From assembly GCF_002287235.1 (NCBI RefSeq), contig NZ_LMVP01000279.1, forward strand, positions 1 to 35,823: a stretch of DNA of 35,823 nt. Direction: 5' to 3'. The notes under the pieces are model-generated. The model saw only the letters and a program-made list of their open reading frames with translations. It was not told the DNA's origin and did no database searches. Within the stretch, counting starts at the first letter, position 1; every line of letters begins with the position of its first letter. The DNA is from Methanosarcina spelaei (GTDB lineage: Archaea; Halobacteriota; Methanosarcinia; Methanosarcinales; Methanosarcinaceae). Below are positions 1 through 35,823 of this stretch, in pieces. Both the position numbers and the translations under genes were made by a program.

Positions 1-57
<57 letters not shown>

Positions 58-228
58 AGTACTGTGATTCCCAAGTAGTTCATAAAATTTGACTTTTGAA
101 TAGAGCCGAGAATCACGGATTTTTCCAGGAATTAAGGAATTTATTTTGGAATCGAAGCACTAGCTTCAGAATTTAAAGTCAAATTAGTGACAGGGTTAAA
201 GTTAGTGACTTCTCTTGAGTTACAGGTC

Positions 229-1884
229 TTAGTCTTTCAAAACCTTTGACATATATACGTCATCAAGGACATACCCGAATTTTCGATAGTATTCTCTAGC
301 TCCTATCCCACTAATAATGGAAAGTTTCCGGTACCCGTTTTCACGTGCTATCTTCTCTGCATATTCCAGAAGTTCCTTTCCATATCCTCTATGCTGCCAT
401 TCCTTTTGCTTTGCTTCTTTTCCTACAGGTACCATGGAACCGTAAACGTGCAGTTCTCTTATCAGGGCTGCATCCTGCAGTTCAGGACGGTGAGGGGCAG
501 CCGGAAATCGCAAACGGGTAAATCCGATAAGGACATCTGAGACAAGGTCTTCAAATGCAATGAAATACTCTGTGCCTCCGCAAGCTTCATAATTTTCTAC
601 AGTCAGTTCAACATCATTTAGATTTATATTTCTCCCTTTCAGGCCAGTATGTCCTACTTCCCTGCAGCGGATACAATGGCACTTCCCTCCATTTTCTCTC
701 AACTTTTCTTCTGCAAGCTGCCTGAGATTACTCTTTCGGACCCCGGCAATGATCTGGTAAGCTGGAATATCTCGCTGGATACGCTGGAGTCTTACCCATT
801 TAGGCAGGATCTCTTTTATATCCGCAATTAGTTCAGCAGCTTCTTCGTCAGAAAGAGCTTTATAATCTCCTGCTTCCCAAAGCCTGTAAAGAGGAGTTCC
901 TTCAGTTACAAGAGTAGGATAAATTTTGAGATAATCGGGCAAGAAGCGAGGATCTTCAAAGAGCTTTTTGAAACCTTTGAGGTCCAATTTCGAATCTGAG
1001 CCAGGAAGATGAGGCATCATATGAAATCCAACCTTGAATGCACTGTCTCTTAATATTTGGTTAGCCCTGACAATTTCCGCAACGCCATGCCCTCTCTGCA
1101 TACGGGTGAGTACAAAATCATAAACACTCTGAACTCCGAGCTCTACCTTAGTTCCTCCAAGTCTAAGGAATTCATCCACATGTTTCTCTCCCGCCCAGTC
1201 CGGACGCGTTTCAAATGTGATTCCTACATTGCGAATCTCAGCTTTTTCATTGGCTTTCTGTACCTCCTCAAGAGGAATATAAGGTAAAGATTTCCCGATT
1301 TTCCAGGCATTTTCTCTCCACTCCCTACCTGTGAGATCGTTCATTGCCTCAAGGCAGCGTTTGATAAACCACTCCTGATAATCGAGACTGCGTGCAGAAA
1401 ACGTGCCTCCCATAACAATTAGTTCCACTTTATCTACATCGTGACCGATTTCTTTAAGCTGGGAAAGTCTGGATTCTACCTGGGAATAAGGGTCAAACCC
1501 ATGCTGGATCGCCCGCATAGCTGCAGGCTCTCTTCCCATATAACTCTGAGGTGACTTGAAAGTGGAATTTGGCCCTCCCGGACAGGGAAGACAAACTCCG
1601 TGCGGGCATGGAGCCGGGGAGGTCATTACAGCAATTACCGCAACTCCGGAAATCGTTCTTACAGGTTTTCTTCTCAAAAATTCCTTAATTAATGCCTTCT
1701 CTTCGTTTGATCCCTGAGTTATGATGTCTCCGTTTCTGGGTAGGCTGGCCAGATGATAGTGTTTACTGAAGTCTTTTTTTGCCTTATTTAACTGATTTTC
1801 GTTTTCGATCTCGCCAGCAAGTACTTTTTCAAGAATTTCCCTGCAGGCCTTGTTATAAGTATCTTCTTTCATCCCAAGTTCCAT
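229..1884 (-). CDS. elp3: Elp3 family tRNA uridine(34) carboxymethylation enzyme
   Basis: Elp3 joins a radical-SAM domain to a GNAT acetyltransferase domain and makes the cm5U-type side chain at the wobble uridine of tRNA; archaea carry it without the other Elongator subunits. The 551-residue length is normal. Visible features are the cluster-binding cysteines C93, C98 and C101 (CPHGVCLPC), the following CPGGPNSTFKSPQSYMGREP block, GVQSVYD, the LPGSD loop, a Cys-rich CHCIRCREVGH linker near residue 405, and a GNAT core (HRGYGKELLEYAEKIARENG) near the C-terminus. The start at 1884 (MELGMKED) has a weak GGAAAG upstream; the Met four codons later is an alternative. It stands alone, with no clear operon partner. 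Family identity is very secure; in vivo tRNA targets are inferred from the family. Confidence 0.96.
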   Translation of the reverse strand: MELGMKEDTYNKACREILEKVLAGEIENENQLNKAKKDFSKHYHLASLPRNGDIITQGSNEEKALIKEFLRRKPVRTISGVAVIAVMTSPAPCPHGVCLPCPGGPNSTFKSPQSYMGREPAAMRAIQHGFDPYSQVESRLSQLKEIGHDVDKVELIVMGGTFSARSLDYQEWFIKRCLEAMNDLTGREWRENAWKIGKSLPYIPLEEVQKANEKAEIRNVGITFETRPDWAGEKHVDEFLRLGGTKVELGVQSVYDFVLTRMQRGHGVAEIVRANQILRDSAFKVGFHMMPHLPGSDSKLDLKGFKKLFEDPRFLPDYLKIYPTLVTEGTPLYRLWEAGDYKALSDEEAAELIADIKEILPKWVRLQRIQRDIPAYQIIAGVRKSNLRQLAEEKLRENGGKCHCIRCREVGHTGLKGRNINLNDVELTVENYEACGGTEYFIAFEDLVSDVLIGFTRLRFPAAPHRPELQDAALIRELHVYGSMVPVGKEAKQKEWQHRGYGKELLEYAEKIARENGYRKLSIISGIGAREYYRKFGYVLDDVYMSKVLKD

Positions 1885-1990
1885 CTTTCCGGTTTAGAGA
1901 TTCCGGCTTTTTATTCATATGACAGTTCAAAATAAAAAAATCAACTTTGAGAATTTCAAAAAGTATTTTCTGGTTTTAAAAAAGCCACTT

Positions 1991-2055
1991 AGTTTGATCT
2001 TATTGATAGTGTTTGAGCTGATCCCAAAGCTCAAAATGATTTATCAAATCAAACT
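1991..2055. other. Long interrupted hairpin upstream of elp3
   Basis: Three nested complementary segments form one stem: AGTTTGAT (1991-1998) with ATCAAACT (2048-2055), TTGATA (2002-2007) with TATCAA (2042-2047), and TTTGAGCT (2012-2019) with AGCTCAAA (2028-2035), closing an 8-nt loop. It lies in the roughly 360-bp gap between the minus-strand gene at 2248-2823 and elp3, so it could sit in the 3' end of the first transcript or the leader of elp3. No U-tract follows on either strand, so it is not an obvious intrinsic terminator. The rest of the gap shows nothing else. Confidence 0.5.
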
Positions 2056-2247
2056 GTGGATAATCAATCAAGAACTCAGGATCATTACGTGAGTTTGAAA
2101 ACTCATATTTATGTAGTAGTGAATTGATTTTTGGATGAGTTATATATTTACTACAGGTAAAATGGCAGCTCAACATTTACTATACAGAGCCGATCTCATT
2201 TATTATCTAATAGATTTTTACAGAATAGATTTTTACAGACCGGTTGC

Positions 2248-2823
2248 TTAACAGAGATCAAAACCGATAATAAAAGTTCCGAGTCCTACTGCCGGTTTGA
2301 GGCCCATTGTAGACCTTAGATACTCATCTGAGGGAGTGGAGGGAGATGCAAGTACAGCATTTGTTACACCTTCTACACATTCTACATCCTGGCATTTCTG
2401 TGGTGGAAGTACTACAGTTATGGGTTCCTTCTTTGCATCCTTTGGCTTAGGTACGGAGTTCTTATATATTACGAAGTTTCCCATAACCAGCATGTCATTG
2501 CACTTTTTACACTCCTCAAGTTTCTCGGGATCATAAACATCCTCACCTACCTTTTCTCCATACTGCATAAGAACTACATTAGGCCCTTCAGGCCAGACAT
2601 AGTTCATATTAGTTGTAAAGGCTATGATTACCTGGCGTTTGAAGACTTCCTTTATTCCCTGATTATCCCCGACACCAAGCCCCATAAGGACTGCTCCTTC
2701 GGCCTTCTTTTCAAGTTCAAGGATTTTCTCTTTGTCCTCTTCACTCAAAATATACGTATCTTCCACGCCTTTCATGGCTTTTATCCTGCATGTGGCATCC
2801 TGAATAACATTTTTACATTCCAA
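2248..2823 (-). CDS. Conserved-looking hypothetical protein with CxxC motif
   Basis: I do not recognise the family. The 191-residue product has no signal peptide or clear membrane helix and looks cytosolic. It contains a CKKC motif near residues 107-110, a further QKCQDVEC pair and a C-terminal Cys, so it could bind metal or an Fe-S cluster. A Gly-rich stretch (LMGLGVGDNQG) lies near residues 46-56 and another (GLKPAVGLGTFIIG) near the end. The start is TTG at 2823; an AAGGGG ribosome site lies about 8 nt upstream, which supports it. The gene stands alone, between the elp3 leader and a gene-free stretch. Codon use and the well-kept frame argue for a real gene; the function is unknown. Confidence 0.75.
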   Translation of the reverse strand: MECKNVIQDATCRIKAMKGVEDTYILSEEDKEKILELEKKAEGAVLMGLGVGDNQGIKEVFKRQVIIAFTTNMNYVWPEGPNVVLMQYGEKVGEDVYDPEKLEECKKCNDMLVMGNFVIYKNSVPKPKDAKKEPITVVLPPQKCQDVECVEGVTNAVLASPSTPSDEYLRSTMGLKPAVGLGTFIIGFDLC

Positions 2824-3441
2824 AGTGAATTCCCCTTAGTGTTTTTAGACCTATGTTCTGTTATTCGGTTATAAAATGGTCTTATTAGTTTCGTATTATT
2901 ATTTAGCTTCTTCTTGTGTTTATAATGTATCGGACCTTTTTGCCTTCTTTTAAATTTACTGATATCATATAATGTTTTTATTATATTTCTCTTTTTATAT
3001 CGTCAATTTTTAATAATATTCATTTTCTCATTCAAGTAGCGTAAAAGATTTCTTTTTTGAATAGTACTGCATAAGTTCCAAAAGCACTTATTATAAATAT
3101 TCAAAATTATTTATAAATGATATTAGTGTTTTTTGGACCTTGAGTTCATTCCTATACTAAGCATCCTCAGGCTTAGTCTCTTTAGTGATTTAGCAGATAT
3201 TCCACTTGAAATAATTTTTTCAAAAATAGGTTTCTATGGACTAACTGGAATCTTCATCTCAGAAGAACATATAAGTTATCACAAATTATGAGATGTATAA
3301 AGATGAAACTGGATATGAAAAGAAAGAGGTTAAAAATACTGAATATGGAAAAGAGAGGTTAAAAAGATGACGATTGTTGAGTCCGGGAAATTATCAGTTG
3401 ATGAGTATATCACAATAATTAGTGGAATAAGTCGCAGTTAA
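2824..3441. other. AT-rich gene-free stretch
   Basis: About 0.6 kb without a convincing gene. It is strongly AT-rich. A 24-codon open frame at 3367-3441 follows a GAGAGG sequence but has no recognisable product, and I treat it as unproven. The left part presumably carries the promoter of the TTG-started gene at 2248-2823. Confidence 0.4.
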
Positions 3442-3492
3442 GAAAAAAAGGAAGGAAAGAGTCCGTAAGAAGAATTCCTCTCACGGACTTTC
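3442..3492 (-). terminator. Hairpin plus U-tract terminator, minus strand
   Basis: Read on the minus strand, GAAAGTCCGT pairs with ACGGAC-TCTTTC (plus-strand arms 3455-3466 and 3483-3492), and a run of T follows (plus-strand A-run 3442-3449). This fits an intrinsic-type terminator for the minus-strand gene that ends at 3578, leaving a 3' untranslated tail of roughly 90 nt. Confidence 0.6.
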
Positions 3493-3577
3493 TATTCCAA
3501 ACTAAACAAATAAAATACAGAGACTTTAGAAAATCTCTGCACAAACGATCCATCACAGCCCCATACTCAGATAGACA

Positions 3578-4057
3578 TCAGGTAACACTAACTGAATACG
3601 AGTAATCAGCAGATCCCTCTTGAGCCTCTACTACAGAAATCCATTCTCCTTGTTCCAAACCAGGAACTGACTGTATTGGTGGATAATCGAAATCTATCTT
3701 ACCGTCTATACGTCCATCAGAGCCGTCATAATAGGGGCCAAATGATCCTCCTAAGGGTTTATTAATAGTAAGGCTCAGACTCGACGTTGAAGGCATCCAA
3801 ATTAAGGTCGGGTCAAAAAAGTGCTTACCGGAAACTACGTTTGTATAATGAACTCTGTACCCGCCCTCATTTAAATGATAAACTTTTAAGATCCCAATAT
3901 CTTTTAAAGCCTTGACGGTAGGAGTCCCAATCGCAGAAACCGTATTAGTAGCATCCTTGTTTGGACTCGCGCTCACGGCTGGTATACACGCTATACTCAC
4001 AAGTAGTATCGCTGCCATAAATAGGATTGTTGTTCCAAGTTTATTATTTATTCCCAT
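3578..4057 (-). CDS. Small secreted protein of unknown function
   Basis: The 159-residue product begins with a classical signal peptide: a short polar start, a hydrophobic core (TILFMAAILLVSIACI) and a probable cleavage after AVSA near residue 30. The mature part is beta-rich and polar with many aromatic and Gly residues, and has no Cys pair or catalytic motif that I recognise. An AGGAG ribosome site (plus-strand CTCCT at 4065-4069) lies about 7 nt before the ATG, which fixes the start. A TATA-like box and an inverted repeat lie upstream and a terminator lies downstream, so it is a single-gene transcript. It is likely exported and cell-surface associated; function unknown. Confidence 0.8.
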   Translation of the reverse strand: MGINNKLGTTILFMAAILLVSIACIPAVSASPNKDATNTVSAIGTPTVKALKDIGILKVYHLNEGGYRVHYTNVVSGKHFFDPTLIWMPSTSSLSLTINKPLGGSFGPYYDGSDGRIDGKIDFDYPPIQSVPGLEQGEWISVVEAQEGSADYSYSVSVT

Positions 4058-4103
4058 TTATTCTACTCCTTCATTATTTTTACCCAAGAAGCAGGATAAA
4101 TAA

Positions 4104-4112
4104 GTTTAAATA
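4104..4112 (-). promoter_or_regulatory. TATA box of the secreted-protein gene
   Basis: On the minus strand the sequence reads TATTTAAAC. It lies about 50 bp before the ATG at 4057 and places a transcription start near 4080, the usual archaeal spacing. The call rests on sequence and position only. Confidence 0.45.
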
Positions 4113-4148
4113 CTCACAAAATGATCTTGTTCCTGCTTTCGGGCGCAT

Positions 4149-4190
4149 GGAGTTCAAATAGACATTCCACGATCCATTTATTTGAACTCC
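4149..4190. promoter_or_regulatory. 12-bp inverted repeat upstream of a TATA box
   Basis: GGAGTTCAAATA (4149-4160) and TATTTGAACTCC (4179-4190) are perfect inverted copies separated by 18 bp. They lie about 40 bp upstream of the TATA box that serves the minus-strand secreted-protein gene, a position suited to a dimeric regulator. No short U-tract follows, so a terminator is less likely. Confidence 0.45.
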
Positions 4191-4199
4191 AGTAATTAC

Positions 4200-5340
4200 T
4201 TTTAGTTAACTGTTTATAAGTTTTTCTGTGTAATATATAAATAATTGTTTTCATTTTTCTCTTCGAATTCACAAAATTCACCCAATTTATGATTTATAAG
4301 ATTGTTGACCGTTAGTATAATATATAACATGAATGACGCAACATTTAAATAAAAATGAACTTATTGATATATATATTTAATAAGTTGAGTTTAAAAAATA
4401 ACTTCTCATAAATTGACTATGCCCAACTATATTTTAACAAGATTAGATAAGAATCTGTTAGAAATTAATTTACATCTTAAGATAAAATTAAGGAATTATG
4501 TAAAGTTTCTGCAAAACAGGCAACTGTATTAAACCTAATATTTATAGTGTATTCTTATCCAACGACTCAGTACAAAATCCAGTGATGAACGTAAAACTCA
4601 AAATCACTAAATTTTGTAACTGGCCACAAGCTTTGTGATACAACTTCATGGTTGAAGTCTTAAGATGTCGAATATTGATTTTGATGAAAACCGGATTCTT
4701 CTTGTTAATGCAGACTTCCAATCAAGAAATGCAAAAATTACAAGTTTTTTCATGAACTGAGGCTTTTTACCAAAATTGATGAAGACATGTTAAGTGCAAG
4801 AAATAATCTACAATTATTTATTTGATCAAAAATATATTTGGTTCCTTTAAAATTGAACCATGAAATGCAGCTAAACATAAACTTTGAGATGATGATCCAT
4901 TATTGTGTTCAATTATGAGGTTTACATAATCCAAGCATTTCTCATGCTAAGCTTTAACGGAAAAATGATTCAGTGTTTTATATGTATCTGTGAGTTGAAC
5001 CACATGTTAACCAGTTTAAATTTAATGTGTGTTTATTAAATATTCAAAAAACAGCATCATGAGAAATATCCAAACTTTTTATGTCAACCTACATAAAGTA
5101 GGATCTTATAGTTTTCTAAATAAAAAAGCTTGAAATATAATCAGAATAAGTTTACCGAATGAATTTTTAAATATATAATAGAAATTATTTAACCTACGTT
5201 ATAATTATATAATCTTTTTTCCATAGTATTTTATAAGTATTTCGAATTTATCTTTTAATTAACTTATAAAGAATAAACTGCCGGAGTTCTTTCGACATTT
5301 ACCGTCATTTGTATCGTTGTTTTGCGCTTTTCCCCTTCAA
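4200..5340. other. Gene-free AT-rich stretch containing an old MITE copy
   Basis: More than 1.1 kb without a credible gene on either strand. The only recognisable element is the degraded MITE at 4564-4741. The rest is AT-rich with scattered runs of A and T. Confidence 0.5.
4564..4741 (+). mobile_element. Degraded copy of the 197-bp MITE
   Basis: This stretch aligns base by base with the MITE at 18063-18259: both begin GACTCAGTA-CAAAATC, share TCAAAATCACTA.ATTTTGTAA, CGAATATTGATTTTGAT and GGATTCTTCTTG, and run in the same orientation with roughly four of five bases identical. The right terminal repeat has decayed beyond 4741 and no target duplication can be seen, so this is the older insertion. 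It encodes nothing. Confidence 0.85.
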
Positions 5341-5365
5341 TTTCCCTAAAATAGACCACAAAAGA

Positions 5366-5373
5366 TTTAATAA
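5366..5373 (+). promoter_or_regulatory. Likely TATA box of the S-layer gene
   Basis: TTTAATAA stands about 190 bp before the S-layer ATG, which would give a leader of about 160 nt. A second AT-rich candidate (TTTTATAGA, 5382-5390) lies close by, so the exact box is uncertain. Long leaders are common on very highly expressed S-layer messages. Confidence 0.35.
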
Positions 5374-5557
5374 GGCAATTATTTTATAGAACACTTGTAA
5401 TCCAATTTAGAGGGATAAGGAGGGAATGAAATCCTCTTCGGCAATAGACGAAATATAAAAGTCTGACTTGGTGAAGAATGGTGAAACCCTTAAAGTGTTG
5501 ATCCCGACACTTCTTCTTACATACGACATATCTTAACAAACATGGAGGAACAATAAA

Positions 5558-7558
5558 ATGAAGAGATTCGCAGCAGTGACACTGGCTGCTCTCATGCTTC
5601 TGACTGTATTTGCATCCGCCGCAAGTGCAGCAGACACACTTGAGATCCGCGGTCCTGTGTTTAACGGCTCTAATATCGACGACATTGTCGGCGATGGCAT
5701 TACAATTGATGCTACTCAATTTGCAGCATTCTACTATGATATTGACGATAACGTCACAACCGAAACTCTTTCCATTAAAAACGTTGCCGGAAACAATGGT
5801 AATGTAATTGGAGAGGGCGGAATTGTATATTCAACCACTATTCAGAAGGTTGACTACGAATATGAAAAGCCAAGCCTTGGCTGGGACAACTACAGCTTGC
5901 TTGGTTTCTTCGCAGACAAATACATCCCTCTGAAATCCAACAGCGCTGACAAACTTGCCAAGCTTGTTATGGACAGCGATGACAAAGTCACTCTCAAGAC
6001 CGGCGATACCCTTGACCTCGGTGAAGGATACTCCCTCCAGGCCAGGCAGGTAGATGTCGATGGTGACAAAGTCTGGCTCGAGTTCGACAAGGACGGAGAA
6101 CACGTAGATGACGAAATAGTCAATGTTGGAGAAGGTGACAGCACCTGGGACGTCGAACTTGATGACATCCAGGATGAAGACGATGTTGTTGTCATGAAAG
6201 TCCATGTCAACCAGGTATTCCAGGGTGCAGTCGACAGTGTTGCACAGATTGAAGGTATCTGGCTCATTGACTACGCAAACGCCATAAAGATTGAGTCTGA
6301 TGACGAATTCGGCGAACTCAATGATGTTTCCATTAACGGTAACACCCTTAACATTACCAACGAAGACACTTTCACTCTGACCAGAGATTCCACAAATGAA
6401 CTCGCTGAAGGTCTGTCTTTCAAAGTCGCTGACACCCCAAGCAATGTGCTCAGGTTCTATCTTGCAAAGGATATCACCGAGCCCGGAACTTATGAAATAA
6501 GAGGAAGTGTCGCCTCCGGACCAGCTACCTGGGACGCAAGCAACTTTGCAGGTTTCTACTACGACCTTGATGACAATGTTCAAACAGAAAACCTCAGCGT
6601 TTCCAAACTGAATGGAAATGTAATTGGAGAAGGTGGCCTCGTTTACCAGACCTCCGTTAAGAAGGTTGACTACGAATATAATAAGCCAAGCCTTGGATGG
6701 GACCAGTATCCAGTTATTGGTTTCTTTGCAGAGGAATACATTCCACTGAAATCCAACAGCGCTGACAAACTTGCCAAGCTTATTATGGACAGCGATGACA
6801 AGGTCACTCTCAAAACCGGAGATACCCTTGACCTCGGTGATGGATACTCTCTCCAGGCCAGGCAGGTAGATGTCGATGGTGACAAAGTCTGGCTCGAGTT
6901 CGACAAGGACGGAGAACACGTAGATGACGAAATAATCAATGTTGGAGACGGTGACAGCACCTGGGACGTCGAACTTGATGACATCCAGGATGAAGACGAT
7001 GTTACTGTCATGAAAGTTCATGTCAACCAGGTATTCCAGGGTGCAGTCGACAGCGTTGCACAGATTGAAGGTATCTGGCTCATTGACTACGCAAACGCCA
7101 TAAAGATTGAGTCTGATGACGAATTCGGCGAACTCAATGATGTTTCCATACAGGGAAATACCCTCAAGATCAGCAATGAAGACACCTTCACTCTGACCAG
7201 AGACTCAGATCAGGATATTGCCGAGGGCATGTCTTTCAAGATCGCTGACACTCCATCCAGTGAACTCAGGTACTACCCATTCGTTACGAAGACTGTTGGT
7301 AACGTAACTAACAACACAAGCGACAGCATCCCCAAACCTGTTGACAACGTAACTGACAACGTAACTAACGTAACAACAACCCCTGATACTACGGACGACG
7401 TGAACGCATCAGACGATACTGATGAGACACCAGCTACCACAACCCCAGAGACAAACGCATCTGATGATGAAAAGAAGGAAAACTCCCCAGGATTCGGAGT
7501 TGTTCTTGGACTTGTCGGACTCGTTGGAGTTGTCTACCTCGTCAGGAGGAACAATTAA
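5558..7558 (+). CDS. Major S-layer protein with two DUF1608-type domains
   Basis: This 666-residue protein forms the proteinaceous cell envelope lattice of Methanosarcina. A signal peptide covers residues 1-24 (cleavage after SAASA). Two tandem S-layer domains follow, about residues 25-295 and 300-580; each carries LSNG-like GNVIGEGG, YEY.KPSLGWD, EYIPLKSNSADKLAKL and the acidic DVDGDKVWLEFDKDGEHVDD block. A Thr/Asn/Asp-rich linker with many NxT/S sequons (NVTDNVTNVTTT) precedes a C-terminal PGF motif, one membrane helix and a final RRNN, the layout of a PGF-CTERM anchor processed by archaeosortase. GGAGG at 5544-5548 fixes the start. Length and architecture match the known major S-layer proteins of the genus. 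A hairpin terminator follows at once, so it is transcribed alone. Confidence 0.96.
   Translation: MKRFAAVTLAALMLLTVFASAASAADTLEIRGPVFNGSNIDDIVGDGITIDATQFAAFYYDIDDNVTTETLSIKNVAGNNGNVIGEGGIVYSTTIQKVDYEYEKPSLGWDNYSLLGFFADKYIPLKSNSADKLAKLVMDSDDKVTLKTGDTLDLGEGYSLQARQVDVDGDKVWLEFDKDGEHVDDEIVNVGEGDSTWDVELDDIQDEDDVVVMKVHVNQVFQGAVDSVAQIEGIWLIDYANAIKIESDDEFGELNDVSINGNTLNITNEDTFTLTRDSTNELAEGLSFKVADTPSNVLRFYLAKDITEPGTYEIRGSVASGPATWDASNFAGFYYDLDDNVQTENLSVSKLNGNVIGEGGLVYQTSVKKVDYEYNKPSLGWDQYPVIGFFAEEYIPLKSNSADKLAKLIMDSDDKVTLKTGDTLDLGDGYSLQARQVDVDGDKVWLEFDKDGEHVDDEIINVGDGDSTWDVELDDIQDEDDVTVMKVHVNQVFQGAVDSVAQIEGIWLIDYANAIKIESDDEFGELNDVSIQGNTLKISNEDTFTLTRDSDQDIAEGMSFKIADTPSSELRYYPFVTKTVGNVTNNTSDSIPKPVDNVTDNVTNVTTTPDTTDDVNASDDTDETPATTTPETNASDDEKKENSPGFGVVLGLVGLVGVVYLVRRNN
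5931..6333 (+). repeat. S-layer internal DNA repeat, copy 1
   Basis: This 403-bp block recurs at 6747-7149 with a constant 816-bp offset (272 codons) and only about a dozen mismatches by my reading. Sequences on either side of the block, still inside the same protein domains, are much less alike at the DNA level. Confidence 0.9.
6747..7149 (+). repeat. S-layer internal DNA repeat, copy 2
   Basis: Second copy of the 403-bp block at 5931-6333. Identity stops abruptly after TGTTTCCAT, where the two domains diverge (ATTAACGGT against ACAGGGAAT). Confidence 0.9.
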
Positions 7559-7570
7559 AATTTCTGATTG

Positions 7571-7612
7571 AAGGGTTTCCTAACCCTTCTCTCTTTTAAT
7601 TCTTTTTTAAGT
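7571..7612 (+). terminator. Terminator of the S-layer gene
   Basis: AAGGGTT (7571-7577) and AACCCTT (7582-7588) form a perfect 7-bp stem with a 4-nt loop, 12 bp after the stop codon, followed by a T-rich tract (CTCTCTTTTAATTCTTTTTT). Confidence 0.75.
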
Positions 7613-7734
7613 TCCTTTTGCAGATAACTTTTTATTCTACATATTTCTTAATTCAACCGATCTTTCAACTTTGAAATCCCGGTTTTAAACTTCGGTAGTT
7701 ATTTCCAGGATTATACAGATTTTAGGTGAAGCTT

Positions 7735-8484
7735 ATGAAAAAAATGGTGGCTTTAATATCTGCACTTGTGGTTTTAATGGTCGCATTTTCAGGCTGCGTT
7801 GGCGACAATAAATCCGCAGTAAATGGAACAGAGCCCAATAGTTCGGGAGAAAATGTAAATCCTGCCGAAACGGCTAATGTTAGTGAGCTTAACGATTCCG
7901 CAGTTAATGTAACAGAGTCGAGTAGCCTGGAAACGAATGTAACTCCTGCTGAAAGTGCAGCTAACACTAGCGAGTTTAACAAGCCCTCGGCTGGTGGAAC
8001 AGACTCGACTAACTCGGGATCAAACACAAATTCCGCTGAAAGTACGGCTGACATTAGCAAGCTTGAAAACCTTCCAGAAGGTTTCAAATATGTTGGGTCT
8101 GTCCCTCTTAATGCAGCTGATATCAAAATCGATTACAACGCTGAGAATATTTCAGAAGTCGTCGGAGGATCCGAAGGAATGTACAAGTACAATGAGTCCG
8201 ACTTCTATATTGATGTAATCGAGCTTGGGAATTCTGAGGTTACGACTAATTTGATAGATGCATACAAATCTTCCTTCAAACCATTAACAGAAGGCTCCCG
8301 TTTTGTCAATGAGTCATTTAATGGGCATTCAGCTGTAAGAATTGCAGACCACGTCACTTCCGCAGGAACCGAGATTCCCAGATATACTTATATTTGGGGC
8401 AGTGGAAACCATGTGTTTGTGGTTACCGGAAGTACTGCTGATGCCTCTCTGGTCAAAAAGCTGGCAGAAGCCACAGGATACTGA
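7735..8484 (+). CDS. Cell-surface lipoprotein, unknown function
   Basis: A lipoprotein signal peptide (MKKMVALISALVVLMVAF) ends in the lipobox FSGC, so the Cys is likely lipidated and the protein tethered outside the membrane. Residues about 22-115 are a low-complexity Asn/Ser/Thr/Glu linker with many N-glycosylation sequons and a loosely repeated SAE(S/T)xANxSEL pattern. The C-terminal 130 residues (from EGFKYVGSVPL) form a compact alpha/beta-looking domain that I do not recognise. The frame opens with GTG at 7726, but AGGTGA there is best read as the ribosome site for the ATG at 7735. It follows the S-layer terminator by about 120 bp and so has its own promoter. It probably works at the S-layer/membrane interface. 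Confidence 0.85.
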   Translation: MKKMVALISALVVLMVAFSGCVGDNKSAVNGTEPNSSGENVNPAETANVSELNDSAVNVTESSSLETNVTPAESAANTSEFNKPSAGGTDSTNSGSNTNSAESTADISKLENLPEGFKYVGSVPLNAADIKIDYNAENISEVVGGSEGMYKYNESDFYIDVIELGNSEVTTNLIDAYKSSFKPLTEGSRFVNESFNGHSAVRIADHVTSAGTEIPRYTYIWGSGNHVFVVTGSTADASLVKKLAEATGY

Positions 8485-9237
8485 TAATTTCAAGAAGGTA
8501 AAACTTTTTATCCTTTTTCCTTTTAACTCTTTTTTTCGGCTTGTTTTGGTTTAATTTTTTTATATTTTTATCTCTCTTCCCTTTGTCTAGCCACCTTCCT
8601 CAGTAAATTTATATTTAAAAATTACTTCTGTCATCTTATTTCTGTTTAATTTTTAAAATTGTATGAGTTTATTGATTTTTATGGAAAGATAAAACCAGGT
8701 ATGTAGTGTATTAGAGGCAAAAAATAATATCAGTCAATTTTCACCAAATGCCATTAAGAATCAGGAGTAGCCTTCATCGAGGTCAAGGGCAAACTTCCGG
8801 ACATCGGTTCCAAAAACACTATCATATAAAGCATTAATTCAAAAAAATACTGTGAGATAGGAGTCTGGAATATCTACCGATTAAACTAAATTTGAGAATT
8901 TTAATGATGTTACTCTAGAGAGTAATTTTCATTTTACAGGACTCTTTTCTGCCGACGTTAATGTTGCCAATTGACTGAAGGATAACTCCATCAACTTATT
9001 CAATTCCCTGTATTTATGGGATGGCAGAATACCAGATACTTCATCACATTAATAATGACCGTACTACCTTTGTATGTCCTTGAACGGGTGCTCCTGGTCG
9101 TCGCGGCAAGTTCGTAGAATTCCAGTTTTCTGTCAATTCCTGACAATGCCATTCTGTAAGATATCTCACTCTCAGACAACTTATGCATGTATAATACTAC
9201 CAAAAACTCCAGTTTTTCGGTGTTCCGATCGTTAGCC
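8485..9237. other. Gene-poor stretch with possible coding relics
   Basis: T-rich sequence directly after the lipoprotein gene could act as a terminator. Around 8755-8830 the base composition becomes less AT-rich, and one plus frame reads GVAFIEVKGKLPDIGSKN between stops, which looks like a scrap of a lost gene of unknown family. The weak minus-strand frame at 9000-9257 is listed separately. Confidence 0.35.
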
Positions 9238-9257
9238 TTTAATATATCTTTGTACAT
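9000..9257 (-). CDS. Doubtful 85-codon open frame, possibly a relic
   Basis: The frame reads as a plausible helical protein (KLSESEISYRMALSGIDRKLEFYEL could be a helix-turn-helix segment). However, it has no ribosome site, and its promoter would have to lie inside the divergent tRNA gene that starts 14 bp away. It may be the 3' part of a gene cut off by the tRNA locus, or chance. I recognise no family. Confidence 0.25.
   Translation of the reverse strand: MYKDILKANDRNTEKLEFLVVLYMHKLSESEISYRMALSGIDRKLEFYELAATTRSTRSRTYKGSTVIINVMKYLVFCHPINTGN
9238..9246 (+). promoter_or_regulatory. TATA box of the tRNA-Met gene
   Basis: TTTAATATA is centred about 29 bp before the first base of the tRNA, the standard position for an archaeal box A. 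Confidence 0.6.
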
Positions 9258-9270
9258 TTGTGTGTTGCAA

Positions 9271-9380
9271 GCCCGGATAGCCTAGATGGTTGGGGCGCCA
9301 GACTCATAGGGACAATTATATGAGGCGTCTTTAATCTCCTGAGATATCTGGAGGTCGCGTGTTCGAGTCACGCTCCGGGC
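9271..9380 (+). tRNA. Elongator tRNA-Met (CAT) with intron
   Basis: The acceptor stem is GCCCGGA/TCCGGGC, the anticodon stem CCAGA/TCTGG, and the T arm GCGTG-TTCGAGT-CACGC. The anticodon CAT is at 9305-9307. A 37-nt intron (9309-9345) interrupts the loop at the canonical 37/38 position; removing it gives a 73-nt tRNA with loop CTCATAA. CCA is not encoded. The acceptor and anticodon arms match archaeal elongator tRNA-Met rather than initiator or tRNA-Ile2. Confidence 0.95.
9309..9345 (+). other. tRNA-Met intron with bulge-helix-bulge motif
   Basis: CTCA in the anticodon loop pairs with TGAG in the 3' part of the intron to make the 4-bp central helix. It is flanked by the 3-nt bulges TAG (9307-9309) and ATA (9344-9346); GGA/TCC closes the intron side. 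The splicing endonuclease would cut between the second and third base of each bulge. Confidence 0.85.
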
Positions 9381-9683
9381 ATCTTATTTTTATTCATGCA
9401 CTTTAATTCTACTTTTACGGATCTCTTGTTTCAAAAAAATCGTTATTTTGCGAATGTTTCATTGTCTATAGCTTCATTGTCCATATACTATTATTTTATT
9501 CAAAATAGCTTCTCTAAACTCTGTATTTGGGACAATTAATCGATTTTCTTACAGCGAAATCAGTTCTTAAACTTTATTAGTTTGGGAATCAAATCAGTGT
9601 CATAGTAAACTCAACATCACCAATTGTTTGCATAAACTGTTTAACTGAGAACTTTCAAGCTATTCCATATCTTTATTATTAAT

Positions 9684-10391
9684 ATGGCAGAACCTTCCAT
9701 AGAGGCTTTCGAAATAAAAAGAATTCTTATAGCCGATGCTCCATGGCTTTTCATACTTGAAGTGATTGTTAGAACAGTTTTTATGTTTGTTTTTGCACTG
9801 ATTATCATGCGGCTTTTAGGCAGGAGAGCAGTTGATCAGCTGACACCTTTTGATCTTTTGATTATTATTGCTCTTGGATCATCTATGGGAGATCCTATGT
9901 TTTATCCAGACGTTGCAATTCTATGGTCAGCTTGTGCAATTGCAACTGTTACAGTACTTTACAGAGTACAGACTGCTCTGGTGAACAAGTTCCCTAAGTA
10001 TGAGGATTTTACTCAGGGTTCACCTGCTAAAATCATAAGTAATGGGATTCTGAATTCTAAAGTAATAGGAAAACATACCCCTACACAGGACGAAATTTTC
10101 CTTTTATTAAGAAACCAGAGTATCAGGAGTTTGGGAGAAATTGAGACTGCCTACCTTGAGAGGGACGGTAGTGTAAGCGTGTTTAAACTTCCAGCTGATA
10201 AACGAAATCCTGGTTTGCCCACTCTCTCTCAAGATATGATTTGGGAGTTAAATCCTCATAAAGCATATGAAAAAGTTGAAGACCCAGGCTTTTATTCCTG
10301 TTATAAGACAGGCGAGACTATCTGGTTGGAAAAGGGATCTGAATTTCCTGGTTGTGAGGGAAATATATGGATATCGTCCGAACAGGCATAA
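9684..10391 (+). CDS. DUF421 (YetF/YcaP-like) membrane protein
   Basis: The 235-residue protein has two or three N-terminal membrane helices (residues about 20-45, 55-75, 80-100) followed by a soluble domain. The family signature is clear: RLLGRRAVDQLTPFDLLIII, GSSMGDPMFYPDV and the soluble-domain block SPAKIISNGILNSKVIGKH. Members are inner-membrane proteins of poorly known function; bacterial relatives are linked to spore germination and stress. The extra C-terminal 40 residues are not typical. The ATG at 9684 has no ribosome site, so the transcript may be leaderless or nearly so. It is a monocistronic unit between the tRNA and the hemerythrin-like gene. Confidence 0.88.
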   Translation: MAEPSIEAFEIKRILIADAPWLFILEVIVRTVFMFVFALIIMRLLGRRAVDQLTPFDLLIIIALGSSMGDPMFYPDVAILWSACAIATVTVLYRVQTALVNKFPKYEDFTQGSPAKIISNGILNSKVIGKHTPTQDEIFLLLRNQSIRSLGEIETAYLERDGSVSVFKLPADKRNPGLPTLSQDMIWELNPHKAYEKVEDPGFYSCYKTGETIWLEKGSEFPGCEGNIWISSEQA

Positions 10392-10523
10392 GAGAATTGT
10401 CTTTTTTCTATGAACTTGAAACTCAGAAGACTTTAACTCTTTATATATCACTTCTTTTAGAAATCGGGATCTGTAGTTATATATTTATATATTTGTAAAT
10501 ATCCTTTATTATACCTCAAATGA

Positions 10524-10531
10524 GGGGGGGG
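10524..10531 (+). promoter_or_regulatory. G8 homopolymer forming the ribosome binding site
   Basis: The Shine-Dalgarno region of the next gene reads GAGGGGGGGGAAATATG, with eight consecutive G. In this AT-rich setting such a tract is unusual. It leaves only 4 nt between its last G and the ATG, and slippage would change the spacing. Confidence 0.8.
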
Positions 10532-10535
10532 AAAT

Positions 10536-10976
10536 ATGGAAACAATATATGATATTTTGAAAGCAGAACACAGGCAAGTTTCTGATCTTATACAACAGGC
10601 AATGCGTGATGGATCAAAGGAGACTTTCTTTAAAGTAAAAGCTAAAACCGATCCTCATTTACAGGGAGAAGAGAAACTCTTTTATCCACTGCTTAAAGAA
10701 AAAGAAGACTTAGGTGAGCTTGTTAATCATGCCTATGAAGAACACAACGAAATAAAATCAATCTCATCCGAACTGGAAAGTATGGATCCTGGCAGTTCTA
10801 ACTGGACTTCCAAGATCAAGGAACTGGATGAAAGCGTAAGCCACCATGTAGAAGAAGAAGAGAATAAAGTATTTCCAGCAGCTCAGAAAGTATTGAGTGA
10901 AGACAAAGCACAACAGATAGCTCAACAGTATCTAGACTTCGAAAAGAGTTTTAAACAACAACATCCCATGCCATAA
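10536..10976 (+). CDS. Hemerythrin HHE cation-binding domain protein
   Basis: This 146-residue cytosolic protein is one four-helix bundle of the HHE family, which binds a di-iron centre and senses or carries O2, NO or iron. Candidate ligands in order are H12 (KAEHRQ), H42 with E45/E46 (DPHLQGEEKLFYP), H66 and H70 (HAYEEHNE), and H107/H108 with E111 (SHHVEEEENKVFP), the classical H..HxxxE..H..HxxxE spread. Length and composition fit single-domain archaeal members. A G8-containing ribosome site fixes the start. In an anaerobic methanogen a role in oxidative or nitrosative stress is plausible but inferred. Confidence 0.9.
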   Translation: METIYDILKAEHRQVSDLIQQAMRDGSKETFFKVKAKTDPHLQGEEKLFYPLLKEKEDLGELVNHAYEEHNEIKSISSELESMDPGSSNWTSKIKELDESVSHHVEEEENKVFPAAQKVLSEDKAQQIAQQYLDFEKSFKQQHPMP

Positions 10977-11114
10977 AATTATAGAAGATTAGAAGAAGAT
11001 GAGAAACTAGAGATATACAAACTTGAGTTTTATGCTAATTTTCTTTATTCTCTTTTTCAAGTCCATTTATTTGTACAAGTGTCCAGGTACACTCTTTAGA
11101 CCTCTTAAGATTAC

Positions 11115-11294
11115 AATAATTGCTTTTATGTAACCCACTTTCCGCAGATGTACACAAAAATGCCACTTATTATCTCAATACGGCAATAAGCTAAAAACTT
11201 AAAATCGGATTTGATGAGATAATATGGCAAATCGGCAAATAAATTCTACATCTGTGTACATCTGCGGAATGTAGGATGTAATAATTGCTTTTAT
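11115..11294. mobile_element. Inverted-repeat element flanked by 15-bp direct repeats
   Basis: TTCCGCAGATGTACACA (11140-11156) is perfectly inverted at 11253-11269 (TGTGTACATCTGCGGAA). Inside, ATTATCTCA near 11169 pairs with TGAGATAAT near 11214, so most of the segment can fold into one long hairpin. AATAATTGCTTTTAT occurs directly at 11115-11129 and again at 11280-11294, just outside the inverted arms, like a target duplication. No ORF is present. A MITE or a structured RNA gene are the main options. Confidence 0.6.
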
Positions 11295-11299
11295 ATTTA

Positions 11300-11808
11300 T
11301 GATCTTTGTATTTTCAAATGCAGTTAATAAGATTTGCATGTTTTAGAATGCCTTCTTTCTGTACTGAAGTAAAAATAAAAAAGTAAAATGAATTGATTTA
11401 AAAGAGTTTGCAATAACTCCTCTTCTATCCAGTAAACTTGAAGGAATTTTTTTCCCGCGCTTAAACGTACATGCATTTAAGGTAAAATGTAACATCATGC
11501 ATGGGATACTCTGAATAGCTCAAAGACTTATAAATATACCTTATAACAGCAGCTAAAATTCTTTCCCACTTACATTAACCTCCCTAAGAAGCTATACAGC
11601 CTCTTTTTAAAAATTATGTAAATTACTTCATCGAAATCCTGTAAATTCCTAAGAATCTGTGTGGACTTTCTAACCTCCTTAAAAGCTGTACAGCCTCCTG
11701 TTGGACTCTCCTAAGAAGCTGTAAAACCTTAATTGGTCATGCCAAATCTCCTGCTGCTCATATTTCCAATAGTCAGAACATTTTCATGGATTTTTTCAGC
11801 ACTCAGGA
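11300..11808. other. Non-coding stretch with four degenerate repeats
   Basis: No gene. At about 11577, 11647, 11671 and 11708 a motif of the form CTCCTAAGAAGCTGTACAGCCTC recurs in degraded form (copies differ at several bases). ACATGCAT/ATGCATGG near 11471-11502 is a loose inverted pair. The stretch lies downstream of the minus-strand beta-helix gene. Confidence 0.4.
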
Positions 11809-14412
11809 TTAAATTAGGATATGAGAATCTACAAGAGGCAGATAATCAATACCCTCTGTATTTACGGCATAAACTGCATCACATATGCCATCACCGTTTT
11901 TATCAGCATGGGTCTGGCTGAAGCCATCCCCTTTTGGAGTAGCCCAGAAATTCCCACCAAGGTAAGACCCATCAACAATATTTTTTTCCGGTGTTAGGGT
12001 TGTGTTCAGACTCGTACCTGTGTTTGAACCTTGCAGGTAGATGTTATTTACATTGTTGAAATAGTTATTATAAACCGAGCTGTTTCCCGAATCTAGCAAA
12101 TATAACCCATATTCCGAGTTTAAAGTAACCCTATTACTGTCCAGAATATTATTTCCGGAGAAACCTAGATAGATTCCGTGCACGGAGTTTGAGTTTGCCT
12201 GGTTACCTGACAGCCTGTTATAGCTGGAATTTTTTAAATAGAAACCGAACCTGTTATTCGATACGTTATTGTCACTCAGATTATTGTTACTGGAATAGGC
12301 AACCCACATCCCGTAATTGCTACCGGATACCGCATTATTGAGAAACTCATTTTCACTGGAGTTCTGCAGGTAAATGGAGACATAATTGTTCGAAGCTGCA
12401 TTATTAATTAATGTGTTTTTGGCCGAATCCCAGACACTGATTCCAGACCCGTCGCTGTCTGACGCACTATTGCCTGTAAGAACATTTCCGCTTGATGCCT
12501 TTACGTGAATACCGATCTGATTATTTAATACCCTGTTGTCGTTCAGTTTATTATTATTGCTCGAAGAATACAACCATAAACCGTAATTGCTATCCGACAC
12601 CGTGTTATTGATAAGCAGGTTTGCGCTGGAATTCCTCAGAACGACAGAAACACTGTTTTTCGAGGCTGTAGAATTGCTTAATGTATTTCCTACAGAATCC
12701 CACAGACTTATACCGGAATTTGTATTATCTGATACCTTACTGTTGCTAAGTACATTTCCGCTGGAAATTTTCAGATAGGCCCCGATTTTATTGTTTGATA
12801 AAGTATTTCCGTCCAGTGTATTATTGCTAGAAGAATCCGCCCAGATACCATAGATGCTGTCGGATGCCGAGTTATTGAGAAGCGTATTTTCCGTGGAATT
12901 ACGCAGGAGAACTGAAATTCCGTTTCCTGAGACTACATTACTGTCCAGAAGAGCACTGCTGGAAGAGTCAAGAATGATTCCAGATCCTACACCCGAACCT
13001 GAGTTATCGAGAATAAAGGAATTGTTCGCACTGGAAATGTTTAAAGTCGGATCTGTGTAATTGTTTGAGACCCGGTTGCTTTCGATATTGCAGTACTTAA
13101 CTCCATTAAGGTGAATGCCTGATCTGGGGTGGTTTACAGGCCCCGTGATATTCAGTCCGCGAATTGTCACTCCGTCCGCGATAATATAGAAAACATCATC
13201 CAGACTATTAGCTGCCTTGATAATAGTGTCCCAGCTAGTATCCCCACGACTGAAAGATTGGGAGGTAAGGGTCAAATTTGTAACGTGCACGTCGACGTTT
13301 TCTTCATAGATACCCGGGAAAATAAGGATCGTGTCACCAGGAAGTGCATTGTCTATTGCCGCCTGGATAGAAGTAAAATCTGCAACCGGGCCAGTACTGT
13401 TATTAACAGTAATCACTGCAGGCTCTGATCCTTTGATGGGAAGATAATCTATGAACTGAGTGCCTCCAATATTATACTGGGAATCAAAAATTCCGTCAAG
13501 GTCAATGTCCCTGGATTTTTCAGGATATATAGTACCATCGGGTTTTGCCCAGATATTGCCTCCGAGATAAGGACCACCAGCTATGTTAATACCCTCGGTT
13601 TTAGTCACGTTCCAGTTATTTTTGTCCGATACTGTTTCGGACTCTATGTTTACCGTGTTATTGAAACAATTATTGTAAATTAGATTGTTTGAAGTTTCGT
13701 AAATAAACATTCCTGATTTCTCATTGAGGACTACAGTATTACCTACAAGGATGTTGCTGTTTGATTCGCCTGTGAGATAAATACCTTCTGTATTTTTAGA
13801 GATTAGATTATTCTCCAGGACATTGTTAGAGGAATCAAAAAGTGAAATTCCGTTACTGCAATTTGAGATTAAGTTATTACTCAAATTATTGTATATGCCG
13901 CCGCCAAGACTGATACCGGTCAGACAGTTCGAAATTTCATTATTATCAAGCTTGTTGCCTGAACTCATTATGTATAGATCGATACCGTAGCTGTTATTTA
14001 ACAGTTTATTGTTTTCAATGCGGCAATCAGTAAATCCGAGAACATGAACTCCTGAGGATTTGGATCCACTTATGCCAAAACCTTTAATGCTTACGCCGTT
14101 TGCCAGGATACTGAAGATATCCTGAGAGACATCGGCTGCCCGGACTATAGTATCGGAGGAATTTCCAGATTCGGAAGCAATAGATATGTTCTTGTTAACT
14201 ACGATATTCTCCTCATAAGTACCGGGTTTGACAATTATTTCATCTCCTGGACTTGCAGAAATCACAGCAGCCTGAATGGTGTTGAAATCTGCAATCTGAT
14301 CAGTGCTGTTGTCTACATAAATTAAATTAGCTGCTGCACTTCCTGCAGTAACCAGGTAAAGCGCAAGAGTCACTAGAAAAATAACTTTGCTGAGTTCTTT
14401 AACATGCATCAT
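11809..14412 (-). CDS. Secreted NosD-type parallel beta-helix surface protein
   Basis: An 867-residue exported protein made of two right-handed beta-helix modules (NosD/PbH1 repeats). Each module opens alike (YVDNSTDQIADFNTIQAAV; ITVNNSTGPVADFTSIQAA), has a P-G-x-Y-E-E-N turn, and then dozens of roughly 22-residue rungs with N-N ladders such as SGNVLSNSKVSDN. Each module ends in a YLGGN(I/F)WA segment followed by a DxDxDG or DKNGDGICD calcium-type loop and IDYLPL. The open frame extends to 14526, but GGAG six bases before the ATG-ATG at 14412 and the signal peptide (VIFLVTLALYLVTAGSAAA) that starts there fix the start. Such proteins bind or cleave polysaccharide, or act in adhesion; no catalytic residues can be assigned. 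Probably displayed on the cell surface. Confidence 0.88.
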   Translation of the reverse strand: MMHVKELSKVIFLVTLALYLVTAGSAAANLIYVDNSTDQIADFNTIQAAVISASPGDEIIVKPGTYEENIVVNKNISIASESGNSSDTIVRAADVSQDIFSILANGVSIKGFGISGSKSSGVHVLGFTDCRIENNKLLNNSYGIDLYIMSSGNKLDNNEISNCLTGISLGGGIYNNLSNNLISNCSNGISLFDSSNNVLENNLISKNTEGIYLTGESNSNILVGNTVVLNEKSGMFIYETSNNLIYNNCFNNTVNIESETVSDKNNWNVTKTEGINIAGGPYLGGNIWAKPDGTIYPEKSRDIDLDGIFDSQYNIGGTQFIDYLPIKGSEPAVITVNNSTGPVADFTSIQAAIDNALPGDTILIFPGIYEENVDVHVTNLTLTSQSFSRGDTSWDTIIKAANSLDDVFYIIADGVTIRGLNITGPVNHPRSGIHLNGVKYCNIESNRVSNNYTDPTLNISSANNSFILDNSGSGVGSGIILDSSSSALLDSNVVSGNGISVLLRNSTENTLLNNSASDSIYGIWADSSSNNTLDGNTLSNNKIGAYLKISSGNVLSNSKVSDNTNSGISLWDSVGNTLSNSTASKNSVSVVLRNSSANLLINNTVSDSNYGLWLYSSSNNNKLNDNRVLNNQIGIHVKASSGNVLTGNSASDSDGSGISVWDSAKNTLINNAASNNYVSIYLQNSSENEFLNNAVSGSNYGMWVAYSSNNNLSDNNVSNNRFGFYLKNSSYNRLSGNQANSNSVHGIYLGFSGNNILDSNRVTLNSEYGLYLLDSGNSSVYNNYFNNVNNIYLQGSNTGTSLNTTLTPEKNIVDGSYLGGNFWATPKGDGFSQTHADKNGDGICDAVYAVNTEGIDYLPLVDSHILI

Positions 14413-14526
14413 GGTAAGCTCCGCGTTAGAATTTAGAGAAATTCCTGAGGTTTTGTTTTTGTAGCATTTGTCGGAGTTATTAACCGAATAAGGAGAATTT
14501 ATGTGAGATATCACAGGATGTTTCAA

Positions 14527-15432
14527 AACCGAAGAAATTGAGATTAAATCAATAAGATCGGTAAGATTTTTAGATAAATTTGACTAGTTAATTAATTAGG
14601 TTAATTTGATTGGTTAATCGACCAGGTTATTTTGACTGCGTAGTGTGGAATTGCTCACAGTTCCCATAACTCCAGACTTTGAGGCTAGTTTTAAAAGAGA
14701 CTAAAAAACCAAACACTCAAATTAATGTTCTTACTCACATTCCTATCCGGTTTATTGCCCTGGCGAGTTAGCTACGATATGACATAGAACAGCGTTTTTC
14801 AGCAGGAACTGTATAGTTTTTTGGAACTGAAAGCATATATAAAAAATTTATACTGTTATAAAAAATTAACTCAAGAGTTAGAAGGTGAATTCGAAAAGAC
14901 AAGAATTCAGGAAAATAGAATGTCCAAGTCTAGATACATCATAAGTCGGAATAAGAAGCAGCATTCTATGAATTTTTCTCTACGGACTTTGATCCCTACC
15001 AAATCATTAAGATGAATGCAAACTAAAGCTGGGCTTAGGAAATACAGAAAATTTTCCAGAGCCGAAAAGTCTACGTAAAACTATGTTTAATATTTTTGTT
15101 TATAGCTCAAGTTTTTAATCTAATTTTGTTCATTTTACTCTATTTCACGCCTTTGAGTTCAGTTTACACTCATATTTAGACATTTTACACTTTCCAACGT
15201 ATTTATACTACGTGTTCCTACACTCCATTCAAATTTAAAGAATTCTGACAATGCACTCGCCTGATATTTATTTTAGTTTTCGGAAGAAGTAATAATAACA
15301 AATTTATAGAATTATCATTATATTTAAATCTGGATTATAATCAATGTAATGACTCCGGAACGCGTTTGAGCGTGCTTTTTGTAAGGAACCTTTCAGCAAT
15401 ATGCACAAGCATTGGCAATTATTGAAGGAAAA
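14527..15432. other. Gene-free AT-rich stretch
   Basis: About 0.9 kb upstream of the beta-helix gene (minus) and of the oxidoreductase (plus), so it should hold divergent promoters. TTAATTAATTAGG and GGTTAATTTGATTGGTTAA near 14587-14620 are short imperfect repeats. The 64-codon frame at 14821-15015 is very Lys-rich, lacks a good ribosome site and looks like chance. Confidence 0.4.
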
Positions 15433-15501
15433 TAAGGGATATTGAAAAAGTAAGGGATATTGAAAAAGTAAGGGATATTGAAAAAGTAAGGGATATTGAA
15501 A
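15433..15501. repeat. 18-bp tandem repeat, 3.8 copies
   Basis: The unit TAAGGGATATTGAAAAAG starts at 15433, 15451, 15469 and 15487; the first three copies are identical and the last breaks off after 15 bp. The array ends 65 bp before the TTG start of the oxidoreductase gene and so probably lies in its leader or promoter region. Confidence 0.95.
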
Positions 15502-15565
15502 TAAAGATTGTTTAAACGAAAACAAAGAGATATGACTCATTAAAGAATCCTTTTGAGGTGAAAAT

Positions 15566-16492
15566 TTGAAAGCGATAAGGATTTACGAGTTTGGGGAACC
15601 CAACGTCCTGAAGTATGAGGATATTTCTGAATCTCAGCCAGGCCCTGGTGAAGTTAGAATAAAAGTTATTGCAGCTGGAGTCAACCCAGTAGATTGGAAG
15701 ATACGTAGTGGTTATATGGAACTGCCTTTGCCAATGACTGTGGGATCGGATGTTGCAGGTGTTGTGGACGCGGTAGGACAGGGAGTTAAGTCCTTCCAGC
15801 CTGGAGACGAAGTTTTTGGTAAAGCATCTCCAGGGGAGGGAGGATATGCTGAATACACGGTTGTCAATTCTGCACAGATAGCTCAAAAGCCCAAAAGTAT
15901 CGGATTTATTGAAAGTGCTGCTATTCCTACTGCAGGACTGGCTGCCTGGCAATCACTTTTCGATATTGCAGGTCTTGAGCGCGGACAGACTGTGCTTATT
16001 CACGGAGCTGCGGGTGGGGTCGGAAGCTTTGCAGTCCAGTTTGCCAAATGGAAAGGTGCATATGTTATTGGCACTGCATCGAGTACAAATGTCGAGTTCC
16101 TAAAAAGTATAGGTTGTGATGAGGTAATCGACTACAGGAACCAGCGGTTTGAAGATATCATGAGCAATCTTGACGTTGTGCTGGACACAATTGGGGGAGA
16201 TACATTAGAAAGGTCCTGGGGTGTGTTAAAACCCGGAGGATTCCTGGTAACGACTGTAGCCAGCATTCCCGACGGAACACCACAAAAACACGGAGTACGG
16301 GCAGAAAGGCTCATGACGCAGGCTGATGGAAAAGAACTCGCTCAAATAGCAGCCATAATAGATGAACAGAAAATCAAGCCTATTGTAACAACTGTGCTTC
16401 CTCTTGCAGACGCACAAAAAGCACATGAAATGAGCGAAAGCGGCCATACTCGTGGAAAGATTGTCCTGCGCGTTGCAGAGGATCCGAAGTGA
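15566..16492 (+). CDS. NADPH:quinone-type oxidoreductase (zinc-free MDR family)
   Basis: This 308-residue protein belongs to the medium-chain dehydrogenase/reductase superfamily, quinone-oxidoreductase branch. It has the GroES-like N-terminal fold (GEVRIKVIAAGVNPVDWKIR, GSDVAGVVDAVGQGV, GDEVFG) and a Rossmann NADPH domain with the HGAAGGVGSFAVQFAK loop near residues 148-163. The structural and catalytic zinc Cys sets of true alcohol dehydrogenases are missing. The C-terminus (HEMSESGHTRGKIVLRV) is typical. The start is TTG, supported by GAGGTGA (15555-15561) 4 nt upstream. Members reduce quinones or alpha,beta-unsaturated carbonyls and serve in detoxification; the substrate here is unknown. 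The gene stands alone behind the 18-bp repeat array. Confidence 0.93.
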   Translation: MKAIRIYEFGEPNVLKYEDISESQPGPGEVRIKVIAAGVNPVDWKIRSGYMELPLPMTVGSDVAGVVDAVGQGVKSFQPGDEVFGKASPGEGGYAEYTVVNSAQIAQKPKSIGFIESAAIPTAGLAAWQSLFDIAGLERGQTVLIHGAAGGVGSFAVQFAKWKGAYVIGTASSTNVEFLKSIGCDEVIDYRNQRFEDIMSNLDVVLDTIGGDTLERSWGVLKPGGFLVTTVASIPDGTPQKHGVRAERLMTQADGKELAQIAAIIDEQKIKPIVTTVLPLADAQKAHEMSESGHTRGKIVLRVAEDPK

Positions 16493-16729
16493 AGCCTGAA
16501 CCTATAACTGCTTATAAGCATGGCTGGTAAGCACGAAAGTTTGAAGGACTTTCTCTGTTGGAGGTAGAAGTGGTATCCAGTCCTTTGCCTCTACCGACTG
16601 GCATATAAAATTATGGTTCCTACCATGATAAGAGAAAGAAATACATTGAAAACGAAAATCAGTGGAAATTTCAGTGGAAGCGATTGATTCAAGTTATCTG
16701 AGCACCTGAATTGCCGGATGGGGGGAAAA

Positions 16730-17134
16730 ATGCCAGAACAGCCGAAAAAATCCAGGAGTCTTATTCCACTTTATATAGTTATTACTTTATTTTATATAGT
16801 CATTGCATTTCAGGGAAGCGAAAATAGTGTCCTGTTAGAATCGGTATCCGAAGAATCTGATTTTCAGGTTAACCTTACTAAAGATATAACTTATAAATTT
16901 TGGATTGATAATCCCAATGGTCCCGAGAAAATAAACGTAACAATTAGTAAAGACTCATATATTGCTCTCCAAAACACATTTGTATTGACACAGCCAAGAA
17001 AGAGCTACCTTCCTGAAAATCCTGAATTTACTGTGAAAGAAAGTGGGGTTTATCATGTACACGCCAAACCGCTGAATTCAGGGACAGTCTATATGGAAAT
17101 TGAGGAACTGGAAGTTAAGAATCACAATGATTAA
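16730..17134 (+). CDS. Small membrane-anchored exported protein
   Basis: The 134-residue product has a basic N-terminus (MPEQPKKSRS), one membrane helix (LIPLYIVITLFYIVIAF) without a clear cleavage site, and an external beta-rich domain with NLT and NVT sequons. The motif VKESGVYHVHAKPLNSGTVYMEIEEL resembles the end of an Ig- or jelly-roll-like sandwich, but I recognise no family. The frame opens at 16718 with ATGGGGGG; the six G there are the ribosome site for the ATG at 16730, which I choose. It is likely membrane-bound facing outward; function unknown. Confidence 0.75.
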   Translation: MPEQPKKSRSLIPLYIVITLFYIVIAFQGSENSVLLESVSEESDFQVNLTKDITYKFWIDNPNGPEKINVTISKDSYIALQNTFVLTQPRKSYLPENPEFTVKESGVYHVHAKPLNSGTVYMEIEELEVKNHND

Positions 17135-17496
17135 AGTGTTCCAGATAGATGACAACGTTTTTGGGTTTTACGCTACCGATTTTGTTTTTAACTTGGTAAT
17201 TTATAATCAAATTTTCCCGATAATAGTAAAATTCGGTAATCAAGAGTATATTGAGTTTAATGGCCAAATTTAATGACTAAGTTTAGTGGCTAAATGTAAT
17301 GGCAGAGTCAGTTTCGAAAAGAAAGACCAGTTTTGTTATAAGACTATTTATTGCTCTAATTAGTGCAAAAAGGGAAACACTATCAATAGGATAAGGAAAA
17401 ATACTGTTCGATAGGACGAGAAGAGATACTAACAGGATATGGTTAATATAAAAAATTATGTATACAATTATAATTAATATGTGACTGGGAGTTATT
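17135..17496. other. Short AT-rich spacer
   Basis: No gene. Near 17255-17305 the sequence TTTAATGGCCAAATTTAATG and relatives (TTTAGTGGCTAAATGTAATG) recur as a small degenerate direct repeat. The promoter of the DUF1232 gene should lie in the right part, around the TATACAATTATAATTAATA stretch. Confidence 0.35.
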
Positions 17497-17889
17497 ATGG
17501 ATAGAATGAACAATGTAAGAACGAAACCAACTGAAGCAAATCTTGAGTACTTTAACATTAGTCCAGAAAAAATTTCTGATACTAACCTGGGATTTTCTGA
17601 AGAAGTCAGAGACTATCGTTACCACTCAACAGATTTCAGAAAAAGCTGGTATTACTTTGGACTATTGCTTTCTATGTTGTTGGATTTATTTAAAGGAAGA
17701 TACCCGCTTCCAAAAAAGACAGCATTATTGATAGTGTTTGCCTTTCTGTATCTAGTAAGTCCAGTTGATATTGTTCCAGATGTTTTTCCTCTAATTGGAC
17801 TTGTCGACGATGTTGCTGTGCTTGCTTTTGCATTTAATTTTATCAAAGGCGACCTGGAGAATTATAGAGACTGGAAAATGAGTAAATGA
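17497..17889 (+). CDS. DUF1232 (YkvA-like) membrane protein
   Basis: The last 75 of 130 residues form the DUF1232 domain: a helix starting KKTALLIVFAFLYL, then the hallmark SPVDIVPDVFPLIGLVDD and a second helix (VAVLAFAFNFIK). The P-x-D-x-x-P-D...G-x-x-D-D pattern is intact. Members are small membrane proteins of unknown biochemical role. The N-terminal 55 residues are polar and specific to this protein. GGGAG at 17487-17491 lies 5 nt before the ATG. It is monocistronic. Confidence 0.88.
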   Translation: MDRMNNVRTKPTEANLEYFNISPEKISDTNLGFSEEVRDYRYHSTDFRKSWYYFGLLLSMLLDLFKGRYPLPKKTALLIVFAFLYLVSPVDIVPDVFPLIGLVDDVAVLAFAFNFIKGDLENYRDWKMSK

Positions 17890-17934
17890 AAAAAATAACC
17901 TGAACCATTATACTTGGTAATACCATAAATTTTA

Positions 17935-18062
17935 CCAGAGTATTCAATAAGTTTAGGATTCCCAGAATTCAGGCAGTATTATTGAAATTACAACAAAAGG
18001 TGCCAGTAAAATAAGAGTTTTTATGGTTAATTTGAGGAATTTATTTTTTAATCTGATAATAA
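17935..18062 (-). pseudogene. Relic of a DUF3267-type zincin gene
   Basis: Read on the minus strand, 18062 to about 17960 gives LKLTIKTLILLAPFVVISII then LPEFWES and a stop. It matches RYILITLAPFILLSIILPG of the intact gene at 24756-25265; DNA similarity is also visible (AGTATTATTGA and AAAAGGTGCCAGT are shared). The piece lacks the HELAH part and is cut at its upstream end by the MITE. It is clearly a dead fragment of a paralogue. Confidence 0.7.
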
Positions 18063-18259
18063 GACTCAGTACCAAAATCTAGTGATGGATGTAAAATTCA
18101 AAATCACTAGATTTTGTAAATGGTCACCATCCGTGTAATACAACTTAATGATTCAAGTCTTTAGATAGCGAATATTGATTTTGATAAAAACTGGATTCTT
18201 CTTGCTAATTCAGATTTTCTATCAAAAATGCAAAAATCACTGGATTTTGGAACAGAGTC
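18063..18259 (+). mobile_element. 197-bp MITE with 8-bp target duplication
   Basis: The ends are inverted repeats of about 24 bp: GACTCAGTACCAAAATCTAG and onward at the left, and the complement of GGATTTTGGAACAGAGTC at the right, with few mismatches. GATAATAA stands directly on both sides (18055-18062 and 18260-18267), a perfect 8-bp target duplication. There is no ORF. A further inverted copy of the end motif (ATCACTAGATTTT) lies near 18104, so the left end can fold back on itself. A degraded second copy is at 4564-4741. It would be moved by the transposase of a full-length relative elsewhere in the genome. Confidence 0.92.
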
Positions 18260-18267
18260 GATAATAA

Positions 18268-18555
18268 CCTCTTTTTATATTAATGTTAGATGCTGAAAGT
18301 CTATTTTAATTTCATATTATAAAGGAATATATTTCATCATAATAAGTAATTTATCGTCCATTTTTTCTGTAATTACTTATCTTAAGGATAATTTATTCTA
18401 CTTGTTTTATATATCAGCCAGTGATATCAGTATTTAATTTCCACCTTTTCAATATGATATATGGAATAAGTCTAAGCTTCAAAATCTAATGAAGGTTAGA
18501 GATATGAAAAACGAAAATAGATAGCTAAAATAATTCGATAATTAAGTTGCTGTGA
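18268..18555. other. AT-rich spacer before the inhibitor gene
   Basis: No gene is visible. The segment is AT-rich and should contain the promoter of the chagasin-like gene. Confidence 0.35.
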
Positions 18556-18570
18556 ATGGATGGTGATATA

Positions 18571-18990
18571 ATGTCAAAATTTATACCTGGAATGATAGTT
18601 TTGATTACATGTTTGGCTCTGGTAACACTTCCAACTGCTGTATGTGCTAAACATGATATAGTAAGTCAAAATAAGATAATAACCGAAAATGACAACGGAA
18701 ATACCATATATATTAAAGAAGGAAATGCCTTTTTTTTGATGCTTAAAGAAAATCCGAGTACAGGCTATTCCTGGCAACTCAGGTTAAGTAACGGACTTAA
18801 CCAGCTCTCGGACAAATACCAACCCTTCGGATCTTTGAAAAATAATTTCATAATTGGTGCAGGTGGATTTCGTTTATGGAAAATTGAAGGCGTAGCCAAA
18901 GGCAGTCAGCAAGTAAACGCAATATACAAAAGATCCTGGGAGTCAACAGGTGAGGAGCAGACTTTCAAACTTAACGTTGTAGTAGTCTGA
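18571..18990 (+). CDS. Chagasin-type cysteine protease inhibitor (I42), exported
   Basis: Chagasin-family proteins block papain-like cysteine proteases with three loops. All three are present in this 139-residue protein: NPSTGYSW at residues 61-68 (loop L4), GAGGFRLW at 96-103 (L2), and RSW at 121-123 (variant of the RPW loop, L6). A signal peptide covers residues 1-26 (cleavage after AVCA). GGTGAT 5 nt upstream supports the ATG at 18571 rather than the frame opening at 18556. The mature inhibitor acts outside the membrane, against its own exported or foreign proteases. No protease gene is adjacent. Ser in place of Pro in the RPW loop is a mild deviation. Confidence 0.9.
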   Translation: MSKFIPGMIVLITCLALVTLPTAVCAKHDIVSQNKIITENDNGNTIYIKEGNAFFLMLKENPSTGYSWQLRLSNGLNQLSDKYQPFGSLKNNFIIGAGGFRLWKIEGVAKGSQQVNAIYKRSWESTGEEQTFKLNVVVV

Positions 18991-19247
18991 ATAGTGCTCT
19001 TTATACCTTTTCTTCATTTTTACATTTTCTTAAACTCCACTGAATGAGGATGCAGGAAATTTTGAAAATATTTTTTCTGACATTATATGTAGTTACCACA
19101 GAAAAAACGATAACGGAAAAAATTGTGAAAATTGTAAGGACATCTGCAGAAAGTAAGGTTCAAGATTTAAAGAAGTAGTTTTTAGAAATCCAGCATAAGA
19201 CCAACAGTTTTTCTATACTTCATCCCTGCTTCAAAAAAGAAACAAGT

Positions 19248-19754
19248 TTATGTTATTCCTGCTAACTCAGACGCTCTCTTAAGATGATCTGTACCGGAAT
19301 TGCGAAATGTTCTGGCCTTCAGGAAATTTTCAGCTCCTACAGTACCATTTTTCGTCTCATTTGCTCCGTGTAGCAAAAACTGACCTGCAGAGTTATAGTC
19401 CTGAAGAGCAACCCTCCATTCTTTCTGTGCATCCTGGAGTTTGGGAGATACGGTATATTGATCATTCTCCTTAGTGGCATTCTGAGTATCGTTTACTATT
19501 TGTTGGGCGTAGACTGCAAGCATTGTATAGTCAGAGTTGTTTGTAGCGTTGGATACTCCATCCAAATCTGTTTTAAGTATCCTCAGATGCTTCTGGACGT
19601 TGTTTCCCCATGCAATGTCCTGGTAAGCTGACTTGAAGGTATTTAGCGGTGAACTTGATTGAGAAGCATTTTCGTCGTTTTGCGATTCGGCAAAACCGCT
19701 GACAATCAGTCCAAATAGCAAAATAAGTAGTACGAAGTAGATGTATTTTTTCAT
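19248..19754 (-). CDS. Small exported helical protein, unknown function
   Basis: A 168-residue protein with a signal peptide (MKKYIYFVLLILLFGLIVSG, cleavage near residue 22-25) and a mature part that is nearly all helical, with several NxT/S sequons and no Cys. The heptad-rich segments from residue 40 onward suggest a small helical bundle. I recognise no family. The frame opens with MYMKK; AGGGGT lies directly against the first ATG but 6 nt from the second, so the second (19754) is preferred. Monocistronic. Confidence 0.75.
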   Translation of the reverse strand: MKKYIYFVLLILLFGLIVSGFAESQNDENASQSSSPLNTFKSAYQDIAWGNNVQKHLRILKTDLDGVSNATNNSDYTMLAVYAQQIVNDTQNATKENDQYTVSPKLQDAQKEWRVALQDYNSAGQFLLHGANETKNGTVGAENFLKARTFRNSGTDHLKRASELAGIT

Positions 19755-19927
19755 ATACATACCCCTAAAAGTCCATTATGAACTATAGAAATATAGAGGA
19801 GATGTATTATAAGATTTTCATTCATGTATCATCAGTTAAGCATTAAACCCTGTCTCCTAAATATAATTTTACAATAATTATAATATGTTCGTATCTATGT
19901 CTCCTCACTGTCAAGCTACTCTTGAAG

Positions 19928-20086
19928 AAGTTGAAAATTAAAATTGGTTCATATGCTTTAGATGATGCTTATAATTCATTCAATAGTTATGCAGACATTT
20001 GTAATTATTTCAAAAGCAGTCATGTAATATATCCTCCTTGCGATGCTGCTATAAGTGAAGAAGGAAAAGTTGAACATTACATGTAA
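19928..20086 (+). pseudogene. Transposase C-terminal relic
   Basis: One plus frame reads GSYALDDAYNSFNSYADICN then YFKSSHVIYPPCDAAISEEG and a stop. The D-D-A-Y-(N/D)-S followed by a 'residue of the next helix, then I-x-P-P' layout resembles the second catalytic Asp region of DDE transposases (IS4/IS5-like). There is no start, and the upstream frame is lost. The exact IS family cannot be told from this scrap. Confidence 0.5.
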
Positions 20087-20150
20087 AGTAACTATTTCTC
20101 AAATTAGAATGGAAGAAATGCAAAGTTGATTTAATGAACTAACTTGATGA

Positions 20151-20335
20151 GCTAATTTGAAAGCTAATTTGAAAGCTAATTTGAAAGCTAATTTGAAAGC
20201 TAATTTGAAAGCTAATTTGAAAGCTAATTTGAAAGCTAATTTGAAAGCTAATTTGAAAGCTAATTTGAAAGCTAATTTGAAAGCTAATTTGAAAGCTAAT
20301 TTGAGGTTAGTTTGAGGAGCTAATTTGAGGAGTTA
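20151..20335. repeat. 12-bp tandem array, about 13 copies
   Basis: GCTAATTTGAAA is repeated without a mismatch from 20151 to 20304 (12 full copies plus part of a 13th), then two or three degenerate copies (GGTTAGTTTGAG, GAGCTAATTTGAG) follow to about 20335. One frame would read (ANLK)n but has no start and is closed at both ends, so the array is non-coding. It lies about 230 bp before the three-gene cluster. Confidence 0.95.
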
Positions 20336-20510
20336 ATAGGAATAAGACTTCCTAGATAGCAATATTTATATGTTTGTATCTTTTATTGGAATAACTAATA
20401 TTCCACAAGACAGAACAAAAAAGAAAACGGTGTAAATGTGGAATTGATACTGTTTGATAACGTAAGTTTTTCCTTAATGGAGATACTGTTATTAAAATTA
20501 TAATCTGAAT

Positions 20511-20519
20511 ATTATAAAG
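20511..20519 (+). promoter_or_regulatory. TATA box of the three-gene cluster
   Basis: ATTATAAAG lies about 45 bp before the first ATG of the cluster and predicts a start of transcription near 20540. Position and sequence only. Confidence 0.5.
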
Positions 20520-20560
20520 GGAGAGAAAATACTGCTCAAGGACATATCAGGCGGAATGGT

Positions 20561-21808
20561 ATGAAAGCAATTGACGAAACAATGAGTATATACCAGATCT
20601 TAAGTGAATACCCATATTTACTAAAAATATTCAAACAGCATGGAATGGAGAAATTTGAAAATAAGGAAGTTCTCGAAAAACTTGGCCCTTTACTGAAATT
20701 GAAAACAGCCCTATCAATGGTATCGCTGAACAAAGACTCCTTTATTAAGCTCCTTAATCAGGCTATATTAGACAATGAAACAAAAAGAGATTTTACCCTT
20801 GCAGATTCCCCGGAGCGGCAAAAAGAGCTGACCCTTCTTGCCCTTTTGCCCTGCGGCATGAAGATGCCCTTTAACCGTGCATTTGATAACTTCTCAACTG
20901 AGTACAGCAGACAAATGAATAATGTGCTCCATTCTCTCGTGGAAGGAAATGTTAATCATGAACTTTCCTATTATGCCTATATCGATCTGATTACATCGAT
21001 TGACGAACTGCCGGACATAATTGTAAGTTCTGATATTAACAGCTTCTACCACAAATCCTTCCAAGAGAATTTTCTCAATAAGGAATATTTTATAAATCTT
21101 GCTCCAGCTCCCATGAACATTGATTTTGAATCCATCGGTTTTGCCGATCCCCGCAGCCAGTTTACCATGATTTCTGCAAACCTTCTTGTTCTTGTCACGA
21201 TAGATGAACTCATGAAGGATAATACCAGACCAGAATCCTGGGAAGATCTTTTAAAAGACGAGCACCGGAACAAGGTCGTTATGCGGGGACAGGATGGTTT
21301 TTTCTGTAATGGAGTACTCCTCCCTTTCTACCGACTTTACGGTATGGAAGGAATTAAAAAGCTTGCTTCGTCAGTATATACAGGAATCCATCCGTCCGAA
21401 ATGGTCAAAATGATAGACAGCAAAAAAGATGATGTACCACCAATGTATATCATGCCTCTCTTCTTTGCCAAGAAAATTCAGGATAAATCCCGGATAACAA
21501 TTAATATACCTTCAGAAGGAACTATTGTAAGTCCTGTACAGATGCTGGTTAAAAAAAGTGCGGTCGAACGGGTTAAAGAGATTACTGATTTTATCTGTGG
21601 AAAAGAATTTGGGGAAATCTCTGCCAGAGCCTTTTTCCCAACAACGAACCCTGAAGTTAATAATAATCTTGAAAGTAACCTTGGAGGAAGAAACTCACTC
21701 TATTGGCTGGGCTGGGATTTTTTGATGAATACTGACATAGGAAAGCTTAAAAACGAAATTGAAGAAATTTTCAATAAACAGTTTTATGAGACAGGAGGTG
21801 TTGTGTGA
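20561..21808 (+). CDS. Cytosolic solute-binding-protein-like protein with DUF1858-like N-terminus
   Basis: Residues 1-65 (IDETMSIYQILSEYPYLLKI then FKQHGMEKFE) match the DUF1858 helical domain often found beside redox and metallocluster proteins. The remaining 350 residues look like a periplasmic-binding-protein fold of the iron/thiamine type: LPDIIVSSDINSFYH, an FADPR segment, PESWEDLLKDEHRNKVVM, GIKKLASSVYTGIHPSEMVK and a C-terminal ITDFICGKEFGEI block. There is no signal peptide, lipobox or membrane helix, so it should stay in the cytosol, unlike a true transporter-binding protein. It overlaps the next gene by 4 nt. A ligand such as a metal or small cofactor is a reasonable inference; the fold assignment itself is moderately sure. 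Confidence 0.75.
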   Translation: MKAIDETMSIYQILSEYPYLLKIFKQHGMEKFENKEVLEKLGPLLKLKTALSMVSLNKDSFIKLLNQAILDNETKRDFTLADSPERQKELTLLALLPCGMKMPFNRAFDNFSTEYSRQMNNVLHSLVEGNVNHELSYYAYIDLITSIDELPDIIVSSDINSFYHKSFQENFLNKEYFINLAPAPMNIDFESIGFADPRSQFTMISANLLVLVTIDELMKDNTRPESWEDLLKDEHRNKVVMRGQDGFFCNGVLLPFYRLYGMEGIKKLASSVYTGIHPSEMVKMIDSKKDDVPPMYIMPLFFAKKIQDKSRITINIPSEGTIVSPVQMLVKKSAVERVKEITDFICGKEFGEISARAFFPTTNPEVNNNLESNLGGRNSLYWLGWDFLMNTDIGKLKNEIEEIFNKQFYETGGVV

Positions 21809-22518
21809 GGCTTGTTACGGTAGCAGGTCCTCCCTCATCAGGAAAAACCAGTATCATTATCAAGACCATAGAAGAGCTCAGACAGAAGGGTTTTTCAATC
21901 GGTGTGGTAAAATTTGACTGCCTCTCGGCTCAGGATGAGAATCTCTATTCCACTCACAATATTCCGGTCAAAACCGGGCTCTCAAGAGGACTCTGTCCTG
22001 ACCACTTTTTTGTAAGCAATATTGAAGAAGCTCTCAAGTGGGCCAAAGGGAGAAGTTTTGATTTTTTGATTACCGAGAGTGCAGGCCTTTGCAACCGCTG
22101 TTCTCCCCATATTAAGAATGTTCTGGCAATTTGCGTTATTGATAACCTGAGTGGTGTCAACACACCTAAAAAAATAGGCCCAATGTTAAAACTTGCAGAC
22201 ATTGTTGTTATTACTAAAGGGGATATTGTGTCCCAGGCAGAGCGTGAAGTCTTTGCATACAGAGTCAGACAGGTTAACCCCAGAGGAATGATAATTCAGA
22301 TCAACGGCGTTACAGGACAGGGTAGTTTTTATCTTGCAAAACTCATGGAAAAAACCTCTATAATTGAAACCCTTCAGGGAGCTACACTTCGGTTTACCAT
22401 GCCCGGAGCTCTGTGTTCATACTGTCTTGGAGAGAGAAAAATCGGGGACGACAAGCAGATTGGTGTTTCAAAGCTGGTAAATTTCAGAGGAGAAGAACAG
22501 GCTAAGGGAGAAGAATAG
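21805..22518 (+). CDS. HypB/UreG/CobW-like GTPase with CxxC motifs
   Basis: A 237-residue P-loop protein of the SIMIBI class that contains the metal-chaperone GTPases. Visible are GPPSSGKT (residues 8-15), a VKFDC segment, ITESAGLCNRCSPH, which takes the place of the ENSGNLVCP motif of HypB, and VITKGD as the G4 motif. A second Cys pair, GALCSYCLGERK, sits near residue 200. Two CxxC motifs suggest bound metal. The start is GTG, with AGGAGGT (21793-21799) 5 nt before it, overlapping the upstream stop by 4 nt, so the pair is translationally coupled. The stop is TAG within an 18-bp tandem repeat (see findings). In HypB and UreG, GTP hydrolysis drives nickel delivery; the metal here is unknown. 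Confidence 0.82.
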   Translation: MRLVTVAGPPSSGKTSIIIKTIEELRQKGFSIGVVKFDCLSAQDENLYSTHNIPVKTGLSRGLCPDHFFVSNIEEALKWAKGRSFDFLITESAGLCNRCSPHIKNVLAICVIDNLSGVNTPKKIGPMLKLADIVVITKGDIVSQAEREVFAYRVRQVNPRGMIIQINGVTGQGSFYLAKLMEKTSIIETLQGATLRFTMPGALCSYCLGERKIGDDKQIGVSKLVNFRGEEQAKGEE

Positions 22519-22572
22519 GCTAAGGGAAAAGAACAGGCTGAGGAAGAAGAATAGGCTAAGGGAGAGGAATAG
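22492..22572 (+). repeat. 18-bp in-frame repeat at the end of the GTPase gene
   Basis: Units of the form GAAGAA(C/T)AGGCTAAGGGA begin at 22492, 22510, 22528 and 22546, with a partial fifth at 22564. Each is six codons in the GTPase frame (E-E-Q/stop-A-K-G). The third codon is CAG, TAG, CAG, TAG, TAG in order; the first TAG (22516-22518) is the annotated stop. Confidence 0.92.
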
Positions 22573-22573
22573 A

Positions 22574-23587
22574 TTGCGGACAGATTTGCTTCACATGACG
22601 ATAAACGAACTCAGGAAGATGATGCCCTGGATAGAGGATTACTTCTCTGCGTTTGCAATTGATTCCGTACATTATGGGAATGAAAAACTGGAAGAGCTGG
22701 GTTCGATACTTGGTGAAGATTATTTTATTGAGATGGAAAGCAGCTCTTTTGCCTTTATTGATGGTTTCTTTCTATTTATTGAACAGGCCAGAGCTCTTCA
22801 ACAGGGAAACGGGTTCACGGTCGAATCACTAACCGTGCTCCCTGGACGCAATAAGAATGATGAAAAAGAAGCCTTTTCGATAGAGCTAAAAAAAGGCGAG
22901 GTGACAGCAATTGTCGGTCCGACAGGATCAGGCAAGTCACGTCTTCTGGCTGATATAGAATCTCTGTCTCAGGAAGATACTCCAACCGGCCGGAAAATAC
23001 TGGTTAATGGCCGAGCTCCGGATGACGAGGAGCGTTTCTCAACTGAAGGGCGTTTTATAGCTCAGCTTTCACAGAATATGAACTTTGTTATGGATCTCAG
23101 TGTCGAGGAGTTTCTAACCCTGCACGCAGAGAGCCGTATGGTTAATGAGATATCCCATGTTGTTCAGAAAATATATGATACTGCAAACATCCTGGCAGGA
23201 GAACCTTTCAGCAGGGAAACTCCTGTTACGGAACTTTCAGGAGGACAATCACGCGCTTTAATGATTGCAGATACCGCACTTCTCAGTCCGGCATCTGTCG
23301 TCCTGATCGATGAGATTGAGAATGCAGGCGTTGACAAGATTAGATCTCTGGAACTTCTGGTGAGTAATAACAAGATTGTTTTAATCAGTACTCACGATCC
23401 TCTTCTTGCTCTATCGGCAGATCAGCGACTGGTTATTCAAAATGGCGGGATTTCAAAACTATTAAAAACCACACAGGATGAAAAAAAGTACCTGAAGAGC
23501 CTCGAAAAAATAGATAACAAACTTACTTTTCTCCGAAATCAGTTGAGAAGGGGTGAAGAAATCGACTTCAGCGATTTTCCGGTGTAG
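22574..23587 (+). CDS. Soluble ABC-type ATPase of the GTPase cluster
   Basis: The 337-residue protein has an N-terminal helical region (residues 1-75) and one ABC nucleotide-binding domain: Walker A GPTGSGKS (115-122), a Q-loop near 164, signature LSGGQ (221-225), Walker B VVLIDE (242-247) and the H-loop His274 (ISTHDP). The signature to Walker B order is complete, so it should hydrolyse ATP. It has no membrane segments and no permease gene follows. The N-terminal TINELRKMMPWIEDYFSAF is similar in style to the DUF1858-like start of the first gene. The start is TTG with GGAGAGG (22561-22567) 6 nt upstream; the next ATG (22595) lacks a ribosome site. The stop is TAG. It works presumably with the two upstream proteins. 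Confidence 0.82.
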   Translation: MRTDLLHMTINELRKMMPWIEDYFSAFAIDSVHYGNEKLEELGSILGEDYFIEMESSSFAFIDGFFLFIEQARALQQGNGFTVESLTVLPGRNKNDEKEAFSIELKKGEVTAIVGPTGSGKSRLLADIESLSQEDTPTGRKILVNGRAPDDEERFSTEGRFIAQLSQNMNFVMDLSVEEFLTLHAESRMVNEISHVVQKIYDTANILAGEPFSRETPVTELSGGQSRALMIADTALLSPASVVLIDEIENAGVDKIRSLELLVSNNKIVLISTHDPLLALSADQRLVIQNGGISKLLKTTQDEKKYLKSLEKIDNKLTFLRNQLRRGEEIDFSDFPV

Positions 23588-23653
23588 CTTAATTTCATCG
23601 GGATAAGAATAAAATTGAGAATATGACTGAGAATATGACTGAGGTAAAGAGAT

Positions 23654-23969
23654 TCATTCTTTTTCATGCCGAAATAATTTTTGCTTCCAAATAACTTTTG
23701 CTTCCTTTTTAATTTCGTCAATAAGATATGGACTTATTGATTCTTCGGTAACAAATCGACCTTTACTCCAGGTAACTCTGATAGTTCCTTTTCAATTCGT
23801 GTAAGGATTAGCAGACCTATTATTTCAGAAAACTCTACAAGAATGTCGATATCGCTTCCGGCTTTTCTTCTCCTCTGGCATAAGAACCAAAAACAGCTAC
23901 TTTCGTTGCTCTTTCTTTTTCAAGGAATGAAGAAATTTTTTCGAACAAATCTTTGAAAGGACAGAGAAT
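23654..23969 (-). pseudogene. Frameshifted nucleotidyltransferase (MNT antitoxin-like)
   Basis: Stitching frames on the minus strand gives LFEKISSFLEKERATKVAVF, GSYARGEEKAGSDIDILVEF, a middle helix, and VTEESISPYLIDEIKKEAKV ending HEKE. GSYARGE...GSDIDILVE is the nucleotidyltransferase active site. A missing base near 23862-23866 (in the run coding GEEKA) and an extra base near 23750 break the frame, and no ATG opens it. Minimal nucleotidyltransferases of this kind pair with HEPN toxins; no HEPN gene is adjacent. Confidence 0.8.
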
Positions 23970-24032
23970 CTATTTAATTTTAGATAACTTTGATACACAA
24001 CCTGTTGAACTCAAAATGTTTATAACCTATAT

Positions 24033-24046
24033 TATCCTATAGGATA
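24033..24046. promoter_or_regulatory. Palindromic operator of the RelE-type pair
   Basis: TATCCTATAGGATA is a perfect 14-bp palindrome 4 bp before the antitoxin ATG, with a TATA-like TTTATAACC about 15 bp upstream of it. Antitoxins of this class repress their own operon from such sites. Confidence 0.6.
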
Positions 24047-24050
24047 GCAT

Positions 24051-24287
24051 ATGGCTGCTACAACTACAGTTTGTCTTGAACCTAGAGTAAAAGAGATGTT
24101 AAATGGCTTAAAAACCCACCGAGAAGAATCTTATAGCTCCGTAATCGAAAGGATTGCAACTATGGCTTATGATAGCGAGCCCTTAACAAACAGTGAAATT
24201 ACAGAAATTGAAGAAAGCCTGAAAGACATAAAAGCAGGAAGATACTATAGCGAAGATGAAGCAAAGAAAATGTTAGGTATAGACTAA
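24051..24287 (+). CDS. Antitoxin of a RelE-type toxin-antitoxin pair
   Basis: A 78-residue protein with a ribbon-helix-helix-like N-terminus (TTTVCLEPRVKEMLNGLKTH, then ESYSSVIERIA) and an acidic C-terminal helix (EITEIEESLKDIKAGRYYSE) that ends DEAKKMLGID, the usual layout of archaeal VapB/RelB-type antitoxins. The N-terminal part would bind the palindrome just upstream, and the C-terminal helix would wrap the toxin. Its stop TAA shares one base with the toxin ATG, so the two are co-translated. There is no strong ribosome site, and the message may be nearly leaderless. Confidence 0.85.
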   Translation: MAATTTVCLEPRVKEMLNGLKTHREESYSSVIERIATMAYDSEPLTNSEITEIEESLKDIKAGRYYSEDEAKKMLGID

Positions 24288-24550
24288 TGTACACTGTTCA
24301 GTATACTTCACACGCTATTAAGGATATCAATAAACTGCCACCTGAAGTTAGAAAAAGAATTTTTGATGCGATTAATGGGATTAAGGAAAATCCGTTCTCA
24401 CACGTCAAGAAATTAAAAATGTCTCCTGACTCACCTATCCATTCTTTGAGAGTAGGAGAATATCGAGTACTGTTGAATATTACACGATCACAGCTTATTA
24501 TTTTTGTAATAGGAGCTGGATATCGAAGCACAGTTTACAGAAAATTTTAA
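24287..24550 (+). CDS. RelE/ParE-superfamily toxin
   Basis: An 87-residue protein with the complete RelE fold order: YTVQYTSHAIKDINKLPPEV, RKRIFDAINGIKENPF, KLKMSPDSPIHSLRVGEYRV and LLNITRSQLIIFVIGAGYRS, ending VYRKF. The LRVGEYRVL strand and the final basic Y-R are typical of ribosome-dependent mRNA interferases. It is intact and starts within the antitoxin stop codon. It likely cleaves mRNA on the ribosome when the antitoxin is degraded. Confidence 0.9.
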   Translation: MYTVQYTSHAIKDINKLPPEVRKRIFDAINGIKENPFSHVKKLKMSPDSPIHSLRVGEYRVLLNITRSQLIIFVIGAGYRSTVYRKF

Positions 24551-24671
24551 CTAAAAGTACTGAATAAGAAATTAGGATCTGATAAAAAACAGGTCCTGTT
24601 ACAATATTAGACAATATTAGGTCTGAAATTTTTTCAGCAAAGGACAAAACTGTATCGCTTTTCTTATACGC

Positions 24672-24703
24672 TAGCCAGCTCAACTGTTTTTCCCTGAGTA
24701 TAA
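24672..24703 (-). pseudogene. Scrap of a second HicB gene
   Basis: GCTCAACTGTTTTTCCCTGA and the following GTATAA at 24678-24703 are identical to 25939-25964 inside the hicB gene, and similarity extends 6 bp further left with one mismatch. It encodes YTQGKTVEQA on the minus strand. The sequence around it does not match HicB, so this is a small remnant. Confidence 0.7.
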
Positions 24704-24755
24704 AAAGAAATTTTTATGTGTGTATTTTATGTGTGTACTTTAGGATCACATGTCT

Positions 24756-25265
24756 TCAATTGCTTTCGGGAACGCTCTGATCTATCCTTTTCCAGTAAGT
24801 CCTTATCCCGTTGAAGGTAAAATACACATTTGCAGGCACCTGAGTTAGTACAAGAATTAAGATAAGGATATCCACGCCAGAACTCATAGCATTTAACAAT
24901 ATCAGAACCTTTGCTAACGGATTTAACAGATCCAGAACCCCAAGGATTCCAGGGAGTATTATTGAGAGCAGGATAAAAGGTGCCAGTGTGATAAGAATAT
25001 ATCTTGATTTTGATACTTCTTCTTCCGAGTAAACAAATCCGCCAAAATAAGTAATTCCTAAAAACGTTTTATTCGACGTTAGAAAACCCGGAACAAAGAC
25101 AAAATGAGCGAGTTCATGAATAAAAATCAGCCCTACAAGGTATACAATATCCTGTAAAGATATGGTTAGTTTTATCGTTTGCAAAGAACTGATGCCAACA
25201 TCTGCTAAAGAAAAAGGAGAAAATATGCCAAGAACCGCCATAGAAAACAGAGTGCTCAGGATCAT
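24756..25265 (-). CDS. DUF3267-type putative zincin membrane protease
   Basis: A 169-residue integral membrane protein with about four hydrophobic segments. HELAH at residues 50-54 (IFIHELAHFVFVPGFL) is a zinc-protease-type motif, and the order HELAH, then YFGGFVYS, then ISK-like SKSRYILITLAPFILLSIIL matches the DUF3267 (putative zincin peptidase) family. Family members are usually slightly longer, and the ATG at 25265 has no ribosome site; a TAG lies 12 codons upstream in frame, so the N-terminus may be shortened. A dead paralogue fragment lies at 17935-18062. It presumably acts in the membrane, but neither activity nor substrate is known. Confidence 0.72.
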   Translation of the reverse strand: MILSTLFSMAVLGIFSPFSLADVGISSLQTIKLTISLQDIVYLVGLIFIHELAHFVFVPGFLTSNKTFLGITYFGGFVYSEEEVSKSRYILITLAPFILLSIILPGILGVLDLLNPLAKVLILLNAMSSGVDILILILVLTQVPANVYFTFNGIRTYWKRIDQSVPESN

Positions 25266-25493
25266 TAACGGGACTGATAAAAGTATGGCGGTGCTAGACT
25301 ACCAGGCTCACGCAGCTGTATCCAGTTGCTTGCGGTTAGCTCTGAATGCCTTTCAGAATTTACTTGAGGAAACTTGTATCTCAGCCGGATATTACCTTCT
25401 CCTTTTTACATTATACAAAAGGACTGTTTTATTTTTTAAAGCTTATTAGAGAAAAACAGATTTGATAAAGAAGGAATTTCGGGATTGTATCAC

Positions 25494-25562
25494 TTTTTTA
25501 TTATTTTTTCGGCCCAGCCCCATTAGCTACTTCGATTGGAAATCATGAGATTACGCCGCTTT
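25494..25562 (-). repeat. Flanking repeat A, downstream of hicA
   Basis: CTTCGATTGGAAATCATGAG then ATTACGCCGCT (about 25530-25560) is nearly identical to 26195-26224, and the adjoining CACTTTTTTATTATTTTTTC resembles the same side of copies B and C. On the minus strand it contains GTAGCTAATGGGG, reminiscent of a tRNA D-arm. Confidence 0.65.
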
Positions 25563-25595
25563 AAAGAAGAAAAGAAAACTTAAGCCTTCGATTTC

Positions 25596-25829
25596 TCAAA
25601 CCTTTTTTCTTAATTCACCATACATTTCCCGTGAAATCCTGCTCTGCTTCAGGATTTCCTTAAGGAGACCAATGCTTAAATCTTCATTCCCATGTACTGG
25701 CACTACTGTTTTTCTGCCGTCAGGGTGAACATATCTCATATGGCTTCCAACCTGATGCACCTTTTGAAAGCCAAGCATTTCAAGTATCTTGCACATTTCC
25801 CTTCCATTTACAGGAAGGAGTCTACTCAT
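25596..25829 (-). CDS. hicA: HicA-type toxin
   Basis: A 77-residue protein of the HicA mRNA-interferase family: LPVNGREMCKILEMLGFQKV, then HQVGSHMRYVHPDGRKTVVP with the catalytic His in GSHMRY, and VHGNEDLSIGLLKEILKQ. Length and motif order are complete. Its ATG overlaps the HicB stop by 4 nt, so it is translated from the antitoxin message. In most hic loci hicA comes first; here the antitoxin gene is upstream. The toxin likely cleaves translated mRNA and is held in check by HicB. Confidence 0.93.
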   Translation of the reverse strand: MSRLLPVNGREMCKILEMLGFQKVHQVGSHMRYVHPDGRKTVVPVHGNEDLSIGLLKEILKQSRISREMYGELRKKV

Positions 25830-26053
25830 ACTTTTACCTCTACCTGCTGAATCCCTATAAACTTAAGAGGCATAACATCTTCAAGTTCCTCAGCTTCAAG
25901 ACAGACCTGTATCGCCTCTCTTATGCGTTCCATAGCCTGCTCAACTGTTTTTCCCTGAGTATAACAACCGGATATGTCGGGAACTTTTGCAATATACATC
26001 CCATCTTCGTCCTGTTCTATCAGGACCGTGTAGTTCAAGCTCTTGCCTTCCAT
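25826..26053 (-). CDS. hicB: HicB-type antitoxin
   Basis: A 75-residue protein of the short HicB type: YTVLIEQDEDGMYIAKVPDI, SGCYTQGKTVEQAMERIREA and a C-terminal helix-strand. It has only the partial RNase-H-like domain and no DNA-binding domain. The open frame goes on to 26116, but the residues before MEGKSLN do not belong to the family, and a TATA-like TTTAAATACT (plus 26081-26090) lies about 30 bp before 26053, which supports the shorter start on a nearly leaderless message. Confidence 0.88.
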   Translation of the reverse strand: MEGKSLNYTVLIEQDEDGMYIAKVPDISGCYTQGKTVEQAMERIREAIQVCLEAEELEDVMPLKFIGIQQVEVKV

Positions 26054-26149
26054 CTTTACCGGAATAACATTTAATCTGTGAGTATTTAAAACTGTTACAA
26101 CCAAAATTGAAGGCAAAAGTTAGCCAGGAGCCGTAAAGATCCAGAACGA

Positions 26150-26226
26150 TATTACTTTTTATTTTATGTTTCCGTCCCGAGCTTCCCTCAAGTCCTTCGA
26201 CTGGAATCATGAGATTACGCCGCTAT
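26150..26226 (-). repeat. Flanking repeat B, upstream of hicB
   Basis: CTTCGACTGGAATCATGAGA then TTACGCCGCT (26195-26224) repeats copy A with one base change and one 1-base gap. The side facing hicB (ATTACTTTTTATTTTATGTTTCC) also resembles copies A and C. The hicBA pair lies exactly between A and B. Confidence 0.65.
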
Positions 26227-26309
26227 TTTGAAGATTCCTTTAAATAAAGAAAAAAACGGGAATATCAAGAAAGCATACTTATAAATAAGATTCATATCAA
26301 CCATTTATC

Positions 26310-26513
26310 ATGGCTGAGGCTGGTTTTGAGGAGAAAGTAATAAAGGAACTCGATTCTATCAAAAAACAACTGACAGACATAAGAGAGCACATGGTAGACA
26401 TAGACTGTATCCTCACTGATAAGGAAAGAAATCTCGTAGATAAAAGCTATGAGCACCAGAAAAAAGAAAAACTGATATCCCTTTCGGAGTTCAAGAAAGA
26501 ACTGGGACTCTAA
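26310..26513 (+). CDS. Antitoxin of a broken RelE-type pair
   Basis: A 67-residue protein, mostly one long coiled-coil helix (FEEKVIKELDSIKKQLTDIR) with a C-terminal SLSEFKKELGL segment, a layout common in archaeal antitoxins that precede RelE toxins. The start at 26310 lacks a strong ribosome site; a TATA-like AAATAAGATTC is about 30 bp upstream. It is intact although its toxin is broken. Confidence 0.75.
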   Translation: MAEAGFEEKVIKELDSIKKQLTDIREHMVDIDCILTDKERNLVDKSYEHQKKEKLISLSEFKKELGL

Positions 26514-26514
26514 T

Positions 26515-26864
26515 ATTTTTGAAATTTTTCTGGACACGCTTGCAAAGAATTTCATCAAAAAACTCGATTCCAAAAACAGCCAGAGAATTATTAAAAACAT
26601 TGAAAAACTTGCTGAAGACCCTTTCCTCATGATGCAAAAAGAATCTACGAGACCAGTGAAAAGCTTTTTAGAATAAGAGTTGGGGATTTCAGGATTCTCT
26701 ATCGGATTGACTATGAAGAGATTATTATAATTTTGTCAGCGTCGGTTCAAGAAAGAGAACGTATTGAGATTTCTAAGTTTAAAAGCAAACTGTTTTTAAA
26801 TCACTTTTTAATTATATTTCCGGCGCACGGCACCATCAAAATCTTCCCATTGAGCTACCTATAA
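26515..26864 (+). pseudogene. Frameshifted RelE-type toxin
   Basis: One frame gives FEIFLDTLAKNFIKKLDSKN, SQRIIKNIEKLAEDPF and then loses register near 26625. The next frame picks up HDAKRIYETSEKLFRIRVGD, FRILYRIDYEEIIIILSAS and QERERIE. Together they are a whole RelE-fold toxin. The first frame ends at a TAA at 26674-26676. There is also no ATG or GTG where the toxin should start (the region reads AATATTTTT), so the toxin is probably silent. The 3' end runs into repeat C. Confidence 0.85.
26800..26862 (-). repeat. Flanking repeat C, after the broken toxin
   Basis: AATCACTTTTTAATTATATTTCCGG-type sequence (about 26799-26823) matches the outer side of copies A and B, and CCCATTGAGCTAC (26847-26859) corresponds to CCCATTAGCTAC of copy A. 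It lacks the ATTACGCCGCT part. On the minus strand GTAGCTCAATGGGAAGA is similar to a tRNA D-arm. Confidence 0.45.
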
Positions 26865-27050
26865 GAATGTACTAATTTTTTGAAATTTAGGTCGAGAGTT
26901 AAGATTGCTCTCAAATCAATTATGTTATCTTCAAAATAATCAATAGGCGTGACTATTTGGCCAAGTAAAGTGAAACAAATAGATATTTACCTTAAGCTTC
27001 ATTCCTGATAAAGTATAATTACAACAGATTTATATTATTGATAATCTTTG

Positions 27051-28895
27051 ATGGTATATGTGTCAAAAGGAACTATTTTAGAAGACTCAGTAAAAAAGAA
27101 TATTCATAACATTAAAGTCAACAAGATTAGATTTTATTTAACCCAAGGTTTCAATGAAAAGTATCTACTATTTATCAAAGGTTACTTACTAATGATGACT
27201 ATTATGTTTTTTTCTGTCGCTTACAACAGATTCACATATTTTATTTTAATTGGAATATTTCTTTTGAGCATTTTTACAATTTTTAAAATAGAGTTGGATA
27301 AGATATTTAAAACAAGACTAACTCAAAGGATTGTTTATTACATCTTGCTTTTAGTTGTAGCAGGAATAACGGCTTATTTTATAAGGGAAGTAACTTTTGA
27401 TCATTCAAATGTGAATAATGCAAGCTCTTTTATAAGTTTAATAGTAGAAAGTGAAGCTGCAATAATTGCTATAGTTGTCAGTTTAAGTCTAGTTGCTGTT
27501 CAACAGACGTCTTCATCTTATTCTGCACGTGTTATTAATATATTCAAAGATTCGAAACGAAACCCAGACTTTTTCATATTGATGGTAACGTATGCGTTTT
27601 GTATAATTTTTGGCGTATACTTACAAAAAATGATAATAACTTCAATTTCAGGCAATACGACATTGGGGCAGGTGTTTATTTTTGACAATTTCTTAATAAA
27701 TATAATTAAAGTTTTGAGTTCAAGCAATATATCAATGGGCTCATTATTCGAAATTTATACTTGGTTTTTATACGCATTTTTTATTTTTTCGCTTTTAGCT
27801 TTAGGATCATATCTTTTAGAAACACTTGAAATGTTTAAACCACACATTTTGATAAAGTTACTCTCCGAAAATATCCGTGTGGATTCTATTAAATCAGCAA
27901 TCGAACTTGAAAACTCAAATAGCATGGATGAAAATGGGAAAATTCAACCTATTGAGGACACAATTCAGCCAATTGTTGATGTGCTACAGGGTTCAATGAT
28001 GGCTTATGACTATGGAACAACAAGCTATGGACTAAGAATAATTGAAAACAAAGCAATTCAAATTATCAAAGACAAAGATTATGATTTAACTTGCAAAGAA
28101 GCCATAGTAAAGAGAATTATTGATTATATTAAGATAGTTGGGGTTATTGCTGTAAAACAAGAGATGGAAAGAACGGTAATAGACACATCTATTACACTTT
28201 CTAATATTGGAACTGTTTTGATTGAAGAAAAACTGTATACTCCAATACCTTCAATAACTTATTCACTTAAAAAGATTGCAAAAAATTCATTGACAAAGGA
28301 CAATTTGTTAGATTCTTCAGTTCAGACCATAGATGCTTTACAAAAAATCGGAAATATGATGGTTGAAAACAATGAAAAAAGTATTGTTAAAAAGATTATT
28401 AATTCGGTTGGAGAAATCGGAATTAGTGCTATTACGCCACAGAATAATGAACTCAATGTGCTTATTTACCGTATAACAGAAGTACTTGAAGAATTTGGAA
28501 AAAAAGTTATTGAAAAAAAATGGGAAATAGAAATTGAAGTTGTAATAATAAACTTAGGTAATATTGGCTCAAAAATTATTGATAAAGAACCAATAACGAG
28601 AGATGCCGAATTGTCAGAATTAAAATTATTAACTTCTCTTTATTCTATAGCTAAAGTTGCAATAGAAGAAGATCTTGAAGACCCAATATATGATATAACT
28701 TCAACGATAAGGAACATCGGAGTAAGAGTATCTGACAAAAAACCATATATAATATATAGAGCAAGGAATTTCCTTCAGTATATTCACAAGGCATTATCAT
28801 CTAGATGTCTAGACGCAGTACCAGAAAACGTGTGGATCAAATTATGCAAGCATGTTTCAGAGCGTGAGAAAGAACTCGATAGTTTAATTGAGTAA
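27051..28895 (+). CDS. DUF2254-like membrane protein with helical-repeat C-terminus
   Basis: A 614-residue protein. The N-terminal 270 residues have about six membrane helices; IAIVVSLSLVAVQQTSSSYS then ARVINIFKDSKRNPDF resembles the core of DUF2254 membrane proteins (SLTLVALQ...YSPRLL..F..D). The C-terminal 340 residues are cytosolic helices in a repeated pattern of about 35-40 residues, each with I-x-x-L-x-x-I-G (LSNIGTVLIEEK, LQKIGNMMVENN, VGEIGISAI, LGNIGSKIIDKE, IRNIGVRVSDKK), like HEAT-type repeats. The DNA is noticeably richer in A and T than its neighbours and suggests transfer. The frame opens at TTG 27048, but the ATG at 27051 is preferred. Function unknown; a membrane sensor or scaffold is a guess. 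Confidence 0.75.
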   Translation: MVYVSKGTILEDSVKKNIHNIKVNKIRFYLTQGFNEKYLLFIKGYLLMMTIMFFSVAYNRFTYFILIGIFLLSIFTIFKIELDKIFKTRLTQRIVYYILLLVVAGITAYFIREVTFDHSNVNNASSFISLIVESEAAIIAIVVSLSLVAVQQTSSSYSARVINIFKDSKRNPDFFILMVTYAFCIIFGVYLQKMIITSISGNTTLGQVFIFDNFLINIIKVLSSSNISMGSLFEIYTWFLYAFFIFSLLALGSYLLETLEMFKPHILIKLLSENIRVDSIKSAIELENSNSMDENGKIQPIEDTIQPIVDVLQGSMMAYDYGTTSYGLRIIENKAIQIIKDKDYDLTCKEAIVKRIIDYIKIVGVIAVKQEMERTVIDTSITLSNIGTVLIEEKLYTPIPSITYSLKKIAKNSLTKDNLLDSSVQTIDALQKIGNMMVENNEKSIVKKIINSVGEIGISAITPQNNELNVLIYRITEVLEEFGKKVIEKKWEIEIEVVIINLGNIGSKIIDKEPITRDAELSELKLLTSLYSIAKVAIEEDLEDPIYDITSTIRNIGVRVSDKKPYIIYRARNFLQYIHKALSSRCLDAVPENVWIKLCKHVSEREKELDSLIE

Positions 28896-28914
28896 AATAA
28901 TTTATCAACTGTTT

Positions 28915-29060
28915 TTACAGCGAAACTATTTTTCCCTTTAGGAGAAATTTTAACCATCTTTGCCTGTTCTTTAACGATCTTGATCTCTCCTTCTTCCCAG
29001 GGTTGAAAGCTGTAGCCATTTGGAGTTTTAGAATAGCCAATGAATCCAAATTACAAATAT
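28915..29060 (-). pseudogene. Relic of an Lhr-type helicase C-terminus
   Basis: On the minus strand one frame reads FQPWEEGEIKIVKEQAKMVK, matching [20 protein letters not shown] near residue 865 of the intact helicase at 31083-33950. DNA similarity is plain over about 70 bp (TTTGCCTGTT, CTTCTTCCCAGGG). No helicase motifs lie nearby, and it is a fragment of a second copy. Confidence 0.75.
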
Positions 29061-29160
29061 AAGCACAATGTACTTTTTTCTTAGTTCTGATACTCAAGTG
29101 TTTAAATCCTGTTATTTCGTAATTTCTTATTACTAGCGATTATATAGGAAGCGCATTATC

Positions 29161-30834
29161 ATGCCTTTGAGCAAATTGTTTAAGAGTAAAGGTCTGGCAG
29201 TAACTGCTTATGATGGAGACGGTGCTGTTCTTCTGGCATTTGATATTGATGAAGAGAAGACGAAAAACCTTGCTGGCTTTGCGGTGAAGGTTGCTACTCC
29301 GAATAAAGGTCCATACAGTTCGAATGAATACTGGTTGAAGAACAGACTTAGTTTTAAGAGAGAGCTTGCACGTGAAACCGAGCTTACTCCTGAAATGTGG
29401 GAAGATTCGAACAAAGCTCCCTTCCAGACATTCCATTGGGTTCATTTTCCTGGTGCAGGCCCTGGAAAGTACGTTTACACTATTTATGCATGTTATTTCA
29501 ATAGAAACGGGTTTGTTGATTTAGATTCCAGCGTTCAGGCTGAAGTAGACCTCAGTTATCGTGCTTTTCCCAATCTTGAGCTGGGTTTTACGAGAGGGTA
29601 TATTTCGTCTCAGGCTTACACTGACAGGTTCGATAATAAGGCTATCAGGCCGAAAGTCAAGTCCATTGATTTCAATACCGGCCCTTACCAGGCACAATAT
29701 GAGTGGCTGGGTGCTCACGCAAGGAAAATGCTTTTTGATTTTCTTGAGGAGTGCTTGAATGATGATTCGATTAGTGTGGACGTATTCTCTTATGACTTTG
29801 ATGAGCCTGACATTATTAGAAAGCTTGCTGCTATGGGGCCTCGTGTTCGTGTGTTTCAGGATAATGCCCCGCTACACATCAAACCAACTTCAGTTGAACC
29901 TAAGGTAGTCGACAAATTAAAGCAGGCAGGAGCAGCGGTAAAAACCGGAAATTTCTCCCGTTTTGCACATAATAAAGTAATGATTCAAAAGAAAAATGGT
30001 AAACCTGTAAAGGTGCTAACAGGCTCAGCCAATTTCTCATTAAGAGGATTCTACATCCAGGCTAACAGTGTCCTTGTCTTTAATGACCCCATAACCGCCA
30101 GGCTCTATGAGCAGGCATTCGGACAGGCTTTCAATGATGAAAACGGTTTTAAATCCTCAACCATCGCATCAAAATGGTTTGAAGCAACAACGAATCACAA
30201 TCCCCCGGTTTCAATCAGCTATGCCCCGCATAAAACTGCATTCTCCCTGGAAACAGTGTCTCAGGCTATAGATTCGGCAAAAAGTTCGGTCTTCTTTGCT
30301 GTAATGGAGACTTCTGGCGGAGGATCTGTAATGTCGGCCCTTAAGAATCTGTCAAACAGAGAAAATATTCTCTCCCTTGGAACTATCGAGCAAAAAAGCC
30401 AGCTGAGCTTGTTCAAGCAAGGAAAGAACAGTGGAGTGACAAGCTTTGAGTTCTTGGAAAAGGACGTTCCAGCACCATTCAAGGAAGAATATAGCGGTGG
30501 AACTGGACAGGTTATACACCACAAATTCGTTGTCTGTGACTTTAATGGCGATAATCCGGTCGTGTTCTGCGGCTCTTCAAATCTATCCCAGGGTGGTGAA
30601 ATAAGCAATGGAGATAACTTGATTGAAATTCGGGATGTAGATATAGCTTACTATTATGCTATTGAAGCTATCCGACTGTTCGACCACTACAGGTTTAGAA
30701 GCCTGCATGAAAACAGCACATCAAGCAAACCACTGCAACTCGATACAACAGATAACTGGGTAAAACCGTTCTATGACTCGAATGATCTAAAATGCCAAAC
30801 AAGAAAATTATTCATCGGCACACAACAATCTTAA
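29161..30834 (+). CDS. Phospholipase D-like protein with two HKD regions
   Basis: A 557-residue protein of the PLD superfamily. The second catalytic motif is complete: HHKFVVCD at residues 453-460 followed by GSSNLS. The first is HNKVMIQKKNG at 270-280 followed by TGSANFS; it keeps H and K but not the Asp. The N-terminal 160 residues are a beta-rich domain (YVYTIYACYFNRNG, SVQAEVDLSYRAFPNLELGF). It has no signal peptide or membrane segment and so looks cytosolic. PLD proteins with this layout can be nucleases or lipid hydrolases. The ATG at 29161 has no strong ribosome site. A partner cannot be seen: the neighbours are the helicase relic and, converging from the right, the lhr gene. Confidence 0.85.
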   Translation: MPLSKLFKSKGLAVTAYDGDGAVLLAFDIDEEKTKNLAGFAVKVATPNKGPYSSNEYWLKNRLSFKRELARETELTPEMWEDSNKAPFQTFHWVHFPGAGPGKYVYTIYACYFNRNGFVDLDSSVQAEVDLSYRAFPNLELGFTRGYISSQAYTDRFDNKAIRPKVKSIDFNTGPYQAQYEWLGAHARKMLFDFLEECLNDDSISVDVFSYDFDEPDIIRKLAAMGPRVRVFQDNAPLHIKPTSVEPKVVDKLKQAGAAVKTGNFSRFAHNKVMIQKKNGKPVKVLTGSANFSLRGFYIQANSVLVFNDPITARLYEQAFGQAFNDENGFKSSTIASKWFEATTNHNPPVSISYAPHKTAFSLETVSQAIDSAKSSVFFAVMETSGGGSVMSALKNLSNRENILSLGTIEQKSQLSLFKQGKNSGVTSFEFLEKDVPAPFKEEYSGGTGQVIHHKFVVCDFNGDNPVVFCGSSNLSQGGEISNGDNLIEIRDVDIAYYYAIEAIRLFDHYRFRSLHENSTSSKPLQLDTTDNWVKPFYDSNDLKCQTRKLFIGTQQS

Positions 30835-31082
30835 GGGCCAAAGTAACAGCAGCTCACAAAGCACAAAAAGAAAATTGATTGGGGAATAAGACATCTGAAT
30901 AGTAGGCGAGGTGGGTGAGAAATGGCATACATTAGAAGGAGATTGTATCAGATGTCTTACTACATAATATTTAGGAGTGGTTATATAAATGCTATTATCT
31001 ACTGCTATTTAACATGCATTTATTTCAGTACTCATATCTTTACTTTCAATAGAGTACGCCAGCTTAAATTTAATCTACTATT

Positions 31083-33950
31083 TTACTCCCAAAACTTTTT
31101 TGTCTTCACATAATTTCTCTCTGCAACCAGAATATCCCTGTAAAACGCCTCTTCATCCACCCTCATTTTTTCAATCACCCTTGATGCTGTCTCAGGCCCT
31201 ATTCCTCGGCTTGCAAGTGCAATAACCGCCTTCTTTCCCTGAGAACGGACTATGCTTGCGTTTCTGTAAACTCTCTGTATTCGTTTCTTTTCTTCAGCTG
31301 AGACATTGACCTTTTTTGCCTGTTTTTTGACAAGGTTGATTTCCTCTTCTTCCCAGGGTTTGAGGGCTGCAATCATCCTGGACTCACAGACAGGGCAGAC
31401 GATTTCTTCAGGTACGCTCTTAACCTGCCTGCGAGAAGTCCATTTCTTGCAATTCGTACAGAATAAAACAATTCTGTCGTTCATAATGCGTTCCTTAAGA
31501 GCAAGTACGATTGAACGGTCAGCTTTTTCCGGTGCGACCAGGTCTTTCTTCATGGCAAAGCCAGCTGAACCTATCGGGGTTGGCATGGAGACTTCAACTG
31601 AAATTTCGCCGGCTGCAAGTTTTTTAAGGACTTCTTTTGTTCTCGGGACATCAAGCAGGTCGTGGAAGATTTCGCGGATTACCTCATCGTACATCGAAGA
31701 GCCCTGGTAGATTTCCAGCAGCTTTTTCATGCTTATCCGATCGTAATCAATATCCTGAGAAAGGGCTCCGAACTTTCTGGCTACGTGGACCATTTTCCAT
31801 TTCATCAGAGTTGTATTTTTCAGGGTCATTTCTATAATCGGCTCAACGTGTTCAGGGCGAAGGGAAAGCAGCATATCTCGGATCTGGAAAGAGCCTACCC
31901 GCCTCGGAAGGGTCAGCTTTATCCTGTAAGGATCTACTTCCTGAGCAACACTGCTCCCGAAACGGGCTGAAAGAAGTGAAGTCAGGACCCTGGCAAGAGT
32001 GCCGTTTGTGTTATGGCCGAAACAGGCGTTCAGGGTCACAGCATCTCCTTCATCCTCGATCACAATCGTATCTGCATCAGGCAAAGGGAAACCTCCTTCC
32101 ACATGTTCGCGTACCAGGCGGATCAGTTCTAGCACGGCATTCCTTGTTACGGGGTATTTTGCCTGTAACTGTCTGGCAATAGCTTCATCATTAAGTTCGG
32201 CACGGATAAAAGTTGCAATCTCCGACCTGAGTTTTCCCACATCCTGGGCGACCTCAAAAGGCACAGGGATTTCTTCTCCGGTCCAGCTAGGAACCTCACC
32301 CATACCTTCCACAGGCTCGACCTTGATCCTGTCCTTTCCCTGCTCGCGGTCAGGCATCTCAACGACACGCCACATGTAGCCTTTAGTTATGAAAACGGCT
32401 CCAGGTTCTGCAAAATTCACGACAAAGGCTTCGTCCAGCACACCGACCGATTTTCCACTTACAATATCATAGATTTCGTACTTTTTTTCATCCGGGATCA
32501 TGGATAGGTTCTCGTAATAGTATTCCCGGCTATTCCTGCGCCTTTTGACTATATTTGAACCTTTTTCGTGCCAGACCAGTTTGTAATCCCCTATCTGGTT
32601 CACAACCCTTTGAAGCTCCTCAGGCTGAAGATTCCGGAACGGGTACGTCCGTTGAAGAATTCGAAGAATTTTATTAATTTCGACATCTCCAAAATCCATA
32701 ACCATGCCTGCGATCTGATTTGCTACTACATCCAGGGATTTTATATGCGGAGAAACCTCCTCAACCCTGCCTTCCAGCGCAGCTTTCGTAATTGCCATAC
32801 TTTCTGCAGTATCGTCAACCTCCATAGAAATGATAGTGCCACGTGAAATTGAATGCAGCTTATGCCCGGCCCTTCCGACTCTCTGGAGCAGCCTTGAAAC
32901 CTGACGTGGGGATCCGTACTGAATCACCCTGTCGACCTTTCCGATATCGATTCCAAGCTCCATCGACGAGGTGCAGATAAGGCCTCTGAGAGCTCCTGAT
33001 TTGAAAGCTTCCTCGGCTTCAACACGGGCTTCAAAAGAAAGCGAACCATGGTGAACCCCTATGGATGTTCCGAGTTTCCGAAAACCGGCAGCTAGAGCTT
33101 CGGCACTCTGCCGAGTATTTACAAAAATAAGAGTGGACTGGCTTTCTTCGACAATTTTCCTGATGCAGAGCAGGTGAGAGGCAAATTCAGGTTCGCAGCC
33201 GACTGTTTTTGCAATGTCCAGTACTTCTTTTTCCCGTATCTTTCCCCCTTCCGAAACCTGAGGATTAACCACATCGAACTCAAGCAGTTTTAACAGAGCT
33301 ACCTCAATTACGGTAAAATCTCTTCCATTACCTGCCAGAAACTTTGCAATTTCCCAGGGGTTCCCTACTGTCGCTGAAAGTCCTATTCTCTGAAACTCTC
33401 CTGAAATTTCCACAAGCCTCTCAAGCCCAACAGCTAGCTGAGTTCCCCGTTTTGAACCTGCAAGTTCATGGATTTCGTCTATCACCACGTGAGTTACGGT
33501 TTCAAGGTTCTGACGCAGGCGGGAACCGGTAAACATTGCCTGTAAGGTCTCAGGAGTTGTTATCAGTACATCAGGAGGACTTCTAGACTGGCGTTGCCTT
33601 TCGCTTTGCGGAGTGTCACCGTGTCGAACCTGGACTTTTATGTCGAGCAGCTTCCCAAGAATCTCAATGCGAGAGAGCATATCCCTATTAAGAGCCCTCA
33701 ACGGAGTTATATAAAGGGCAGAAATCCCTTTTCTGGCTTCGGGTTTCTTTCTCAGAATATTGTCAAAAACAGGCAGCACGGCTGATTCGGTCTTGCCAGA
33801 ACCTGTAGGAGCTATCAAAAGAGTATGCTTTCCATCCATTATGTGAGGAAATGACCTTTCCTGAGGTTCTGTGGGTTTTGTAAAGCCAAGAGTTTTGATG
33901 GCTTCCTGAATCTTTGGGTGAAAAGTGTTAAAGATGTTGTGAAATGACAT
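31083..33950 (-). CDS. lhr: Lhr-type superfamily 2 helicase with zinc finger
   Basis: A 955-residue DNA helicase of the archaeal Lhr family, thought to work in DNA repair or replication-coupled recombination. In order: Q-motif region ([10 protein letters not shown]), Walker A APTGSGKT (47-54), motif Ia [20 protein letters not shown] (158-161), SAT (GLSATVGNP), [26 protein letters not shown] and the RVGRAGH motif VI. A winged-helix and Lhr-core region follows, then four cysteines C831/C834 and C852/C855 for zinc, and a helix-hairpin-helix-like tail ([15 protein letters not shown]). Length is in the family range. The gene has no ribosome site at ATG 33950, so a leaderless message is possible. 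A relic of its C-terminus lies at 28915-29060. Confidence 0.95.
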
Positions 33951-34348
33951 GTTTTTGTAATCAGTTTTTGGTTGAATTATTCAGTTGTTGTGTTAGTTAG
34001 CATCAGTATAAATGTTTCTATGCAAGCATAGTAAAGTGATTAAGGCAAATAGAAAAAGCATGAAGAAGCGTGTAAGGAAAATGTAAAGATTGATATGGGC
34101 ATTAAAATATATAAATTAACTCATATTAAAAATATAAATAAACCTTTATTAAAATAATATAAATTAACTGGTATTAAATAAGTTAATCAGGTGTTAAGAA
34201 ATATAAATAACCAGATCAAGGGACATAAATTATCCAGTATTAAGAGATATGAGTTAACTTGTATAAAAATAGAGCAATTAAAGATGGAATTTGAAAGCTC
34301 AGTAGAACTAAAGGTGGCGATTACATAATTTATTTTCAAGGTACGTAA
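33951..34348. other. AT-rich intergenic stretch with degenerate repeats
   Basis: Divergent promoter region of lhr (minus) and the small secreted protein (plus). No gene is present. From about 34105 to 34270 a loose repeat is visible (listed separately). Confidence 0.4.
34105..34270. repeat. Degenerate AT-rich tandem repeat
   Basis: Four or five copies of a motif of the form ATATAAATTAACTGGTATTAA occur at intervals of about 25-45 bp (for example 34108, 34149, 34199, 34228, 34248), each differing at several positions. No reading frame runs through it. Confidence 0.45.
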
Positions 34349-34350
34349 TC

Positions 34351-34359
34351 TATATAAAG
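34351..34359 (+). promoter_or_regulatory. TATA box of the small secreted-protein gene
   Basis: TATATAAAG lies 47 bp before the ATG at 34406 and predicts transcription from near 34380. Confidence 0.6.
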
Positions 34360-34405
34360 GTTTGAATACAACTAAATAATTAAAAAATTTAGTTAAGGAA
34401 ATCAA

Positions 34406-34849
34406 ATGTCAGGAAAAAAAATTTTGATTATATTTGCAGGCATATGCCTTTTGCTAGTAAGTGCTGTTATTTTAAATCCTTCTACACAGCATACCTCTCT
34501 TATTAGCAAAGAAGAAAACAGTAGTGAAACCAATAATTCTAATGAAAGAGATATTTTTAATTCATTTATCATAAACAATTGGGGTAACGCAAACCATAAA
34601 GTTAATGTAGAACTACTTGATTCAAAAAATAATTCTGAATTTAACAAATCCTATACCTCAGTTCCTGGAGAATCTATAGAAAAGAAATTTCCAGTTACAC
34701 CAAAGTCAGGAGAAAAAATTGTAGTTACATTAGATAACGATATCACCAAGACCCAAGCGGTTATAGAAGGTTCAACAGGCTTATCACTATACATCGATGT
34801 AGATATGGTAACCAGTGATCCATTGGGACTAAGCATTGTTCTTCCGTGA
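34406..34849 (+). CDS. Small secreted or membrane-anchored protein
   Basis: A 147-residue protein that starts with a hydrophobic signal segment (KKILIIFAGICLLLVSAVIL), a short Ser/Asn linker with NSS and NNS, and a compact beta-rich domain (NNWGNANHKVNVELLDSKNN, SVPGESIEKKFPVTPKSGEK, IVVTLDND) that ends in LSIVLP. The order of strands suggests a small Ig-like sandwich of the type used for protein-protein contacts; the family is not recognised. A good TATA box precedes it. Exported; function unknown. Confidence 0.78.
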   Translation: MSGKKILIIFAGICLLLVSAVILNPSTQHTSLISKEENSSETNNSNERDIFNSFIINNWGNANHKVNVELLDSKNNSEFNKSYTSVPGESIEKKFPVTPKSGEKIVVTLDNDITKTQAVIEGSTGLSLYIDVDMVTSDPLGLSIVLP

Positions 34850-35480
34850 ATTAAATAATGAGCTCATCCCATAACTCAAGATTAGCTTAACGAATTTCAA
34901 AAAAGAGGACTTATAATCAATTCGTTTTCGGTGAAATTAGGGAAGATTTTCCTTATTTCACTAAACGAAGATCTCATATAGATGATCATCTACATTGTTA
35001 AAACATTCTATTCACATTGATAAAATATTTTACATTTGAAGTTTTTAAGAAACCGGCAGTGACGCGAATTCACTGCAAATTTAAAGCCAAGCTTTTGTAT
35101 CTGCATGCAGTTTATTTTTTAGAAATTAATCCCTAAAGATAAGTTTTTGATATCTTGACTTTACAAAAGAATCAGTACATTTACCAAACTCAACTGCAAG
35201 ACCAGCTGAAAAAACGAAAAAGAAGATCGTTTTGAATTTGCCTTTTTCAGTCCAAGAAAGAAAAATCGGAAGGGCTCAAAATCCAATGCTCTTTTGAAGT
35301 TTCAACCGTCTCTTCATTTCTATTTTCATTTTCCCATCCTGCCTCCGACTGTATTCTTTTTTTGCAAAATTTGAACTTTTTTTTCAACAATTAGTCCTCT
35401 TTAACTTCTTTATTAAGAGAAGGCTTGTAATTCTTTCTTTATTTAATACCGTAATTTACAGTTATCCCCACTAAAAGTGT
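34850..35480. other. Non-coding AT-rich stretch
   Basis: About 0.6 kb with no gene, RNA gene or strong inverted repeat that I can see. Runs of T near 35350-35385 could serve as a terminator for the upstream gene. Confidence 0.4.
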
Positions 35481-35768
35481 TTAATTTTTTAGCACGAAAT
35501 GAGAAGTCAACGATATACATGACGTAATGTAAAATGCGATCAAAAATCCAGCCAAACTCATAGTGAAAGCGAATTTTTGAACTTCTATAACGTTATAAAT
35601 CATCTTACTGATCGGGAGAGAATCATATAGATGAAAGTCAGTTACAAAAGACAAATTAACCATTAAAGCCACAATTAATATTACAAGTGTTGAATAAAAC
35701 AAAGATAGTTTTAGACTCATGATGAATTTTTTTCTGATTAAATTGTTTTCGATTTCACCTTCTTTCAA
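35481..35768 (-). CDS. Small two-helix membrane protein, possibly truncated
   Basis: A 95-codon frame with two membrane helices (LSLFYSTLVILIVALMVNLS and FAFTMSLAGFLIAFYITSCI). No family is recognised. The frame opens with a TTG at 35768 that has no ribosome site, and the open frame runs on towards the hairpin at 35791-35810; the ATG at 35720 also lacks one. The natural N-terminus may have been replaced when the element at the window edge inserted. Confidence 0.5.
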   Translation of the reverse strand: MKEGEIENNLIRKKFIMSLKLSLFYSTLVILIVALMVNLSFVTDFHLYDSLPISKMIYNVIEVQKFAFTMSLAGFLIAFYITSCISLTSHFVLKN

Positions 35769-35780
35769 AAAATCAAATTG

Positions 35781-35823
35781 CGTGCGGCCACCCCACCCTA
35801 AAGGATGGGGTATGCTTCGGGCC
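35781..35823 (-). mobile_element. Possible IS200/IS605-type element end
   Basis: CCCCACCCTAAAGGATGGGG (35791-35810) is a hairpin with a 7-position stem, one mismatch and a TAAA loop. GC-rich sequence surrounds it (GCGTGCGGCCA before, TATGCTTCGGGCC after) in otherwise AT-rich DNA. Hairpins of this kind end TnpB-carrying IS200/IS605 (IS1341-type) elements and their guide RNA. The body would lie beyond the right edge, so the call is tentative. Confidence 0.5.

Follow-up and report, generated by a model that had tools for sequence, protein, structure and literature searches.

Three adjacent genes of Methanosarcina spelaei, all on the plus strand at positions 20561-23587 of the 35,823-nucleotide stretch of DNA analyzed here (the window), encode a protein with a solute-binding-protein fold (the carrier), a HypB/UreG-like GTPase and a single-domain ABC ATPase. 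The set is real and conserved, and its predicted function, judging from its sequences, is NTPase-driven delivery in the service of a metallocofactor. The window trio falls in a clade that is linked to nitrogenase, and we consider the chances about even that it is a nitrogenase accessory set, which would bind an ingredient of the cofactor and hand it over. The features of the trio and its promoter, with the evidence for each, are:

20339..20352, +, possible operator, a dyad GGAATAAGACTTCC conserved on the 5' side of the TATA box (12 distinct promoters)
20362..20371, +, TATA box ATATTTATAT (promoter alignment)
20561..21808, +, cytosolic solute-binding-protein-fold protein, 415 aa (Pfam, AF2 and Foldseek, 23-sequence alignment, tree)
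20570..20746, +, N-terminal DUF1858 domain of the carrier, lacking the CxxC of the redox-disulfide form (PF08984, residues 4-62; matches solved structure 2fi0)
20852..20854, +, Cys98, within the invariant LPC motif, putative ligand (the same in all 23 aligned sequences; 93% of 88 sequences have Cys here)
21389..21391, +, His277, within the HPSxMVK motif, putative ligand (the same in all 23 aligned sequences)
21805..22518, +, HypB/UreG-like SIMIBI GTPase, 237 aa, GTG start (family profiles, alignment, fold comparison)
21994..22005, +, CPDH motif, C64-H67, which lines up with UreG's CPH motif (invariant in the GTPase alignment; UreG alignment)
22090..22101, +, CxRC motif, C96 and C99 (invariant in the 23-sequence GTPase alignment)
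22414..22425, +, C-terminal CxxC, C204 and C207 (invariant in the 23-sequence GTPase alignment)
22574..23587, +, single-domain ABC ATPase, 337 aa, TTG start, without a membrane partner (Pfam, alignment, AF2, fold search)
22574..22810, +, DUF1858-like N-terminal helical domain of the ABC protein (hhalign against the carrier N-terminus; helices in the AF2 model)

An earlier reading of the window, made from the sequence alone, had described three genes within 3 kb, the GTPase start overlapping the end of the carrier gene by 4 nt, behind one TATA box. The ORF coordinates agree with this description, and the TATA box is conserved in the promoters of Methanosarcina and Methanolobus. The same sequence-only reading had noted a first protein without a signal peptide, a SIMIBI GTPase with two CxxC pairs, a complete ABC domain and no permease, and each of these observations was borne out. 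The carrier is not exported: its N-terminus is the helical DUF1858 domain, matched by PF08984 and helical in the AF2 model, and the sequence contains no hydrophobic stretch there. Both cysteine pairs of the GTPase (CxRC 96-99 and CxxC 204-207) are invariant, and the one ABC domain retains all of its catalytic motifs. No permease gene is present in the window gene set, and none of the families counted among the neighbors of the trio is a conserved permease. Also found in the window are two small overlapping ORFs 3' of the trio (24051-24550) that resemble an antitoxin/RelE-type toxin pair, an S-layer protein (5558-7558), a NosD/beta-helix repeat protein (11809-14526) and an Lhr-type helicase (31083-33950).

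The carrier matches the Pfam families SBP_bac_6 (4e-60) and DUF1858 (8.7e-12). Its AF2 model (pLDDT 86.7) is closest by Foldseek to binding proteins of the FbpA/FutA/PotD type, the nearest solved folds being ferric, phosphonate and polyamine binding proteins. Residues LPC98, H277-P and WGW are invariant in the alignment of 23 sequences, and the position of the tyrosine pair of FbpA is occupied by Phe-Phe. The GTPase matches the cobW/HypB/UreG domain of Pfam (6.6e-13) and scores far below the NCBIfam cut-offs for HypB (50 against 121 bits) and UreG (34 against 204 bits); nickel delivery to hydrogenase or urease was rejected on these scores. In the ABC protein (AF2 pLDDT 87.2), Walker A, Q loop, LSGGQ, Walker B and H loop are all conserved, and the nearest solved folds are ABC domains, including that of the soluble Fe-S assembly ATPase SmsC. 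A feature absent from the sequence-only reading is the start of this protein, whose N-terminal 79 residues are homologous to the DUF1858 domain of the carrier (hhalign probability 96.8%, E 2.5e-10). Since the two proteins have this domain in common, it may serve to dock them together.

A scan of one genome per species yielded 80 close loci, in most of which the order carrier-GTPase-ABC is kept; they are found in Clostridia, desulfo-bacteria, Deferribacterota, Spirochaetota, Fusobacteriota and Methanosarcinaceae. Recurrence in so many phyla places the arrangement far beyond chance, and the conserved neighborhood that the sequence-only reading had proposed looking for, with the GTPase and ABC genes linked, is thus present. 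A maximum-likelihood tree of 88 carriers includes two clades, which we term H (60 rows) and N (26 rows; support 97/86), and the window carrier falls in the latter. Hcp, YgbA or an 80-aa CxxC protein is adjacent to the trio in 41 of the 60 H-clade loci and in 0 of the 26 N-clade loci. The commonest neighbor family is that of the Crp/Fnr regulators, in a locus set that is mostly H clade. The published HcpR2 motif GTAACnnnnGTTAC (PMC1274295) lies upstream of 17 of the 80 carrier genes, all in the H clade, compared to 11 of 1174 control genes. When one mismatch and the other HcpR motifs are allowed, HcpR-type motifs precede 39/60 H-clade and 2/26 N-clade trios. These neighbors and sites predict that the H clade belongs to the response to NO. 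The 80-aa protein, encoded 3' of the ABC gene (L066, 6984-7235, and 22 other H-clade loci), carries MH[DE]GC and CxxC-type cysteines and has no match in Pfam or NCBIfam. Molybdenum-cofactor genes were considered as partners of the H clade and are near some of its loci, but they are not prominent in the neighbor family counts. A further form, GTPase-ABC-short carrier, occurs at five loci (L051, L156, L158, L159 and L161); loci of this form lie near NitT/TauT-type or FecBCD importers, ModE-like genes and molybdopterin oxidoreductase genes.

The N clade keeps different company. In Geobacteraceae, the genes SBP-GTPase-ABC-modE-modA-modB-modC-nifH-nifD-nifK run on one strand at L095; at L046 the trio is followed by nifH, modD and modABC; at L087 and L109 nifO lies immediately 5' of the trio; and at L110 the contig that carries the trio also has, some 18 kb away, an anfHDGK-modE-modD-modABC-nifHD island. 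Several of these key loci are MAG contigs. No match to nifH/D/K, nifO, ModA or ModE was found in any H-clade locus. Of 23 N-clade genomes, 21 have a NifH that scores above its curated cut-off, compared to 6 of 25 in the H clade (p 2e-6), and among 31 Methanosarcina genomes the trio occurs in 8, AnfG/VnfG in 8 and both in 7 (p 2e-5). The genomes that carry the trio may be closely related to one another, so these p values overstate independence. The exceptions are the divergent N-clade rows L152 and L153, where NifH does not exceed the cut-off, one Methanosarcina genome with the trio and no AnfG/VnfG (G003), and one with the reverse (G011); the GTPase frame is split in one genome (G019, locus L044). 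Most Methanosarcina lack the trio, and nitrogen fixation as such therefore does not require it. An alternative nitrogenase as sole partner was rejected, since of 49 genomes beyond the first set only 6 have AnfG/VnfG.

The window ORFs include no nif, mod or nifO gene adjacent to the trio. The window genome does have nitrogenases, with vnf genes on its contig 35 and anf genes on its contig 90, and a diverged paralogue of the trio lies on contig 35 just beyond the vnfEN of vnfHDGK-vnfEN. In two relatives the vnf-linked paralogue adjoins homocitrate synthase and FecBCD-type genes. The carrier of the window genome's paralogue (L113; contig 35, 6660-9618) is a 77-aa piece at the end of the contig, with a transposase-like ORF next to it; L114 and L115 contain longer copies. 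A search for NifQ, run without a positive control, gave no match in any of the 24 N-clade genomes covered, so that a different donor could act there.

The promoter offers a further lead. A dyad GGAA-N6-TTC[C/T] stands 5' of the TATA box in 12 of 12 distinct promoters from Methanosarcina and Methanolobus; GGAA and TTC are invariant, all six spacer positions vary, and the final base is C or T according to genus. The dyad equals the Methanococcus NrpR consensus GGAAN6TTCC, and NrpR targets include nif and molybdate transporters (PMC2723118). We regard it as a possible operator and NrpR control as a lead only, a tentative assignment because the nifH promoters of Methanosarcina carry GGTTN6TTCC, unlike the dyad of the trio. 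A genome-wide search for dyad plus TATA returned four sites, of which the window has two and reading frames contain at least two, and so defines no regulon. The region from the TATA box to the start of the carrier gene (20372-20560) includes an inferred leader of about 165 nt that is well conserved in Methanosarcina.

Taken as a nitrogenase accessory set, the trio might work as follows. The signal-less carrier would hold one ingredient of the nitrogenase cofactor in the cytosol, in a cleft near C98 and H277, and pass it on to cofactor assembly. The GTPase, with its metal motif, would switch the handover on and off, a part that HypB and UreG play in nickel delivery. The ABC ATPase would dock through its DUF1858-like domain and use ATP to open the carrier or to drive the transfer. 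The cargo would most likely be a heterometal, Mo or V, as an oxyanion or in thio form, which we favor over Fe or S because of the mod neighbors and the vnf paralogue. The sister H clade may do a corresponding job around the hybrid cluster protein under nitric-oxide stress. The sequence-only reading had proposed a cytosolic machine for metal or cofactor insertion; the cytosolic set, its linkage and a metallocofactor context stand (nitrogenase here, Hcp in the sister clade), and the holding and insertion of metal we infer. It had named Ni-, Fe- and Co-dependent enzymes and the methyl-CoM reductase activator, whereas the genomic context favors nitrogenase (Mo/V/Fe). The proposal at its widest is that a novel cytosolic machine, made of an inward-moved binding-protein fold, a GTPase and an ABC ATPase, provides the heterometal for the nitrogenase cofactors of anaerobic diazotrophs that lack NifQ, and that a sister machine acts under NO stress in the maturation or repair of hybrid cluster protein; this is possible, and we lean against its holding in full.

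The iron-only context of the sister clade does not favor Mo or V. Because that clade appears to serve the hybrid cluster protein, iron or sulfur is a serious rival as cargo: the module may handle iron, sulfide or damaged Fe-S clusters, common to nitrogenase and the hybrid cluster protein, and not be specific for a heterometal. Unusual Fe-S enzymes adjoin both clades, the carrier fold is closest to ferric-binding proteins, the predicted NO regulon of the H clade is a setting in which Fe-S clusters suffer damage, and a distant GTPase/ABC pair adjoins the sulfur-inserting CoM synthase (PMC12068725). Set against these points, molybdate genes repeatedly adjoin the N clade and the carrier has Phe-Phe at the FbpA tyrosine position, and we find this explanation rather doubtful.

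A role for the window trio in nitrosative stress, together with Hcp, was favored at first from the neighbors of its bacterial relatives. The gene order is the same in the H clade, whose GTPases are 60-68% identical to that of the window and whose ties are to Hcp, YgbA and HcpR sites, and the window genome encodes an Hcp-family protein. Such co-occurrence is weak evidence by itself, for Hcp is widespread (in a sample of 199 genomes from one bacterial phylum, 146 have it) and every relative has prismane-family matches. The explanation was dropped because the carrier tree separates the window from the Hcp loci and the marks of the H clade, both neighbors and motifs, are absent or rare in the N clade, which associates with NifH instead. 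The window trio itself has no adjacent Hcp, YgbA or 80-aa CxxC protein and no upstream HcpR-type site. We judge such a role unlikely.

We think it similarly improbable that the trio regulates or protects nitrogenase, by sensing the metal or nucleotide state or by switching activity off, and delivers no cargo. Two NTPases and a ligand-binding fold could make a sensor, and the trio occurs with all three nitrogenase types. However, in profile searches of Pfam and NCBIfam its proteins matched no domain of a kinase, an ADP-ribosyl transferase, PII or a DNA-binding protein, and the conserved Cys/His motifs look like those of metal-delivery GTPases. An ordinary ABC importer with its permease encoded elsewhere is very unlikely, for while the carrier and ABC protein belong to transporter families, the carrier lacks a signal peptide, no permease family is conserved beside the trio, and the importers near its relatives bring their own ATPase.

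The role of nitrogenase supply, if correct, addresses the open question of how organisms that lack NifQ, methanogens included, bring Mo or V to the nitrogenase cofactor. Three named genes, present in a genetically tractable methanogen, are open to direct deletion and assay. The analysis also connects an undescribed protein set with the regulon by which anaerobes respond to NO, and relates the two to an unexplained ATPase/GTPase pair of coenzyme M loci.

Each component of the trio has known counterparts. The carrier shares the two-lobe fold of SBP_bac_6 proteins such as FbpA, FutA and PotD, but has neither signal peptide, FbpA tyrosine pair nor permease, and adds a DUF1858 domain. The GTPase has the SIMIBI fold of HypB and UreG and a Cys-Pro-His-like metal motif in the same place; it differs in its extra CxRC and C-terminal CxxC and in its partners, a binding protein and an ABC ATPase. 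SufC/SmsC and the methyl-CoM reductase activator A2 are, like the ABC protein, soluble ABC ATPases engaged in metallocluster work; the trio lacks the SufB/D partner of the former, and A2 contains two ABC domains compared to the single one here. To NifQ and other Mo donors for FeMo-co the likeness is only the proposed place in the pathway, and the trio has no sequence relation to them. Sites of the HcpR regulon (PMC1274295) are present at the H-clade relatives, which adjoin hcp, whereas the clade of the window is without them and the available part of that paper does not name the trio. The sequence-only reading had known of no described system of this make-up. A literature search that covered few subscription papers likewise found no description of the whole trio, its function or a link to nitrogenase or Hcp, but its GTPase/ABC pair has been reported: an ATPase, a "Ni2+ binding GTPase" and a COG2000 Fe-S protein, of unknown role, adjoin coenzyme M genes (PMC12068725). 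We also found the pair with COG2000 in clostridia, as ABC-GTPase-COG2000 triplets (L129-L144) near which no coenzyme M genes were recognized. The coenzyme M-linked pair is homologous to the ABC ATPase and GTPase of the trio (about 40-50% identical) and differs in having no binding protein, no DUF1858-like domain on its ABC protein and a different target pathway.
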